Assembly: GCA_016872725.1 (NCBI GenBank)
Contig: VGZC01000020.1
Location: 1 to 64,000 of the forward strand
Reading direction: 5' to 3'
DNA: 64,000 bases
From: Planctomycetota bacterium
GTDB taxonomy: Bacteria > Planctomycetota > Planctomycetia > Pirellulales > Pirellulaceae
The translations under genes and the position numbers were made by a program. Within the stretch, counting starts at the first letter, position 1, and every line of letters begins with the position of its first letter. Positions 1 through 64,000 of the stretch are shown here, one piece after another. The notes beneath the pieces were generated by a model. That model saw only the letters and a program-made list of their open reading frames with translations, was not told where the DNA came from and ran no database searches.

Positions 1-176
1 AGGAAGGCGATCACAAGGAAGGCGACAAGGGCGCGGCTCCGGCGGGCGGCGGCGAAGCGGCTCCGGCGGGCGGCGGCGAAGCGGCTCCGGCGGGCGGCGG
101 CGAAGCGGCTCCGGCGGGCGGCGGCGAAGCGGCGCCCGCAGGCGGCGGCGCGGCTCCGGCCGGCGAGAACAAGTAG
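1..176 (+). CDS. C-terminal end of an Ala/Pro/Gly-rich repeat protein (5' end outside window)
   Basis: The open frame enters from the left edge (first full codon at 3) and stops at TAG 174-176. The visible 57 residues begin with a charged Glu-Gly-Asp-His-Lys segment. They then run through an eight-residue repeat (Ala-Ala-Pro-Ala-Gly-Gly-Gly-Glu), four perfect copies and one decayed copy, and end in Gly-Glu-Asn-Lys. Such low-complexity tails are common as flexible C-termini of ribosomal or secreted planctomycete proteins, but the part that would identify the protein lies outside the window. A strong terminator hairpin follows directly, so this is the last gene of its transcript. Function unknown. 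Confidence 0.75.
   Translation, partial: EGDHKEGDKGAAPAGGGEAAPAGGGEAAPAGGGEAAPAGGGEAAPAGGGAAPAGENK
33..152 (+). repeat. 24-bp tandem repeat, in frame
   Basis: Four identical 24-bp units (33-56, 57-80, 81-104, 105-128) are followed by one diverged unit (129-152). Each encodes Ala-Ala-Pro-Ala-Gly-Gly-Gly-Glu. The identity of the four units at nucleotide level points to recent slippage or unequal recombination. Copy number is likely to vary between strains. Confidence 0.9.
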
Positions 177-202
177 TTCCTCGTCCCGATTGGGGAAGAC
201 AG

Positions 203-246
203 ACAATGCGGGGACAGGCGGAAAGCCGGTCCCCGCGTTGTGTTTC
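203..246 (+). terminator. Rho-independent-type terminator hairpin
   Basis: The arm ACAATGCGGGGAC (203-215) pairs with GTCCCCGCGTTGT (229-241), twelve Watson-Crick pairs and one G-U, around a 13-nt loop. A T-rich stretch (TGTTTCTT) follows. It lies 27 bases after the stop codon of the first gene and before the inverted-repeat cassette. Confidence 0.7.
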
Positions 247-261
247 TTGGGGTAGTGTTGA

Positions 262-291
262 GCCACGGAAAAACACGGAAAAACACCGAAG
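262..291 (+). repeat. Left terminal inverted repeat of the cassette
   Basis: The sequence starts GCCACGGAAAAACACGGAAA and continues to 291. Read against the reverse complement of 1105-1134 it differs at three positions only. It is internally a 9-10-bp direct repeat of the ACGGAAAAAC type. Confidence 0.75.
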
Positions 292-299
292 GCAACCGA

Positions 300-569
300 T
301 CAATAGACGCATCGTTTGAATTCCGCCTTATGCCGTCCGAAATCGATTAGGAGACCGACCTTGATGCCGGTCGCCTTGAGTTCATTGAGGAGTTGGCCTT
401 CGTCGGGCGAGTCATACTTCTCAGCGACCTTCAATTCGACGATGACGCGGTGGTTCACCAACAGGTCCGACTTGTAATGACCGACGATCCGTCGCTCGCG
501 TTCACCGCGCTGTTCGGCGATTGAAACCCGAATCGTCGTGCCCATTCCCATTCCCATTCCCATGCCCAT
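300..569 (-). pseudogene. Truncated GxxExxR-family (PD-(D/E)XK-like) gene
   Basis: The 89-residue frame carries the C-terminal half of the GxxExxR family: a conserved Val-Ile-Val-Glu-Leu-Lys core, then a Leu-Leu-Asn-Glu-Leu-Lys-Ala-Thr-Gly segment and Gly-Leu-Leu-Ile-Asp-Phe-Gly near the end. Family members are usually about 120-130 residues. The N-terminal half, including the GxxExxR motif itself, is missing and replaced by (Gly-Met)n encoded by a hexamer repeat. Its 5' end overlaps the 3' end of the four-helix-bundle gene. The truncation argues against function. The family's role is not established; a nuclease-like fold has been proposed. Confidence 0.7.
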
Positions 570-969
570 GCTCGAATGCGGCGTCGTTTTCCGGCGCGCA
601 TGCGGGGATGCCGTCGGAACGCCGGACCAGTCGGGTCAGCATCGAGACAATACGCTTCAGCCGCTGCTTCCCTTCCCGGTTGGCTGCCGGATCGATTCCG
701 TCGGACACCGTCAAGACGTCCTGAATCGCCGCGCACTCCAGTGCCGAACCCCGAGCAATTGCGAACGAACGACAGCGGTCCTTCAGGCTCGGTTTGCCGT
801 TTCCCTCCGCGATGTTCAACGCGATCGATTGTGCCGCACGCAGCCACTGGTCTCGGGCATGTCGATGCATTCCAGACAGCCCTTTCGCTAGGCGAAACGA
901 TTCCGTTACGTAGGCGATCGAGAGCCGATAGACATCCAGCTTGTCGTGATCGAAAACAGGTTCCATCAT
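502..969 (-). CDS. Four-helix-bundle protein (S23 / 23S rRNA intervening-sequence protein family)
   Basis: A 155-residue protein. Residues about 5-120 match the four-helix-bundle family first seen in 23S rRNA intervening sequences: Phe-Asp-His-Asp-Lys-Leu-Asp-Val-Tyr near the start and an Ile-Ala-Leu-Asn-Ile-Ala-Glu-Gly-Asn-Gly core. The family forms small homo-oligomers of unknown role. The start ATG at 969 has AAAGGG just upstream. Beyond the family domain is a 35-residue tail ending in a His-Gly-Asn-Gly repeat encoded by the 541-570 hexamer tract, evidently acquired by repeat expansion. It sits inside the inverted-repeat cassette, and a broken copy of the same gene begins at 38763. Confidence 0.75.
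   Translation of the reverse strand: MMEPVFDHDKLDVYRLSIAYVTESFRLAKGLSGMHRHARDQWLRAAQSIALNIAEGNGKPSLKDRCRSFAIARGSALECAAIQDVLTVSDGIDPAANREGKQRLKRIVSMLTRLVRRSDGIPACAPENDAAFEHGHGNGNGNGHDDSGFNRRTAR
541..570. repeat. CCCATT hexamer tract
   Basis: A run of near-identical hexamers (CCCATT/CCCATG). Read on the minus strand it gives the His-Gly-Asn-Gly tail of the four-helix-bundle protein in one frame and the (Gly-Met)n start of the GxxExxR remnant in another. It marks the junction between the two genes. Confidence 0.8.
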
Positions 970-984
970 CGCCCTTTCTCAATT

Positions 985-1038
985 CGAGAACGAGAACGAG
1001 AACGAGAACGAGGGCGAGCATGGGCACGAGCATGGGCA
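985..1038. repeat. CGAGAA hexamer tract and 12-bp repeat
   Basis: Four CGAGAA hexamers (985-1008) are followed by variants and two copies of CGAGCATGGGCA (1015-1026 and 1027-1038). The same hexamer tract, in opposite orientation, precedes the broken four-helix-bundle gene at 38703-38747. It is therefore part of the dispersed element rather than local slippage alone. Confidence 0.8.
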
Positions 1039-1081
1039 CGAGGACGAAGGCCCACTCGAAATGATCGCCTATCCGCGCATT

Positions 1082-3118
<2,037 letters not shown>

Positions 3119-3154
3119 GATCGTCGTTCCTAGAGCCGGGCCTAGGCCGCCGCG

Positions 3155-3487
3155 CTAACGGAAATCGAGCATCCCGCGCATCGCTTCGACTTTCTTGGGG
3201 CCGATTCCGCGCACGTCGAGCAGGTCGTCGGGGGCCGTGAAAGGCCGATCTTCCGATCGGGCCGCGATGATGCGCGAGGCGAGTTCCGGGCCAATCCGAG
3301 GCAGCAGCCCCAGTTCGTCCATGTCGGCCCGGTTCACGTCGACCAGGAACCGGGGTGGAGACGGGCCGGGCCGATCGATCTCGGCAAGCCCGCCCCCCGA
3401 CCAGGCTTCCCGCGCCAAGTGGACGAGGTGCGCCGTCGCCAAGAGAGCCACCGCGCCCATCAATGTCTCACGCGCTCGATCGGTCAC
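3155..3487 (-). CDS. comEA: ComEA-like helix-hairpin-helix DNA-binding protein
   Basis: The protein has one N-terminal membrane segment (about residues 10-26, Leu-Met-Gly-Ala-Val-Ala-Leu-Leu-Ala-Thr-Ala) followed by a ComEA-type double HhH domain. That domain reads Asp-Val-Asn-Arg-Ala-Asp-Met-Asp-Glu-Leu, Pro-Arg-Ile-Gly-Pro-Glu-Leu-Ala and Val-Arg-Gly-Ile-Gly-Pro-Lys-Lys. ComEA binds incoming DNA in the periplasm or cell wall during natural transformation. The GTG at 3487 is chosen because GGAGG lies ten bases upstream and the membrane segment then sits at the N-terminus; a longer open frame to 3664 is proline/arginine-rich and unlikely. It lies 36 bases from uvrB on the same strand. Its place beside the pilus cluster and comEC supports a competence role. 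Confidence 0.85.
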   Translation of the reverse strand: MTDRARETLMGAVALLATAHLVHLAREAWSGGGLAEIDRPGPSPPRFLVDVNRADMDELGLLPRIGPELASRIIAARSEDRPFTAPDDLLDVRGIGPKKVEAMRGMLDFR

Positions 3488-3848
3488 GCCGTCGCCTCCG
3501 CTTGCCTCACCTTGTCCTTGCGTACGCCGTTCGCAATTATTCCACGCGCGGGACGAATGGGCGAGGCCCGGAGGAACGCGGTGACGCGCGGCTGGCCGGC
3601 GCTCCTCGGATGTACCCCCCGACAAATAACGGCAGTCGAGCGCCCGGCGGCCGATGTTCGGCACACCATGGAGTCCAGACGCCCTCGATGTTGTATGCTC
3701 AGGAACGGGACTGGACTCGGGATCGGGATTCGTCGCACAACGGCGGCATGGACCTGAGAATCACCGGAGTGCGGTTCGCTCGACGACGAATGGGTCCAAC
3801 CGGGATTCCGGTCGAGACGCGCCGATAGGTAAGGAGGGACCGGCCGCG

Positions 3849-4766
3849 ATGGCCGTCGAATTCACTCAGATCGAATGGGATCGGGATCTCGACGAGGTTT
3901 GCCGCCGGCTCGTCGAACTCGCGTTGCGCGAGGACCTCGACGCGGGACGGGATTGGACATCCGAGGCGTTGATCGCCGACGACCTTCAAGGCCAGGCGTC
4001 GATGGTCGCGCGATCCGCCGGTGTCGCCGCCGGCCTGCGCGCGCTTGCGGCCATGCTCGAACATGTCGGAGCGGGCGTCGAGTTCCTTCCGGCGATCGAC
4101 GACGGCCGTTCGTTTGAACGCGGCGCGTCGATCGCGACGGTGCGAGGCCGAGTTCGGGGCATTCTCGTTCACGAACGGTGGATGCTCAACACGGTGAGCC
4201 GGCTCTGCGGGATCGCGACCCTCGCCCGCGAGTTCGTTCGGGCCGTCGAAGGGCTTCCCGCGCGGATCTACGACACGCGGAAGACGACGCCGGGTTGGCG
4301 GCGGCTCGAGAAATACGCCGTGCGGTGCGGCGGCGGACGCAACCATCGGACGGGCCTCTTCGACGCGTTCCTCATCAAGGACAACCACCTGGCCTTCGCG
4401 GGCTGGGCCGGGGAACCCGAGCGGGCGATCGAGCGGGTCCGCGCGTTCGCGGCCGATTCGGAGCGGCGTCGGCCGGAATGGCACCGCATGCCGATCGAAA
4501 TCGAAGTGGATTCGCTCGATGCGTTCCGCCGCGTGCTTCCCACCGCGCCCGATCTCGTACTGCTCGACAATATGCCGGTCGAATCGCTCGCCCAAGCCGT
4601 CGCGCTGCGCGATCAACTCGGTTCGCCCATCGAGCTGGAGGCATCGGGCGGCGTCACGATCGCGACCGTCCGCGCGATCGCGCGAACCGGCGTGGACCGG
4701 ATCAGCGTCGGATCCCTCACCCACGGCGCCGTGAGTCTCGACATCGGCCTCGACTGGTCCGCCTGA
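3849..4766 (+). CDS. nadC: Nicotinate-nucleotide pyrophosphorylase (carboxylating), quinolinate phosphoribosyltransferase
   Basis: NadC converts quinolinate and PRPP to nicotinate mononucleotide, CO2 and pyrophosphate, the committed step of de novo NAD synthesis. The 305-residue protein has the family signatures: Asp-Thr-Arg-Lys-Thr-Thr-Pro-Gly at about 141-148, Gly-Gly-Gly-Arg-Asn-His-Arg near 160-166, and Leu-Ile-Lys-Asp-Asn-His near 175. The C-terminal barrel contains Leu-Leu-Asp-Asn-Met and Glu-Ala-Ser-Gly-Gly-Val. The start ATG 3849 follows TAAGGAGGG (about 8 bases spacing). No nadA or nadB is in the window. It is transcribed divergently from comEA/uvrB, so the 3488-3848 gap should hold both promoters. 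Confidence 0.96.
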   Translation: MAVEFTQIEWDRDLDEVCRRLVELALREDLDAGRDWTSEALIADDLQGQASMVARSAGVAAGLRALAAMLEHVGAGVEFLPAIDDGRSFERGASIATVRGRVRGILVHERWMLNTVSRLCGIATLAREFVRAVEGLPARIYDTRKTTPGWRRLEKYAVRCGGGRNHRTGLFDAFLIKDNHLAFAGWAGEPERAIERVRAFAADSERRRPEWHRMPIEIEVDSLDAFRRVLPTAPDLVLLDNMPVESLAQAVALRDQLGSPIELEASGGVTIATVRAIARTGVDRISVGSLTHGAVSLDIGLDWSA

Positions 4767-4901
4767 CCGGTTCGCGTTCCCACCGATGGACGATCGGCGG
4801 CTCGCGCCGCGCGACAAGGCTCGGCCGTCACGGCCCGCTCCCGCGCCGGTTTGACGCGCGACTCCTCCAACCTAGGCTTGAGGCGTTGGAGGAGGCATTC
4901 G

Positions 4902-5549
4902 ATGTCCTGGGTCCGATCCCGCGCGAACCGATCGATAGGGCGCCAGCCGAGCGATCGGCGTTTGGCTCGGCGCGAATCGAGCGCGCGGCGCGCGGCGTTC
5001 ACCTTGGTCGAAGCGTTACTCGCGATGGCTCTCGCCGCCGTCGCCGCGTCGTCCATCCTGGTCGCCGGCTATGCGACGCTGTTCGAATTGACCGGCGGCA
5101 TGGATCGCATGCTGGCGTCGGGCGTCGCGCGGCAGGTGATGAACGAGATCGTCGGCAAGCCGTACTGCGAGCCTGGAACGTCGGCGTTCGCGACGACGCT
5201 GGGCACGGAGAGCGGGGAAGCCGATCGAAGCCGATTCGATGACATCGACGATTACGCCAAGTACGCATGCGCGCCGCCCGCCGACCGGTGGGGCGTGCCG
5301 CTGGGACAAGGCGACGCGTCCGGCGGTTCCCGGCCCGCCGCGTTCCAGGCAAGTTCCGTTTGCTTCTCCACCTGGTCCGTCTCGGTTGGTGTCCACTATG
5401 TCGCCGAGGGAGACTGGGCGGTCGATCTGCCGGCCGGGCAAACGAGCGGATACCGGGCCGTCGACGTCGTCGTCTCGAAGACCGAACAGGGAATCCCGCG
5501 CGAGCTGGCTCGCTTGCGGCGGGTCGTCGCCCATGTGCCCAACACCTGA
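4902..5549 (+). CDS. Type IV prepilin-like / minor pseudopilin
   Basis: A 215-residue protein with a class III prepilin leader. A basic 32-residue leader ends in Ala-Ala, followed by Phe-Thr-Leu-Val-Glu (Glu at +5) and a hydrophobic helix to about residue 55. The residue before the cleavage point is Ala, not the usual Gly. The globular part is not recognised. The start ATG 4902 has GGAGGA seven bases upstream. It is the first of four consecutive genes for pseudopilin-type proteins ahead of pilM, so it is probably a minor pilin or pseudopilin of the same machine. Confidence 0.85.
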   Translation: MSWVRSRANRSIGRQPSDRRLARRESSARRAAFTLVEALLAMALAAVAASSILVAGYATLFELTGGMDRMLASGVARQVMNEIVGKPYCEPGTSAFATTLGTESGEADRSRFDDIDDYAKYACAPPADRWGVPLGQGDASGGSRPAAFQASSVCFSTWSVSVGVHYVAEGDWAVDLPAGQTSGYRAVDVVVSKTEQGIPRELARLRRVVAHVPNT

Positions 5550-5643
5550 GTCGCCTATGGATTCAAGACGCATCCGTCCGGCGCGGTCCCCTTCGCGCTT
5601 CGCTTCCGGAACGGGGTTGGGAGACCGCGTTGGAAAGGCGTGG

Positions 5644-6444
5644 ATGTCCGCGTTCCATCGAGCGCGGTCGCGCGACCGCCGCGCGGTATCGCTCGTCGAG
5701 ATGATCGTCGCGTCGGCCGTCGTGGCGCTGATCGTCGGATCGATGGGCATGATGGCGGTCGGCGTGCGGAAGACCCAGGACGTCAGCCGGGATACGGGCC
5801 TGCGCGTCCAACACGCGCGGATCGTCGTCGAACGCGTCGAAACGAACGTGCGGGGCGCGTTCGCGAACCTGGGTTTTCCCGGATTCATGGTCTTCAGCAC
5901 GCAGGTCTCCGGCGCGACCTATCCGGACGTGCTCGTGGTCTGGAAACCCAAATCGGTCCCGGACGACGCGGACCGCATGCCTATCTGGAACGAACTGATC
6001 GTGTATGCCTGCGATCCGTCCGATCCGACGCGGCTCTACGAAATCACACTGCCCTCGGACGGCGGCGGCGCTCCGGGTCCGGTCGGCGCGAATCTCGCGA
6101 CTTGGAATGCGAAGATCCAAGCGGCTCGCGAAGGTAAGAACTCCGTGCGGACTTTGCTGACCGACCAGCTTCGCGCGGCAAAGGCGACCGACGGTACGGC
6201 GCGCGGCGCCGTGCGGTTCGACGCCATGCTTCGCCCGTCCGCGGCCGAATGGGACGCATTCATCGCCGGTACGGTGGCATGGGAATCGCTTCCGTGGGCG
6301 CAGAGCCTCTTCAGCTCCCGGGCCGGCCTGAGGCAGAACGCGTGCGACCTCGAACTGCACCTCGGGCCGTCGAGCGGGTCGATCGACGGCGCGCTTCCGT
6401 TCGTAGGCTCGGCCGCCCTCTTCTTCCAGGTGGAACGCCCATGA
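5644..6444 (+). CDS. Type IV prepilin-like / minor pseudopilin (PilW/GspJ-like position)
   Basis: A 266-residue protein with leader Arg-Ala then Val-Ser-Leu-Val-Glu (Glu at +5, residue 19) and a hydrophobic helix to about residue 40, the class III prepilin pattern. The residue at -1 is again Ala. The C-terminal region has no recognised domain. ATG 5644 is preferred because GGAAAGG sits just upstream and it gives a short leader; an in-frame ATG at 5557 would add 29 residues. The stop overlaps the start of the next gene (ATGA at 6441-6444), so the two are translationally coupled. Size and order resemble PilW/GspJ, but the assignment is positional. Confidence 0.8.
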   Translation: MSAFHRARSRDRRAVSLVEMIVASAVVALIVGSMGMMAVGVRKTQDVSRDTGLRVQHARIVVERVETNVRGAFANLGFPGFMVFSTQVSGATYPDVLVVWKPKSVPDDADRMPIWNELIVYACDPSDPTRLYEITLPSDGGGAPGPVGANLATWNAKIQAAREGKNSVRTLLTDQLRAAKATDGTARGAVRFDAMLRPSAAEWDAFIAGTVAWESLPWAQSLFSSRAGLRQNACDLELHLGPSSGSIDGALPFVGSAALFFQVERP

Positions 6445-8624
6445 CGCGATTCCGCGCCCGCGATCGACGCCGAGGCGTCGCCTTGCTCATCGTGCTCGGA
6501 ATTCTCACGATGGCGCTCGGCGTCTGTTACGCGATGCTGCGCGGCCAGTCCACGTCGTCGATGATCGAGCGGAATCAAGGGCGGCTCGATGACGCCCGGT
6601 CGGCCGCATTGACGGGCGTGAGCATCGCCCTCGCGAAGATGCACACGACGGCATGGAGCGGAGTCGGCTCGTCGCTGACGGGCAATCTGAACACGGGCCT
6701 TTCCTATCGAGCGACGTTCGCGGCGGGGGACGCGAGCCTCGATTCCGCGGACGCCGACTACGCCGACCTTCCCTACCGCGTGACCGTCCAGTCGGTCGGC
6801 ACGGCCGTCGATCCGTCGAATCCGAGCATCGCCTCGACGCACGCCGTCGATGTCGTCGTCCAACTCGTGCCGCGCGCCATGGCCGCGCTGCCCGCGAAAT
6901 GGAGCACGATCCAAAACCACACGGTCTTTCAGTGGGGCACCGATCCGTTCACGTTCGAAATGCCCGCGCGGATCGAAGGGGACGTCCACGCGCAAGGCGC
7001 CTTCGCGCTCGCGCCGTCGTACCCGACACAGGACTCCCGACCGTTCAAAGGCCACATCGACGAAATCGCCGTCTACAACAAGGCGCTCACCGACTCCGAG
7101 ATCCTGGCAATCCAATCGGCCGCCGCCACGCCACCCCAAAACGCGCAAGACGTCGTCGCGGGCTACGGGCCGATCGCGTATTGGCGCTGCGACGAAGCCG
7201 CCGGCGCGGCCACCGCCGCGGACAGCGCGGGAGCGAACCCGGGCGCCTATGTCGGAGCCAAGTCGGGTGACGCCAACAAGCCGTTTTGGGGCGCGGGTTC
7301 CTCAGCGCAATTCGACGGTTTCAACGATCATATTCGGTGCGGGCGGCCCGATGTCGCCACGTCGGCGTTCACCGTTCTCTGCTGGTTCCGCGCCGATTCG
7401 TTTCCGTCCGGCGACCAGCACCTCGTGTGCAAGGCGCTCGGCCCGAGCGACGCCGACCAGTACTGGATGCTCGGCACGACGATCAAATCGGGCGCCCGGC
7501 GGCTCAAGTTCGGCCTTCGAACATCCCATGGATGGAAGGACGTGACCGCCAATTCCGGCGATTTATTCGCCGGAGTCTGGACGTTCGCGGCCGCCACGTA
7601 CGACGGATCGAAGTTGCGGGTCTACAAGGACGGGACTATGGAGTCCTTGATCGGACATTCGGGGACGATCACGGCGAATGCGAACGCGTTCCTTTGTATC
7701 GGCGACACGCCGCCGGGGAGCCCGAGAACCCAGTTGCTGCGCGACGAGCGGGCTATGCAACTGGCCCGTGAAACCGACATGCGTCCGGTGACCGGAACCT
7801 GGCGGGCGCCCGTCGGCGCGATCGACGCGGAAACGCTCACGTTCCTGCGGGATGATCTCGGCGCGGGCAGCGCGACGATCTCCGCCGACACGTCCGCGCC
7901 GGTCACGATTCCCGGCGGAGTGGGCTCGTACCAGTTGTTTTCGGGCGGGCCGATCTACAAGATTCCCGATCCGGGCGGTTCGATCGAAAACGCCACGCTC
8001 GCCGCCGACCCCTCCACGAATCCGCTCGGGTTTCGCCGGCATCAAGGCAACGTCGACATCAAGGACTCCGTCACCGGGACCGGGACCTTGTTCCTGGAAT
8101 CACCGGGCGATCTGGGATTCAAAGGTACGGGGACGAACTGGAGTTCGGTGTTGTTGCCCGCGATCGACGGCGAATCGAACCGAAGACGGTACCCGGCCTT
8201 TATCGTCGCGGGCTCGGTGGTCGTCGAGAAGTCTTCGGTCGCCGCGCAGGTTTCCGGGGCGGTCGTCGCGGGAAACAGGTTTGAAGCGAAGGACCGCACG
8301 GACGTGTCGCCGGGAATCACGATCAACGGCCGCGTGGTCAGCGCTTCGTTTCAATTCGGCAAACGAAAGGGGACGCCGACGAACGCCAACGACTGGCGTT
8401 CCTATGCGCAGTCGTTCCTGCTGCAAACCACCCTGCCGTATTTTCCGGGTTGGCTCGCATCGAATCCGGATATCGATGTCGCGCCGCTTTGGACGATCCG
8501 CCCGGACCCCGCCGGGCATGTCGACCAATGGCCGGACCTGACGCAACCGGTCTTTGTTCCGAGGACCGGGGACGGCGGTCTGCGATGGCGCGTGGTATCC
8601 TGGCGGGAGGGAACGGGGCCGTGA
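6441..8624 (+). CDS. Large PilX/GspK-like pseudopilin with LamG-like (concanavalin A-like) region
   Basis: A 727-residue protein. The N-terminus (Arg-Arg-Gly then Val-Ala-Leu-Leu-Ile-Val-Leu-Gly-Ile-Leu) is a prepilin-type segment lacking Glu at +5, as in GspK/PilX minor pseudopilins that sit at the pilus tip. Residues about 200-425 resemble a LamG/jelly-roll domain (Ala-Tyr-Trp-Arg, Phe-Asp-Gly-Phe-Asn-Asp-His, Tyr-Asp-Gly-Ser-Lys-Leu-Arg-Val-Tyr-Lys-Asp-Gly). The strand that normally closes the domain (His-Ile-Asp-Glu-Ile-Ala-Val-Tyr-Asn-Lys-Ala-Leu) comes first, at about 204-215, so the domain appears circularly permuted. The C-terminal 300 residues are unrecognised and include beta-rich repeats. 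A tip adhesin or substrate-binding role is inferred. It is coupled to the preceding gene. Confidence 0.8.
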   Translation: MTRFRARDRRRGVALLIVLGILTMALGVCYAMLRGQSTSSMIERNQGRLDDARSAALTGVSIALAKMHTTAWSGVGSSLTGNLNTGLSYRATFAAGDASLDSADADYADLPYRVTVQSVGTAVDPSNPSIASTHAVDVVVQLVPRAMAALPAKWSTIQNHTVFQWGTDPFTFEMPARIEGDVHAQGAFALAPSYPTQDSRPFKGHIDEIAVYNKALTDSEILAIQSAAATPPQNAQDVVAGYGPIAYWRCDEAAGAATAADSAGANPGAYVGAKSGDANKPFWGAGSSAQFDGFNDHIRCGRPDVATSAFTVLCWFRADSFPSGDQHLVCKALGPSDADQYWMLGTTIKSGARRLKFGLRTSHGWKDVTANSGDLFAGVWTFAAATYDGSKLRVYKDGTMESLIGHSGTITANANAFLCIGDTPPGSPRTQLLRDERAMQLARETDMRPVTGTWRAPVGAIDAETLTFLRDDLGAGSATISADTSAPVTIPGGVGSYQLFSGGPIYKIPDPGGSIENATLAADPSTNPLGFRRHQGNVDIKDSVTGTGTLFLESPGDLGFKGTGTNWSSVLLPAIDGESNRRRYPAFIVAGSVVVEKSSVAAQVSGAVVAGNRFEAKDRTDVSPGITINGRVVSASFQFGKRKGTPTNANDWRSYAQSFLLQTTLPYFPGWLASNPDIDVAPLWTIRPDPAGHVDQWPDLTQPVFVPRTGDGGLRWRVVSWREGTGP

Positions 8625-8726
8625 TTCGCTCGGCGAGCCGCGCGGCGAATTCGCGCGACCGGCGCGGCGAGTTGAACGTTCAAAGTGAATGCGGAAAGAC
8701 GAAAGACGACTGGGGAGGACGTACGT

Positions 8727-8957
8727 ATGATCGGTTCAAGCGGGAAGCGAGGCATGTTCCGCGCGGGAGGCATGTTCTGCATCGTTTCACTCATCGGCGC
8801 GGCGTGGTGGCATTCGAGCAGTCCCGCGTGGCAAACCAACCCGCCGGGCCTGCGCAATCCGATCGACCAACGGGAACAGATGATCAAGGAACTCCAGGAA
8901 ATCAAATCCCTGCTCAAGGAACAGAACGCGCTCCTGCGAGCGCGCGACAAGCCATGA
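8727..8957 (+). CDS. Small membrane-anchored coiled-coil protein
   Basis: A 76-residue protein with one hydrophobic segment (about residues 12-26, including Ile-Val-Ser-Leu-Ile-Gly-Ala-Ala). It ends in a charged heptad-like helix (Gln-Met-Ile-Lys-Glu-Leu-Gln-Glu-Ile-Lys-Ser-Leu-Leu-Lys-Glu-Gln) likely to form a coiled coil outside the membrane. ATG 8727 has GGGGAGGA eight bases upstream. Its stop overlaps the ATG of the next pseudopilin gene (8954-8957), placing it firmly in the pilus operon. No family recognised; a structural or assembly role in the pilus machine is inferred from position. Confidence 0.75.
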   Translation: MIGSSGKRGMFRAGGMFCIVSLIGAAWWHSSSPAWQTNPPGLRNPIDQREQMIKELQEIKSLLKEQNALLRARDKP

Positions 8958-9607
8958 ATCGGTCACTGCCCAGCCCCGATCCCGATCGGCGGCTCGCCCG
9001 TCCGCGCGTCGAGACGCGTCGAGGGCCGTGTCGGTCGGCGTTTTCGCTCGTGGAATTGCTGATCGTCGTCGTCCTGATGGGGATCGTCGCGGGGATGGTC
9101 GTATCGCGGTTCGATCCGGCGACCGCCGATCAACTCGACCAGGTCGCGGCCATCCTGGTAAGCGACCTGGATTACGCCCGCGCGCTCGCGGTCGCCAACA
9201 ACTCGAAGTATGCGATCCAATTCGACGTCGCGTCGAACGTGTATCATCTCCAGCACACGGGCACGAACGCCGCGCTCGACGCACTCCCGTCATCGGCCTA
9301 TCTGAGGAACGGCGTCGACGCGTTCAACAAGCCGAGGCAGACGGCGGATGTCGCCGGCCTGCTCGGCATGGGGCCGACCGTGCGCTTGCATCAGGTCCAA
9401 GCACACTTGAATCAGGTCCAAGCACAATCGGACCAATCGGCGGTGACGGCCATCGAGTTCTCGGCGCTCGGCGGCACAACGGTCGGTTCCGGCGTCGAGA
9501 TCCGGCTATCGTGCGGGGACGGAGCCGAACGTCGGTACATCTCGGTCAAGGTTGACAACGTCGTGGGGCTCGCATCGGTCGGCGAGGTCTTCGCGACCGC
9601 GCCCTGA
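8954..9607 (+). CDS. Type IV prepilin-like / GspH-type pseudopilin
   Basis: A 217-residue protein with leader ending Arg-Ser-Ala, then Phe-Ser-Leu-Val-Glu (residues 30-34) and a hydrophobic helix (Leu-Leu-Ile-Val-Val-Val-Leu-Met-Gly-Ile-Val). The downstream Asp-Tyr-Ala-Arg-Ala-Leu-Ala segment is typical of GspH/FimT-type minor pseudopilins. The residue at -1 is Ala, as in the other two leaders with Glu+5. Residues around 146-159 contain a seven-residue duplication (His-Gln-Val-Gln-Ala-His-Leu / Asn-Gln-Val-Gln-Ala-Gln-Ser). The start overlaps the previous stop (ATGA). It is the last pseudopilin gene before a 313-bp gap and pilM. Confidence 0.85.
   Translation: MNRSLPSPDPDRRLARPRVETRRGPCRSAFSLVELLIVVVLMGIVAGMVVSRFDPATADQLDQVAAILVSDLDYARALAVANNSKYAIQFDVASNVYHLQHTGTNAALDALPSSAYLRNGVDAFNKPRQTADVAGLLGMGPTVRLHQVQAHLNQVQAQSDQSAVTAIEFSALGGTTVGSGVEIRLSCGDGAERRYISVKVDNVVGLASVGEVFATAP
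9390..9426 (+). repeat. In-frame 21-bp period duplication in the GspH-like gene
   Basis: ATCAGGTCCAAGCACA occurs at 9390-9405 and again at 9411-9426, a 16-bp identity with a 21-bp period. It adds seven residues to the protein without shifting frame. Confidence 0.85.
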
Positions 9608-9920
9608 TCCAACGCTCCGTCTTCGCGAGCGGTGTCTTCGCCCGCGAGAGAGGGAGGACTCGCGCGGAGGCGCGGGGAGTCATGGAGGCACGAGGATCGG
9701 GCCGCGTGTTCTTCCGCCTTCCGTGTATTCCCGCGTCCATCCGTGGCTCACCCGCGGCGGGTCGATGGCCGGGCCCAGCCGCTACGATCGGCACGACCGG
9801 TACGCGAACCGCGCGCGATGACTCGGCCGCCTTCCCGCTCCGCGCCGGTTCTCGTCCCATATTTGCATGAAGGCGAGCGGTCGCGGGACGCGAACGTCGG
9901 GACTACGGAACGAGACGGGT
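9608..9920. other. Intergenic region between the pseudopilin genes and pilM, with a degenerate dispersed repeat
   Basis: No gene is supported. The left part (9650-9695) is rich in GCGCGGAGG/CGCGGGGAG-like units. 9704-9749 resembles the ends of the cassette at 262-1134. The remainder up to pilM has no strong ribosome-binding site or promoter that could be recognised by eye. Confidence 0.6.
9704..9749 (+). repeat. Solo copy of the TTCCGTGT...TCCGTGG element
   Basis: The core CTTCCGTGTATTC and the end CATCCGTGGCT follow the same order and spacing as the right inverted repeat at 1105-1134 (TTCCGTGTTCTTCCGTAT, then TCCGTGGC), with several mismatches. There is no second end nearby. Confidence 0.5.
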
Positions 9921-10976
9921 ATGATCCGACTGGGCAAACGACGGCACGGACCGATCGGCGTCGACATCGGCGCGCGGTCGATCAAACTCGTTCAACTCAC
10001 GGCCGACCGATCGGCGATCGTGGACACCGCGCGGTGGGAATGGGCGCCGCTCGAGGAAGGCGACGACGAGGCCAAGCGACGGCACCTTGTTGAAGCCCTT
10101 CGCAACGCGCATGAGGGGCGGGCGTTCCGGGGCCGCGATGCCGTGCTTTGCCTTTCGGACCAACAGCTCTTCCTGCAGAACCTGCGCGTGCCGAAGGCGG
10201 AAGGCGCCGAGCTCGAAGGCGCCGTGATGCGGGAAGCCGCCAAACGCATCCCGCATCCGATCGAGGAAACCGATATCCGGTTCTGGGAGGCGGCGGATAT
10301 CCGGCAGGGCGAGGCCGTGATGCGCGAGGTGATCGTCTTCGCGTGCCACCGTCCCGAAATCCTCAAGCTCGTCGACGGGGCTCGCGAGGCGGGTCTGCGC
10401 CCGATCGCCGTGGACGTCCAGCCGGCCGCCCTGCTGCGGTCGCTCGCCGCCCAATTCCGCCGCGACGACGAACGGGAGCAGCGCACGCTCATCGTCCACA
10501 TCGGCTATTCGGTCACCGGTATTCTGATCGCGCAGGACGACGAGGCTCTATTCATCAAGTACATCGACTTCGGCGGACGCCATCTGGACCAGGCGGTGAG
10601 CCGCGCCCTGGAGACGCCGCTCGCCCAGGCCAATGCGCTCCGCCGCGAACCGGAAGGCGACGGCGAGAGCGACATCGCGCGGAGCGTCGCCGAAGCGCAG
10701 CAGCCCGCTGCCGAGCGGTTGGTCAAGGAAGTCGCCATGTGCGTCCGCTACCACAGCGTGACGTTCCGCGGCAAGCCGATCGAGCGGCTGCTCATCGGAG
10801 GCGGTGAAGCGTCGCGATTCCTGGTCGACCTGTTTTCGCAGCGGCTGGCGATCGAGGCCCATCTCAGCGATCCGTTCCGGCGGATCGCGGCGGAACGGCG
10901 GCGCACGCGGACCGGAAGCTGGGATATCGCGGCCGGCCTCGCATTGCGCGATCCCTTGTCGAGGTCCGACGCATGA
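9921..10976 (+). CDS. pilM: Type IV pilus assembly protein PilM
   Basis: PilM is an actin-like cytoplasmic ATPase-fold protein that binds the N-terminus of PilN and links the pilus platform to the inner-membrane complex. The 351-residue protein starts Gly-Val-Asp-Ile-Gly-Ala-Arg-Ser-Ile-Lys-Leu-Val-Gln-Leu (phosphate-1 loop of the actin/FtsA fold). It contains Ile-Val-His-Ile-Gly-Tyr-Ser-Val-Thr (second phosphate loop, about 193-201) and Leu-Ile-Gly-Gly-Gly-Glu-Ala (adenosine motif, near 290). ATG 9921 places the fold at residue 12; only a weak GAGACGGG precedes it. The 3' end overlaps pilN by ATGA, giving the standard pilMNOPQ order. Confidence 0.9.
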   Translation: MIRLGKRRHGPIGVDIGARSIKLVQLTADRSAIVDTARWEWAPLEEGDDEAKRRHLVEALRNAHEGRAFRGRDAVLCLSDQQLFLQNLRVPKAEGAELEGAVMREAAKRIPHPIEETDIRFWEAADIRQGEAVMREVIVFACHRPEILKLVDGAREAGLRPIAVDVQPAALLRSLAAQFRRDDEREQRTLIVHIGYSVTGILIAQDDEALFIKYIDFGGRHLDQAVSRALETPLAQANALRREPEGDGESDIARSVAEAQQPAAERLVKEVAMCVRYHSVTFRGKPIERLLIGGGEASRFLVDLFSQRLAIEAHLSDPFRRIAAERRRTRTGSWDIAAGLALRDPLSRSDA

Positions 10977-11740
10977 AAGAGATCGATTTCCTGCCGCCGG
11001 AATTGGTCGAACAGGGCGAGGCCCGTCTCCAGCGTTGGTGGTGGCTCGTCGTCTGCCTCGCGTTCGGCTCCTTCGTTTCCTCGACCGGCGTCCTTCAGGC
11101 GGTCCGCAAGCGGGCCGTCCGCGCGGAGCTCGCGGGCGTCGACGCGCAGTGCCGCGCCGCGTCGCAATTGAACCAACAACTCGCCCACACGCGGACGCGG
11201 CTCGATCGAGCCGACCTCCACGCCGCGCTCGTCGCCTCGCTCGAACGGGACTGGCCTCGCACGGTCGTCCTTCATGACGTGTTGTCGGGGTTTCCGAACA
11301 AGACGCAACTGATCGCCGTTCATTTGCGGGCGGAATCGAAACCGACGACCGCGTCCGCGCCGTCGACGGGCGCGGTTCAAGTCGTATCGGGTGACGCGCC
11401 CGACCCGAACGCGCCGAAGGACACGTTGCGGGAGGATTACGATCGGTTCATCGAGCGCGCGGCGTCGCGCCGCATCGTGCTCGAAATGACGGGCGTGACC
11501 GCCCAGCCCGCCTCGCTGCACACCTATGTCGGACAACTCGCCGCCCGGCCGCTCGTCGCCTCCGCCGTGCTCCGCACGCTCGATACGCTCGCGTCGGACG
11601 CGACCGGCGCCATGCAATTCGTGATTGAAGTCGAAATCCAACCCGCTTTCGGATTGCCCGGTTTCCGAGCGTCTCCCGCCGCCGCCGACCCGGACGTCTC
11701 CCCTTCCGAATCGGTTGCCGCGCATAGGCCCCTGCCATGA
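10973..11740 (+). CDS. pilN: PilN-like pilus assembly protein
   Basis: A 255-residue bitopic protein. The N-terminus (Met-Lys-Glu-Ile-Asp-Phe-Leu-Pro-Pro-Glu) is the short cytoplasmic peptide that PilN proteins use to dock onto PilM (consensus Ile-Asn-Leu-Leu-Pro). A single membrane helix follows at about 21-40, then a coiled coil and a ferredoxin-like periplasmic domain. It overlaps pilM upstream and pilO downstream by four bases each (ATGA), so pilM-N-O are coupled. A Thr/Ala/Pro/Asp-rich insert near residues 124-150 is longer than in typical PilN. Confidence 0.85.
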   Translation: MKEIDFLPPELVEQGEARLQRWWWLVVCLAFGSFVSSTGVLQAVRKRAVRAELAGVDAQCRAASQLNQQLAHTRTRLDRADLHAALVASLERDWPRTVVLHDVLSGFPNKTQLIAVHLRAESKPTTASAPSTGAVQVVSGDAPDPNAPKDTLREDYDRFIERAASRRIVLEMTGVTAQPASLHTYVGQLAARPLVASAVLRTLDTLASDATGAMQFVIEVEIQPAFGLPGFRASPAAADPDVSPSESVAAHRPLP

Positions 11741-12276
11741 AGCACCATCGCTCGCTCTTCGTCACCGCCGGCGTGGCGACGCTCGCCGTCGCCTACGTCG
11801 CGTTCGTTTTCGTGCCCGGGCAACGGGAGTTGGCCGGCCTGCGCGAGTCGATCGCGGTCAAACAGGTCGCCCTCTCCCAATCCACCCACGTTCCCGCTCG
11901 GATCGCCGCGTGCGAGGAACGGCTCACCGAGACGCATGCGTACCTTGCCGCATGGCGTTCCCACGCGACGCTCGAACCCGGGCTTGCCGATTTGTACCGG
12001 CGGCTCACCGCGCACGCGGCCGAGACCGGTACGACCCTCTCGATGATCCGACCCAAACCGCCCGTCGCCAGCCACCATGTGCGTGAGCATTCGGTCGAGT
12101 TTCGCTGCGAAGGAACGCTCGCCGGACTCTGGGAACTGCTCGCCAGGATCGAACGGTTGCCCGAATCGATCGAGATCGGGAATGTGAAAATGGAATCGAC
12201 CGGGCAGGATGGTGAAACGGTCCGATGTGCAATGACTCTGTCGATTTTCGCCGAGCCGGACGATATTTCCGATTAG
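11737..12276 (+). CDS. pilO: PilO-like pilus assembly protein
   Basis: A 179-residue bitopic protein: one N-terminal membrane helix (about 7-25, Val-Thr-Ala-Gly-Val-Ala-Thr-Leu-Ala-Val), a coiled-coil stretch (about 30-75), then an alpha/beta periplasmic domain. It contains Leu-Tyr-Arg-Arg-Leu-Thr-Ala-His-Ala and Gly-Leu-Trp-Glu-Leu-Leu-Ala-Arg-Ile-Glu, as in PilO/GspM. It forms heterodimers with PilN in the alignment complex. It overlaps pilN by ATGA, and its identity rests on topology plus position. Confidence 0.82.
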   Translation: MKHHRSLFVTAGVATLAVAYVAFVFVPGQRELAGLRESIAVKQVALSQSTHVPARIAACEERLTETHAYLAAWRSHATLEPGLADLYRRLTAHAAETGTTLSMIRPKPPVASHHVREHSVEFRCEGTLAGLWELLARIERLPESIEIGNVKMESTGQDGETVRCAMTLSIFAEPDDISD

Positions 12277-12318
12277 TTGGGTTCAGGCCGACCGATACAA
12301 CAGGAACGGGAACGACCG

Positions 12319-13065
12319 ATGGGTTCTCCGGAAACAACCGCCGACGGTGGACTAGTGCGCCGCTTGACGCGGGAGATCGGCCAGAACAAAGGGAAAGCGG
12401 CCGTCCTGGGGCTGCTTTGCCTGGTGGCGGTCTGGTTTTGGGCGCCGTTGGTCCGGAAACACGCGTTCGCCAAGGCTCCACCGACCGCCGGTGACGCCAC
12501 GAGCGCGGGCGACTCGGCCTCCGACAGCGCCCACGACAGCGCGTCCGACAGCGGAGCGAACGTCGTAACCGGCAACGGGTCGGCGACCCCCGAGACATCA
12601 TCGGAAACCGTATTGGACTGGAAGGCACTTGAGGTCTGGAGGAAAACGGAACCTCGGATGACGCCGATTTCGATCGACGCGGGCTGGGCCAATCCGTTCG
12701 CGCGCATCGAACCGGACGCCCCGCCCACGACCGTTGTCGAGACGGACGGGGGGGCGACCGACCCGGCGCCGTCCGATGCGTCGGCGGAACCGGTCACGCC
12801 CGAATCGGCCGGTTTGACGTTGCGAGGGACGATCCTCTCGCCGCGGGGCGCCCTGGCGAACATCAACGGACAGTTGCTGGGAGTGGGCGGCGCGTTGCGT
12901 GTGGGAGCGACGGACGTCGAATCGGAGGGAATCGAATTCCGCGTCGTGAGCATCGAGTCGGACCACGTGGTGGTCGATCGGAGCGGCACGTCGTTCCGGA
13001 TCGACGTCGTGCCTCCGCGTCGCGATGACGATGGGCGGATCGTGATTCGGCCGGCGTCGCGATAG
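12319..13065 (+). CDS. PilP/GspC-like pilus biogenesis protein
   Basis: A 248-residue protein with one membrane segment (about 28-43, Ala-Ala-Val-Leu-Gly-Leu-Leu-Cys-Leu-Val-Ala-Val). A long Ser/Asp/Ala-rich linker with repeated Asp-Ser-Ala follows. The C-terminal beta domain (about 165-245; Leu-Thr-Leu-Arg-Gly-Thr-Ile-Leu-Ser-Pro-Arg-Gly-Ala-Leu-Ala-Asn-Ile-Asn-Gly) resembles the homology region of PilP/GspC that contacts the secretin. ATG 12319 is preceded by GGAACGGG. The position between pilO and the secretin is the canonical pilP slot; sequence similarity alone is modest. Confidence 0.72.
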   Translation: MGSPETTADGGLVRRLTREIGQNKGKAAVLGLLCLVAVWFWAPLVRKHAFAKAPPTAGDATSAGDSASDSAHDSASDSGANVVTGNGSATPETSSETVLDWKALEVWRKTEPRMTPISIDAGWANPFARIEPDAPPTTVVETDGGATDPAPSDASAEPVTPESAGLTLRGTILSPRGALANINGQLLGVGGALRVGATDVESEGIEFRVVSIESDHVVVDRSGTSFRIDVVPPRRDDDGRIVIRPASR

Positions 13066-13162
13066 GACGCGGCGCATCGGAGCGGTCGCTCGCGCGTTCA
13101 CGAGGAAGAACCGGACAATACGCGGGAATCGCGGCACGCCGCAAGAACCGTTCGCGACACGG

Positions 13163-15493
13163 ATGTACGGACGATCCATGCAGACCCTATTCCGCATCGT
13201 CATGTTGGGAGGCTTCGCGGCGGCGGGCGTCGGACTCGCCGTATCGTTCGGCCTCCGAGCGGATCGGCCGGAGGCACCGTCGCGGGAGCCGGGAACGGCG
13301 GGCGCGGGAACGGCGGGCGAGTCGGCGGGGGAACGGGAGACCGCCGCTCCGAACGCGCCGCGCGGCGCGGCGCGACGTGCGGCGTCCGAGGACGCGGAAA
13401 ACGAGTCGATCGAATACGCCGGTCCGCGGGAACCGGCGCCCGTTCCCGCCAAATGGAACCCGGCGATCGCCGATCCCGGCGGCGATCCGGTCGGCGAACT
13501 GCTCAAACGGATCGGGGAAAAGGGCGGTCTGTTCGAGGCCGCGCGGGACGCGCTCACCGGCGGCGATCGCGGAACGGACGAGGCGGGGGCGAGCGATCGG
13601 CTTCCCGAACGATCGGGTGGCCGCTCTCCGTCCGAGCCGCCGCTCGAACCCGATCGGGGCGATCCGCGGCCACCGCCGCCGTCGGCGGCCGAGAGCCCCC
13701 TGCCCTCCCCCGCTTCGCCGGCCCCCGCGACGATCGTTCCGGGCGCCGGCGATCGATTCTCGATCACCGTGCGCCAGGCGCCCATCGGTGAAGTGCTCGA
13801 GATGATCGGGCAGCAATCGGGGTTGAGCATCATCGCGAGCCCGACGACGGCCGGTTCGATCAGCGCCACGTTGAACGACGTCGACGCGCAAACGGCGATC
13901 GAGATCCTGGTGCGGAACGCGGGGCTCGCGTTCCAGCGCGAGGGCAACGTCGTCTACGTCGGTTCGGCGCAGGAACTCGAGAACGCGTCGATCTCGCGGC
14001 AGCCTCTTGCGGTCCGCGTCTACCGCCCGAACTATGTCGCATCGTCCGAACTGCAGAAGCTCATCACGCCCCTCCTGACCCAAAGTGTTGGCCAGGCGAC
14101 GGTCGGTGTCGGCCAGATCGCCGTGAGTACCGAGGCGCAACGATCGATCGCGCCCAGCAACGAGGAAACGGGGGGCGACGACTTCGCGGGCAACGAGATC
14201 CTGCTCGTCCGCGATTACGAATCGGTCCTGCATTACATCGATCAGGTCGTTCATGAAGTCGATCAGAAGCCTCGGCAAGTCGCGCTCGAAGCGATGATCC
14301 TGAGCGTGGGACTCAGCGACGAGAATTCGCGGGGGATCAACCTCGAAGGCCTTCTCAATCGGGACGACGCGCGCCTGATCAGCGGCGTCCCGATGAACGA
14401 CCTCGCGGCGATCAACGTGACCGACAGCGGCCTCAAGTTCGCATTCCTCGACAGCAGCGTCTCGTCGTTCGTCGCGGCGCTCGAGACGATCGGCGACACG
14501 AACGTGATCGCGTCGCCCCGATTGACGTGCCTCAACAAGCAGCGGGCGGAGATCCTGATCGGCGCCCAGCTCGGTTATGTCACCACGTCGGTCACCGAAA
14601 CATCGGCGACGCAGTCGGTATCGTTCCTCGAAGTCGGAACCCAACTCCGGTTCCGCCCGTACATTTCCAGCGACGGGATGGTACGTCTCGAAGTCCACCC
14701 CGAGCTTTCGACGGGCAACGTGCGCATCGAACAGGGGATGACGATTCCCGACAAGGAAGTCACGCAGGTCACGACGAACATCATGTGTCCCGATGGCCGC
14801 ACGATCATCATCGGCGGCCTCATTCGCGAGGACCTGAGCACCACGGGGACGCAGATCCCGTTGCTCGGCAGCCTGCCGTACGTCGGCGCCTTGTTCCGGC
14901 AGAAGACCGAGTCGACCGGACGGCGCGAGATCATCATCCTGATCACGCCCCGGATCGTGCGGGACGAATGGGAGGCGATCGAGGGGAGCCGAACGCGGTT
15001 CGACTTCTTGAAGCGGCAAGAGAATTACGCCGACAAGATGTCGTTCATCGGGAAGCGTCATTACGGGCTTCGCTACATTCGGCTGGCCCGCGCCGCGTGG
15101 AACGCGGGCGACGCGCCCGCGGCGCTGCGCTACGTCAATCTCGCGCTGCACTTCGATCCGCAGAACCTCGAAGCCACCACGCTCCACGAGACGATCATCC
15201 GGACATTGCCGCCCGAGGCCGACCATATCGGAAACCACCTGTTGCCCGGACTGGCTCCGTTCGGGACACCCGCGCGGGATCACTCGGCGCAAGGCGTCGA
15301 ATGGCGATCGACGATGCCCGCCGAGGAACCGCCGGTTGACGGTGTCGACTATTGGGAGCCGGGTCCGCGGCATACGCTGGCGCCGTACGGCGCCGGGTCC
15401 TCGGATTCCGTTCCGGCGCCGGCCGGCCCGTTACATCGTCCGATCGATCCGGTGCGACCCGCGCCGGAACCGATCGTTGGGCCGGCGCGATGA
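13163..15493 (+). CDS. Secretin (PilQ/GspD family) with C-terminal TPR-like region
   Basis: A 776-residue outer-membrane secretin. After an N-terminal signal/anchor and a long Pro/Ala/Gly-rich linker come a secretin N-domain (about 195-270; Val-Arg-Gln-Ala-Pro-Ile-Gly-Glu-Val-Leu) and the C-terminal secretin domain (about 370-600). The latter has the Glu-Val-Gly-Thr-Gln-Leu-Arg-Phe segment and the signature Asp-Gly-Arg-Thr-Ile-Ile-Ile-Gly-Gly-Leu-Ile, then Ile-Pro-Leu-Leu-Gly-Ser-Leu-Pro-Tyr-Val-Gly. Beyond the secretin domain lies an unusual ~170-residue extension with one TPR-like unit (Ala-Ala-Leu-Arg-Tyr-Val-Asn-Leu-Ala-Leu-His-Phe-Asp-Pro) and a Pro-rich end. It extrudes pili or substrates through the outer membrane. 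The exact start is uncertain (ATG 13163 or 13178). Confidence 0.93.
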   Translation: MYGRSMQTLFRIVMLGGFAAAGVGLAVSFGLRADRPEAPSREPGTAGAGTAGESAGERETAAPNAPRGAARRAASEDAENESIEYAGPREPAPVPAKWNPAIADPGGDPVGELLKRIGEKGGLFEAARDALTGGDRGTDEAGASDRLPERSGGRSPSEPPLEPDRGDPRPPPPSAAESPLPSPASPAPATIVPGAGDRFSITVRQAPIGEVLEMIGQQSGLSIIASPTTAGSISATLNDVDAQTAIEILVRNAGLAFQREGNVVYVGSAQELENASISRQPLAVRVYRPNYVASSELQKLITPLLTQSVGQATVGVGQIAVSTEAQRSIAPSNEETGGDDFAGNEILLVRDYESVLHYIDQVVHEVDQKPRQVALEAMILSVGLSDENSRGINLEGLLNRDDARLISGVPMNDLAAINVTDSGLKFAFLDSSVSSFVAALETIGDTNVIASPRLTCLNKQRAEILIGAQLGYVTTSVTETSATQSVSFLEVGTQLRFRPYISSDGMVRLEVHPELSTGNVRIEQGMTIPDKEVTQVTTNIMCPDGRTIIIGGLIREDLSTTGTQIPLLGSLPYVGALFRQKTESTGRREIIILITPRIVRDEWEAIEGSRTRFDFLKRQENYADKMSFIGKRHYGLRYIRLARAAWNAGDAPAALRYVNLALHFDPQNLEATTLHETIIRTLPPEADHIGNHLLPGLAPFGTPARDHSAQGVEWRSTMPAEEPPVDGVDYWEPGPRHTLAPYGAGSSDSVPAPAGPLHRPIDPVRPAPEPIVGPAR

Positions 15494-15502
15494 GGCGAAC
15501 CG

Positions 15503-16063
15503 ATGGCGCGTTCTGACCGACTCGGCGGGCTCGAACCAGGAACCGCGGTTCGATCCGCGCGCGCGGGCCTCTTGGCGCTGGCGGCTCTCGCGGCCGGGTG
15601 TGCCGGGCCGACGCCGTGGGGCCGCGCTCCGGCCGCCGAAGACCGGCCGACCATGAATTCGGACGCCGATCCACGCGCCGGCGACTTGGCCGACGCCGCC
15701 GTGGCCCAAGGCGCCGCGCGCTGGCGCGAAGGCGATGCGGCGGAATGCGAACGCCTTCTGCGCGAGGCCCTCGCGCGCGAGCCGAACCATCGCGCGGCGC
15801 GCATGCTGCTCGCCGATCTCCTCGCCGATCAAGGCCGTGTCGACGAATCCGAACGGGAACTCGGCGAACGGCTGCGCGTCGATCCGCGCGACGCGCAGGC
15901 CCACCATTCGCTCGGCCTCCTGCTCGAATCGACGGGCCGCCGGGACGAGGCGCTCGCCGCCTATCGGGACGCCGTGCGCCACGAGCCCGAGAATCCGCTC
16001 TACATCCTCTCGCTGGAAACGCTGCGGGTCGCGTCGCCCGCCGTACGTCACTCCGCGCCGTGA
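15503..16063 (+). CDS. TPR-containing lipoprotein (possible PilF-like pilotin)
   Basis: A 186-residue protein with a lipoprotein signal: hydrophobic stretch then Leu-Ala-Ala-Leu-Ala-Ala-Gly-Cys (lipobox, Cys about residue 33). At least three TPR units follow (Glu-Arg-Leu-Leu-Arg-Glu-Ala-Leu-Ala-Arg-Glu-Pro-Asn-His, Leu-Arg-Val-Asp-Pro-Arg-Asp-Ala-Gln-Ala-His-His-Ser-Leu-Gly, Tyr-Arg-Asp-Ala-Val-Arg-His-Glu-Pro). It begins nine bases after the secretin stop. In type IV pilus systems a TPR lipoprotein (PilF/PilW pilotin) helps secretin assembly; that role is inferred here from topology and position. Confidence 0.82.
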   Translation: MARSDRLGGLEPGTAVRSARAGLLALAALAAGCAGPTPWGRAPAAEDRPTMNSDADPRAGDLADAAVAQGAARWREGDAAECERLLREALAREPNHRAARMLLADLLADQGRVDESERELGERLRVDPRDAQAHHSLGLLLESTGRRDEALAAYRDAVRHEPENPLYILSLETLRVASPAVRHSAP

Positions 16064-16397
16064 CGCGCGGCGCGGGAAGGCGTGGTTCGCGGTGGCCGTC
16101 GATGGACGCGCGGGCCACGGGGCCGTGGTGCCGGATCCCCTCTCCCTTGCGGAAGGTGGTTCCGCGCGGAGGCGCCATGGCGGGACGTCATAACCGTTAG
16201 GGATGCGACATTCGGCGGGACCGCGCGGCCCGCGATACGGTCGGTCGACGGCCGTCCAACGAATGGCCCGCCGCGTCGATTGGACGGGCGCACCCCCTCG
16301 ACCTATGGTTGCCGGGCGGCGCGTCGCGGGGCGCGACGCGATCACTGCCGACGACTCAACGCATGCCGACCAGCAACGACAGGAGCCGAAGCCACTG
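16064..16397. other. Intergenic region upstream of the pilus-cluster histidine kinase
   Basis: No supported gene in about 334 bp. It probably carries the promoter for the kinase-regulator-STAS genes. A short hairpin CCACG/CGTGG lies near 16115-16128. No tRNA, riboswitch or repeat could be recognised. Confidence 0.5.
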
Positions 16398-17882
16398 ATG
16401 TCCGGGCTGCCACGATGGAAACTTGAAGGATTCGGACTCGCGATTGGCGCGATTTTCGGGATCGCTTGTTCCGTCGCGACGCTGCCTTGCCTCGCCGACG
16501 GCCCGTGGTGGGTGCGCGGCGCGGTGAGCGCCGGGGCGGTCGCCATCGCGGCGGGCGCTTGGTTCGTCCTGATGTCCGGACGCTGCCGCACCGACCACGC
16601 CGCCCGCCGCTACATCGATCTGCTCTGTCGCATCGACCATCACGAGTTGAATTCGCCCGGCGTTTCGGACTCGCTTCCCGTCATCGCTCCGGATGATCCG
16701 TGGCGTCCGGTCTTCGCGCGGATCCGCGATTGCCTCGCCGACCACGGACGCCGGATCCAGGAGTTCGAGCGGTCCCAAGCGAGCACGGGGGTCCGGAACC
16801 GCAAGCTGTCGCACGAGCACCAGCGGGCGACGGGCATCCTCGATGGACTCAGCCTCGCCGTCCTCGCCGTCGACGGCGCCGGGGAACTGGTGTTCGCGAA
16901 CGCCGCCGCGGGCGGCCTGCTGCGGATCGCGGACCGCACGAAGGACCGAGCGAGCCTCGAAGCGCGCCTGCCGTGCCCGCCGCTCGTCGAACTCCTTCGC
17001 GACATGAACCGCCGCAAGACGGTTTCCCAACGCATCCTCGAGTTGGAGGTCGCCGACGAATCGGGGAACACGCGGTCGTATCGCGCCGTATGCCGAGGCT
17101 CGATGACGGGCGAGGGGGACACGCGCGAGCACGGCACGGTCGCCGTCCTGACCGATATCACCGATCAGAAAGGCGCGCAGAAACGCAACGCCGAATTCGT
17201 GTCGGCCGTCAGCCACGAAATGAAGACACCGCTCGCCGGCATCAAGGCCTACGTCGAACTGCTCGCCGACGGATCGGCCGAGGACGAGGCGACGAAGGAG
17301 GAATTCCTTGAAGTGATCAACGGCCAGGTCGATCGGCTCGAGCGCCTGATCGACAATCTGCTGAATTTGGCGCGCATGGAGGCCGGCGTCGTCGATGTCC
17401 ACAAGCAACCGCTGTCGCTGAACCAACTGCTCGGGGAGACGCTCAGCGTCCTGCAGCCGGCGGCGGAACGGAAGCGGATCCGCCTGACCGCCGAGCTCAG
17501 CCCGCTCTTCCTCTCCGTGCTCGCCGACCGCGACATGCTCTCGCAGGCGGCGATCAACCTGCTCTCGAACGCGGTCAAATACACGCGCGAGGACGGCGCG
17601 GTCGTCCTGCGTTCCCGAGTCGGCGACGGATGCACGACGTTCGAGGTGGCCGATACGGGGGTCGGTCTGAGCCCGGAAGACGCCCGGCGGGTCTTCGAGA
17701 AGTTCTATCGCGTCAAGAAGGACCGGAACATGGCCCCCGGGACGGGGCTCGGGCTGCCGCTCGCCAAGCACATCGTCGAGGACGTGCACGGGGGATCCCT
17801 CATCGTGCAAAGCGAGCTCGGCAAGGGCAGCACGTTCATCGTGTCGCTCCCGACGCTCCAGGGCGCCAAGGATCCCGCGTGA
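16398..17882 (+). CDS. Membrane PAS-domain sensor histidine kinase
   Basis: A 494-residue kinase: two N-terminal membrane segments (about 11-30 and 38-57), a PAS domain (about 150-265, ending Val-Ala-Val-Leu-Thr-Asp-Ile-Thr), and HisKA with Ser-His-Glu-Met-Lys-Thr-Pro-Leu (phospho-acceptor His about 272). HATPase_c follows with N-box Asn-Leu-Leu-Ser-Asn-Ala-Val-Lys-Tyr, G1 Asp-Thr-Gly-Val-Gly-Leu and G2 Gly-Thr-Gly-Leu-Gly-Leu. The overall plan is PhoR/WalK-like. ATG 16398 follows AGGAG at about 13 bases. It is followed at 183 bp by a response regulator and then a STAS protein inside the pilus cluster, suggesting control of pilus or competence activity. The signal is unknown. Confidence 0.92.
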   Translation: MSGLPRWKLEGFGLAIGAIFGIACSVATLPCLADGPWWVRGAVSAGAVAIAAGAWFVLMSGRCRTDHAARRYIDLLCRIDHHELNSPGVSDSLPVIAPDDPWRPVFARIRDCLADHGRRIQEFERSQASTGVRNRKLSHEHQRATGILDGLSLAVLAVDGAGELVFANAAAGGLLRIADRTKDRASLEARLPCPPLVELLRDMNRRKTVSQRILELEVADESGNTRSYRAVCRGSMTGEGDTREHGTVAVLTDITDQKGAQKRNAEFVSAVSHEMKTPLAGIKAYVELLADGSAEDEATKEEFLEVINGQVDRLERLIDNLLNLARMEAGVVDVHKQPLSLNQLLGETLSVLQPAAERKRIRLTAELSPLFLSVLADRDMLSQAAINLLSNAVKYTREDGAVVLRSRVGDGCTTFEVADTGVGLSPEDARRVFEKFYRVKKDRNMAPGTGLGLPLAKHIVEDVHGGSLIVQSELGKGSTFIVSLPTLQGAKDPA

Positions 17883-18064
17883 GTCCGAAGACGCCTCGCT
17901 CGACGGAAATCGACCGCGGGACGTCGGCCGGAATCGGATACCGCGCTGCGCGTTCGCGCCTTGAATCACGGGAAAGGAACCGCCGCGCCCGCGCGCAAAG
18001 TGCGAGCTACGGTTGGGTAGATCGTCGACACACGTTTCCTTTCCTATCGAGGGGGGCACCATCG

Positions 18065-18496
18065 ATGGCCAAACGAGTTCTGCTCTGCGATGACGAGCCG
18101 CACATCCTGCGCGCGGCCGAATTCAAGTTCAGCCGGTCGGGATACGAGGTGATGACGGCCGGCGACGGCGAGGAGGCGCTCGAGATCCTCCGCGTGTACC
18201 AACCCCAAGTCATCGTGACGGACTGCCAGATGCCGCGCATGGGCGGACTCGAACTCGCCGCGCGCGTCCGCGCGAATCCGGCGACCGCGGGCATCCCCAT
18301 CATCATGCTCACCGCGAAACGGTTCGAACTGACGCGCGAGGAAACATGCGATCGGCACGGGATCGTCACCGTGCTCGCCAAACCGTTCAGCCCGCGCGAT
18401 CTGTTCGCGCGCGTCGAGGCGCTGATCGCCGAGGGACTGGGCTGCGAGGCGGCGGAAACCGAGGCGGGTGAAGGCGTGCCGGCCGAGGCGCTGTGA
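18065..18496 (+). CDS. Stand-alone response regulator receiver protein
   Basis: A 143-residue CheY-like receiver with no output domain: acidic pair in Leu-Cys-Asp-Asp-Glu-Pro, phospho-acceptor Asp53 in Val-Thr-Asp-Cys-Gln-Met-Pro, Thr in Met-Leu-Thr-Ala-Lys near 82, and the conserved Lys in Ala-Lys-Pro-Phe near 105. A 20-residue Glu/Ala-rich tail follows. ATG 18065 is preceded by GAGGGGGG. Its probable kinase is the adjacent gene. Without an effector domain it likely acts by protein contact, possibly with the STAS protein or the pilus motor. Confidence 0.92.
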   Translation: MAKRVLLCDDEPHILRAAEFKFSRSGYEVMTAGDGEEALEILRVYQPQVIVTDCQMPRMGGLELAARVRANPATAGIPIIMLTAKRFELTREETCDRHGIVTVLAKPFSPRDLFARVEALIAEGLGCEAAETEAGEGVPAEAL

Positions 18497-18563
18497 AGGG
18501 CGGGATGAAACGGAATCGCGCCGGACGGCGGCGTGGCCGCCCCGCGCGGCGGAGACCCGAGCC

Positions 18564-18890
18564 ATGAATCTGCCCACCGAAGTGTTCGGCGACATCGCCG
18601 TCGTGCACGCGCCCGAGGAGATCGGTCGCGAGAACGCGACGCAAATCGCCGAGTTCCTCCTGTCGCGCGACCGGTGCCGCGTCGTCGTCGATCTCGACGG
18701 AACCGAGTCGATCGACGGCGCCGGGCTGACCGCCCTGCTCGACGTCCAGGACCGCCTGCGGGAATCGGGCGGCGACCTCAAGGTCATTACCACCAACCTC
18801 GCCAACCGGAAAATACTCGAAATCACCCGCCTCGATCAGCAACTCGACGTCTTCACCAACGTGATCGACGCGGTCAAGACGTTCGCGTGA
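18564..18890 (+). CDS. STAS-domain protein (anti-sigma factor antagonist-like) lacking the phospho-Ser
   Basis: A 108-residue single STAS domain (Val-Val-Val-Asp-Leu-Asp-Gly-Thr-Glu-Ser-Ile-Asp-Gly-Ala-Gly-Leu-Thr-Ala-Leu-Leu). In SpoIIAA-type antagonists the motif is Asp-Ser-Ser-Gly, with the first Ser phosphorylated by an anti-sigma kinase. Here it reads Asp-Gly-Ala-Gly, so that switch cannot work in the usual way. No anti-sigma kinase is nearby. It stands between the response regulator and pilB, which suggests a protein-interaction role in pilus control rather than sigma-factor release. The start ATG 18564 is preceded by GGCGGAG. Confidence 0.85.
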   Translation: MNLPTEVFGDIAVVHAPEEIGRENATQIAEFLLSRDRCRVVVDLDGTESIDGAGLTALLDVQDRLRESGGDLKVITTNLANRKILEITRLDQQLDVFTNVIDAVKTFA

Positions 18891-18933
18891 TCGCGACGAA
18901 CGCGGCCTCCGTCCGCTCGACACGAACCCGCAT

Positions 18934-18965
18934 CCCGACACCCCGACACCCCGACATCCCGACAT
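18934..18965. repeat. 8-bp tandem repeat CCCGACAY x4
   Basis: Four perfect 8-bp units (CCCGACAC twice, then CCCGACAT twice) lie in the 124-bp gap between the STAS gene and pilB. Slippage-type array; it lies 50 bases before the pilB start and could affect spacing of a promoter or leader. Confidence 0.9.
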
Positions 18966-19014
18966 CCCGGCCGCCGCCTCCCGACGCGCCCGACCCGCTG
19001 GATTCCAGGCCATC

Positions 19015-20766
19015 ATGCAATTCCCGATCGCGGCACCTCCGAGACTCGGCAACACGCTGATCGAGCGGGGCGTCATCACCGCCGCGCAGCTCCAAAGCGC
19101 GCTCGACCATCAGAAGCAGAACGGGCGCGGCAAACTGCTCGGCGAGATCCTCATCGAGCTCGAGTATTGCACCGAGGATCAGATCGTCGAGGCGCTGGCG
19201 TCGGCGTACGGCGTTCCGTACGCCAAACTGGAAGTCCGCCTGCACGATCCAAGCACGCTCGAGTACCTTGACCGCGAGTACATCGAGAAGAACCTCGTCT
19301 TCCCGTTGTTCTGCGTCCGAGGCGTGCTCACCGTCGCGGTGACCGAACCGTCGAATCTGTTTCTCCTCGATGAAATGCAACGGGTGGCGGGCAAGGAGGT
19401 CCAGATCGTCGCGACGTCGGTGAAGGACATCCGGCGCATGGTGTCGACGCTTCCCGACGCGTCGGTCTTCGTGCTCGACGACATCATCGACGACTCGCAT
19501 CAGTCGGAACTCACGCTGATCGAGGACGCGATCGAGGACATCGGCGACATCGAGGACGTCGCGGGGCAATCCCCCGTCATTCGGCTCGTCAACTACGTCA
19601 TCGGCACGGCGGTGAAGGACGGGGCGAGCGACATCCACATCGAGCCGTCGGACCGGTGCGTGCGGGTCCGCAACCGGATCGACGGCAAACTGTACAAGGC
19701 GCTCGAAATCCCACTGCATTTGGGATCGGCCGTGGCCAGTCGCATCAAGATCATGGCGTCGCTCGACATCAGCGAGCGGCGTCTCCCGCAGGACGGCCGA
19801 GTCCACGTCATGCTCGACGGACGCAAGGTCGACCTCCGGATCAGCACGTTTCCCGGAAGCCGAGGCGAGAAGACGGTCATCCGCGTGCTCGATACGCGCA
19901 GCGTTTCGCTCAACCTGAGCGATCTGGGGTTCGCCGAGGACGTGCTCGGCGTCCTGAACCGGAACATCCGGGCGCCGAACGGGATCATCCTGGTCACCGG
20001 GCCGACCGGAAGCGGCAAGTCGACGACGCTGTACGCGTGCCTCAACGAAATCGCGTCGATGTCGAACAACGTCTGCACGGTCGAGGACCCGATCGAATAC
20101 CATCTCTCGATGATCAACCAGTTCCAGGTGCAGGAGAAGGTCGGGCTCACCTTCTCGAAGGCCCTTCGGACGCTCCTCCGGCAGGATCCGGACGTGATCA
20201 TGGTGGGCGAGGTGCGCGACGAGGAGACGGCGCGCACGGCCATCCAGGCGGCATTGACCGGCCATCTCGTGTTCAGCACGCTCCACACGAACGACGCGCC
20301 GTCGGCCATCACGCGGCTCGTCAACATGAAGGTCGACACGTTCCTGATCAGCGCGGCGCTGAACATGGTCCTCGCACAGCGGCTCGCGCGGCGGGTCTGC
20401 CCGAAATGCCGCGAGAAGTACGAACCGCCTCGCCCCATGCGCAAGGCGCTCGAACGGCTGGGGCTCGACATGGCCACGCATTTCCGCGGCGTCGGTTGCC
20501 GGTCGTGCCGCAATACGGGGTTCAGCGGCCGGATCGGCGTCCATGAAGTGCTGGTCGTCGAGGACGAACTGCGCGACGCGATCGTCGCGGGTGAATCGAT
20601 CACACGGCTCCGCGATATCGCCTTGAAGCACGGCATGATCACCCTGCGACACGACGGACTCCGCAAGGTCCGCGAGGGAATCACGACCGTCGAGGAAGTA
20701 CTGCAGCTCACCGGATACGCCAACGGGATCGATTGGGCCGCGGCCGACATGAATTACGCGATCTGA
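19015..20766 (+). CDS. pilB: Type IV pilus extension ATPase PilB (GspE family)
   Basis: PilB hydrolyses ATP at the inner membrane to drive pilus or pseudopilus assembly. The 583-residue protein has an N-terminal MshEN-type domain (about 10-160). The ATPase core shows Walker A Gly-Pro-Thr-Gly-Ser-Gly-Lys-Ser-Thr near 329-337, an Asp box, Walker B Ile-Met-Val-Gly-Glu-Val-Arg-Asp near 395-402 and a His box. Two Cys pairs (Cys-Pro-Lys-Cys near 461 and Cys-Arg-Ser-Cys near 498) form the zinc-binding insert of the family. It is followed at 65 bp by pilC. No retraction ATPase PilT is found in the window. Confidence 0.95.
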   Translation: MQFPIAAPPRLGNTLIERGVITAAQLQSALDHQKQNGRGKLLGEILIELEYCTEDQIVEALASAYGVPYAKLEVRLHDPSTLEYLDREYIEKNLVFPLFCVRGVLTVAVTEPSNLFLLDEMQRVAGKEVQIVATSVKDIRRMVSTLPDASVFVLDDIIDDSHQSELTLIEDAIEDIGDIEDVAGQSPVIRLVNYVIGTAVKDGASDIHIEPSDRCVRVRNRIDGKLYKALEIPLHLGSAVASRIKIMASLDISERRLPQDGRVHVMLDGRKVDLRISTFPGSRGEKTVIRVLDTRSVSLNLSDLGFAEDVLGVLNRNIRAPNGIILVTGPTGSGKSTTLYACLNEIASMSNNVCTVEDPIEYHLSMINQFQVQEKVGLTFSKALRTLLRQDPDVIMVGEVRDEETARTAIQAALTGHLVFSTLHTNDAPSAITRLVNMKVDTFLISAALNMVLAQRLARRVCPKCREKYEPPRPMRKALERLGLDMATHFRGVGCRSCRNTGFSGRIGVHEVLVVEDELRDAIVAGESITRLRDIALKHGMITLRHDGLRKVREGITTVEEVLQLTGYANGIDWAAADMNYAI

Positions 20767-20831
20767 TACCCGCGTCTTGAACGCGTGGGCGAGTCCGCGG
20801 GCAAGGCGGCCGCCTCTGGAGGAACGACGGC

Positions 20832-22031
20832 ATGTCGACATTCGCATTCGTCGCGAAGGAGCTCCGAGGCGCGCGCCGCAAAGGCCGGCTCGACGCCGAA
20901 TCCCGCGACGCCGCGCTCAAGTCGCTCAAGAAACAAGGGCTGCAGGTCGTCGAACTCACCGAAGTCCGCGCCGCCCGCACGCTCTTCGCGAAGCGGATCG
21001 CCAAGTCCGAGATCGTCTATGTGACGAGCCAGCTTGCGATCATGGTCGAGACGGGGATCAACCTCGCCGCCGCGCTCGCCGGACTCGCCGAACAGTCCGA
21101 CCACCCCACGCTCCGCGATCTGCTCACCGCGCTTCGAAAACGGGTCGAGGGTGGAGCCGACTTCTCGACCGCGCTCGCCGAACATCCGCGCCATTTCGAC
21201 CGCACGTATATCGCGCTGATCAAGGCGAGCGAACAGACCGGATCGCTCGGCGCCATGCTCGAACAGATCGCCAACCACATGTCCGGCCAACTCGAAAGCC
21301 GACGGAAAGTCCTCGCCGCGATGGCCTATCCCGCCGTCATGGCGCTCATCGCCGTCTCCGTCACCATCTTCCTGCTCACCTACATCCTGCCGAAATTCGA
21401 CCCGCTGTTCCACCGGGAAGGCGTCAAACTGCCCACGCCGACCATCGTCCTGCTCGCCGTGTCCGGCGCGCTGATGAACTACAAATGGTTTTGGATTCTG
21501 GGAACGATCGGCGCGGCGATCGGATTCCATCGGCTCAAACGCACGCGGACCGGCCAACGGTTCCTCGATGGGCTCCTCATCCGCTTGCCGATCGTCGGAC
21601 CGATGATGCGGAAGGTCATCCTGAGCCGAGCGATCCATACGCTGGGGATCATGGTTCGGAGCGGCGTGCCGATGCTCGACGGTATCCGGCTGTGCGCCGA
21701 GGTCTCCAACAATTGCTACTTCGAGCGGACGTGGCTCCACGTGCTCGAGGAGATCACCAAAGGGAACCGGATCTGCGATGCCCTCCGAGGTAACCCGCTC
21801 GTGCCCAAGACGCTGGTCCAGATGATCGGTTCGGGCGAGGAAACCGGGAAACTCGACCGCGTGCTCGAAAAAGTCAGCACGCATTTCGATCGGGAAGTGG
21901 ACGCGGCGATCAAGACGTCGACGTCATTGATCGAACCGCTCATGATCTGCGTCATGGGCGTCGTGGTCGGCGGGATCGGCATGGGATTGATGCTCCCCAT
22001 CTTCTCGATCAGCCGATCGGTCGGCCACTAG
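20832..22031 (+). CDS. pilC: Type IV pilus inner-membrane platform protein PilC (GspF family)
   Basis: A 399-residue polytopic protein with two T2SSF cytoplasmic domains (about 65-190 and 270-390) and three membrane helices (near 168-190, 205-230 and 365-390). Diagnostic motifs are Gly-Ala-Asp-Phe-Ser-Thr-Ala-Leu and the second-domain Gly-Ser-Gly-Glu-Glu-Thr-Gly-Lys-Leu. It is the platform rotated by PilB. ATG 20832 follows TGGAGGAA. The last codon overlaps the converging stop of rpsU (22028-22030). It closes the plus-strand pilus block. Confidence 0.94.
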
Positions 22032-22219
22032 ACCGGCAACCGCGTGCGGCGGGACCGGCGTTCCGCGCGGAGCCGCGCTCGGCGGCGAATCTCGCTCGGC
22101 TTCTCATAGTACTCGCGGCGCCGCATTTCCTTTTTGATGCCGCTCCGCTCGACCAGCTTGCGGAATCGGCGCACCGCGTCTTGAATGCTCTCGCGTTCGC
22201 GTACGATCAAACGAACCAT
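22028..22219 (-). CDS. rpsU: 30S ribosomal protein S21
   Basis: A 63-residue basic protein with the S21 pattern: [16 protein letters not shown], then Arg-Arg-Glu-Tyr-Tyr-Glu-Lys-Pro-Ser and an Arg-rich tail. It acts in the 30S platform near the mRNA exit channel. The start codon lies inside the 3' end of the preceding small reading frame (22207-22437), and its stop overlaps that of pilC on the opposite strand. Linkage to comEC rather than to dnaG/rpoD is not the classical arrangement. Confidence 0.93.
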
Positions 22220-22437
22220 TCGTCCTCCCGATTATCCGTCGACGAAACCAAGAACGTAAACCAAAACCCGATCGCAATCCCCATTGCGGGCATGAGGCGA
22301 GTCGCGCAGTCTACCGAAAACCGGATCGCCGTTCCAGCCCTTCCCGGCCGCTCGCCGAACAAACCCCCAAGAAAAACAACGGCCGGAAGCCTCCGCCAAG
22401 AACCGCCGGACCGCGGCGCAACCGATTGGCCGTCCAC
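22207..22437 (-). CDS. Possible small membrane protein between comEC and rpsU
   Basis: A 76-residue frame starting with GTG that touches the comEC stop (TAG-GTG) and ending 12 bases inside rpsU. Residues about 47-66 form one hydrophobic segment ([17 protein letters not shown]). No family recognised. The tight packing argues for a coupled gene, but there is no independent ribosome-binding site and the N-terminal half is low in information. It could instead be the untranslated leader of rpsU. Confidence 0.35.
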
Positions 22438-24906
22438 CTACCTTGCGGACAGGTACGGCGTCACGTCCAACCGGCCGTCGGAACCGATCACCAGTTCGAT
22501 GGCTCCCCATTCGGCCGTATTCCACACCCGTGTTCCCGATCGGGTGTAGGCATCCAGCGTCACGGGGGAAATCGGTCCAGCGGCGCTCACGATCGCGTGC
22601 CGGGCCTTGGCCCAGCGAGCCCACGATTCCTGGTTGGCCGACGCGCTACCGTGATGGGGCGCCATGACGGCGTCGATCGGGCGGGCCGGCCGCGCGACGA
22701 GCATCGATTGGCCCCCGCCTTCGACGTCCCCCGGCAGCAAGACGGTCCGGCCCGCGTACCGGACCAGCACGACGAGGCTCTGTTCGTTGTCATTCCGTCC
22801 CGCGAAACCGTTTGGGGGGTGCGTCACGTCGAAAAAGACGCCATCCCCCAGGGCCACCGAATCGCCGGCCGCCACGTGCCGGATGGGAATCCGCTGTCGC
22901 CGGACGCGTGAGTCGAGTTCGCCGAGCCAGGATGCCGCTCCGCTGGGGATTTCGCCATGGATGGCAAACCGGTCGACCGGAAACCGCGCGAAGATGCCGG
23001 CCATCGCGTTGAAATGGTCCGCGTCGAAATGCGAGAGGATCACGAGGTCGAGCCGACGGACTCGGCGATTCCAGAGCGTGCGGGAGACGCTGTCGACGAT
23101 CCCGGCGGGCGGACCGAGGTGTCCGGCGTCGTAGAGGACATTGGCGCCGCCGGGCAGTTCCAGGAGCACGCACGTGCCGTGTCCGACCGAAAAGAACGTC
23201 GCGCGCAGCATGCCCTTGCGATCCGAACGGGCGAATAGGCAAGTGAGCACCGTGACCCCGAACACCAGCGCGCAGGCCGCATGCCATCCGCGCCGCGACC
23301 GACCCCGCGACGCCGCGGCGATCCCCAGGACGGCGTAGAACGCGGCGATCAGAGGCCATGGCGGAGCCGGAAACCACGCGTCGGAAACGGGCACGCGGTC
23401 GGCCCAGCCGATCATCGCCAATGCCGCGCGAAGACTCCCTTCGCATGCCCACGCGGCGCCGTCCGACAAGCCGGGCACGGCACCACCGGTCATCAGCAGG
23501 AGGAAGCCGAAACCCAGCGCGCCGGCGATCGGGAACCAAAGCAAGGGGCTCGCGACGATCACCATCGGGCTCGCCCGATGAAAATAGTGCACGATCAACG
23601 GCAGCGTCGCCAGCCAGACCATGCCTCCACACCAGGTGTCCCACAGCAATCGGCGGCCGATCGATCGCAGGCACCGCGACCATGCGGGTCGAGCCGATTC
23701 GATCAGCCGATCGAGCGGGTCGATGGGGGGCAGTGTCCATTCGGGACGGCGCGTCGCGAGCAACGTGGCGACGGCGAGGAAACTGAGTTGCACGCCCGCC
23801 CGCAGGATCTGAAGCGGATTGAGGCAGACGACAAGCAGGACGCCGGCGCCGAGCAGATTCCAATTCGAGAAGGGACGGTGGATGAGCCGGGCGACACTCA
23901 CGCCGACCGCGAGCATGGCCGCGCGCACGACCGGCGGTTGGCCCGTCGTGAGCACCGTGTAGGGCAGGACGAACACGATGGCCGACCAGAGCGCCGCGCG
24001 GCGGCTCAGCAGGCCGATCCGAGCCGCGAAGAAGACGGCGTAGACGAGCATTCCCAGATGCATGCCCGAGATGGCCAGGAGGTGGATCGTGCCGGTCCGC
24101 AGGAACGGTTCGAGCATCTCGTCATCGAGTCCGTCCCGACTGCCCAGCAACAGGGCGGAGGCGACGGGAGCGGACCGAGGCGAAAGATGGTGGTCCAGGA
24201 CGGCTCGGCAGGCGCGTCGGAGCCGATCGAGGAGGAAGCGCGCGTCCCAGACCCGGGCGGCGGACAGCCTCCGCATGGCCGACAGCCGGTCGATGTGCAC
24301 GTCGAACAGCTCCCGCCGGGACCTCGCGGCGGCGCGGCGGTCGAATTCGTCGGGGTTCCTGGGCCCTTCCATGGCCCGAATCCGGCCCCACACGCGAAAC
24401 GCGTCGCCGGCGCTCCACGCGGGATCGATCGAGCCGGGCACGTGGAGTCGCGCCCGGCCCGAAGCCGTTCTCCACGCGCGGCCGTCCCGAACGCGGAGGA
24501 TGCGGATCGGAATGGTGGTGACGATCTCCTCCGACGCGAATCCACGCGCCTCGGCGATCCATGTCCGGGACTCGCCGTCCAGCTCGACGTCGAGCACGGC
24601 CGGAAGATCGCGGCTCGGCGCGGATCGTCCGAGTTCGTCCGCGCGGACGATCCGCCACCGCGCGGCGGTCCACGCGCCCGCCACCACGGCGACGGCGGCG
24701 AGGGCGAGCGTGACGCAGGCCGTGCGGGATCGGGCCGACCGTTTCGCGATCAGCCATGCGGCGAAGACGGCGAGCAATAAGGCGTGCCAGCCGGCGAGCG
24801 GAATCGGGAGGAACCGGGCGCACGCGACGCCCGCGCACGCCGCGCACGCGGCCGCGAGCAGCGGTTGCCGGTCGACTCCGTTCCCTTCCCCGCGCGTTCC
24901 GCCCAC
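22438..24906 (-). CDS. comEC: ComEC/Rec2-family DNA uptake channel
   Basis: An 822-residue protein: an N-terminal cluster of hydrophobic helices (about 13-75), an OB-like DUF4131 region, and the competence domain. The latter has the signature His-Leu-Leu-Ala-Ile-Ser-Gly-Met-His-Leu-Gly near 280 and many membrane helices to about 560. A C-terminal metallo-beta-lactamase domain follows (Ser-His-Phe-Asp-Ala-Asp-His-Phe-Asn-Ala near 620, and Ala-Pro-His-His-Gly-Ser). ComEC carries single-stranded DNA across the inner membrane during transformation; the C-terminal domain is thought to degrade one strand. With comEA, secretin and pilus genes nearby it completes a competence set. The protein has the full domain set. 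Confidence 0.94.
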   Translation of the reverse strand: MGGTRGEGNGVDRQPLLAAACAACAGVACARFLPIPLAGWHALLLAVFAAWLIAKRSARSRTACVTLALAAVAVVAGAWTAARWRIVRADELGRSAPSRDLPAVLDVELDGESRTWIAEARGFASEEIVTTIPIRILRVRDGRAWRTASGRARLHVPGSIDPAWSAGDAFRVWGRIRAMEGPRNPDEFDRRAAARSRRELFDVHIDRLSAMRRLSAARVWDARFLLDRLRRACRAVLDHHLSPRSAPVASALLLGSRDGLDDEMLEPFLRTGTIHLLAISGMHLGMLVYAVFFAARIGLLSRRAALWSAIVFVLPYTVLTTGQPPVVRAAMLAVGVSVARLIHRPFSNWNLLGAGVLLVVCLNPLQILRAGVQLSFLAVATLLATRRPEWTLPPIDPLDRLIESARPAWSRCLRSIGRRLLWDTWCGGMVWLATLPLIVHYFHRASPMVIVASPLLWFPIAGALGFGFLLLMTGGAVPGLSDGAAWACEGSLRAALAMIGWADRVPVSDAWFPAPPWPLIAAFYAVLGIAAASRGRSRRGWHAACALVFGVTVLTCLFARSDRKGMLRATFFSVGHGTCVLLELPGGANVLYDAGHLGPPAGIVDSVSRTLWNRRVRRLDLVILSHFDADHFNAMAGIFARFPVDRFAIHGEIPSGAASWLGELDSRVRRQRIPIRHVAAGDSVALGDGVFFDVTHPPNGFAGRNDNEQSLVVLVRYAGRTVLLPGDVEGGGQSMLVARPARPIDAVMAPHHGSASANQESWARWAKARHAIVSAAGPISPVTLDAYTRSGTRVWNTAEWGAIELVIGSDGRLDVTPYLSAR

Positions 24907-24997
24907 GGTCCGTTCCCCGCGCCGCCCCCATCCAGCCTATTGGTACGCGGGCCGAGCGATCGGGCCAAGCGGAAATGACAAGGATCTGTCACTCGTT

Positions 24998-26464
24998 TCA
25001 GGGGGTTTCGTGGACGGCCACCAGATTATGGGCGGTCGGGACGAGGTCGGTGCCGGTGACGAAGACCGTCCGATCGCCGCTCCGCAATACGCCCTCGGCG
25101 ATCCCCCACGCTTCAATGAACGCGCGCAATTGCGGCCCGTGGTTGATCGGCGCGCCGCGCAGCGGAATGATCCCCCAGAACAGGCACATCCGCCGGAGCA
25201 CGGCCTCGGAGTCGCTCACGCCGACGGTCGGAATGAAGTCCCTCTGCTTGCTCTTGACGCGCGCCGTGTTTCCCGACCGGGTCGCGACGACGACGAGCGA
25301 CGCGGAGAGCTGCGAGGCGATCCGTCCGGCTCCGTAGGTGACGGCGGCCGTGATCGGATGCACGCCCGCGAGGGCCGCGACGGGAGGCGGTTCGGGCGCC
25401 GTGTCCCGCAGCATCTGCTCCGCCGCCGCCATGATCCGGTTCATCATGCCGACCGTCTCGAGCGGGTACTTTCCGATCGCCGTCTCGCCCGACAGCATGC
25501 AGGCATCGGCGCCGTCGAGGATCGCGTTCGCCACATCGGTGACTTCGGCGCGCGTCGGGCGGATCGACGATTGCATGCTGTCGAGCATCTGCGTGGCGAC
25601 GATCACCGGCTTCAGGTGGCGGCGGCACGCGGCGATGATCCGTTTTTGAGCGGCGGGCGTTTCGGCGATGTCGATTTCGACGCCCAAATCGCCCCGCGCC
25701 ACCATCACGGCGTCGGCCGCCGCCACGATTTCGTCGAGGGCGACGAGGCTCTCCCGCTTTTCGATCTTCGCGATGATCATGGCGTTCGAGCCGCCCGCGC
25801 GGAGCCGGTCGCGCAGCGCCAGCACGTCGGCCGATTCGCGAACGAAACTCAGCCCCACGAAATCGATCTCCCGCGAACAGGCCCACGTGACGTTTTCCTC
25901 GTCCTCCGCCGTCATCGCCGCGACCGACAGTTTCGCGTTCGGGACGTTGATCCCCTGCCGACTGCGCACTTCCCCGCCGCTCACCACGCGCAGCGCGACT
26001 CGGCCGCCCGCCTTCGCGATAACTTCCATCGCGACCGCGCCGTCGGCGAACACGACCAGGTTGCCGACCGCCAGATCATCGATGAGCGATGTGAACGTCG
26101 TCACCAACTCGGTCGCATCGCTCGATCGCTCCCCGGCGGTGAACGAGAACTCCCGCCCGACCGCGCATAGGCGCGGGCCTTCGCCCAATTCCCCCAACCG
26201 GATCTTCGGCCCGGCGAGATCGATGAGGATGGCGATCGGCCTGCCGATCCGCTCGCCGACCGCGCGGATCCGACCGACCATGGTTTCATGGAACGCCCGG
26301 CCCCCGTGCGCCATGTTGATGCGGAACACGTCGACGCCGGACCTCGCGAGCTGTTCCAGCATCTCGGACGCCTCGCACGCGGGACCTACCGTCGCGACCG
26401 TTTTTGTGCGAACCTGATGATCGCGGGGGACGCGCGGCGCGAAGCCGAGGGGCGAGCGTTCCAT
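24998..26464 (-). CDS. pyk: Pyruvate kinase
   Basis: Pyruvate kinase converts phosphoenolpyruvate and ADP to pyruvate and ATP. The 488-residue protein has N-terminal Arg-Thr-Lys-Thr-Val-Ala-Thr-Val-Gly-Pro-Ala and the B-domain. Its catalytic/Mg site reads Ile-Ile-Ala-Lys-Ile-Glu-Lys-Arg-Glu with Met-Val-Ala-Arg-Gly-Asp-Leu-Gly-Val-Glu, followed by Leu-Ser-Gly-Glu-Thr-Ala and a full C-terminal allosteric domain. ATG 26464 is chosen for TAAGGA about ten bases upstream; an open frame continues to 26785 but is low-complexity and overlaps the divergent gene. The usual Asn-Phe-Ser-His-Gly is Asn-Met-Ala-His-Gly here, a mild divergence. Confidence 0.95.
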   Translation of the reverse strand: MERSPLGFAPRVPRDHQVRTKTVATVGPACEASEMLEQLARSGVDVFRINMAHGGRAFHETMVGRIRAVGERIGRPIAILIDLAGPKIRLGELGEGPRLCAVGREFSFTAGERSSDATELVTTFTSLIDDLAVGNLVVFADGAVAMEVIAKAGGRVALRVVSGGEVRSRQGINVPNAKLSVAAMTAEDEENVTWACSREIDFVGLSFVRESADVLALRDRLRAGGSNAMIIAKIEKRESLVALDEIVAAADAVMVARGDLGVEIDIAETPAAQKRIIAACRRHLKPVIVATQMLDSMQSSIRPTRAEVTDVANAILDGADACMLSGETAIGKYPLETVGMMNRIMAAAEQMLRDTAPEPPPVAALAGVHPITAAVTYGAGRIASQLSASLVVVATRSGNTARVKSKQRDFIPTVGVSDSEAVLRRMCLFWGIIPLRGAPINHGPQLRAFIEAWGIAEGVLRSGDRTVFVTGTDLVPTAHNLVAVHETP

Positions 26465-26606
26465 GAGGCGGTCCTTACCTGGCAAGTCGTCCAACGTCCG
26501 TGAGGCTTGTCCGCGACGCCGATGAACGAGGACGCATCCGTTCGCCGGCGCGACGCGTCCATTATGGACCGGCGAGGCGGCCTTTGACGAGTGGCGCGAG
26601 GCGCGT

Positions 26607-27224
26607 GTGATCGAATCGCATTCCATCGAATCCCCGGAACCCGAACCCGAACCGCGCGTCGAGCTCGCCGCCGACCCGTCGGCGGCCGGTCCGCGCGCGG
26701 CGTCCCCGACCGCTCGACGATTCGCCTGGGCGATCGGGATCGGCTTCATCGTGACGGCCGCCGTGCTCATCGTTCCGCGGATCATCCAAGGGAACGGGTA
26801 CGTCGTCCTCGATCGGCCCGGATTCGAGGCCGCCGTCGCGCGGTGGCGGTCGCGCGCGCCGGCCGACTACGATATCCGGATCGATGTCACGGGACGGCAG
26901 GCCGCGTCGTACCGCGTGGAAGTCCGCGACGGCGAACCGATCGCCGCGTACCGCAACGACCATCCGCTTCCTCAGCGGCGCTCCTGGATGACGTGGACCG
27001 TGCCGGGCATCTTCGGCACGGTGGAATCGGACCTGCGGCAACTCGAAAGCGCGGAGCGGGGGGAACCGGGGATTCCCGGCCTGTCGGTGCTCGTCCTGTT
27101 CGATCCCCGGTACGGAATCCCCACACGCTACGTGCGCGCGGAAAGCGCGTCCGGATCGCCGAATCCCGAGGTCACGTGGGAAGTGACTCGGTTCTCGATT
27201 CCGGGCTCGACCGACCCGCCGTGA
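26607..27224 (+). CDS. DUF6174-like membrane-anchored protein
   Basis: A 205-residue protein: a Pro/Glu-rich N-terminus, one membrane helix (about 39-58, Phe-Ala-Trp-Ala-Ile-Gly-Ile-Gly-Phe-Ile-Val), then an extracytoplasmic domain of about 140 residues. Ala-Asp-Tyr-Asp-Ile-Arg-Ile-Asp-Val-Thr-Gly and Phe-Asp-Pro-Arg-Tyr-Gly-Ile-Pro-Thr-Arg-Tyr resemble the DUF6174 pattern (a Trp-x-x-x-x-x-x-Asp-Tyr strand and a Tyr-Gly-x-Pro loop). Start is GTG 26607 with GCGAGG upstream. It is transcribed divergently from pyk. Function unknown. Confidence 0.75.
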   Translation: MIESHSIESPEPEPEPRVELAADPSAAGPRAASPTARRFAWAIGIGFIVTAAVLIVPRIIQGNGYVVLDRPGFEAAVARWRSRAPADYDIRIDVTGRQAASYRVEVRDGEPIAAYRNDHPLPQRRSWMTWTVPGIFGTVESDLRQLESAERGEPGIPGLSVLVLFDPRYGIPTRYVRAESASGSPNPEVTWEVTRFSIPGSTDPP

Positions 27225-27299
27225 CGGACGGTCCGTCGATTCGGCGCGGTTGACTCGATCCGCTTCATCCGAACGGCCCCGCATCGTACTCGGAAACGC

Positions 27300-28102
27300 A
27301 TGACCTATTGGAACGAAAAAGCGGCGCTTGTGACCGGCGGCTCGGCCGGACTCGGCAAGGCGATCGCCCGTTCGCTCGTGTCGGCCGGCGCGCGTGTGGC
27401 GCTCGTCGCGCGCGACGCATCGAACTTGCGGAGCGCGGCGGATGAGCTTGGCGGAGCCGCTCGGGGCGTCGTGTCGATTCCCGCCGACGTGACGCGCGAG
27501 GACGACGTGGCGCGGATGGCCGAACGAGCCGGGTCGGAGCTGGGGACGATCGACGGGCTGTTCCACGGCGCGGGGCGATCCGACCGCGGCGAGGCGCTCG
27601 CGACGCCCGTGTCGCGTTTCGACGAACTGTGGCGCATCAACTTCGTCGCCGCCGTGCTCTGCGCTCAGGCGCTCGCGCCCGCGCTGCGCGCGGCGCGGGG
27701 CCATCTCGTCCTGATCGGATCGCTCGCTTCCAAATCGGCGTCGCGCCATCTGGGCGCTTATCCCGCCGCGAAATTCGCGCTCGCCGCGTTCGCGCAGCAG
27801 ATGCGGCTGGAACACGACGCCCGCGAACTCCATACGCTGCTCGTCTGCCCCGGGCCCCTCGCGCGCGTCGACGCGGGCTCGCGATACGACGCGCGCGCCG
27901 TCGGCCTGCCGACTCGGCCCGCCGCCCGGGCGGCGGCGTCAAACTCAAGGGCCTCGACCCCGAGCGGCTCGCCGCGCGCATCCTCGACGCCTGCCGGGAT
28001 CGGCGGGCCGAGTTGATCGTGCCGGGCCGAGCCCGCATGCTGTTCGCATTGTCCCAGTTGTCGCCCGCATGGGGCGATTGGTTCGTCCGTCGGATGACAT
28101 AA
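27300..28102 (+). CDS. SDR-family oxidoreductase, apparent one-base frameshift near 27911
   Basis: The first 205 codons encode a short-chain dehydrogenase: Thr-Gly-Gly-Ser-Ala-Gly-Leu-Gly cofactor loop (12-19), Gly-Ala-Gly-Arg near 90, a Ser in Ile-Gly-Ser-Leu-Ala-Ser near 140, and Tyr-Pro-Ala-Ala-Lys near 155. The frame from 27300 then runs into Ala/Ser-rich sequence to a stop at 28016. The expected C-terminus (Pro-Gly-Gly-Gly-Val-Lys-Leu-Lys-Gly-Leu-Asp-Pro-Glu ... Trp-Phe-Val-Arg-Arg-Met-Thr) continues in another frame to 28102. One missing base near 27911 (CTGCCGACT, likely once CTGCCGGACT) restores a single 267-residue protein. It is either a recent mutation or a sequencing error. Substrate unknown. 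Confidence 0.8.
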
Positions 28103-28154
28103 GGCCCGCCGGAAGTTCCATCGCATTGTGGTTGCCGCTACAGGAGTCACGTCC

Positions 28155-29603
28155 ATGTTCCTTCCGCACGCTCGACCATTCGCCGCCCGCGCGCCGCGCC
28201 CGGAACGGAGTTCCTTCCGCACGCTGGTCCCCATGTTCGCCGCGATCGCGACGATCGCGATCGCCGTTCCGATGTCGCGCGCCGAGTCCGAGGACCGGCC
28301 CAACATCGTGGTCATTTTTTGCGACGATCTTGGGTACGGCGATTTCTCCTGCTATGGACATCCGACGATCCGGACGCCGAACGTCGACCGGATGGCGGCG
28401 GAGGGCCTTCGGTTCACGCAGTTCTATTCGGCGGCGCCGGTGTGTACGCCGAGCCGCGCGGCGCTGCTCACCGGACGGCTCCCCATCCGCAACGGATTGG
28501 TCGGAGGCAAACGGCGCGTCCTCTTCCACGACTCGAAACGCGGACTGCCCGCCGACGAGATCACGATCGCCGAAGTCCTCCAAGGCGCGGGATACGCGAC
28601 GGCGTGCGTCGGCAAATGGCACTTGGGCCATCTGCCGCCCTATCTCCCGGGCGCGCACGGGTTCGACACCTATTTCGGCATCCCCTATTCGAACGACATG
28701 GACCGCACGGCCGCGGCGCCCGAGGGCCGCGCCGCGTTCCTGGATCCCAAGATCGCGTACTGGAACGTGCCCCTGATGCGGCAGGATTCGATCATCGAAC
28801 GGCCTGCGGACCAGACCACGATCACCCGACGTTACACCGAGGAGGCGGTCGCGTTCATCCGCAAGAACGCGTCGAAGCCGTTCTTCCTGTACCTGGCCCA
28901 TTCGATGCCCCACGTGCCGCTCTTCCGGTCCCCCGAGTTCGAGAATCGCAGTCCGCGCGGCCTTTTCGGCGACGTCGTCGAGGAAGTCGATTGGAGCGTC
29001 GGCGCCGTCCTCGACGCGCTGCGCGCCGAGGGCCTTTCCGAAAAGACGCTCGTTCTCCTGACGAGCGACAACGGGCCTTGGACGACATTCGGCGTGAATG
29101 GAGGCTCGGCCGGACTCCTGCGCGGCGGGAAGGGAAGCACGTGGGAGGGTGGGATGCGCGAACCGGCCGTGGCGTGGTGGCCCGGCCGGATTCCCGCGGG
29201 CCGCGTCACCGCGGAACTCGCCTGCACGACCGATCTCTTCGCGACCGTGCACGGACTCTTGAAAATCCCCCTTCCCGACGACCGGCCGCTCGACAGCCAC
29301 GACATCACGCCCGTCCTCACCGGCGCGGGACCGTCGCCGCGCCGCGATGTCTTCTATTATCGCGACAGCACGTTGATGGCCGTGCGGCGCGGGCCGTGGA
29401 AGATGCACCTGATCACGCAGGCCGGATACGGGCAACCTGAGCCCGTCGAGCATGCTCCTCCCCTGCTCTTCCATCTCGAACATGATCCAGGCGAATCGCA
29501 CAACGTGGCCGAGCGGCATCCGGAAGTGATCGATGAACTCCGCGCGCGGATCGCCGAACACCGCGCGGGATGGACGCCGCCCCCGTCGCTGCTCGACGAT
29601 TGA
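28155..29603 (+). CDS. Secreted sulfatase (arylsulfatase family S1)
   Basis: A 482-residue protein with an N-terminal signal region (Met-Phe-Ala-Ala-Ile-Ala-Thr-Ile-Ala-Ile-Ala-Val). The sulfatase domain starts Ile-Val-Val-Ile-Phe-Cys-Asp-Asp-Leu-Gly-Tyr-Gly-Asp. The catalytic motif Cys-Thr-Pro-Ser-Arg-Ala-Ala-Leu-Leu-Thr-Gly-Arg near 97 carries the Cys converted to formylglycine. Gly-Lys-Trp-His-Leu-Gly and a C-terminal Ser-Asp-Asn-Gly-Pro metal-binding segment are also present. It hydrolyses sulfate esters, probably of sulfated glycans. ATG 28155 has CAGGAG nine bases upstream. It lies beside xylA, consistent with polysaccharide use. Confidence 0.95.
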   Translation: MFLPHARPFAARAPRPERSSFRTLVPMFAAIATIAIAVPMSRAESEDRPNIVVIFCDDLGYGDFSCYGHPTIRTPNVDRMAAEGLRFTQFYSAAPVCTPSRAALLTGRLPIRNGLVGGKRRVLFHDSKRGLPADEITIAEVLQGAGYATACVGKWHLGHLPPYLPGAHGFDTYFGIPYSNDMDRTAAAPEGRAAFLDPKIAYWNVPLMRQDSIIERPADQTTITRRYTEEAVAFIRKNASKPFFLYLAHSMPHVPLFRSPEFENRSPRGLFGDVVEEVDWSVGAVLDALRAEGLSEKTLVLLTSDNGPWTTFGVNGGSAGLLRGGKGSTWEGGMREPAVAWWPGRIPAGRVTAELACTTDLFATVHGLLKIPLPDDRPLDSHDITPVLTGAGPSPRRDVFYYRDSTLMAVRRGPWKMHLITQAGYGQPEPVEHAPPLLFHLEHDPGESHNVAERHPEVIDELRARIAEHRAGWTPPPSLLDD

Positions 29604-29667
29604 ACGCGGTCGCGCGACATTCCGCGCCGTGTCGCGCCCCATTCCGCATCGCGCTCCGACGAGGACA

Positions 29668-29688
29668 GCGCGACGCGGAGCGTCGCGC
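29668..29688 (+). terminator. GC-rich hairpin after the sulfatase gene
   Basis: GCGCGACGC pairs perfectly with GCGTCGCGC around a three-base loop, 65 bases after the sulfatase stop. No T-run follows, so it may be a factor-dependent terminator or a transcript-stabilising stem. A related GTCGCGCGAC block occurs near 29610 and again at 29682-29691. Confidence 0.4.
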
Positions 29689-29793
29689 GACACTCCATCC
29701 CGGCGCTTGCGGTCGCGGAAGGAATCTGCCACGATAGCGGCGTTTCGCGTCCACCCGTTTTCCTCGACCTGACGGCGGAGCAAGGCGACGAAC

Positions 29794-31107
<1,314 letters not shown>

Positions 31108-31208
31108 GCCGTGCCGGCGCGGCGGAACGCGTGATCGCCGCGGTACGGCGCCCCTTGGCGGGCGCGTCGAGGGGCGGAACGGGTCGTCGGGAATAGGGGG
31201 CATGCGGA

Positions 31209-31961
31209 ATGGTCGTTCAAGACGAGGCCGGAGGCGCGTTGGAACGAACCGGCGAGCGCGGGCGTTGCGACGAGCCGTCGCGGGCCGGGCTTGGCGTCGC
31301 GGAGCTCGAACGTTTGCTTCGCCTGAGCGAGCGCGAACTCCGGCTCGTCGGGCTTGAATTGCACGACGGCGCCGCGCAGCAATTGTCCGCCGCCGTCATG
31401 TTCCTCGACGTGGCCATCGCCCAATTGCCGGACGATCCGCAATCGGCGAAGGCGTCGGTCGAGGAGGCCGCGCGCCGCGCGCGGGACGCGATGCGGCAGA
31501 TGCGCGAGGTCGTGACGGGCATTCGCCCGCCGGCCCTCGACCAAGACGGGCTCGCCGCCGCGCTCGGCGAATGGGCCGCTTGCAATCCGTTCCCCTCGAT
31601 CGACATCGCGTGGGACGTGCGGATCAATTCGATCCGATTGATGCCGACACTCGAACTCGCCGCCTACCGCATCCTTCAGGAGGCGTTGCGCAATGCCCAG
31701 CGGCACGGGCGGGCCAGACGGGCCGCGGTGACGGTGGTCGAGCGGGACGGTATGATCGTGGTCGAGGTTCGCGACGACGGATGCGGATTCGACCGGCAAA
31801 AGGTGCCTCGCGACCGGTTGGGCCTTGCGGGCATGGAGCAGCGCGCCGAAATGGTCGGCGGCTCGTGCCGCATCGAGAGCCGTGAAGGAGGCGGAACCGT
31901 CGTGCACGCCGAATTGCCCCGTATCGACCGACAACTCGCCGCCCATCACGACGTCGAATGA
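31209..31961 (+). CDS. Soluble sensor histidine kinase (HisKA_3 / NarL-type)
   Basis: A 250-residue kinase with no sensor domain or membrane segment. The DHp helix carries Gly-Leu-Glu-Leu-His-Asp-Gly-Ala-Ala-Gln-Gln-Leu-Ser (phospho-acceptor His52). An HATPase_c domain follows, with Glu-Ala-Leu-Arg-Asn-Ala-Gln-Arg-His-Gly (N-box), Asp-Asp-Gly-Cys-Gly-Phe (G1) and Gly-Leu-Ala-Gly-Met-Glu-Gln-Arg-Ala (G2). Such minimal kinases normally pair with LuxR-type regulators, but none is adjacent; the partner must be elsewhere. It is the last core-like gene before the accessory region. Confidence 0.88.
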   Translation: MVVQDEAGGALERTGERGRCDEPSRAGLGVAELERLLRLSERELRLVGLELHDGAAQQLSAAVMFLDVAIAQLPDDPQSAKASVEEAARRARDAMRQMREVVTGIRPPALDQDGLAAALGEWAACNPFPSIDIAWDVRINSIRLMPTLELAAYRILQEALRNAQRHGRARRAAVTVVERDGMIVVEVRDDGCGFDRQKVPRDRLGLAGMEQRAEMVGGSCRIESREGGGTVVHAELPRIDRQLAAHHDVE

Positions 31962-32100
31962 AGTCGACGTCTCACACGGTACTGCTACACATCGGTTTGT
32001 ATCGAAAGGACCGCGATGATCGCTGGGGCTATGCGTCGCCGCGGGCGATCTAACCGTTTCAATGATGCAATGGCAACGCGATCGACTAAAGGAGGACTAG

Positions 32101-32391
32101 ATGTCGTCTCGAGATTCGCAATTTACATTCGTGTCAGAATATGACATTGACGAATATGGATGCGGTTTGATGTCCGGGGAACGACTGCGTCTAATTCGAG
32201 AACTTCGTGTCGAGGATCATGCCGGGCAGACGTTGGCAGTGCATGCGCCGGGCGAGGTCTGGGTTGTGCTTCGCGGCTCATCGCTCGCTCCGTCGGTCGT
32301 TTGGTTGCGACAGCCGAATGGAAAGCCACACACGTGGGACGACAGCGAGGAAATATTTTCGTGGTTTGAGAGAATATCGCCTGACTCCTGA
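32101..32391 (+). CDS. Low-GC orphan small protein
   Basis: A 96-residue soluble acidic protein with no recognised family. It has a Trp-rich C-terminal half (Glu-Val-Trp-Val-Val-Leu-Arg-Gly, Val-Val-Trp-Leu-Arg-Gln, Thr-Trp-Asp-Asp). The ribosome-binding site AAAGGAGG is the strongest of the accessory region, so it is likely translated. Base composition is clearly different: the first 60 bases are 23/60 G+C, far below neighbouring genes. It probably arrived by transfer. No partner gene is adjacent. Confidence 0.7.
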   Translation: MSSRDSQFTFVSEYDIDEYGCGLMSGERLRLIRELRVEDHAGQTLAVHAPGEVWVVLRGSSLAPSVVWLRQPNGKPHTWDDSEEIFSWFERISPDS

Positions 32392-32400
32392 CTCCTGATT
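32381..32400. repeat. 7-bp tandem repeat (TGACTCC)
   Basis: CTGACTCCTGACTCCTGATT immediately overlaps the end of the low-GC orphan gene. A partial copy (GCTCCTGACTCC) occurs at 34376-34387 on the other side of the decayed toxin-antitoxin pair. Confidence 0.65.
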
Positions 32401-32883
32401 TGGATTCAACACGGGTCCGGCGCTGTCCGTGAAGCGGTCGGGAGCACGATGGACCGTGGGAGGCGCGAAGCGGGAAATCGCCGCGCGGGAAGGAGTTTTG
32501 GGGCGAGTCGACCGTCACGGAACGGGCCGGAAGCGACCGGCATACATCATATTTATTATATTTGGGTATTCAACCCGCGGGTCCGTTCCGAGGGAAGTCG
32601 AATGACGCGCCGCGGCGTGAAGGCGCCGAGGGTTTCCCGGTTCCGGCGCGGTTTCCGAATGGGATTCGCGCGGCGGCGAGCCCGCGCGAGGGTCGCATTC
32701 GACTGACAGAAACGCGTCATGGGCGTCAACGGCGCGCATCGTCCGCGTTCGGCGCAAGACGCCCAAAACGGCCGTTTGTTTGGAACGTGATGGTTCGATC
32801 CGCGCATCGCGCGCCTCGTCATGTGAAGGGCAGGTGGAACGGATGCGCGCCGCCGGGCGTCCGCCGCGTCGCCGCGGACGCCG

Positions 32884-32903
32884 TCGGCTTCGGGTTTCAC
32901 GAA
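32884..32903 (-). repeat. 20-bp dispersed repeat, copy 1
   Basis: Read on the minus strand this is TTCGTGAAACCCGAAGCCGA, identical at all 20 positions to 44429-44448 on the plus strand. It is part of a larger intergenic element family by appearance. Confidence 0.8.
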
Positions 32904-33185
32904 CCGGGCGACTCGATGATCGGCTGACACAACCGCGTCACGTGCGGAACGGCATCGGATAGGGTCGCCGCGTTGCGGCTTCGGAACGTATCGCCGGCAT
33001 CCACCCGGGGCGCCGCCGCCGCGTTGCAAAACTCGCGTCGGCTTGCCCCAGGCTTTGATGGGACCGTCGCTTCGCGACTGGGAACGCATGTCGGATGCCC
33101 CGTCACCCGAACGATCTTCGGGAATGCAAGCTGGAAGCTCACGCCACAGGGTCAGGCAAGCATCCTGCTTTCCGCTGCGCGCCGT

Positions 33186-33380
33186 GACACCCCTGTTGTT
33201 CGTATCGAGGAACGGCCATCGCCTGCGCGCCAATCCGTCGTCGCAGATCGTGCGGGCCTATCTGCGCGGGGCGGGCGCGCGAAACCCGGCGCGTGCCATC
33301 TGTTCCGGCACATGGCGGCCACGTTGATGCTCGAAGGGGCGCCGACGTCCGGTATATCCAGGCGCTCCTCGGCCATACAC
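33186..33380 (+). pseudogene. Degraded tyrosine recombinase (phage-type integrase) C-terminus
   Basis: Three frames read in succession reconstruct a XerC/D-like C-terminal domain. They give Leu-Phe-Val-Ser-Arg-Asn-Gly-His-Arg-Leu, then Lys-Pro-Gly-Ala-Cys-His-Leu-Phe-Arg-His-Met-Ala-Ala-Thr-Leu-Met-Leu-Glu-Gly, then Gly-Ala-Asp-Val-Arg-Tyr-Ile-Gln-Ala-Leu-Leu-Gly-His-Thr. The His-x-x-Arg-His box and the Leu-Gly-His box are preserved as text, but two frameshifts separate the pieces. The N-terminal half and the catalytic Tyr are not recognisable. It is evidence that a mobile or integrative element once occupied this region. Confidence 0.75.
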
Positions 33381-33667
33381 GCCGTAAACGTCCGGCGGAT
33401 TGCGTTGGTGGGGGTGTCGGGCGGGGCGGGAGCGGCGGCCTGCGGATGTCGGCGAACGGCACGGTGCCGGGGGACGGGGGCGGTGCCGTTGAATCGGGGC
33501 GAATGGGTGGTCCGGTCAGGCGACGCCCGTCGTCGCCCTTCGCTCCGATTCGGGAAGACGCGACTCTCCGAGCCGCGTCTTTCCGAAGCTGCCCAGCGCT
33601 CGGCGCGCCGTCGGCGGCTATCGGAAGCAGCTAAAGAAAGAAGTCGTGTCTTGATGACTTCCAGCGG

Positions 33668-34023
33668 TCAGCCGCGAATGCGAATAGTCCGCTCGTTGAC
33701 GATCCACAGCTTCCCAATCAGCTCCTCGGCGTCCAGCTTCAAGAGCAGTCGCCCAAGGACTTCCAGGACGCGCGGTTTATCCCGCCTCGCCAACCGCATC
33801 ACGATGATCCCGCAATAGTCCTCGGGTGGATACGCGCGGATGTCGGCGAAGTCCAGATCGAGCGTGAGCAAGGCTCGGCCTTCGCGCTGGCAGACCGCGG
33901 GATACCGGTGTCGGCCGAACCCACGAGTTGCTGATCATGCACCGACAGTGCGTCGTGCCCCGCCTGCCGCAACAACGCGCTGGCTTCCGCCGGGAGGTTT
34001 TCATCGACCTTGAGCAGCGCCAT
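33668..34023 (-). pseudogene. DUF5615 PIN-like toxin gene with frameshift
   Basis: The first part starting at ATG 34023 (Leu-Leu-Lys-Val-Asp-Glu-Asn-Leu-Pro-Ala-Glu-Ala, Ala-Gly-His-Asp-Ala-Leu-Ser-Val) and the second part in another frame (Leu-Thr-Leu-Asp-Leu-Asp-Phe-Ala-Asp-Ile-Arg, Tyr-Cys-Gly-Ile-Ile-Val-Met-Arg-Leu) together form a complete DUF5615/PIN-like protein of about 118 residues. A single missing base near 33895-33903 separates them. Acidic residues expected for the PIN-like site are retained in both halves. The ATG overlaps the stop of the DUF433 gene upstream (TGATG). As read, the product would be truncated and inactive. Confidence 0.78.
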
Positions 34024-34262
34024 CAGGAGGTCCCAGCGGAAGTCAGGTCGACGGTGCGATCGCGGGCCAGGTCGGCCGCGTACGCTATCGCCGCCTGCAC
34101 GTCTTCGCGCGTCAGCGGGGGATAACTGGCCAACAGTTCGTCCAATTCAAGCCCCGCCGCCAGATTGTCCAGCACCACGGAGACCATGATCCGCGTGCCC
34201 TTGATGCAGGCACTGCCGTGGCAGACGGACGGATTGACGGTGACGTGTTCTCGCCAGTTCGT
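34023..34262 (-). CDS. DUF433-family antitoxin, with ACG in the start position
   Basis: A 79-residue DUF433 protein: Asn-Pro-Ser-Val-Cys-His-Gly-Ser-Ala-Cys-Ile-Lys-Gly-Thr-Arg-Ile, Val-Leu-Asp-Asn-Leu-Ala-Ala-Gly-Leu, Leu-Leu-Ala-Ser-Tyr-Pro-Pro-Leu-Thr. The family has an HTH fold and pairs with DUF5615 toxins. Relatives typically begin Met-Asn-Trp-Arg-Glu-His; here that codon is ACG (34262-34260), nine bases after AAGGAG, so the original ATG appears mutated. Upstream the frame stays open to 34436 but without family-like sequence. Translation may be weak or lost. It is coupled to the frameshifted toxin gene. Confidence 0.68.
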   Translation of the reverse strand, partial: TNWREHVTVNPSVCHGSACIKGTRIMVSVVLDNLAAGLELDELLASYPPLTREDVQAAIAYAADLARDRTVDLTSAGTS

Positions 34263-34433
34263 TTCCAGGTTCTCCTTCGGTTGCCATTTTACTCGGGTTG
34301 CGGCTCGGCGTCGTCGCCCTTGGCGGACTCGCCGTCGGGAGGTGGGGGCGCCGAAGTGTCTTGCGCCCCCGCTTGCTCCTGACTCCAGCCCTGTGTAGGT
34401 GACTAAGTCGGGATCGCCTTTTCGGATACGATC

Positions 34434-34487
34434 CAAGACAGGACACCCGGATTCGCTTTGGGTTCCGAACCTGGGTGTCCTGTCTTG
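34434..34487. repeat. Palindromic intergenic element (15-bp perfect inverted repeat)
   Basis: CAAGACAGGACACCC (34434-34448) and GGGTGTCCTGTCTTG (34473-34487) are perfect inverted repeats, with imperfect pairing continuing inward (GGATTCG / TTCCGAACCT). GTCTTGATT is then repeated at 34482-34490 and 34491-34499. It lies 27 bases past the HlyD-type gene stop and may terminate that transcript. There is no T-run on the minus strand. Confidence 0.75.
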
Positions 34488-34514
34488 ATTGTCTTGATTA
34501 TTGCGTGCGATTGG

Positions 34515-35780
34515 CTAGTCGAGACTGATGGTCCTGTGGATTTTGTTGAGGAAGACGGCGAGCAGATACCGGCGTTCGGTCACAATGTCCACTTGGCCGG
34601 ACAGGCCAAGCTTCACCGGCGCGCGCAGGTCGCCCCGCGACAACTCGGCCTGTTCGAGCTCGATTCGGACCGTGTAGGCGAACGCGCGCGCCGCGTCGGC
34701 GGGGGCCGAGTCGGGCGCGACGTGGCGCACGATTCCGGTGACCGAGCCGTATCGATGATGGTCGTACGCGTCCAGCCGAATTCGAGCGGACATTCCGGGC
34801 CGGATCGGCCCCATCTCCGAACTGGGAACCGAGGCCTCGAAGCAATAACGGCCCCGTTCGGAGATTTCCAAGACGGGGCGGGCGGGGTCGAGGATGTCGC
34901 CCACGCGAACCTCGCCCGCGCTGACGATCCCATCGATCGGCGCCGGCACCGAGGCTTGGGCCAGATCGAGTTCCAGATTCCTGAGCTCCATCCGCGCCGC
35001 GCCGATCGTGCCCTCCGCGAGCTTCCGCCTCAAGTCCCATTCCTCGAGCTTCGCCTCACTCTCCCGTTCGAACTCGGTTAGCGATTCGGCGGCGATCGCG
35101 GCGCGACCGCCGTCGACCGGAAGGCGGGTCCGTTCGAGTTTCGCGGCCGCCGCCGCGTGGGTCGCTCGCGATCGTTCCAGGTCGGCCGCGGAAGCGGCCA
35201 TCGCCAGGGCGAGCCGCTCGTGGCGCTCGAGATCGTTCGCCGCCAGTTCGAGTTCGGCCTGCGCGATCCGCAAGTCGGATCGTCGCTCCTCGGTCGCGCG
35301 CAGGAAATCGGCCTCGGCCAACCGGTGTTCGGCTTCGAGCCGCGACCGGGTCGCGCGTTGTTGCCGGACGAGCAGGGCTCGCTGCGACTCGAGACTCGCC
35401 AATTCCTCTTCGTCCGATTGAATGGTCCTCCGGCGACTCGCGATTTCGTTTTCCAGTTGTTCGGTATCCAGACGCAACAACTCGTCGCCCTTGTGAACCA
35501 GATCGCCGAGCCGGTGGTTGACGCGCACGACGCGCAGGCACGCCGTACCGGCGCGCGCGCCGCGCGAGACAACCCGGATGGGAACCGGCGGCGTGATCGG
35601 GCGGACACGACCGCCCGCGCGGACGACGAGGTCGGCCTCCGTCAGGCAGGACCACACGACGGCCGCGACGAGCAGTCCCGCGAGCAACAGGAGTGTTCCG
35701 CCCACGACGCGGGGCGGGCGGGATCGGACGAGGATCGCGAATTCGCGGCCGTCGCGCACGTCGGTGATTTCCGTGGTCAT
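34515..35780 (-). CDS. HlyD-family membrane fusion protein of a peptide exporter
   Basis: A 421-residue periplasmic adaptor: cytoplasmic N-terminus, one membrane helix (about 24-46), first half of a lipoyl/barrel domain (about 70-105), a long coiled-coil hairpin (about 110-275, Glu/Arg/Ala-rich), second half of the lipoyl domain (Ala-Pro-Ile-Asp-Gly-Ile-Val near 305), and a beta-barrel. It connects an inner-membrane ABC exporter with the outer membrane. ATG 35780 has GGGGAGGG upstream. It is last in the minus-strand operon precursor - ABC transporter - HlyD, 64 bases after the transporter. No TolC homologue is adjacent. Confidence 0.9.
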   Translation of the reverse strand: MTTEITDVRDGREFAILVRSRPPRVVGGTLLLLAGLLVAAVVWSCLTEADLVVRAGGRVRPITPPVPIRVVSRGARAGTACLRVVRVNHRLGDLVHKGDELLRLDTEQLENEIASRRRTIQSDEEELASLESQRALLVRQQRATRSRLEAEHRLAEADFLRATEERRSDLRIAQAELELAANDLERHERLALAMAASAADLERSRATHAAAAAKLERTRLPVDGGRAAIAAESLTEFERESEAKLEEWDLRRKLAEGTIGAARMELRNLELDLAQASVPAPIDGIVSAGEVRVGDILDPARPVLEISERGRYCFEASVPSSEMGPIRPGMSARIRLDAYDHHRYGSVTGIVRHVAPDSAPADAARAFAYTVRIELEQAELSRGDLRAPVKLGLSGQVDIVTERRYLLAVFLNKIHRTISLD

Positions 35781-35844
35781 GGAAGCCCTCCCCTGCGATG
35801 CTTGTCGATCGCGGCAACCTATCCGATGACGGCGCGGCTGGCGT

Positions 35845-38118
35845 TCAGCCTCCGCACACCGCGCCGCCCCGCGAGCGGGCCACCGACGCCGATCCGGCCC
35901 CGTCGAGAACCGTTCGCGGCGCTGGCCGCGTTTCAAATCGTGCGGTGTCCACCGACTCCGTCTCCGATTGCGAACGCCACAAGTCCGCGTAGTATCCGTC
36001 GATCGAGAGTAGTTCCCGATGCGCGCCCTTTTCGGTGACGCGTCCGTCCCGCATCACGTAAATGATGTCCGCGTCGCGAACCGTACTGAGGCGGTGCGCG
36101 ACGAGGACGACCGTCTTGTTCGACAGGATCGATCGGAGATTGCCGAGCACTTCCCGCTCGGTCGCCGTGTCGAGATGGCTTGTCGCTTCGTCGAGGACCA
36201 GCAAGTGCGGATTCCTCAGCAGGGCGCGGGCCAGCGCGAGCCGCTGGCGCTGGCCGCCGGACATCGACGCGCCACGTTCGCCGAGGATCGTGTCGTAACG
36301 CTCGGGCAACGAATCGACGAAGTCGGCGAGACCCGCCAACCGGACAACTTCGACGATATCGGCGAACGACGCGCCCGGCCGCGCCATGGCGATGTTCGCC
36401 CGGATCGACCCCGTGAACAGGAACGGTTCCTGCGACACGACACCGATGCCCGCGCGAAGCGACGCCAGATCGTAGTCGCGATAGTCGCGGCCGTCGATGA
36501 GCAGACGGCCCGATTGGGGCGCATCGAGCGCCGAAAGCAACTTGAGCAACGTGGATTTTCCCGAGCCGCTCTCGCCGACGATCGCGACCGTCTTTCCGGA
36601 GGGGATCGAGAGCGTGAGCTTGTCCAAGGCGGGCGCGCGGCATCCGTATTGGAATGAGACGTCCCGAAGTTCGACGGCGCCTCGGACCCCGCCGAACACG
36701 ATCTTGTCGGCGGCGTGGAGCGGTTCGGTGGGAAGGTCGGTGACTTGCCCGAGCCGGTCGATGGCGATGAGCGCGTCCTGCAACTGGACGTTGATCGACG
36801 CGAGTCGCTGCAGGGGATCGAGCAAATATCCGAGGAGCGAATGGAAGAAGACGAGTTGGCCGACCGAAAGGGCTCCGGCCATCACGCGATGGCCTCCGTA
36901 CCACAGGACGGCGATTCCGGCCAGCCCGGTGATCGCGATCCCCGCGCTGTTCATGCTGTTCCCGAGCGTCTGCATCGCGAATCCGTTTTGGACGACGCGC
37001 ACGAGCCGCGATTCGCCTTCGTCGCACCGCGCCTGCTGGATCCCGAACGCCTTGATCGCCTCGATCCCGGAAACATCCTCGACATAGTGCGACGATAATT
37101 CGGCCGCCGCCTCCATCGCTTCCCTCGATCGACGCCGCACGAACGGATGGTGCGCGGCTGTGCTGAGGATCAACATGAGGACGAAGAGCGTCGCGAGTAG
37201 GGCGAGCCGGCAATCGTAGGCGTAGAGTACGGAGGTCATCGAGACGACGAGCAGTCCGTCCACGACGACCGTGGTCGTCGCGCCGCTGATGGCGCCGCGG
37301 ATCCGCCCGGCGTCGGTGATCCGCGAGAGGATCTCGCCGACGCGCCGCGTCTGGAAGAAGGTCATGGGCAAGTCGAGGATGTGCCGCGAGTAGCCGGCGA
37401 CGAGCGCCAGGTCCACGCGACGACCCACGAACGCCAGCAGATATTGGCGCAGCGCGCCGAACGCCGTCCGAAACAGGACGATCAGCGTCATGCCCACGCC
37501 CAGTGCGTTGAGAAGGCGGACTTCATTGCGGATCAGCACCGAGTCCACCAGGTGCTGGATAAAAAAGGCCGTCGCGACGCCCAGGATGGTCGTCACCAGG
37601 CTCGCCATTGCCGCTTCGGCGATGATCCATGTATGGGCCGAGAGCAGCCCGAGGAATCGACGGACCGGGCGGATCGCCGTTCCCGCTCCGGCCTCGCTCC
37701 TCGCGCACGCGTCGGGCCTCAGCAAGATGAGATAACCCGTCCACGCCGCGAGGAAGTCGGCCTTGGCATGTCGTACGATGCCCCGCGCCGGGTCCGCGAC
37801 GACGACTCGATGACGGCCCACGCCGTGCACCACGACGAAATGGCCGAGCCCTTCGCGGTTTCGAATGTGGGCGATCGCCGGCTTGGGCAGTTCGACAAGC
37901 GATCGTTCGGTCGCATGGACCGCTTTGGCATCGAACCCGAGCTTTCGAGCGGCCTGGACGAGACCCAAGAGGTTCGTCCCGACACGATCGGTTCCCGACA
38001 GATCCCGCAGATGCTGCAATCCTACCGGCCTGCGATAATGAACGGCGACCGTGGCGAGGGCCGCGGCCCCGCGATCGCTCGCATCGTTCTGTCGCACGAC
38101 CGCGTGTCGATGGAACAT
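35845..38118 (-). CDS. Peptidase-domain ABC exporter (bacteriocin/GG-peptide type) with C39 Cys replaced by Arg
   Basis: A 757-residue half-transporter. Residues 1-135 are a C39 peptidase-like domain: Gln10, His93 (Gly-His-Phe-Val-Val-Val) and Asp109 (Ala-Asp-Pro) are in place. The catalytic Cys position in Gln-x-Asp-x-x-Asp-Cys-Gly reads Arg16 (codon CGC, one transition from TGC). Six membrane helices (about 155-440) and an ATPase domain follow: Walker A Gly-Glu-Ser-Gly-Ser-Gly-Lys-Ser near 517, signature Met-Ser-Gly-Gly-Gln-Arg-Gln, Walker B Leu-Leu-Val-Leu-Asp-Glu-Ala near 640. ATG 38118 starts 22 bases after the precursor stop; TTG 38139 would add seven residues. It should export the GG-leader peptide, but cleavage by this domain is not expected. 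Confidence 0.92.
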   Translation of the reverse strand: MFHRHAVVRQNDASDRGAAALATVAVHYRRPVGLQHLRDLSGTDRVGTNLLGLVQAARKLGFDAKAVHATERSLVELPKPAIAHIRNREGLGHFVVVHGVGRHRVVVADPARGIVRHAKADFLAAWTGYLILLRPDACARSEAGAGTAIRPVRRFLGLLSAHTWIIAEAAMASLVTTILGVATAFFIQHLVDSVLIRNEVRLLNALGVGMTLIVLFRTAFGALRQYLLAFVGRRVDLALVAGYSRHILDLPMTFFQTRRVGEILSRITDAGRIRGAISGATTTVVVDGLLVVSMTSVLYAYDCRLALLATLFVLMLILSTAAHHPFVRRRSREAMEAAAELSSHYVEDVSGIEAIKAFGIQQARCDEGESRLVRVVQNGFAMQTLGNSMNSAGIAITGLAGIAVLWYGGHRVMAGALSVGQLVFFHSLLGYLLDPLQRLASINVQLQDALIAIDRLGQVTDLPTEPLHAADKIVFGGVRGAVELRDVSFQYGCRAPALDKLTLSIPSGKTVAIVGESGSGKSTLLKLLSALDAPQSGRLLIDGRDYRDYDLASLRAGIGVVSQEPFLFTGSIRANIAMARPGASFADIVEVVRLAGLADFVDSLPERYDTILGERGASMSGGQRQRLALARALLRNPHLLVLDEATSHLDTATEREVLGNLRSILSNKTVVLVAHRLSTVRDADIIYVMRDGRVTEKGAHRELLSIDGYYADLWRSQSETESVDTARFETRPAPRTVLDGAGSASVARSRGGAVCGG

Positions 38119-38139
38119 GGCTCGGCCCCGCTCACACAA

Positions 38140-38328
38140 TCACGGATCGTTCTTCTTTTTCTTCGGAACCGAATGCCCACCACCCTCGTAGGTGAATCCG
38201 TCATGCGAGTTGTATCCCACCGCTCCGCCCGTGGCCCCGCCGACCATGTGGTCCAAGAGCCACTCGAGCCACGTCCCGCCTTGGATCTCCATCGCTTCGT
38301 TCGCACTGACTTCCCGTACGTCGTTCAT
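38140..38328 (-). CDS. Putative double-glycine leader peptide (bacteriocin-like precursor)
   Basis: A 62-residue peptide. Leader residues 1-18 end Val-Ser-Ala-Asn-Glu-Ala-Met-Glu-Ile-Gln-Gly-Gly, matching the GG-leader pattern with Ser at -11, Glu at -8, Ile at -4 and Gly-Gly at -2/-1. The 44-residue core starts Thr-Trp-Leu-Glu-Trp-Leu-Leu-Asp-His and contains Val-Gly-Gly-Ala-Thr-Gly-Gly-Ala-Val, a small-residue segment like GxxxG helix-packing motifs of pore-forming bacteriocins. It ends in a Lys-rich tail. AAGAAAGGG precedes ATG 38328. It is directly upstream of a peptidase-domain ABC exporter and HlyD protein, which strongly supports export. No modification enzyme or immunity gene is recognised. 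Confidence 0.8.
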   Translation of the reverse strand: MNDVREVSANEAMEIQGGTWLEWLLDHMVGGATGGAVGYNSHDGFTYEGGGHSVPKKKKNDP

Positions 38329-38560
38329 CGAATCACCCTTTCTTCACCGGCCCCGCGAGTTGTTGAAGAGTCGGGCGTCGGGGACGGATAACACGCTCGG
38401 CTCTACAAACGAAACGCACCGGGCAGGGCGAAGTGTTACAAAGTCCCGCCAGGAATCGAGCGAAACGCGGATAGCCGACTTCAAGACACGTCGCTTTGCC
38501 GCCGAGGTCCGTCTGGGGCACTCAATTCCCCGTCGAATCGAACGTCATGCTGGTTACAAG
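38329..38560. other. Region upstream of the peptide-export operon
   Basis: About 230 bp without a supported gene; it should contain the promoter of the minus-strand operon. A 62-residue minus-strand frame (38333-38521) lacks a ribosome-binding site and family resemblance. On the right it passes into the rearranged dispersed element. Confidence 0.5.
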
Positions 38561-38856
38561 CACGAGCACGACGATTCGAATTCCAATCGCCGAACAGCGC
38601 GGTGAACCCGAGCGGCAGATCGGGCGGTCTCTGAAATCAGACGTTCTTGGCCGCCGCCGGGGGGTACCGCTGGTCGATCGGCGATATTTTCGAGGAGGGC
38701 CTTCGTTCTCGTTCTCGTTCTCGTGCTCGTTCTCGTGCTCGTTCTCGAATGGAGAGCGGGCGATGACGGAACCTGTTTTCGATCACGACAAGCGGGATGT
38801 CTATCGGCTCTCGATCGCATACGTGGCGGAATCAACCACGAACGACACGAGTCCTA
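38561..38856 (+). mobile_element. Second, rearranged copy of the GxxExxR / four-helix-bundle element
   Basis: 38564-38640 matches the minus-strand reading of the GxxExxR remnant at 470-545 (shared Ile-Ala-Glu-Gln-Arg-Gly-Glu). 38703-38747 is the TTCTCG hexamer tract, and 38748-38834 matches the start of the four-helix-bundle gene (895-985 inverted). The gene order is the reverse of the first copy, and both coding pieces are broken. The right end reads AACCACGAACGACACGAG, the same style of sequence as the cassette ends, and abuts the stop of the kinase gene at 38857. Confidence 0.65.
38763..38834 (+). pseudogene. Truncated four-helix-bundle gene
   Basis: From ATG 38763 the first 24 codons (Met-Thr-Glu-Pro-Val-Phe-Asp-His-Asp-Lys-Arg-Asp-Val-Tyr-Arg-Leu-Ser-Ile-Ala-Tyr) are nearly identical to the intact protein at 502-969. 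The similarity then stops abruptly after Ala-Glu-Ser. Confidence 0.75.
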
Positions 38857-39954
38857 TCACCGCTGCACCCTCGCCGACCCTCCCCGCGCGAGGCCTTCGA
38901 CTTCGGCGAGTTTCGCCATCGAGACGTCGCCGGGGAATGTCGTGATCAGCGCTCCGTGCGCCCAGCCGAGCCGCAAGGCCTCGTCGGCCGACCGGCCCGC
39001 CTGGAGTCCGTAGATGAGTCCCGCCGCGAATCCATCTCCGCCGCCGATCCGGTCGAGCACATCGAGTTCGCACGTGGGGCTGACGTACCGGCGGCCGTTG
39101 AGCCAGAGCACGGCGGCCCAGTCGTGCCGATTGGTCGAATGCACGTCGCGCAGCGTCGTCGCGACGAGTCGGATGTTCGGGAATTTTTTCCGGGCCCCTT
39201 CGATCATCGTGAAGAACGTGTCTGGGTCCAGTTTCGACTTCGACGCGCATGGGCCGGCCGCGACATCGGGGCCTTGGATCCCCAGCCCCATCTGCAGGTC
39301 CTCCTCGTTGCCGAAGAGCGCGTCGACCCGCGCGACGATGCGCGCGATCCGCTCGCGGCCCTTTTCGAGACCGCCGAGCGCGTTCCACAGTTTCGCTCGG
39401 TAATTCAGATCGAACGACGTGACGGCGCCCGCGGCTTTCGCCGCCTGCATGCCCTCGATGATCAATTCGGACGTCGTGTCCGACAAGGCGGCGAAGATGC
39501 CTCCCGAGTGGAACCAGCGCACGCCCTGACTGAAGATCGCCGACCAATCGAAATCGCCGGGCTTGAGGAGCGCACCCGCTTCGTTCGCGCGATTGTAGAA
39601 GACGACCGGCGCGCGGACGCCTTGACCCCGATCGCTGTAGACCGTCGCGATATTCGGCCCGCGCACTCCGTCGTGGGCGAATCGTCTGTAGTACGCCTTC
39701 ACTCCCATTTCGCGGACGCGGGTTTCGACGAGTTCGCCGATCGCGTAGTCGACCATCGCCGCGGCGACTCCCGTCCGCAAGCCAAAGCACGCGCTGAGAT
39801 TCGCGGCGACGTTGTATTCGCCGCCCGAGACGTGGATATCGAAGGAGCTCGCCTTTCGAAACGGAATGATGCCCGGATCGAGCCGATGCACGAGGGCTCC
39901 GAGCGAGAGGAAGTCGAGTTCGCACGCATCGGTGCGGATCGGGAGTTCGGCCAT
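38857..39954 (-). CDS. kdgK: PfkB-family sugar kinase, probable 2-keto-3-deoxygluconate kinase
   Basis: A 365-residue ribokinase-fold protein: Ser-Gly-Gly-Glu-Tyr-Asn-Val-Ala-Ala-Asn near residue 45 (PfkB signature 1 region), Phe-Asp-Leu-Asn-Tyr-Arg-Ala-Lys-Leu-Trp near 180 and Phe-Gly-Asn-Glu-Glu-Asp-Leu. The catalytic Arg-Ile-Gly-Gly-Gly-Asp-Gly-Phe-Ala-Ala-Gly (Asp base) lies near 305. Asn-Tyr-Arg-x-x-Leu-Trp is typical of KDG kinases, which phosphorylate KDG to KDPG in uronate catabolism. Start ATG 39954. It lies just downstream of a mannonate-type SDR on the same strand, supporting the uronate role. Substrate remains inferred. Confidence 0.85.
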   Translation of the reverse strand: MAELPIRTDACELDFLSLGALVHRLDPGIIPFRKASSFDIHVSGGEYNVAANLSACFGLRTGVAAAMVDYAIGELVETRVREMGVKAYYRRFAHDGVRGPNIATVYSDRGQGVRAPVVFYNRANEAGALLKPGDFDWSAIFSQGVRWFHSGGIFAALSDTTSELIIEGMQAAKAAGAVTSFDLNYRAKLWNALGGLEKGRERIARIVARVDALFGNEEDLQMGLGIQGPDVAAGPCASKSKLDPDTFFTMIEGARKKFPNIRLVATTLRDVHSTNRHDWAAVLWLNGRRYVSPTCELDVLDRIGGGDGFAAGLIYGLQAGRSADEALRLGWAHGALITTFPGDVSMAKLAEVEGLARGGSARVQR

Positions 39955-39980
39955 GCGAAGAAGAAACTCCGGGTAGGGGG

Positions 39981-40805
39981 CTAGATGGTGGTTGCGAGGA
40001 ACCCGCCGTCGACGGCGATGTTCTGACCGGTGACGAAGGACGACGCGCGATGCGACGCGAGCCAAACGACGACGCCGCCCAATTCGTTCGGCTCGCCGAA
40101 CCGGGCCATCGGCGTGTGGCCGATGATCCGCTCGCCCCGCTCGGTGTACCCGCCCTCGGGGCGGAACAGCAACGCCCGGTTCTGTTGGGCGGGAAAGAAG
40201 CCGGGACTGATCGCGTTGACGCGGACGCCGAGTTGGGCCCACTCGCGGGCGAGGAACCGCGTGAGGTTGACGACGGCGGCCTTGGCCGCCGAATAGGCCA
40301 CGACGCGCGACAGGGGGATGACGCCGGCCATCGAGGCGATGTTGATGATCGAACCTCGTCGGGCGGCGACCATCGTTTCACCGAAGACCTGGCACGGCAG
40401 GAACGCGCCGCCGACCAGATTGAGGTCGAAAACGCCTTGCCACGCTTCGAGGGGCAATCGGCAGAAGTCGCTTCCGGGAGGCAGCGTCGCGTCGGGCCGA
40501 TTGCCGCCCGCCGCGTTCACCAGCACGGTCACCGGTCCACACCGGGCGGTGATCGCTTCGCGGGCGGCGACGAGCGACGCGCGATCGGACGCGTCCGCCG
40601 CGACAAAGACGGCCTTTCCTCCCGACGCCTCGATGTCGCGGACCCGCCGTTCGCCCCGCTCGGCGCTGCGGCCGACCACGGCCACCACCGCGCCCGCGGC
40701 GGCGAGCGCGTCGGCCATGGCGCCGCCCAGGACGCCCGTCGCGCCGATCACCGCCGCCACCTCGCCGCTCAAATCGAACAATTCCATCATGGTCGCTTCA
40801 CTCAT
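39981..40805 (-). CDS. SDR-family oxidoreductase, probable D-mannonate (fructuronate) oxidoreductase
   Basis: A 274-residue classical SDR: Gly-Ala-Thr-Gly-Val-Leu-Gly-Gly (cofactor loop near 20-27), Asn-Ala-Ala-Gly-Gly near 98, catalytic Ser in Ile-Ala-Ser-Met-Ala-Gly near 155, and Tyr-Ser-Ala-Ala-Lys near 168. The Pro-Gly-Phe-Phe-Pro-Ala-Gln-Gln-Asn-Arg-Ala-Leu-Leu segment is characteristic of SDR-type mannonate oxidoreductases linking D-mannonate and D-fructuronate. It is coupled to the upstream esterase gene by a four-base ATGA overlap (40802-40805) and is followed by kdgK. Substrate inferred from motif and context. Confidence 0.85.
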   Translation of the reverse strand: MSEATMMELFDLSGEVAAVIGATGVLGGAMADALAAAGAVVAVVGRSAERGERRVRDIEASGGKAVFVAADASDRASLVAAREAITARCGPVTVLVNAAGGNRPDATLPPGSDFCRLPLEAWQGVFDLNLVGGAFLPCQVFGETMVAARRGSIINIASMAGVIPLSRVVAYSAAKAAVVNLTRFLAREWAQLGVRVNAISPGFFPAQQNRALLFRPEGGYTERGERIIGHTPMARFGEPNELGGVVVWLASHRASSFVTGQNIAVDGGFLATTI

Positions 40806-42298
40806 CGGGGCTCCGCGATCGGTTTCGCGACAAGCCCGCGTATTTCATGGGGGAACAAGGCCCGATCGAAAATCGCGAGGTCGTCGATGCGGCCGTTGAA
40901 CTCGATCCCCAACAAAATCGCCAATCGAGCGGGATCCCAGGTGAATCGGTGCGGCGAGGCAAGACTCCCCGACGCGACGCCATCGAGATACAGGACGACC
41001 GGCGCGGGTGCTTCGGTATTGAATCCGTGGAACGTGAATGCCACGTGCGTCCACGCGTCGCGGCGGAAGGGCGGCGTCCGGATCGGGATCATCGGTCGTT
41101 CCGATTCGGCGATCGCGTCCCACGTCCGATCCATCGGATTCCAGTATGCGTAGTCGGAAAAAACGCCGAGCCGGAAATGGCGGGGCCGCTCGTCCTTCGA
41201 AAAATCGACGAACAGGCACGCGTTGTTCCATTCCTTGTCCGTCACCTGAAGCGGATCGACGAATCCGGGCTCGAGATCCTCGTCGGGTGTGAGCGCCATC
41301 CAGAACGCGACGGTGCCTCGAATCGGGCCGGGGCCATGCGGCACGTTGCCCTCGCCCGCGTAGATCAGGATCGGGGGAGTTTTCGGCGGAGCGAACTCGA
41401 CGGCGCGACCCCATCGTCCGCCGTCGACCAGTCGGATCCGATCCGACCGGACTCCCACCTGAACATCCTTCCGCGACGGATCGCTCGCCGTCCGCGCCCG
41501 CCCGTCCCCGCGCGCCGAGTCCGCGTCGAACGAACGATCGAACGTCGCGTGGAAGGTCAGCGACGCGCGCGGATCCGATTCGAGCCGATCGGGCGGGTGC
41601 GATGCGATCGCCTCATCGAGCGCCGGCTCGACGAGCGCGTTCCACGCCCGGTATCCCGCGTCGTTGAGATGCAGGCCATCCTCCTTCAAGAGGTCGGCGC
41701 GGGGTTTGCCGTCGTCGCCGAGCATCGCGGGCGCCGTATCGACGTAGGTTCCTCGCCCGTCGCGTTCGAGGATCGCTCGGATCCTCTCATTCGCGTCGCG
41801 CATCGCGGCCCACTTGTCCCACCGCCGCACGCTCGCCTTGATCGACAGGAACACGATCCGCGTCTCGGCCGAAACGGCTCGGACCTTTTCCGCGAACATG
41901 GCGAAGTCGGACGCGACGTCGGCGGCCGATCGGCCCGATTGGATGTCGTTGTCGCCCGAATAGAAGACGATGACGCGCGGCGCGTACGGGGCCACGACCC
42001 GATCGAACAGCCGGTTCACGTCGGCGATCGTGGATCCGCCGAATCCTCGATTGATCGGATGCCAGGCGGCGAACGCGCGCGACGTGTCCCAGAGCCGGAT
42101 CGTCGACGAGCCGACGAACAGGACGCCTCGCTTTTCCGGCGGATGGGCCCGGTCGGCCGCCTCGAACGCTCCGATCGCCTCCTCCCACCGCTCGGCCGCC
42201 CGCGGCTCGCGCGCGGCGCGGACGCTTGGCGACACGGCCGAACTCGACATCCAAACACCGATCGACAGTAGGGTCCCGTGGATGGCCGAGATTCGCAT
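40802..42298 (-). CDS. Secreted SGNH/GDSL-type esterase with C-terminal LamG domain
   Basis: A 498-residue protein with a signal peptide (about 1-28). The SGNH hydrolase domain shows block I Phe-Val-Gly-Ser-Ser-Thr-Ile-Arg-Leu-Trp (nucleophile Ser in Gly-Ser-Ser), block II Gly-Gly-Ser-Thr, block III Tyr-Ser-Gly-Asp-Asn-Asp, and block V Asp-Gly-Leu-His-Leu-Asn near 210. Residues about 250-495 form a LamG/concanavalin-like domain ending Gly-Arg-Ile-Asp-Asp-Leu-Ala-Ile-Phe-Asp-Arg-Ala-Leu, in the normal order. It probably removes acetyl or similar esters from glycans. Start ATG 42298 is chosen for the signal peptide; no clear ribosome-binding site. Confidence 0.87.
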   Translation of the reverse strand: MRISAIHGTLLSIGVWMSSSAVSPSVRAAREPRAAERWEEAIGAFEAADRAHPPEKRGVLFVGSSTIRLWDTSRAFAAWHPINRGFGGSTIADVNRLFDRVVAPYAPRVIVFYSGDNDIQSGRSAADVASDFAMFAEKVRAVSAETRIVFLSIKASVRRWDKWAAMRDANERIRAILERDGRGTYVDTAPAMLGDDGKPRADLLKEDGLHLNDAGYRAWNALVEPALDEAIASHPPDRLESDPRASLTFHATFDRSFDADSARGDGRARTASDPSRKDVQVGVRSDRIRLVDGGRWGRAVEFAPPKTPPILIYAGEGNVPHGPGPIRGTVAFWMALTPDEDLEPGFVDPLQVTDKEWNNACLFVDFSKDERPRHFRLGVFSDYAYWNPMDRTWDAIAESERPMIPIRTPPFRRDAWTHVAFTFHGFNTEAPAPVVLYLDGVASGSLASPHRFTWDPARLAILLGIEFNGRIDDLAIFDRALFPHEIRGLVAKPIAEPR

Positions 42299-42357
42299 GG
42301 ATGGACACCGGTTGGCGAAAGGCGGAGGCATGAAGGCGGACGGATGAAGGATGGAGG

Positions 42358-44514
42358 TCAACGTTTCGGGGCGTTCGACGGGAAGTTCCAACGCTCGGAC
42401 GGCCGATGCGACTCGGCCATCACGCGCCGCGCGCGTTCGACGATTTCCGGGTGATCGCCCGCCACATCATGTTCCTCCGCGACGTCGGAGTCCAAATCGT
42501 AGAGCCGCAGCGGGCTCGACATCGGTTGGAGAACGCCTTTCCAGGCGCCGATGCGGACGGCCTGAGCTCCGCCTCGTTCAAAAAAGGCCCAGTAGAGCGA
42601 TTCGTGGTTCGGCTGCGTTCCCGTTCCGAGGAGAGTCGGGGCGAAGGAAAGGCCATCGATGTCGGCGGGCGCGCCTGAGGCGCCGGCGAGTTCGGCGAAT
42701 GTGGGCATGACATCCCAAAACGCGCCGGTCCACACGTTCGTCGATCCCGAGGCGACCCGGCCGGGCCATCGAGCGAGCAACGGCACTCGGATCCCGCCCT
42801 CGGTCAGGTCGCGTTTGATCCCCCGCAACGGACCATTCGAGTCGTTGAAGTCCGGGTTGTTGCCGCCTTCACGGTGAGGCCCGTTGTCCGACGAGAAGAA
42901 GACGATCGTGCGGTCGTCGATCCCGAACCGCGCGAGCAGACGGAACATGCGGCCGATATCGGCGTCCATGCGCGAGATCATCGCGGCATGCGCTTTTTGC
43001 GGCGCGGGCCAGTCGCGACCCGCGTACTCCCCAAGGTCGGGGACCTCCATCCCGGCGTTCCCCGCCTCGTTGTTGGCGTGCGGGATCGTCAGCGCCAGAT
43101 AAAGGAAGAAAGGCTGATCGCGGTGCCCTTCGATGAACGCCATGGCCTCGCGCATGATCCGGTCATGGCTGTACTCGCGCTTTTCCGTCGCGACGCCCCC
43201 CCCGAATTCCCCGTCGCCCGGAACGACGTTGGGAAGGACCACGCGCTGCTCGCCCCGCATCAGGAACGCCGGGTAGTAGTTGTGCGCGTGGTGTTGGTCG
43301 AGGTATCCGAAGAACGCGTCGAATCCTCGCCGAGTCGGCACGCCGTCCGATCCTTCGTGGCCAAGCCCCCATTTGCCGAACAGACCGGTCGCGTAGCCCG
43401 CGTTCTTGAGCAGTTCGGCCACCGTCACGTCATCCGGTCGCAGATTGTCCTTGCTGTTCCCGCGGATCCGCGCGTGTCCCATGTGGTAACCGGTCATCAG
43501 CGCGCAGCGCGAGGGGGCGCAGACGGTGGAACCGGCGTAGAAATTCGTGAACCGCATGCCCTCCGCGGCCATCCGATCCAGGTGGGGAGTGCGGATGCGA
43601 TGCTGCCCATAACAGCCCAGATCGCCGTATCCGAGGTCGTCGGCGAGCACGAAGATGATGTTGGGCCGAGCGGCGCGCAGCCGGTTCGCATGGAGATGGG
43701 CGACGTGCCACATGGTCCGGTTGATGCCCGTGGTGGTCGCGTGCTGTTCGTCGGCGGCGAGCAGGTGTTTCCTAGCCTCGTCGCGCCGGCCGGTCGCGTC
43801 GAGATAGAGTCCGACATACAGGCGCGCATAGAACATCCGCGCGGCACGCGTCGGGGGATCCGGATCGCCGCCTTCAACGGCGCGCCAGACATCCGCTTCC
43901 GCGCCCGAGCCCCGAAACAGGTCATAGATTGCCATCATCGGCACTCGACGATCGTCCGAAATCGGGAGCATCGACCGGCGCGCGGCGTCTCCTTGGCCCG
44001 CGGCCGCCATGCAGAGAAACCGCCAGACCGAATTCTCGACGTCCTGATCGTGGTACGTCTGATAGAGCTCGAATTGCCGAGCCCCTTCGTCGAACCGGCC
44101 CGCGTAATAGAGCGCGATGCCGCGCTCCCATTGCCGCGGAGCGGCAGCCGGGTTCGCCGCGATGAACGCGTCAAACGCCCGCGCCGCCTCCGCCGCGCGT
44201 TCCAGGCAAAGGAGACTTCGCCCCAGCCCGTAATAGGCGGCCGTCTCACCGGGTTTTTCAGCGAGCAGACGCCGCGCGGTCGACATGGCTTCCCCATGCC
44301 GGTCCTCGGCGGCGAGTCGCTCAATCGCGTCGAGCGAAGCGACCGGCGTCTCGTCCGGACCATCCGCGCGCGCCAAGGCCGACCCCAGGGCCATCACAAG
44401 AATCGCGACGGCCGAGCGCCCCGCGGCATTCGTGAAACCCGAAGCCGAGCGTCGTGAGCCGCAGGCTCGCGACGCGGAGGCGAGGGGGCCGCGTGCATAA
44501 GGCGTCGTCTGCAT
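42358..44514 (-). CDS. TPR-sulfatase fusion protein, secreted
   Basis: A 718-residue protein. After a signal-like N-terminus (Ala-Ile-Leu-Val-Met-Ala-Leu-Gly-Ser-Ala-Leu-Ala) come TPR repeats (about 60-270; Leu-Leu-Ala-Glu-Lys-Pro-Gly-Glu-Thr-Ala-Ala-Tyr-Tyr-Gly-Leu-Gly and Ala-Leu-Tyr-Tyr-Ala-Gly-Arg-Phe-Asp-Glu). A full S1 sulfatase domain follows: Phe-Val-Leu-Ala-Asp-Asp-Leu-Gly-Tyr-Gly-Asp near 288, Cys-Ala-Pro-Ser-Arg near 331 with formylglycine Cys, Gly-Lys-Trp-Gly-Leu-Gly-His, and Ser-Ser-Asp-Asn-Gly-Pro-His. The usual His after Gly-Lys-Trp is Gly. The junction reads His-Ala-Asn-Arg-Leu-Arg-Ala-Ala-Arg-Pro-Asn-Ile, with no internal signal. The N-terminus overlaps a 20-bp dispersed repeat. 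Start ATG 44514 is the best fit. Confidence 0.88.
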   Translation of the reverse strand: MQTTPYARGPLASASRACGSRRSASGFTNAAGRSAVAILVMALGSALARADGPDETPVASLDAIERLAAEDRHGEAMSTARRLLAEKPGETAAYYGLGRSLLCLERAAEAARAFDAFIAANPAAAPRQWERGIALYYAGRFDEGARQFELYQTYHDQDVENSVWRFLCMAAAGQGDAARRSMLPISDDRRVPMMAIYDLFRGSGAEADVWRAVEGGDPDPPTRAARMFYARLYVGLYLDATGRRDEARKHLLAADEQHATTTGINRTMWHVAHLHANRLRAARPNIIFVLADDLGYGDLGCYGQHRIRTPHLDRMAAEGMRFTNFYAGSTVCAPSRCALMTGYHMGHARIRGNSKDNLRPDDVTVAELLKNAGYATGLFGKWGLGHEGSDGVPTRRGFDAFFGYLDQHHAHNYYPAFLMRGEQRVVLPNVVPGDGEFGGGVATEKREYSHDRIMREAMAFIEGHRDQPFFLYLALTIPHANNEAGNAGMEVPDLGEYAGRDWPAPQKAHAAMISRMDADIGRMFRLLARFGIDDRTIVFFSSDNGPHREGGNNPDFNDSNGPLRGIKRDLTEGGIRVPLLARWPGRVASGSTNVWTGAFWDVMPTFAELAGASGAPADIDGLSFAPTLLGTGTQPNHESLYWAFFERGGAQAVRIGAWKGVLQPMSSPLRLYDLDSDVAEEHDVAGDHPEIVERARRVMAESHRPSERWNFPSNAPKR
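44429..44448 (+). repeat. 20-bp dispersed repeat, copy 2 (inside the sulfatase 5' end)
   Basis: TTCGTGAAACCCGAAGCCGA, identical to the minus strand of 32884-32903. Here it lies in the minus-strand N-terminal coding sequence of the TPR-sulfatase, just upstream of its signal-peptide core. Confidence 0.8.
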
Positions 44515-44994
44515 CGTGACATGTCCCGGATTGGTGCCGTGTGCCCATTCTGCCACAGCGCGCCGTGAAATCATACAGTGGTCGTATTCCGCGCGCATGC
44601 GCAGCGTACTCCCGGTGACCACGCCATGCCATCGATGGCCGAACTTCTTGTCCTTCATCGCGAGCGAGGATAGCGAGCGCCGACCGAGCGCGACCCTTGA
44701 TCGACGGCGACGGCCGACCAAACACCACGGATCGCGCAGTATGGGAAGAATGGGCAATCGCGAATCGTTGATGATCGGCTTGAGAGCGTATATGGGAGGT
44801 CGGTTGCGGCAGGTTGGGTCCAGAACTTGAGCAAAAACGAGCGTTGTCGGCCCGTGGTTTGCACGGTTCGGGTCGCGGTCATGGGAAGGGTCGGTCAAAA
44901 CGACCGGGAGGCGGGAAGACGCGGGCCGCCGCGAGCGAGTCAAGAAGGGTCATCCGGGCGGCGGGCCCACGCGATCACGGAGGGAGGACGCGAC
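44515..44994. other. Divergent intergenic region between the TPR-sulfatase and csrA
   Basis: 480 bp with no supported gene. The sulfatase frame stays open through it on the minus strand but has no signal-peptide-like start there. It should hold promoters for both directions. No riboswitch or tRNA was recognised. Confidence 0.5.
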
Positions 44995-45234
44995 ATGTTG
45001 GTGCTGAGTCGGAAGCAGGGTGAGTCGTTGGTGATTGGCGAGTCGATTCGGATTGTGGTCACTCGGATCGACGGCAATCGCGTATCGCTTGGCATCGAGG
45101 CTCCATCGGAAACGCGCATCCTTCGCGCGGAGTTGGCGGTTCGCGAACCGGCGCGTGGCGAGTCCCGTTCGGCCATGCCGGTGGTCCCGGCGGCCGCGCC
45201 ACCCGCGCGCCTTTGCGATTTCGTGCTGAGGTAG
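44995..45234 (+). CDS. csrA: Carbon storage regulator CsrA (RsmA) translational regulator
   Basis: CsrA binds GGA-containing hairpins near ribosome-binding sites and represses or activates translation. The 79-residue protein has the canonical core Met-Leu-Val-Leu-Ser-Arg-Lys-Gln-Gly-Glu-Ser-Leu-Val-Ile-Gly and Val-Ser-Leu-Gly-Ile-Glu-Ala-Pro, with Arg near 45 (Leu-Arg-Ala-Glu-Leu). The C-terminal ~25 residues are Ala/Pro-rich and longer than in E. coli CsrA (61). ATG 44995 follows AGGGAGGA; because that site carries GGA repeats it could be autoregulated. No flagellar genes are adjacent. Confidence 0.93.
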   Translation: MLVLSRKQGESLVIGESIRIVVTRIDGNRVSLGIEAPSETRILRAELAVREPARGESRSAMPVVPAAAPPARLCDFVLR

Positions 45235-45417
45235 GACTGTAGCGTTTGTTCCGGATGCGAGGGAACGACCGATTGGTTTCATTCGACGGCGCGTAACGGT
45301 CGATGCGCAGGGTGCGTGCCGCGATCGGCGCGGCGATCGGCCATGGAACGGCGGACGCCGTGTCCGCGACGTCCGGTTCTCGAATCCGAGCGCGGAACGC
45401 GATCCGGAGTTCCGGGT

Positions 45418-46572
45418 ATGCCGTGTTCCGAGTTCTTCGCGAGGATGAACCGGGTCCGTCGCGGAGGTGTACGAATCGCCTTCGTCGCTACGGCCCTTTG
45501 GCTCGCGGCCCGCGCCCGAGTCCCGTTCGCCCAGGATCTCACCGATTTCGGCGTCGAGATTCCGATGTCGAGCGGATTCGTAGAGGCGCCGTACGGGCTC
45601 GAAGACGAGTTCTCGCGAACGGGCCGCTATCCGAGCTCGAAGCATCGGGGTTGGGCCAAGTCGTACGGGCTGGCGGCGGGTGCCGAGATGACCTGGCTCT
45701 CCGCCGACCTCAACGGAACGCCGCCCGCGTTGACGTTTTCGGATGTGAGCCTTCCTTCGGCCGTCGACTTCGGCGCGGACGCGGCGGACGTCGGGTCGTT
45801 CCGGCCGGGCGCGCGGATCTGGATCGGTGCGCAGGGCGCGACGTGGGGGCTTGTCGGCCGGTATTGGCGTTTCCATCACGGCGCGTTCCACTACGATCCG
45901 GCGACCGATTTTGGTTCGGGATCGGGATCGGTCCTTCCGGCCGCCGCCGCGATCCAGCGCGTCGACGCCTACACGCTCGACTTGGAAGTGACACGATCCT
46001 GGCACCCCGAGGTGGGCCGGCTCGAAGGGGGACTGGGCGTGCGGTTCGCGTCGATCGACCACGACGCGTCGATTTGGGCCGCGAACACGATCGGCGGCGA
46101 CGAACCGAGCGGGCTCGCCGGCCTGTTCCGCGAGTACCGGGGGACGGGCATCACGTCGGGGGCGCGCGGAACGCAGCCGTTCCTGGGCATGCAGTCGGTC
46201 GAGTGGTTTTGGAGCGGCCGGACGTCGGCCCTGTGGGGCACCGCCCGATCGCGGGCTGACGCCATGACGCGGATCGCCACCCCCACCGGAACGCTCGACG
46301 ACACGGGCGGCGCATCGGCCGAATCGGACCGTGCCATGTTCCTGGGCGAACTGCAGCTCGGCCTGCAATACTCGCAGCGACTCGCCTGTCCCGCGTCCGC
46401 CTTCTTCCGCGTGACGGGCGAGTATCAAGCGTGGCTCGCGCTGGGCGACGAACTTTTGGCGACCGCGTCGGCCGCCGATCCGGGCATCGCGGTCCTTTCG
46501 GCGACCGCGGCGGGGGGACCGATCGAAGCACATCTGGTCGGCCTGTCGATCGGAGCCGGCCTGCTTTGGTAG
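45418..46572 (+). CDS. Outer-membrane beta-barrel-like protein
   Basis: A 384-residue protein with a signal sequence (Val-Arg-Ile-Ala-Phe-Val-Ala-Thr-Ala-Leu-Trp-Leu-Ala, cleavage after Phe-Ala-Gln). Alternating beta-strand segments follow (Tyr-Gly-Leu-Ala-Ala-Gly-Ala-Glu-Met-Thr-Trp-Leu, Leu-Glu-Gly-Gly-Leu-Gly-Val-Arg-Phe-Ala-Ser), and it ends in a terminal aromatic (Gly-Ala-Gly-Leu-Leu-Trp), as recognised by the BAM complex. It resembles planctomycete outer-membrane proteins of unknown role (Lpg1974/OmpA-like barrel type). ATG 45418 has GGAG at eight bases; ATG 45445 is an alternative. It converges with the aminotransferase gene. Confidence 0.75.
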   Translation: MPCSEFFARMNRVRRGGVRIAFVATALWLAARARVPFAQDLTDFGVEIPMSSGFVEAPYGLEDEFSRTGRYPSSKHRGWAKSYGLAAGAEMTWLSADLNGTPPALTFSDVSLPSAVDFGADAADVGSFRPGARIWIGAQGATWGLVGRYWRFHHGAFHYDPATDFGSGSGSVLPAAAAIQRVDAYTLDLEVTRSWHPEVGRLEGGLGVRFASIDHDASIWAANTIGGDEPSGLAGLFREYRGTGITSGARGTQPFLGMQSVEWFWSGRTSALWGTARSRADAMTRIATPTGTLDDTGGASAESDRAMFLGELQLGLQYSQRLACPASAFFRVTGEYQAWLALGDELLATASAADPGIAVLSATAAGGPIEAHLVGLSIGAGLLW

Positions 46573-46612
46573 TCGGGCGGGAACCGCGCGTTCGCTCGGC
46601 GTTCGCGTTCGA

Positions 46613-47857
46613 TCACGCCGCGCGGAATTTGGGGTTGGCGTTCAGGTACGCGGCGATCCGGTCCACTCGACCAAACGCGTCGGCCATGAAGTCGACGGCG
46701 CGCAGGAGCCGGTCATCGGGTTCAGCGCAGCTCAGACGCAAGAACCCCTGCCCCGCCTCCCCAAAACACTCGCCGCCGAGACACGCGACACCCATCCGAT
46801 CGTCGGCTCCTTCGAGCAGGTACATGGCGAGTCCGTGCGACCGGATCCGATGCCGTTCGCAAACCGCCCGGACGTTCGGGAACGCGTAGAACGTGCCCCC
46901 CGGCCGATTGCACACGACGCCCTCGATCCGGTTGAGCGCGTCGACGAGCCGCATGACCTTGTCGCGGAATTCGCGCATCCGCGCGTCGCGTTCGGCGTCG
47001 TCGTGTTCGAGGGCCGCGATCCCCGCGAGCTGCGTGAACGGGGGGACGCACGAGAGGCACGTATTGGTGAGTTTCGCGATGAGCTGCGCGATCGGCGCGC
47101 TCGTCACGGCGAACCCGAGCCTCCAGCCGCTCATGCTGTACGACTTGCTGAACGTATAGGCCGAGACGACCTGTTCGAACATGCCCGGTTGGCGCAGGAT
47201 CGTATGATGTTCGCCGTGCCATACCATGCGGTCGTACGGTTCGTCGCTGAACACGGCGATGTCTTGGCCTCGGACGAGATCGGCGATGGCCCGAACGTCC
47301 GATTCGGTCATGAGTCCGCCCGTCGGATTGTGCGGGCTGTTGAGGAAGACGGCGCGGGCGCGGGGTCCCGACGCGACGAACCGCGCGACATCGTCGAGGT
47401 TGGGGCGGAAGTCGCGGGATTGTTCGAGCGTCGATGTTTCCAGGACAGCGCCGCGCCGCGCGATGTTCGGCGGATAGGTGGGGAAATACGGGCTGAAGAC
47501 CAGGACGCGGTCGCCGGGATCCAGGAACGCCTCGCAGAAAAGCTGCTCGAACGTCTTGGCTCCCGGTCCCGCCACGACCTGCTCGGCCGTGATGTCGACC
47601 CGATACTCCCGCTTCATGTACCGCGCGACCGCGTCGCGGAATTCGGGGAGTCCGGCCGACGGCCCATAGTGGCATCGATCGTCCCGGATCGCGCGGATGC
47701 CGGCCTCGATCGCCGATGTGGATGTCGGAAACGGGCTGTCGCCGATTTCGAGTTCGATGACTTCCTTTCCCTGGGCCTTGAGCCGGCGCGCGGCGGCGAG
47801 CACGTCGAAGGCGGTCTCGGTGCGAACGGACTGGGCGAATCGACTGAACGAAACCAT
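46613..47857 (-). CDS. Class I/II PLP-dependent aminotransferase
   Basis: A 414-residue fold-type I aminotransferase: Gly-Pro-Gly-Ala-Lys-Thr-Phe near 105 (cofactor phosphate contacts), Leu-Asn-Ser-Pro-His-Asn-Pro-Thr-Gly near 180, Ser-Asp-Glu-Pro-Tyr-Asp near 210, the Schiff-base Lys in Phe-Ser-Lys-Ser-Tyr-Ser-Met-Ser-Gly-Trp-Arg-Leu-Gly near 245, and the substrate-carboxylate Arg in Leu-Arg-Leu-Ser near 380. It groups with aspartate/aromatic aminotransferases; the precise substrate cannot be told. ATG 47857 has GGGGAAGA eight bases upstream. It lies 23 bases after the S46 peptidase gene, perhaps in a peptide/amino-acid use operon. Confidence 0.9.
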   Translation of the reverse strand: MVSFSRFAQSVRTETAFDVLAAARRLKAQGKEVIELEIGDSPFPTSTSAIEAGIRAIRDDRCHYGPSAGLPEFRDAVARYMKREYRVDITAEQVVAGPGAKTFEQLFCEAFLDPGDRVLVFSPYFPTYPPNIARRGAVLETSTLEQSRDFRPNLDDVARFVASGPRARAVFLNSPHNPTGGLMTESDVRAIADLVRGQDIAVFSDEPYDRMVWHGEHHTILRQPGMFEQVVSAYTFSKSYSMSGWRLGFAVTSAPIAQLIAKLTNTCLSCVPPFTQLAGIAALEHDDAERDARMREFRDKVMRLVDALNRIEGVVCNRPGGTFYAFPNVRAVCERHRIRSHGLAMYLLEGADDRMGVACLGGECFGEAGQGFLRLSCAEPDDRLLRAVDFMADAFGRVDRIAAYLNANPKFRAA

Positions 47858-47880
47858 GCGACGTCTTCCCCGTATGCGCG

Positions 47881-49971
47881 TCATTTCGATTCGGCGGGCT
47901 TCGCGGCGCCTCCGATTTCCTCGACGATGCGATCGGCGTGGTAAACGGCGCGGAGCGTCTCGCGGATCGCGCTGGAGTGCACGGCGACCGCGCGGGAAAC
48001 CTCGTCCGAATAGTAGTAGTCCGCCGTGAGCGATTGGATATTGCCGTCGAAGATGATCCCGACGAACTCGCCCTGCCGGTTGAGCACGGGGCTGCCCGAA
48101 TTGCCTCCGATGATGTCGGCCGTGCATACGAAGTTGTACGGCGTGTCGGCCTTGATCTGGTCTTTGGCTTCATGCCACGACTTGGGAAGGAGCCACGGGT
48201 CCTTGGCCTGGTGGCGCGCCTCGTGCTCGAAGGCGCCGCCGAGCGTTGTCCAGGGCGCGACGGCTTGCCCGTTCTCGGTGTAACCCTTCACCGTTCCGAA
48301 CGCCAACCGCAACGTGAACGTCGCGTCGGGATACGTGCCCGTGCCGTGCGCGGCGAACAGGCATTCCGAGATCGCGGCGTACGCCTGCGTTTCGAGTTCA
48401 TTCAGTTCGTCCTGGATCGTCCGGAGCCGCCGGTATTCGTCGTTCATCGAACGGGCGAGCTGGATCAGCGGATCATCGCTGCGGGCGACGCCGTCGGGAC
48501 CCGACTTCACGAGGGCCCTGCGCGCCTCGATATCGCCCAGCTTCGTCTTGCCGATCAGCTCGGAAGCCCGTTCCTCGGGCCCCTTTCCCTGGAGCACGGC
48601 GGCGACGAGCGGATGGTCGCCGCCTCGCCGTTCGATGAACAGGCCGATCGAGTCGGCGAGGAGGGTCTTTTCGAGTTCGCCGTGGATGGGCGCGGGGGAA
48701 TAGAGGTCCTGTTCGAGCGAAGCGCGGGCCGAGTCGCGGAACTCGCGCAACCGCTGCGAGCTCGGCTTGCGGTCCTCGACCACGAGCTGCGCGATGGTCT
48801 CTGCGATTCCGTACAAACGGGAATTGAACGACGCGCTTTCGCGGGCCGCCTGTGTCCGCCGGGCCTGGATCTCCTCGACCCGCGTCCAGGCGTCCGCGTG
48901 TTTCTTGAGCGCCGCGTCGGAGTCGACCCGAGCCCGCAGGTCCTTTTCCGCCGCTTCCTTCGCGACGAACGTCGCCGGGTTCTGGAGACCGCCGAGCATT
49001 CCGACGTAGGCTTTCCTCGAATTCTGAACACCGAACAGGTCGTCGCGCGCCTGGCGTTCGAATTCCCCGCCGCCCAGCCCGTACTGCTGCAGGAGGATTT
49101 CGCGGCGCCGGAGAAAATCGAGCGTGAGGGGAAACCGCACGTCGCGCTGATGCTTGAGCGCGGCGACCGTGTAGATGCGCCGCGTACGGCCCGGATTCCC
49201 CGACACGAAAATCAGCTCGCCGTCCCCCGCGCCATCCGCCGACCACGCGAGATGATGTTCGGTGTTCGCGGGCTTGCCGTTCTCATACGCGCGGAAGAGG
49301 CAGATATCGAGGCAATAGCGCGGGTATTCGAAATTGTCGGCGTCGCCGCCGAAGAAACCGGTCGCCGCCTCGGGCGCGAAGACCAACCGGACGTCGGTGT
49401 ACTTGCGGTACCGGTACAAGTGGTATCGGCCGCCTCCGTAGAGCGTCACGACGTCGCTGCGGAGGCCCGTCGCCTGAAGCGACTCGGATTCGATCCGGTC
49501 CATGACCGCTCGGCGGGCCGCGAACGCCTCCGAAGGCGAAGCGCCGGCGGGGACGGCCCCGGTCACCCGCTCGGTCACGTCCTCGATCGATACGAGCTGA
49601 TTCAATTCGAGGTCGGGCGCCGCGATCTCCTCCTCGGGCGTCCGCGCGTAGAAGCCGTCGCGGTAGATGTTCCGTTCGGCCGTGGAGACTTTTTGCAGCG
49701 TGTCCGCGCCGACATGGTGGTTCGTGAGGACGAGACCCTGTGGGGAAACAAACGACGCCGAGCCACCCGAATTGAACCGCACCGACGCGAGCATGACATG
49801 CTTCGCCCATTCGTCGGTCGGTTCGAACCCGTGGCGTTCCCGAAGGGCCGCCTTGGGCAGATCATTGAAGAGCCACATCCCCTCGTCGCCCCGCGCGCGG
49901 CCCGCCGACCCCGCGCCCGCCACCCACATCGCCATGACCATCCAGACGCCCGAATGCGAACGGTACCGCAT
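47881..49971 (-). CDS. S46-family dipeptidyl peptidase (DPP7/DPP11 type)
   Basis: A 696-residue periplasmic serine peptidase. After a signal peptide (about 1-28) it has chymotrypsin-like double-barrel elements: Gly-Leu-Val-Leu-Thr-Asn-His-His-Val-Gly (catalytic His86), Gly-Gly-Asp-Ala-Asp-Asn-Phe-Glu-Tyr-Pro-Arg-Tyr-Cys-Leu-Asp (catalytic Asp probably 222), and Ile-Gly-Gly-Asn-Ser-Gly-Ser-Pro near 622-629 (catalytic Ser). A large helical cap lies between. The family removes dipeptides from N-termini; the preference (hydrophobic versus acidic P1) is not assigned here. Its usual Thr-Asp-Asn-Trp-x-Trp-Pro-Arg is Ala-Asp-Asn-Phe-Glu-Tyr-Pro-Arg, a divergent lineage. Confidence 0.92.
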   Translation of the reverse strand: MRYRSHSGVWMVMAMWVAGAGSAGRARGDEGMWLFNDLPKAALRERHGFEPTDEWAKHVMLASVRFNSGGSASFVSPQGLVLTNHHVGADTLQKVSTAERNIYRDGFYARTPEEEIAAPDLELNQLVSIEDVTERVTGAVPAGASPSEAFAARRAVMDRIESESLQATGLRSDVVTLYGGGRYHLYRYRKYTDVRLVFAPEAATGFFGGDADNFEYPRYCLDICLFRAYENGKPANTEHHLAWSADGAGDGELIFVSGNPGRTRRIYTVAALKHQRDVRFPLTLDFLRRREILLQQYGLGGGEFERQARDDLFGVQNSRKAYVGMLGGLQNPATFVAKEAAEKDLRARVDSDAALKKHADAWTRVEEIQARRTQAARESASFNSRLYGIAETIAQLVVEDRKPSSQRLREFRDSARASLEQDLYSPAPIHGELEKTLLADSIGLFIERRGGDHPLVAAVLQGKGPEERASELIGKTKLGDIEARRALVKSGPDGVARSDDPLIQLARSMNDEYRRLRTIQDELNELETQAYAAISECLFAAHGTGTYPDATFTLRLAFGTVKGYTENGQAVAPWTTLGGAFEHEARHQAKDPWLLPKSWHEAKDQIKADTPYNFVCTADIIGGNSGSPVLNRQGEFVGIIFDGNIQSLTADYYYSDEVSRAVAVHSSAIRETLRAVYHADRIVEEIGGAAKPAESK

Positions 49972-49992
49972 CGTGTTGACTCCGCTTCGAGT

Positions 49993-51024
49993 TCAATCCG
50001 TTTCCCAGCTCAGGATCACCTTGCCCGACTGGCCGCTCATCATCACCCGGAACGCTTCTTGGTATTCGGTGTAATGGAACCGGTGCGTGATCACCGGCCG
50101 GATATCAAGTCCGCTCTGGAGCATGACGGTCATCTTATACCATGTTTCGTACATTTCGCGCCCGTAGATTCCGTGAATCGTCAGCATGTTGAAGACGACC
50201 GTGTTCCAATCGATGGCGATTTCGGCCTCGGGGATCCCGAGCATGGCGATCTTGCCGCCGTGGCACATGTTGGCGAGCATGTCGCGGAACGCGGCCGGAT
50301 TCCCGGACATTTCGAGTCCGACGTCAAAGCCCTCGACCATGCCGAGTTGTTTTTGGGCTTCGGCGACGGTTGTCGAGCGGACATCGAGGGCGAGCGTGAC
50401 GTTCATTTTCCTGGCGAGTTCGAGCCGGTACGGATTGACGTCGGTGATGACGACGTGCCGAGCTCCCGCGTGCCGCACGACGGCCGCAGCCATGACGCCG
50501 ATCGGCCCCGCGCCCGTGATCAGGACGTCCTCGCCGAGCACGGGGAAGGAAAGGGCCGTATGCACCGCGTTGCCGAACGGGTCGAAGATCGACGCGACAT
50601 CGCGATCGATCGACGGATCGTGGTGCCAGACATTGGTCATCGGCAGGACGAGGTATTCGGCGAACGCGCCCGGCCGATTGACGCCGATTCCCTTCGTATG
50701 GGCGCACAGGTGGCGGCGTCCGGCGAGGCAATTGCGGCAACGGCCGCACACGACGTGCCCCTCGCCGCTCACGATCTCGCCCGGGAAGAAATCGGCGACA
50801 TTCCCGCCGACCTCGACGATCTCCCCGACGAACTCGTGGCCGACGACCATCGGCACGGGGATCGTGCGGCTGGCCCACGCGTCCCATTTGTGGATATGCA
50901 CGTCGGTTCCGCAAATGCCCGTGCGGTGCACGCGGATCAGCACGTCGTTCATGCCGGGCTTCGGTTGGGGGACGTCCTCGAGCCACAGGCCGGGTTCGGA
51001 TCGGCTTTTGACGAGCGCTTTCAT
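49993..51024 (-). CDS. tdh: L-threonine 3-dehydrogenase
   Basis: Tdh is a zinc-dependent MDR enzyme oxidising L-threonine to 2-amino-3-ketobutyrate. The 343-residue protein matches the family end to end: catalytic-zinc Cys in [13 protein letters not shown], Gly-His-Glu-Phe-Val-Gly, and the structural-zinc lobe [15 protein letters not shown]. The Rossmann loop is Thr-Gly-Ala-Gly-Pro-Ile-Gly, and a threonine-dehydrogenase [10 protein letters not shown] segment is present. ATG 51024 has GAGGA at ten bases and overlaps the metallophosphoesterase stop (ATGA). The glycine C-acetyltransferase partner is not in the window. Confidence 0.95.
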
Positions 51025-51869
51025 CGCGGTTCCTCGGGTTGCTCCAGGCACAGTCGGCCGGGACGCGGGAAAAAATGGCGGCTGACCGGCTGGAAACCGT
51101 CGCCCTCCTCGAAGTACATGTAATGCGAGATGTGGACGACCTGGTTGCCGACCATGATCATGTTGAACGAGTTCTTTTCCCGTTCGCGGGCCCGGCCGCG
51201 CCGCGACGTCGTCGTGCCGCATTGCACGATGATGATGCCCCGGTCGCGGTGATTGCCGGGGTAGATATCGAGCGAATTGCCGATGTAGGCGCGGTGCAGG
51301 TGGCCGCCGAGGATCATGTCGACGCCGAGTTCGACGAACGCGTTCATCGCGCGTTTCGCCTTCGGCATGACCTGATTCCGCTCGAAATCGGGAGCGGGCG
51401 CGAAATGGTGGTGGGCGACGACGATCCGCGCGGCGTCGGGAGGCGCGCCTTCGAACGCGCGGGCGCAGAACTCAAGCTGGCTCCGGAAGATCCGCCCGTT
51501 GCTGATCGCCTGGCGGGGGCAGGTCGAATCGAGGGCCACGAACACGGCGCCGTCGACGCGGGCGATCGCGTTGATCTCATGCGAAATGTACTCGCGGTAG
51601 AGGCCGAGCGGGTTCATGACCCGTTCGGCGACCCGGTACAAGGGAACGTCGTGGTTGCCCGGCACGACGACGCGCGGAACGGGCGGCAATCGGTCGAGGA
51701 ACGAGCGGGCCGCCTCGAATTGCTCCCGACGCGCCCGCTGCGTCAGGTCCCCGCTCACCACCACCACGTCCGGACGCAGTTCGGGCGCCAGACGCAGCAG
51801 GGCCTCGCCCACACGGTCCAGATACGGCGGGCCGAAATGGAGATCGGAAATATGCAGCAATCGGAGCAT
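51021..51869 (-). CDS. Calcineurin-like metallophosphoesterase
   Basis: A 282-residue enzyme with the five metal-binding blocks: Ile-Ser-Asp-Leu-His-Phe-Gly (Asp-x-His), Val-Val-Ser-Gly-Asp-Leu-Thr (Gly-Asp), Val-Pro-Gly-Asn-His-Asp (Gly-Asn-His), Val-Ala-His-His-His, and Gly-Gly-His-Leu-His-Arg. It resembles cyclic-nucleotide or unspecified phosphodiesterases (Icc/CpdA-like). ATG 51869 begins directly at the first block; the upstream open frame to 51968 lacks similarity. It is coupled by a four-base overlap to tdh, though a functional link is not obvious. Confidence 0.88.
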
Positions 51870-52032
51870 GAGCGCCGAAACGGGTCGTTTCCCACCGCGG
51901 TTCGCCGAGGGCGCCGCCGAGTCGCGGCGCGGCGCGTCGCGGCGCGCGATCCCGACTGGCCCCGCCAACCGAACGCGTCTAATCTATCCGAGCGAAGCCT
52001 GCTCATGTAGGGTAGGCCGACCTTCGTTCGCC

Positions 52033-52062
52033 GATCGGACCGGATCGGACCGGAACGGACCG
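52033..52062. repeat. 10-bp tandem repeat GATCGGACCG x3
   Basis: GATCGGACCG at 52033-52042 and 52043-52052 is followed by GAACGGACCG at 52053-52062. A second short repeat (GATGCGATCC) lies at 52072-52091 directly at the start of the lipid-kinase gene. Both sit in the divergent promoter region with the metallophosphoesterase. Confidence 0.8.
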
Positions 52063-52082
52063 GGCTCGCTTGATGCGATCCG

Positions 52083-53000
52083 ATGCGATCCGATGCGCGC
52101 ATCGGTTTGAGGTGTCCATTGCCCCACCCTTGCCTGATCCACAACGCGCACGCCGGATCGGTCGCCGGCCTGGGGAGAGGCTTGGTCAAGGAGGCCGAAT
52201 CGATCGGCCTGCCGTGTTTCGAGGTTCGCCGACCGGGCGGCGCGGCGGCCGTGGCCCGCGAGGCGCTCGAACAAGGTTACGACCGGATCATCGTCGCGGG
52301 CGGCGACGGCACGATCAGCCAGGTGGTCAACGGCGTCGCGCCGCGATTCGACCGCGTCGAGCTCGCCGTCGTGCCGCTCGGAACGGGCAATGATCTCGCG
52401 CGGACACTCGGAATCCCCCTCGATCAACCGGGCGACGCACTCGAACTCGCCCTGCGCGGCGCGTCGTGCGAAATCGACCTGATCCATGTCACGGGGGCCG
52501 GGACCGAATACTGCGTCAACGCGGCGTCGGGCGGGATCGGAGCGCGCGTCGCCGCCGACATCGATCCGCACGACAAGGTGCGGTGGGGCGCCTTCGCCTA
52601 CTGGCTGACGGCCGTCACGAAACTGATCGAGCTGAAGGAGTACCACGTCCGCCTCGAACTCGACGACCAAACCCACGAAATGCCGCTCTACGGCGTCATC
52701 GTCGCGAACGGCATGTATGTCGGAGGCGGATTCCCGATCGCCCCCGCCGCGTCGGTGCGCGACGGGTGTCTCGACGTCACCGTGATCCCCGTCCTCCCCG
52801 TGCTCGAACTGCTCGCCGCCGGACTCAATTTCACGTTCGGCCGCCATTACGCCGACCGCATCCAGAGCTTTCGGACGCGCCGCGCGCATCTCGTGGCGAC
52901 GCCCGGGATGTCGTTCAGCATCGATGGAGAGCCGACGCGGACGATCGACATGACGTTCGAGGTCCTTCCGCGAACGCTGCGCTGCGTCGTCGGTGCGTGA
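52083..53000 (+). CDS. Diacylglycerol kinase-family lipid kinase (DAGK catalytic domain)
   Basis: A 305-residue protein with the DAGK/YegS fold: Ile-His-Asn-Ala-His-Ala-Gly near 20, nucleotide loop Val-Ala-Gly-Gly-Asp-Gly-Thr-Ile-Ser near 75-83, Leu-Gly-Thr-Gly-Asn-Asp-Leu-Ala-Arg near 100-108, and C-terminal Phe-Ser-Ile-Asp-Gly-Glu-Pro. It phosphorylates a lipid such as diacylglycerol or a sphingoid base; substrate unknown. The start is uncertain: ATG 52083 lies inside a GATGCGATCC repeat, and a downstream TTG after GAGGTG (near 52119) would remove 12 residues without harming the domain. Confidence 0.9.
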   Translation: MRSDARIGLRCPLPHPCLIHNAHAGSVAGLGRGLVKEAESIGLPCFEVRRPGGAAAVAREALEQGYDRIIVAGGDGTISQVVNGVAPRFDRVELAVVPLGTGNDLARTLGIPLDQPGDALELALRGASCEIDLIHVTGAGTEYCVNAASGGIGARVAADIDPHDKVRWGAFAYWLTAVTKLIELKEYHVRLELDDQTHEMPLYGVIVANGMYVGGGFPIAPAASVRDGCLDVTVIPVLPVLELLAAGLNFTFGRHYADRIQSFRTRRAHLVATPGMSFSIDGEPTRTIDMTFEVLPRTLRCVVGA

Positions 53001-53090
53001 GTTGCCTGGTCGGGGTTCGATTTCCGACGGGCGAGCCCGCGGCTGTCGCCGGGCGCCGCCGAAGAACGCGCGCGACGCCTCGCCATCGTC

Positions 53091-54455
53091 TCAGGACTTC
53101 GCCGTCGCGGAAGGCGACCCGTCGCCCGCATGCGGGTTTCGTTCGATCCGGCGCTGGATCTCACGCTTCAGATGCCGCATGACCGATTGCTTGTCGGTGG
53201 CGGCGAGCACGGCGCGGACGATCGGCTTGGGGCCTTGCGGTCCCCACGACGAGCCGTGTTCGAAGTAGTGCTTGGCCGCGTGTCCGACGATGTACGAGCC
53301 GAAGCCGGCCGCCGCGCCTTGCGGAACGGCGGTGAGCAGCGTCCCCGCGCCGAATGTGACGGTCTTGAACGCCGAGGACGAGAAGTGGACGAACAGTTCG
53401 CCCGCCATCACGAGTCCGGCGGCGCCGAGGATCGACTTGACCAGCTTGCTGGCGTGGGCCCACGAGAGATTCAGGCCGTAGATTCCGGCGAGCGTGACGA
53501 TCATCGTCGCGTCGACGGCGCTTCCGCCGAGCACATCGACGACGCCGATGGGATTGAGCGCGACGGCGGCCGCCTTGATCGCCGCGTAGCTCAGGATCGT
53601 CCGCGTCGCGCTCGCGTCGCGAAGCCGCACGCGGACCGCCGCGATCCGGTCGGACTTGTCCGATGCGAACATCGCGGCGGAAAGGGAGACCAGGGCGAGC
53701 CCGTCGCGTTCGAGGATCTCCAAAATGCGCTGTTTCACCTCGCCGACCTCCGGCTCGGGCTTGCGCCACTCGCGACGCGTCGCCCCCTCCCGGTCCTCGA
53801 TGACGAACTCGATCTCACGCGGGTCCGCCGCCGCGACCACGATATTCTCCGGAACCACCACATCCTTGAGCCGTTCCAGGCGCAGGACGTCGAGCAACCG
53901 CTCGCGCTGCGCGCGCGAGTAGAGGTCGACCTTGTTCAGGACGACGAGCAGCGGTTTGCACGAGCCGACGAGTTCGAGCAAGGCGGCGTATTCGATATCG
54001 TTGAGATCCGAGTCGGTGACAAACAGGATCAGGTCGGCCCGTGCCGCCGCCTTCGATGCCAGCTCGGCCCGCGCCGCGCCCTGGATTTCGTTGATCCCCG
54101 GCGTGTCGACGAGCACGAGCGACGAATCGGCGAGGCCCGGCAATCGGTACTCGCTCGTCCGCCACTCCGTCCGACCGACCTCGCGCGTCCAGCCTCCTTG
54201 CACGTCCACCGCCGCGACCCGTTCGCCCGCCAACGCGTTGATCAGGGCCGATTTGCCCGTGCTGATTTCGCCGAACACGACGATCTCGACCTGACCCGCG
54301 TACAACTTCTCGATCAGCGCCTGGAGCTGTTCGTAGTCGCCGCGCAATCGGGCGACCTCCTCGGGCGAACATGCGCGAAGGTGTTCGAGCGTACGCTCGA
54401 CCGACGCGACGGCCCGTCGATAGCCTTCGTCATGGAGCGGTGTCATGGGATTCAC
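53091..54455 (-). CDS. Era/dynamin-like GTPase with C-terminal DUF697-type membrane region
   Basis: A 454-residue GTPase: P-loop Gly-Glu-Ile-Ser-Thr-Gly-Lys-Ser near 60-67, G3 Val-Asp-Thr-Pro-Gly-Ile, and G4 Leu-Asn-Lys-Val-Asp near 165. A hydrophobic C-terminal domain (about 290-400; Ala-Leu-Asn-Pro-Ile-Gly-Val-Val-Asp-Val and Gly-Gly-Ser-Ala-Val-Asp) is DUF697-like. The GTG start (54455) overlaps the upstream GTPase stop (GTGA at 54455-54452), implying translational coupling; ATG 54446 is an alternative. An N-terminal helical segment (about 1-50) precedes the G domain. Probable role at the membrane, unknown in detail. The paired neighbour suggests a heteromeric complex. Confidence 0.87.
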   Translation of the reverse strand: MNPMTPLHDEGYRRAVASVERTLEHLRACSPEEVARLRGDYEQLQALIEKLYAGQVEIVVFGEISTGKSALINALAGERVAAVDVQGGWTREVGRTEWRTSEYRLPGLADSSLVLVDTPGINEIQGAARAELASKAAARADLILFVTDSDLNDIEYAALLELVGSCKPLLVVLNKVDLYSRAQRERLLDVLRLERLKDVVVPENIVVAAADPREIEFVIEDREGATRREWRKPEPEVGEVKQRILEILERDGLALVSLSAAMFASDKSDRIAAVRVRLRDASATRTILSYAAIKAAAVALNPIGVVDVLGGSAVDATMIVTLAGIYGLNLSWAHASKLVKSILGAAGLVMAGELFVHFSSSAFKTVTFGAGTLLTAVPQGAAAGFGSYIVGHAAKHYFEHGSSWGPQGPKPIVRAVLAATDKQSVMRHLKREIQRRIERNPHAGDGSPSATAKS

Positions 54456-56137
54456 GTGCGACCTGGGCGTGGCGTGGTTTGGGAATTCGAATCGTCGGCG
54501 CGGTCCGCGATCGGCGTCGCGGGAACCGCCGGGAAGTCCGACCGGTCGGGCGCGCGTCCGCTCGTCCGCGCGGCGTCGCCGACCGGGCGCTGCGCGAGCC
54601 GCCGCCGCGCCGTTTCGACCACCTTGCGCAGTTCGGGGACCGACGTGACCCGTTCCCACTCGTCCCGCGCGAGATCGGTCAAGGCGCGTTCATCGCCGAG
54701 CGATTCGCGTTTGAAGTATTCGAGGAAGACTCCGCCGATCCATCGCGTCAGGATCGCCTGCGTGACGCCCTGCACGAAGCCGCCGGCGAGCGTACCGGCG
54801 CCGGGCACCGTCTTGAGGAGCGATCCGACGGCCGCCGCGATCGCGGGCGTCGCGAGACCCACTCCCAGGATGCCGACGAGGTTCTTTCCGAGTTGGGCGA
54901 GAAGGCGGGTCGCCGCATCGACGTCGATTTCCCGCCGATAGACGCGGGCGAGTGCGAGAACGAGCTTGACCGTGACCGCGCCGCCCGCCGCCAGATCGAC
55001 CACCGGCAGCGGACTCACCGCCGCCGCGCCGCCCGCCGCCCACATGTGCCAATCGATGAGCTCCCACGCGCGGCGGTCGAGCGACGCCTGAACGCGGTCC
55101 CGCGCTTCCTCGACAAGCCCCCGCGATTGCAACAGGAGGTTGGCGAGCAACAGATCGCGGCCGTCTCGGGTCACCACGGCGAGCAAACGGTCGGCCAGTT
55201 CCCCGATGTCGGGCGGAACCGCCACTTCCTCGTCCCGCTCCGCGCCGTCCGCGCCGACACGGATCCGCCGCCTCCGAACGGGCTCGGCCATCACGAACAG
55301 GATATCCGCAGGGTCGATCACCGCGCGGATCTGTTCGGCGAGCTGCGCGCGGAGCCGCTCGCGCTGGGCCGCGTCGTACCAATCGGCTTTGTTCAGGCAG
55401 AGCAGGACGCGTTTTTCCATTGCGCCGAGCCGGCTGAGCAGGTCGAACTCGAAATCGCGGAGCGGTCCGTCGACGACGACGAGCACGATGTCGGCGTCCT
55501 TCGCCGATTCGGTCGAGACGCGGACGTGCTCGGCGCCGTCGATCTCGCCGAGTCCCGGGGTATCGACGAGCGAAACGCGGTCGTTGCCCGGCCAAGGGAT
55601 TTCCGCGCGGGCCACCGTGGTGCCTCCCCGCGCGTCCGTTCCGAAAGCGTCGCGGCCGGCGAGCAGGTTGAGCAGCGACGACTTGCCGCCGGAAATCGAC
55701 CCGAACGCGACGATTTCGAGCCGCGACGATTCGCGTTTCGCGTCGATCCGCGTCCGGAGTTCGTCCAATTCGCGCCGAAGGTCGTCGGAACAGGCTGCAC
55801 CGTTCCGAAGGCATGCGACGGCGTCGAGGTTCCGTTCGAGCTCGCCGCGCTGCTGGTCGGCCGTGAGTTGGCTTGGGTTCTTGCGGCGGGCTTCCTTGCG
55901 GATCCGTTTGCGCCGGGACCGGGAGACGAGCATTCCAAGCGTGCCGATGGTCGCCAAGGCGAGGCAGACGGTCCCGACTCCGACGACGACCAGATAGATC
56001 CGCGCGGCCGTCGGATGCCGATCCGCCAACGCGCCGTACGCGGCGATCAGGTTGGGAGGCACAACGACCAGCGAATACCCGATGGCCGCGAGCGCGATCA
56101 GCAGCGGCAAGCCGGTCGACAGGCTACGCAATCGCAT
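54452..56137 (-). CDS. Membrane GTPase with two N-terminal helices and DUF697-type region
   Basis: A 561-residue protein: two membrane helices (about 10-30 and 46-70), a basic linker, and a G domain with P-loop Gly-Ser-Ile-Ser-Gly-Gly-Lys-Ser-Ser near 146-154, Thr in Arg-Gly-Gly-Thr-Thr, G3 Val-Asp-Thr-Pro-Gly-Leu-Gly and G4 Leu-Asn-Lys-Ala-Asp. A DUF697-like hydrophobic region follows (about 385-480; Pro-Leu-Pro-Val-Val-Asp-Leu-Ala-Ala-Gly-Gly) and then a low-complexity Pro/Arg/Asp tail. It is the upstream partner of the similar GTPase at 53091-54455. The P-loop has Gly-Gly-Lys-Ser in place of Thr-Gly-Lys-Ser in the partner. Function unknown. Confidence 0.87.
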   Translation of the reverse strand: MRLRSLSTGLPLLIALAAIGYSLVVVPPNLIAAYGALADRHPTAARIYLVVVGVGTVCLALATIGTLGMLVSRSRRKRIRKEARRKNPSQLTADQQRGELERNLDAVACLRNGAACSDDLRRELDELRTRIDAKRESSRLEIVAFGSISGGKSSLLNLLAGRDAFGTDARGGTTVARAEIPWPGNDRVSLVDTPGLGEIDGAEHVRVSTESAKDADIVLVVVDGPLRDFEFDLLSRLGAMEKRVLLCLNKADWYDAAQRERLRAQLAEQIRAVIDPADILFVMAEPVRRRRIRVGADGAERDEEVAVPPDIGELADRLLAVVTRDGRDLLLANLLLQSRGLVEEARDRVQASLDRRAWELIDWHMWAAGGAAAVSPLPVVDLAAGGAVTVKLVLALARVYRREIDVDAATRLLAQLGKNLVGILGVGLATPAIAAAVGSLLKTVPGAGTLAGGFVQGVTQAILTRWIGGVFLEYFKRESLGDERALTDLARDEWERVTSVPELRKVVETARRRLAQRPVGDAARTSGRAPDRSDFPAVPATPIADRADDSNSQTTPRPGRT

Positions 56138-56294
56138 TTCGGGCCTCGCGCGGCGGAACGCCCTTCGGTCGTCGGACGGCGTAACGGACGGCGGGCCGCG
56201 CGCGCGCGGCCCGCTCGCCCCGTCCTCGCTTCACGGGGCGCGCTCGGCCTCGGCGGGCATCCGCCGACCGGTCGCCAAACGCTCCGCGCCCGAA

Positions 56295-56810
56295 TCAGAC
56301 CTTCTTCTTGTTCTTGCCTTTGGCAGGCGCGTTCAGGCCGGCTTTCTCGCGCTGTTCCTCGGTGAGCAAGCCGCCGACGCTCTTCTTCAATTCGGCGACG
56401 ATCGTCTGCTGCTTGGCTTGGATGTCCTTGAGTTTCGCGATTTGCTCGTCGCTCAGTCCGGCCGAGGCGTTCACGGCGTCCTGGACCTCTTTCCCCTTCT
56501 TGCCCGCGTCGGTCGCTTCCTTTCGAGCGGCGTTCATCTTCTTCAGGCCTTCCTCGCCGACGAGTTCCAATCGATCCTTCGCGATCGCCGCCAGCTTCTC
56601 GTTCGTCCCGGCGACCAGTTCCTTGACTTTCGCCTGTTGTTCCTCGGACAGTTCGAGCGCCTTGAGCTGCTCGGTCAACTGCTTGATCACCGGGTTCTGG
56701 GCCGCGGCGTTGCCCTTGGATTTCTTGTTTTTCTTTTCCTGGGCGGCGAGGGATCCCGCAAGCCCGAGCACCAGCGTCAGGACAACCGCCCATTTCGCGT
56801 ACCGCACCAT
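56295..56810 (-). CDS. Small secreted Lys/Ala-rich helical protein
   Basis: A 171-residue protein with a signal peptide (Trp-Ala-Val-Val-Leu-Thr-Leu-Val-Leu-Gly-Leu-Ala, cleavage after Ser-Leu-Ala-Ala). The remainder is helical and highly charged, with repeated Leu-Thr-Glu-Glu-Gln / Leu-Ser-Glu-Glu-Gln-Gln-Ala-Lys and Leu-Ser-Asp-Glu-Gln-Ile-Ala-Lys segments, like Spy/CpxP-type LTxxQ proteins. It ends in a Lys-rich tail. The periplasmic role (chaperone or metal sensing) is uncertain. ATG 56810 is preceded by GGGAGGTG. Not obviously linked to its neighbours. Confidence 0.82.
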   Translation of the reverse strand: MVRYAKWAVVLTLVLGLAGSLAAQEKKNKKSKGNAAAQNPVIKQLTEQLKALELSEEQQAKVKELVAGTNEKLAAIAKDRLELVGEEGLKKMNAARKEATDAGKKGKEVQDAVNASAGLSDEQIAKLKDIQAKQQTIVAELKKSVGGLLTEEQREKAGLNAPAKGKNKKKV

Positions 56811-57136
56811 CGAAGCACCTCCCGATTCGTTTGTCGGGGCGGCTCGGCTCGAACGCCGAACCCGCCGCCGCGCGACAGATAGGAACAATGAATACGCTCG
56901 GCCGCTTCCCGGAACCGCCGGCGCGTTCGGCCGACGGGGCGTTGAGCCCGTCAAATCGAGCTTGCGCAACGCCCCTCGGATTTCCAGACTACCATCCGGC
57001 GCGAGGCCATGGAATCCTAGGGTGGCATGCGCTTCGGGGCGTTCGCGCGCGCCCTACGGGGGCATTCGCGTGGCCGCCTATGGTGCAATCGACGGGATTG
57101 GACCATAGTAGTCGGACCTCTCCGCGGCAAGGCGGC
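56811..57136. other. Divergent intergenic region with a strong hairpin
   Basis: 326 bp between the secreted helical protein and the ABC permease. No supported gene. It contains a well-formed hairpin at 57078-57108 and should carry promoters in both directions. The permease frame is open upstream but without conserved sequence. Confidence 0.5.
57078..57108 (+). promoter_or_regulatory. Hairpin upstream of the ABC permease gene
   Basis: CTATGGT pairs with ACCATAG, and after a G/G mismatch CAATC pairs with GATTG around the loop GACGG: twelve pairs in all. It ends 28 bases before the GTG start at 57137. It could be an operator, an RNA element or a terminator for read-through; the sequence alone does not decide. 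Confidence 0.45.
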
Positions 57137-59044
57137 GTGGAGTTCACGAGGACTTTGGCGGGATCGTTGGCGATGGTCGGACCGGTATTTTCCCGAGAGG
57201 CGATGACGGCTCCGCGGCGGCCCCGCTTGTACGCGATCCGCGTCGTGTATGTGGCCGCGCTGATGATCGTGACGAGCACGGCGTGGGCCGTTCTGGCGGG
57301 GACCCAGCAGATCCGCAACGTCGGCGACATGGCGCGGTTCGGAGCGATCCTGTTCCAGATCCTCGCCCCGTTGCAGCTCGCCGTCGTCACGTTCCTCGCG
57401 TCGCTGGTGACGGCGGCCGTCGTCGCCCAGGAAAAGGACCGCCGCACGCTCATCCTCCTTCTGATGACGCGCATGGAGAACCACGAACTCGTGCTGGGAA
57501 AAGTCCTCGCCGGACTGCTCGGCGTACTCGTCATGATCGGGGCGGCGATTCCCCTTTTCCTGGCGCTCACGTTGTTTGGAGGCATTTCGCATGCCCAGGT
57601 CGCGCGCGTGTTCGCCGTGACGATCGTCACCGCATTCGTGGCGGGGAGCCTCGGCGCGCTGATCGCCTTCGCGCGCGACAAGACGTTTCAGACGCTCGCC
57701 ATGACGTCGCTCTTCCTCCTGCTCTGGCTCGCGCTGGGCGAATCGATCCACTATGGGATCCTGTTCGAACGGTTGGGGGAATGGCCGTGCGAGGCATGGG
57801 CCCGCGCCGTCAGCCCGCTCCGCGCCATCTTCACGGCCGCGACGCCCCTCGTCGAATCGGGAACCTGGCGCGATGCCTTTCTGGGGATCGGCCCGTTCCT
57901 CGCAACCATGTTGGCGCTCGCCGCCGTGCTCAACGGCTGGGCCATCGCGCGCGTCCGCGTCTGGAACCCGTCCCGCGAACTGCGCAAGGGGAAGGAGGGC
58001 GCCGAGCCGGAACCCGCGGGCTCGGCGCTCGGCGCGGCCGCGGCGCTCGGCGCGGCGGGAAGCGTCGCCGAGCGGGGACCCGCCGACGTGGCCGAACGGC
58101 GCCGATCGGGACACGTGGATGCGCGGGTGCGCGGGGCGTCGGCCGAGTCCCGCGTCGTGTGGGACAATCCCGTGCTCTGGCGCGAGGTCCGAACGCGCGC
58201 CTACGGACGAAAAGTACTCATCGTCCGAATCGCCTATCTCATCCTGTTCGTCGTGATGGTCGCCGCCGTCGACCAAGTCCTCGCGAACGCGGCGGCCCGC
58301 CATTCGGTCGATTGGAACGCGTTCCTGTCCCCCGGCGCCACCGTCCTGGCTCCTTTCTTCCTCGTTAGCCTCGTCATCGTGAACGCGCTCGCCGTAACTT
58401 CGATCACGAATGAACGCGACGGCCAGGCGCTCGACCTCCTGCTCGTCTCCGACCTGACGCCGCGCGAGTTCGTACTGGGGAAACTGATGGGGGTGGGCTG
58501 GGTGACGAAGGAGATGATCGTCCTCCCGCTCGCACTCGCCGCCCAGGTCTGGTGGCGCGGCGCGATCGGCGCGGAGTCGTTCGCGTTCCTCGGAATCGGC
58601 CTCGTGACGATGGACGTTTTTGTCGGGATGCTCGGCGTCCACTGCGGCATGACCTACGCCAATTCGCGGACGGCGATCGGAGTCAGTCTCGGTACGGTCT
58701 TCTTCCTGTTCCTCGGCGTCGTGACGTGCATGGCGATGATGGTGTCGTTCAGCGGGTCGTTCCAGACCCAACTCGCGCCGTTCCTCGCCTTCATCCTCGG
58801 CGGATCGGTCGGCCTCTTCTTCGCGCTCGGCGCGCGCAATCCGTCGGCCGCGATTCTCTCGGCGTCGCTCCTGCTCCCCTGGGCGACGTTCAACGCGATC
58901 ACCAGCTTCCTCCTCGGCCACACCTTCTCCGTCTTCTTCGTCGCGACCGCGACCTACGCGTTCACGACGGCCGCCCTGATGGTCCCGGCGATCGGCGAAT
59001 TCGACATCGCGATGGGCCGCACCAAGGGCGGAAAAGAGGAATGA
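57137..59044 (+). CDS. ABC-2 type transporter permease, duplicated
   Basis: A 635-residue polytopic protein made of two similar halves. The first (about 1-280) begins Gly-Pro-Val-Phe-Ser-Arg-Glu and contains Ala-Gln-Glu-Lys-Asp-Arg-Arg-Thr-Leu-Ile-Leu-Leu-Leu-Met-Thr. The second (about 345-635) begins Asn-Pro-Val-Leu-Trp-Arg-Glu-Val and contains Thr-Asn-Glu-Arg-Asp-Gly-Gln-Ala-Leu-Asp-Leu-Leu-Leu. The Glu-(Arg/Lys)-x-x-x-Thr/Ala-Leu-x-Leu-Leu signature is typical of ABC-2/GldF-type permeases. An Ala/Gly-rich linker joins the halves. No ATPase gene is adjacent. GTG 57137 (GGCAAGGC upstream) keeps a conserved-looking amphipathic start; ATG 57173 is the alternative. Confidence 0.85.
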   Translation: MEFTRTLAGSLAMVGPVFSREAMTAPRRPRLYAIRVVYVAALMIVTSTAWAVLAGTQQIRNVGDMARFGAILFQILAPLQLAVVTFLASLVTAAVVAQEKDRRTLILLLMTRMENHELVLGKVLAGLLGVLVMIGAAIPLFLALTLFGGISHAQVARVFAVTIVTAFVAGSLGALIAFARDKTFQTLAMTSLFLLLWLALGESIHYGILFERLGEWPCEAWARAVSPLRAIFTAATPLVESGTWRDAFLGIGPFLATMLALAAVLNGWAIARVRVWNPSRELRKGKEGAEPEPAGSALGAAAALGAAGSVAERGPADVAERRRSGHVDARVRGASAESRVVWDNPVLWREVRTRAYGRKVLIVRIAYLILFVVMVAAVDQVLANAAARHSVDWNAFLSPGATVLAPFFLVSLVIVNALAVTSITNERDGQALDLLLVSDLTPREFVLGKLMGVGWVTKEMIVLPLALAAQVWWRGAIGAESFAFLGIGLVTMDVFVGMLGVHCGMTYANSRTAIGVSLGTVFFLFLGVVTCMAMMVSFSGSFQTQLAPFLAFILGGSVGLFFALGARNPSAAILSASLLLPWATFNAITSFLLGHTFSVFFVATATYAFTTAALMVPAIGEFDIAMGRTKGGKEE

Positions 59045-59063
59045 CCGGCCGGAAATCCCGCCG

Positions 59064-59092
59064 TGCGGCGAATCATGGGCCTATTCGCCGCA
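59064..59092. terminator. Bidirectional hairpin between converging genes
   Basis: TGCGGCGAAT (59064-59073) pairs perfectly with ATTCGCCGCA (59083-59092) around a nine-base loop, 20 bases past the permease stop and 89 bases from the cytochrome gene stop on the other strand. No long T-run on either side. Confidence 0.55.
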
Positions 59093-59180
59093 TGTGATGC
59101 GGACAATGTCCGTTCTTCCGGAGGTTGCGGGCTATGATCTCCTCAACGATGCGAGCGACACGGGGCGTGTGCGCGGCGCG

Positions 59181-61160
59181 TCATTCGGTGGGCAACGGGG
59201 CGGCATCGCGCCGGAGCCATCCCGCGATCAACTCGATTTCGCGGAGCGTGAGCAGGTTCGCCTTGCCGTCGCCGGATTCGGGAGCGAACGCGGGCATCCG
59301 GTCGTTGCGGCCATCGTAGAGCGATTCGTGTTCGGGGTTCGAGATCATCCGGACCAGCCATTCGACCGTACCGTATCCTGTCAGTCTGGGTCCGTCGTCG
59401 ATGCCGTCGTCTCCCCATTCATGGCAATCGGCGCATCCGATCTCCGAAAAGGACGCTCGGCCACGTTCGATCGCGCCCGATTGCCGCGCCTCGCGGTCGG
59501 CGTCCGCCTGGTACGCCAGACCCGCCTCGGCGGACAGACCGACGATGACGTCCTTGAGTTTCCCTTGCTGTTCGTCGTCGAACGCGGCAACCGTGTCCCG
59601 AACGAATTCGACCATGCCGCCCGACGGATACGCGCCGTCGGTATCCTCGCGTCCTTGGGCGGAGTCGCCGAAGTAGTGCGGCCCGACGATGCGTTCGGGT
59701 TCGAGCAGACCTTCGAGCCAGGCGCGCGACGCGAAGCGATATAGGTTGGGAGCGCCCGCGGGTTCGTTGCCTACCGCGCCTTCCTTGCCTTCCGCCGGTT
59801 CGGGGCCCGCGATGCCGCGGCCCTCCGCGTCGACATGGCTGTGGCACGACGCGCATTTGGCCCGGAACAGGCGCGGTCCCCGCAGTTCGGGATCGTCGTC
59901 GATGAGCGTTCGGACGCCGGTCGTCGGAATGCCGTGGTAAGCGACCAGTTCCCGCAGCCGCGCGTACTCGCGGCGCCCGTCATCGACGGCCGCCAGATAA
60001 TCGCGCGACGCGCGGAATCGATCGTTGTAGCGCGCGCGGCCGTCCGCGTCGGCTTGGAACCGCTCGGGACGATACGCGGTCCACTCGGCCCGATAGTCAT
60101 CGAAAAACGCCTGCCCGGTGAGGAACAGGGCGCCGGCGAGCCCCACCGCGAGCGTTCCGAGATTGACGGCGTGCCCGACGCGCGATCGGCCGATCCACGG
60201 CATCAGGAACAGATAGGCCACGGCGAGCGCCGGAAGGACGATCGCGCCCAGGAACTCGTTCGCCTCGAACTTCTTGAGAAACTGGAACAGGAAGAGGAAA
60301 TACCACTCCGGGCGCGCCGCCCGGTAGTCCTCGACCGGATTCGCGGGCGGGCCCAGATCGGCTCCGAGATGGGGCCCGTCGAGCTTGCCGGCGACGAGTC
60401 CGCCCACGTCGAACCGGATGACCAGGAGCAGGACGACGACGAGCAGCGCGAGGCACGCGACCGCGTCGAAGAAAACCTGCCTCGGCCAGAAGTACTCGTC
60501 GGCTCGACCGCGGGGCGGAGGCGCCGTGACGCCGTGGCGCCGGAACAGGGCGAGGTGCAGGGCCAGCACGGCGACGAGCGCGGAGGGCAACAGACCCGCG
60601 TGCACGGCGAAGAACCGCGTCAGCGTCGCGTGCCCGTATTCGCTCCCGCCCACCACCAGTTTCCGCGCCGCGTCGCCGCCCGGCGCCAGCCCCATCAGGT
60701 TCGTCGCCACTCGCGTCGCCCAAAACCCTTTTTGGTCCCAAGGCAGGAGATAACCGGTGAGCGACAGGCCGAGCGTGATGAGCATCAGGACGAGGCCGGT
60801 CCAGAAATTGAATTCGCGCGGCGCGCGGTACGCTCCCGCGATCACGACCTGCGCGAAATGGATCGGAAGCAGGGCGACCATCGCCTGAGCCATGAAGTGG
60901 TGGACGCCCCGCAACAGCCAGCCGCCCGTCAGTTCGTTCTGGATCCAATAGACGCTTTCGTACGCGTTCTGGCTGCCCGGACTGTAGTTCATCCAGAGGA
61001 ACAAGCCGGTGACCGCCTGGGTCGCGAACGCGAAGACGAGCATGCTGCCCGTGACATAACGGCCTCGCGCACCGCCTGGGATCGGTTCGTAGAGCGCCGC
61101 GCGGAGGCACGATGCGCATCCCGTGCGGTCGTCGAGCCAGCGGAGCATGGAAGCGATCAT
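59181..61160 (-). CDS. Cytochrome b fused to di-heme cytochrome c (bc1-type complex)
   Basis: A 659-residue quinol oxidase subunit. The cytochrome b part (about 1-400) has heme-ligand His pairs in Val-His-His-Phe-Met-Ala-Gln and Leu-Leu-Pro-Ile-His-Phe, and in Phe-Phe-Ala-Val-His-Ala-Gly-Leu-Leu and Leu-Ala-Leu-His-Leu-Ala-Leu. The quinol-site loop Pro-Glu-Trp-Tyr-Phe-Leu-Phe-Leu is present. The C-terminal part (about 470-659) carries two c-type heme sites, Cys-Ala-Ser-Cys-His near 500 and Cys-Ala-Asp-Cys-His near 607. It is coupled by a four-base overlap to the Rieske gene. Together they form an alternative bc1 complex in which the usual cytochrome c1 is replaced by the fused domain. Confidence 0.92.
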   Translation of the reverse strand: MIASMLRWLDDRTGCASCLRAALYEPIPGGARGRYVTGSMLVFAFATQAVTGLFLWMNYSPGSQNAYESVYWIQNELTGGWLLRGVHHFMAQAMVALLPIHFAQVVIAGAYRAPREFNFWTGLVLMLITLGLSLTGYLLPWDQKGFWATRVATNLMGLAPGGDAARKLVVGGSEYGHATLTRFFAVHAGLLPSALVAVLALHLALFRRHGVTAPPPRGRADEYFWPRQVFFDAVACLALLVVVLLLVIRFDVGGLVAGKLDGPHLGADLGPPANPVEDYRAARPEWYFLFLFQFLKKFEANEFLGAIVLPALAVAYLFLMPWIGRSRVGHAVNLGTLAVGLAGALFLTGQAFFDDYRAEWTAYRPERFQADADGRARYNDRFRASRDYLAAVDDGRREYARLRELVAYHGIPTTGVRTLIDDDPELRGPRLFRAKCASCHSHVDAEGRGIAGPEPAEGKEGAVGNEPAGAPNLYRFASRAWLEGLLEPERIVGPHYFGDSAQGREDTDGAYPSGGMVEFVRDTVAAFDDEQQGKLKDVIVGLSAEAGLAYQADADREARQSGAIERGRASFSEIGCADCHEWGDDGIDDGPRLTGYGTVEWLVRMISNPEHESLYDGRNDRMPAFAPESGDGKANLLTLREIELIAGWLRRDAAPLPTE

Positions 61161-61756
61161 GACTTCGCGTCCTTCGCGGGACGACCGGCTTGGAAATCGA
61201 CGTATTCGATCCAGATCTCGCCGTCGACGATCTTGTGGTTCAGCACGTCCATGTCGCGCGGCGCGGGGTTCGTCATGCCGGGCCGAGCGACCCGCCGTCC
61301 GTCGACGTCGAACGCGCTGTTGTGGCACGGGCAATGGAACGCGTCGCCGCCGTCGGTCCGGACGGCGGAAATCGAGCAACCGGCGTGCGGGCACGTCGTG
61401 TGGAACGCGATCACGTCGTCATCGGAGACGCGGCGGAGAAAAACGGCGCCGATCGGCCGGTCGGGCGTATAGTTCCAAGCGTCGCGGCGATCGGCGATCA
61501 CCGCGAATCGGCTCGGCGATCCGTCCTCGGGAACGGCGTTCCACGCCGCGACCCGCACGTAGCCCTCCCCGACCGCTCCCGCGCGCCGATAGCGGCCCGG
61601 ACGGCCCGGCTTCCGCAATAGAGGGTCGAGGAACACGACCAACCCGGCGGCCCATCCCGGCAACGATGCGCACGCGCCGACGAGTCCCGCGCCGAGGCTC
61701 CAAAGAAAATCGCGACGCGGTTCCCGGTCGATCGGGGCTCGAGCAGGTTCGCGCAT
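61157..61756 (-). CDS. Rieske iron-sulfur subunit of the bc1-type complex
   Basis: A 199-residue protein with a twin-Arg/hydrophobic N-terminus (Arg-Arg-Asp-Phe-Leu-Trp-Ser-Leu-Gly-Ala-Gly-Leu) suited to Tat export and membrane anchoring. The Rieske cluster motifs are Cys-Pro-His-Ala-Gly-Cys near 120 and Cys-Pro-Cys-His-Asn-Ser near 139. ATG 61756 has GGGAAGGAA upstream; longer starts add an unconserved tail. It immediately precedes and overlaps the cytochrome b/c gene (ATGA 61160-61157). The 2Fe-2S protein accepts electrons from quinol and passes them to the c-hemes. Confidence 0.93.
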   Translation of the reverse strand: MREPARAPIDREPRRDFLWSLGAGLVGACASLPGWAAGLVVFLDPLLRKPGRPGRYRRAGAVGEGYVRVAAWNAVPEDGSPSRFAVIADRRDAWNYTPDRPIGAVFLRRVSDDDVIAFHTTCPHAGCSISAVRTDGGDAFHCPCHNSAFDVDGRRVARPGMTNPAPRDMDVLNHKIVDGEIWIEYVDFQAGRPAKDAKS

Positions 61757-61880
61757 GCGGTTCCTTCCCGCGTTCCCAAGGAAAACGAAGCCGTTCGGCG
61801 AAGAGGGCGACTCGAGTGACGAACGCGATGATCGACTCGAATCGGGTGGGATGGCGGGGACCTGTTCCCGCGCGGGCCGA

Positions 61881-62864
61881 TTATCGCATCCCCTCGCGCA
61901 CGGCGTCAAGGACGCGGCGCCGCGCGTCGTCGAGGGGTCCGTCGACGGTCGCGCCGGCCGCCGCGCGGTGCCCGCCGCCTCCGAACATCGAGGCGACTCG
62001 GTTGCAGTCGAGCGCGCCGCGACTGCGGAAGCTCACCTTGAACCGGCCGTCCGGCAACTCGACGAGAATCACGGCGACCCGCGTACCGAGCACGCCGAGC
62101 GCCGCGTTGACGAGGTCCTCCGTGTCGCTCGGCAGCGAACCCGTCTCCTGAAAATCGGTGCGAACCACGAAGGTGTGCGCCAGCTCGCCTCCCTCCTCGA
62201 TCGCGATGCGCGCGAGCACGCGGCCGCGCAGCAACATGCGGCCGTGCGTATCCTGTTCGTAGAGCGCGTTGTAGATCTCGTTCGGCCGCGCGCCGGCTCG
62301 AACCAGGTCGGCCGCGCACGCGAACGTCGCCGGGGACGTCGACGGGAATCGGAACCAGCCGGTGTCGGTCGCGACGGCCGCGAAGAGCGGCATGGCGATC
62401 GCCGCGTCGATCGGAACGTTCAGCGCGCGGGCCGCGTCGTAGACGAGCCGACCCGTCGCCTCCGCTCCGGTGTCCTTGAACAGCTCGGCGCCCAAATCGT
62501 CCTCGCCCACGTGATGGTCGACCACGAGTTTCCGAATCGACAGGTTCCTTACGATGTCGGCCATCGCGCCGAGCTGTGCCCAGGCGCTCGTGTCGAGGAT
62601 GATGAGGACCTCGCGATCGGCGAGCGATTCGGGGCTCGCATCGTGATGGATCGCGCGGATCCGCCGCTCGGGATCGATGAACGCCAGGTTCGGGGGAGTC
62701 GACTGCGGATTGACGATCCGGACGTCCTTGCCGAGCGATTCGAGGAGGCCGGCCATTCCCAGTTCGCTTCCGAGCGCGTCGCAATCGGGCCGATGGTGGC
62801 AGGTCAGCACAAACCGCGAATAGCCGGAAACCAAGTCACCGAACGCCGTCCAAGAGATGCCCAT
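61881..62864 (-). CDS. nrnA: DHH-family phosphoesterase, NrnA-type (oligoribonuclease / pAp phosphatase)
   Basis: A 327-residue protein with the DHH domain (Cys-His-His-Arg-Pro-Asp-Cys-Asp-Ala-Leu-Gly-Ser near 22-33, Asp-Thr-Ser near 92, Val-Val-Asp-His-His-Val-Gly near 115) and C-terminal DHHA1 domain (Gly-Gly-Gly-Gly-His-Arg-Ala-Ala-Ala-Gly near 295). NrnA degrades 2-5 nt RNA and dephosphorylates pAp. Typical length. ATG 62864 is used; the ribosome-binding site is weak. In many bacteria nrnA lies near truB/ribF, and here it is directly downstream of ribF on the same strand. Confidence 0.92.
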   Translation of the reverse strand: MGISWTAFGDLVSGYSRFVLTCHHRPDCDALGSELGMAGLLESLGKDVRIVNPQSTPPNLAFIDPERRIRAIHHDASPESLADREVLIILDTSAWAQLGAMADIVRNLSIRKLVVDHHVGEDDLGAELFKDTGAEATGRLVYDAARALNVPIDAAIAMPLFAAVATDTGWFRFPSTSPATFACAADLVRAGARPNEIYNALYEQDTHGRMLLRGRVLARIAIEEGGELAHTFVVRTDFQETGSLPSDTEDLVNAALGVLGTRVAVILVELPDGRFKVSFRSRGALDCNRVASMFGGGGHRAAAGATVDGPLDDARRRVLDAVREGMR

Positions 62865-62991
62865 GATGTCCGAATTCCGATTCCTGTTTTCTCGATTGGC
62901 CGGTTCCCGCGATCGGGCCGAAACGACGCCGCGCCGCGCGCCGGCGGCCCCAAAATCCGGAATGCCGGCAAACCCGGCACGCGCGCCCCGG

Positions 62992-63954
62992 TCAGTCGCT
63001 GGCTGAATCATAGCCCAGATCGGCGTGGACCGCCTCGGCCCGTTCGATATCGCGGGCCAATTGCGCGCGGAGCTCGACGGCCGACGGGAATGGACGGATA
63101 TCGCGGATCCGTTGCAGGAATTCGAGCTCGACGAGCTCGCCGTAGAGCGACCCTTCGAATCCGATGAGGTGGGCTTCGACGCGGGGCAGCGCCTCGCCGA
63201 ACGTGGGGCTGGGACCGATATGGATCGCCGCGGGGCCGTTCCTTCCGCTCCAAATGGCACGGCCCGCATAGACGCCATGCGAGGGAAGGAGCGTGTCGAT
63301 CCCCGCGAGATTCGCGGTCGGGAAACCGATCAGGCGTCCCCGCTGGGCGCCGTGGGTCACCATGCCGCGAATCCGATACGGTTGGGTGAGCATGCGGGCG
63401 GCCGTTTGGACGTCTCCCGCGCGAATCAAGTGGCGGATCCGGCTGCTCGACACGGGCTCGTCCCCGTCGCGTCGCGGGGCGACCGTTTCCAGACGGACAC
63501 GGGCCGCGCGGCAGAGGCGTTCGAGCATCGTCCTATCGCCCGCTCGGCCGCGCCCGAATCGGAAATCGACGCCCTCGACGATCGCCCGGGCGCCGAGCGC
63601 GGCGACGACGATCCGTTCGAAGAACGATTCGGGTTCGAGCGCGAGCAGTTCGACGTCGGTCGGATAAGCGATTACCGCGTCCACCCCTTCGCGCGCGAGG
63701 AGTTCGGCCTTGCGCTCGGTCCAGGTCAGCGGCGGGGGCGCTTCGCCGGGTCGGAGGAGCCGCACGGGATGGGGATCGAACGTGAACACGACGGCGTGCC
63801 CGCCGCATTCCCGGGCGAGCTCGACGAGCCGCCGCAGGATGACCACATGGCCGAGATGCACGCCATCGAAATTGCCGATCGTAACCGCGCCTCCCCGGAT
63901 GGTCCGCGGCGCGTCGGCTTCGCGGAGACTCCGCAGCAACATCATCGTTCGCAT
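62992..63954 (-). CDS. ribF: Bifunctional riboflavin kinase / FAD synthetase
   Basis: RibF makes FMN from riboflavin and FAD from FMN. The 320-residue protein has the FAD-synthetase nucleotidyl-transferase site Gly-Asn-Phe-Asp-Gly-Val-His-Leu-Gly-His near 27-36 and Ser-Ser-Ser-Arg-Ile-Arg near 170. The riboflavin-kinase domain starts Gly-Phe-Pro-Thr-Ala-Asn-Leu near 217, with Gly-Val-Tyr-Ala-Gly near 234. The full length fits the family. Gene order ribF-nrnA resembles the common truB-ribF-nrnA neighbourhood; truB and rpsO would be expected upstream, beyond the right edge. Confidence 0.95.
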   Translation of the reverse strand: MRTMMLLRSLREADAPRTIRGGAVTIGNFDGVHLGHVVILRRLVELARECGGHAVVFTFDPHPVRLLRPGEAPPPLTWTERKAELLAREGVDAVIAYPTDVELLALEPESFFERIVVAALGARAIVEGVDFRFGRGRAGDRTMLERLCRAARVRLETVAPRRDGDEPVSSSRIRHLIRAGDVQTAARMLTQPYRIRGMVTHGAQRGRLIGFPTANLAGIDTLLPSHGVYAGRAIWSGRNGPAAIHIGPSPTFGEALPRVEAHLIGFEGSLYGELVELEFLQRIRDIRPFPSAVELRAQLARDIERAEAVHADLGYDSASD

Positions 63955-64000
63955 TCCATGAAGGCGCGAGGCAGGTATCGCGGGAGATCGGACGCGATCA

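Follow-up and report, generated by a model that had tools for sequence, protein, structure and literature searches.

A double-glycine peptide export cassette in a Planctomycetota genome with arginine at the catalytic cysteine position of its C39 transporter

The window considered here is a stretch of 64,000 nucleotides from the genome of a Planctomycetota bacterium. Its reverse strand carries three genes in the order double-glycine (GG) peptide, C39 peptidase-containing ABC transporter (PCAT), and HlyD-type membrane fusion protein (Table 1). The stop codon of the peptide is 21 bp from the transporter ATG (38118), and the stop codon of the transporter is 64 bp from the HlyD start (35780). A first-pass annotation had described a 62-residue ORF heading a three-gene export operon. 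Its coordinates for the ORF are exact, and Pfam bears out the identity of the next two genes: C39 (PF03412, E = 4.8e-33), ABC membrane, and ABC ATPase domains are found in the transporter, and PF13437 (E = 3.8e-15) is found in the HlyD protein. Among the best 25 of 202 NCBIfam models, none is passed by the transporter at the model's own cut-off. Those that come closest in score are TIGR01846 (540.9 against a cut-off of 725.55 bits) and TIGR01193 (509.7 against 523.85), and the NHLM exporter model TIGR03796 is failed at 484.1 against a curated cut-off of 853.3 bits.

Table 1. Coordinates of the cassette and of the features discussed in the text.
Feature	Coordinates	Strand	Basis or remark
GG-leader precursor gene, 62 aa	38140..38328	-	ORF and codon score; stop codon 38140-38142
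Leader, residues 1-18, ends Gly-Gly	38275..38328	-	read from sequence; 16.4 bits
Ala codon at leader position -7	38293..38295	-	Leu/Met in 14/14 GG leaders at nine orthologous loci
Core, residues 19-62, 44 aa	38143..38274	-	read from sequence; helix 18-30 predicted with low confidence
Second, poorer Gly-Gly site, residues 30-31	38236..38241	-	4.0 bits
Peptidase-containing ABC transporter gene	35845..38118	-	ATG 38118 by alignment with orthologues; open frame to 38139
C39 peptidase domain of the transporter	37711..38103	-	profile search
CGC (Arg) at the catalytic Cys position	38071..38073	-	16 orthologues: TGC in 15, TGT in 1
HlyD-type membrane fusion protein gene	34515..35780	-	start 35780 by alignment with orthologues; open frame to 35936

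An AAGG motif precedes the ATG start of the precursor gene. The codon score of the gene is 23.8 bits under a model trained on the window's own genes and 23.5 bits with a second training set. A score as low or lower is obtained for 31.6% of 228 equal-length pieces of called genes, and a score as high or higher for 2.5% of 569 shadow-frame pieces. Codon use is coding-like in all three operon genes, as would be the case for a gene that is in use or was lost very recently. The GG motif alone is not rare. ORFs with an ATG, Glu at -8, an aliphatic residue at -4, and GG occur at a mean of 0.55 per dinucleotide-shuffled 64-kb window, with at least one in 42 of 100 shuffles, and the real window holds two such ORFs, the second being the end of a called gene. 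It is the placement of this one, 21 bp ahead of a C39 gene and on its strand, for which chance is an unlikely explanation.

Upstream of the operon, about 0.5 kb without a gene-like ORF separates the precursor from a PfkB-type kinase gene, and the single small ORF scanned had no noteworthy Pfam match. The gap also contains runs of a simple repeat, GTTCTC/GTGCTC (38683-38750). On the downstream side are genes of the DUF433 and DUF5615 families (33668-34436, reverse strand), which we take to resemble a toxin-antitoxin pair. The DUF5615 gene is broken or misread, since one frame (33799-34023) matches profile positions 3-45 and another (33668-33871) positions 52-109. A promoter scan of 33600-38900 found none, and six terminator-like sites are present in the same interval, compared with 3.5 (sd 1.8) in shuffles. 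Over the whole window, Rfam gives no match and ARAGORN reports one tRNA (13418-13514), far from the operon. No RTX protein was noticed among the window proteins scanned with Pfam. Sulfatase genes in the window and a DUF1559 gene in a relative from its order fit an origin in the Planctomycetota, such genes being marks of that phylum.

The leader, MNDVREVSANEAMEIQGG, has Val at -12, Ser at -11, Glu at -8, Ile at -4, and a terminal Gly-Gly. The agreement with the GG-leader consensus that had been claimed for it therefore stands, including the hydrophobic residue at -4 and Glu at -8. A feature missed by the first-pass annotation is that position -7 is not hydrophobic in the expected way but is occupied by Ala, where the GG leaders of the orthologous loci have Leu or Met. 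The scans of the orthologous loci took peptides by either a -8 or a -7 rule. Other frames that came up in them were set aside as shadow frames of genes or for lying far from the transporter. The uniformity at -7 is not only an effect of this selection, because 11 of the 14 leaders, with Glu, Asp, or Gln at -8, qualify by that position whatever stands at -7. Despite its Ala, the window leader scores inside the range of the others (8.8-25.3 bits, leave-one-out). Cutting at the second GG, a site that the first-pass annotation also missed, was considered and rejected, given 4.0 bits there and 16.4 bits at the first site. The importance of position -7 has been reported for two other peptidases: in PCAT1 the L(-7)A substitution greatly lowers affinity (PMC6959990, in excerpt), and in LahT a hydrophobic pocket takes up Leu -7, and Lys or Asp at that position strongly impairs cutting (PMC6363468, in excerpt).

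The core is as previously described, with 44 residues, two Trp, a VGGATGGAVG stretch, and a PKKKK tail; it has no Cys. Single-sequence structure prediction of the peptide is of low confidence (mean pLDDT 55.5, pTM 0.22). No convincing homologue of the peptide was found in 98 genomes (its own and 97 others), in a plasmid collection, or at the orthologous loci. Five weak matches in the 97 other genomes (E 0.015-0.095) were rejected as chance, as they lie in longer frames or contain a stop. The nearest peptide at an orthologous locus (G626, E = 0.046 in a small database) aligns over the leader and first core residues only. Searches with Pfam (E up to 1) and NCBIfam (E up to 10) give no family for the peptide, with no match to Bacteriocin_IIc, MccV, or any other bacteriocin model, in agreement with the first reading that no similarity to known bacteriocins is visible. 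Bacteriocin_IIc similarity below the Pfam cut-off is seen in the peptides of G626 and G665, in one of G370, and in one of G710, and not in that of the window.

The source genome (G000) gave no match to LanM (DUF4135), for which 6 of 15 other genomes in the same search match, and none to LanB, for which no control genome matched either; a tblastn search of the window with the LanB proteins from G900 and G1144 gave no match. For LanM and LanB, this extends to the genome the earlier remark that no modification enzyme is visible. A lanthipeptide precursor was also considered for the ORF and rejected, as neither enzyme was found and the core has no Cys. There are 19 OEP matches to outer-membrane channels in the genome, several per gene, and none in the operon. 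Besides the window transporter, the genome has one full C39-ABC gene and one weak partial C39 match. The second C39-ABC protein keeps Cys, His, and Asp and belongs to an NHLM-like set, in which the HlyD protein passes TIGR03794 and two ABC proteins match TIGR03796 and TIGR03797 best, below cut-off. Near this exporter (L094, G000:C2:5000-18000), two ORFs on the reverse strand (1553-2116 and 4166-4651) end in LELVTAGK and a Gly-rich tail. We assume that they resemble Nif11-type precursors, and they are the probable cargo of the NHLM-like exporter.

Seventeen orthologues of the transporter (37-59% identity) have been compared. LanM is encoded near the transporter at five of these loci (G033, G042, G242, G328, and G331; in G079 it is on another contig), and LanB at four (G900, G1144, G768, and G782). 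Five other loci resemble the window in having GG precursors and no gene for either enzyme in the sequence fetched: G032, G370 (three peptides), G626, G710 (two), and G665. They support the first-pass reading of a GG precursor heading a three-gene export operon that has no LanM or LanB. Their cores differ from that of the window's peptide, and the peptides are apparently unmodified. Contig ends truncate the loci of G659 and G692. Absence of the frame or leader from relatives that keep the transporter would have counted against the first-pass reading; the type of leader recurs in them, GG peptides being present at 9 of the 17 loci, but the core has no convincing relative. In G032 and G370 the GG peptides are divergent from the transporter, so the position of the cargo varies.

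The clade comprises loci for lanthipeptides of class II and class I and for GG peptides that are apparently unmodified, and the cassette is therefore of a known kind. In the transporter tree, 4 of 16 inner branches are well supported and most relations among the loci are left open. The clade is sparse, occurring in 4 of 240 other genomes of the family, and it also extends more widely into the phylum; the genome sets sampled at family, order, class, and phylum level share members, and their counts are not summed. Because its peptide cargo is so varied, the clade offers a way to find the secreted peptides of bacteria that have been little studied. Among the open-access literature matches listed, no title deals with GG peptides of Planctomycetota. 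Lanthipeptide and bacteriocin clusters have already been reported from the phylum (PMC10805854, in excerpt), and Planctomycetia contribute less than 1% of the bacteriocin-like proteins retrieved in another survey (PMC7494827, in excerpt).

Several of the loci inspected have features of their own. In G370 (L107), three different GG peptides surround one transporter (3645-3830 and 3956-4135 on the reverse strand, 8667-8903 on the forward strand). In a relative, the class II lanthipeptide locus L092 has two similar Cys-containing long-leader precursors beside LanM (7993-8265 and 8353-8619, both reverse). Related precursors with an LVLNKETVRSL leader lie beside LanB and LanC in L132 (9934-10152, forward) and L112 (9545-9763, forward), and the transporter next to them, which is their exporter, is an orthologue of the window's. 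A wider scan with the transporter gave 54 loci, mostly proteobacterial and mostly of 27-41% identity, which were left out of the comparison. In L069-L090, 22 transporters of the same family (30-35% identity) have no DCG motif in their first 260 residues; from their sequences, they are possibly exporters with C39-like domains.

The second departure missed by the first-pass annotation lies in the peptidase itself. Cys occupies the catalytic position in all 16 orthologues that cover it (G659 being cut off), and the window has Arg. Its motif reads QNDASDRGAA, where the orthologues have DCG followed by Ala or Pro, and the Arg codon is one base from the Cys codon of the orthologues. The oxyanion Gln and the active-site His and Asp are kept, so that Arg, His, and Asp stand in place of the catalytic Cys, His, and Asp. 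Decay of the whole C39 domain was considered and rejected. The share of tree length taken by the terminal branch of the window sequence is 0.097 for the C39 domain and 0.107 for the remainder of the protein (fixed tree, 13 sequences). Of the positions invariant in the other 12 sequences, it departs at 3 of 28 in the C39 domain, 2 of 58 in the membrane domain, and 7 of 87 in the ATPase domain; the maxima for any other single sequence are 3, 8, and 5, respectively. As decay does not extend over the whole domain, the readings left are a very recent loss, continued use of the domain, or a wrong base.

The effect of losing this residue has been reported for several transporters (each source in excerpt). 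In CvaB, mutants of Cys32 lose proteolysis and secretion (PMC3335142). In PteB, a Cys-to-Ala change lowers extracellular EbfG peptides and abolishes biofilm, although the authors leave room for residual function of the mutant (PMC4997328). PCAT1 C21A binds and does not cut (PMC6959990). The first-pass annotation had a 44-residue product being cut out and secreted. As the sequence reads, this part of its proposal is unsupported, because the cognate peptidase is without its nucleophile, and ordinary trimming and release of the peptide by this transporter is improbable.

Our best explanation, to which we give about an even chance, is a recent loss of function that has left a disabled microcin- or bacteriocin-like type I secretion cassette. 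The cassette would consist of a GG precursor, its cognate PCAT, and the HlyD protein, with an outer-membrane channel from another part of the genome presumably completing the path. Ancestrally, as in colicin V or EbfG/PteB, the C39 domain would have bound the leader helix and cut after Gly-Gly, and the core would then have passed out through the ABC transporter, HlyD, and the channel. In the present form, the transporter would bind the leader weakly and without cutting, because the nucleophile is Arg and the leader is without a hydrophobic residue at -7, and no 44-residue product would appear by this route. The operon, the Cys of all 16 orthologues, the Ala at -7, the CvaB, PteB, and PCAT1 mutants, and the channel genes in the genome argue for this explanation. 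On the other side are the constrained state of the C39 domain with its Gln, His, and Asp, the coding-like codon use of the three genes, the ordinary score of the leader, the residual function allowed for the PteB mutant, and a possible base error.

An alternative that we hold to be unlikely is that the peptidase has turned into a docking domain, with the peptide exported whole or cut by another protease, either the intact C39 domain of the second, NHLM-like exporter acting in trans or a protease outside the cell. Loss of the nucleophile alone, in a C39 domain otherwise as constrained as the rest of the protein, is consistent with docking, and the triad kept by the second C39-ABC protein is consistent with cutting in trans. 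PCATs have been reported to fall into kinds with and without the catalytic Cys (PMC10986499), and there are known cases of C39-like domains that lack the Cys and recruit substrate (PMC10986499, PMC6363468, PMC8277102; all in excerpt). Against docking, Ala at -7 should weaken the binding of the leader, as the PCAT1 affinity data indicate (PMC6959990), and the CvaB Cys32 mutants secrete nothing (PMC3335142). The known Cys-less C39-like domains are also tied to large RTX cargo (PMC8277102), a pattern that a short GG peptide beside a Cys-less domain breaks. Finally, a Trp stacks on the His of HlyB (W77-H83; PMC8277102), whereas the stretch IAHIRNREGLG before the His of the window protein, read from its sequence, contains no Trp. 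A natural form halfway between exporters that process their cargo and exporters that do not, in which a PCAT minus its nucleophile serves as a constrained docking domain and exports a short GG peptide with its leader on, is quite improbable; if true, it would break the rule tying peptidase-dead domains to large RTX cargo.

It is similarly doubtful that the Arg codon comes from a mistake in assembly or base calling, with the cassette being an ordinary working GG-peptide exporter. The single base separating it from the orthologues' codon and the intact remainder of the active site would fit an error, as would the frameshift splitting the neighbouring DUF5615 gene, possibly an error too. On the other hand, an error would have to strike exactly this codon, the Ala at -7 of the leader departs independently in the same direction, and most called genes of the window are unbroken. 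That the transporter does not carry the product of the small ORF, the ORF being due to chance or a gene of other function, is very improbable: the ORF has no convincing homologue in the 97 other genomes (best E = 0.015), plasmids, or orthologous loci (best non-self E = 0.046), and GG peptides in G032 and G370 diverge from the transporter, but the codon score, the start motif, the leader score, and the position of the ORF all speak for cargo.

If the Arg is real, the transporter would be a natural analogue of the laboratory mutants that separate leader docking from cutting in peptide exporters, and it could show whether a GG exporter works without cutting. If the cassette is merely disabled, it counsels caution, since a GG leader beside a C39 gene would then be no proof of a secreted product.

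Close counterparts of the cassette include the class I and II LanT exporters listed above (G033, G042, G242, G328, G331, G900, G1144, G768, and G782), which share an orthologous transporter and HlyD. They differ from the window in their modification enzymes, neither LanM nor LanB having been found in the window's genome, and its core has no Cys. HlyB-type exporters with C39-like domains share with the window transporter the absence of the catalytic Cys and an HlyD partner. The window differs in its cargo, a short GG peptide where theirs are large RTX proteins, and in its otherwise intact active site.

The colicin V and class II microcin systems (CvaB, CvaA, TolC) share with the cassette a GG precursor, a C39-ABC transporter, and an HlyD-type protein, and the channel lies outside the window operon. 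The window has Arg where CvaB needs Cys32 and has Ala at -7 of its leader. No immunity gene is recognised at the locus, and the core is unrelated to MccV or other Pfam bacteriocins. In Synechococcus elongatus, likewise a Gram-negative outside the enterobacteria, the small GG proteins EbfG1-4 leave by way of the C39-ABC transporter PteB. PteB has and needs its Cys, and four peptides are found there compared with one here; antimicrobial action of the EbfG peptides is not among what the excerpted report shows (PMC4997328). The nearest solved structures by sequence, both for the whole transporter and for the C39 domain, are those of PCAT1-CtA from Clostridium thermocellum. Natural PCAT1 cuts, CtA has Leu at -7 and -12 (PMC6959990, in excerpt), and the excerpted account describes no HlyD partner for PCAT1, but the PCAT1 crystal chains with Ala or Ser at the Cys position mimic the natural change in the window.
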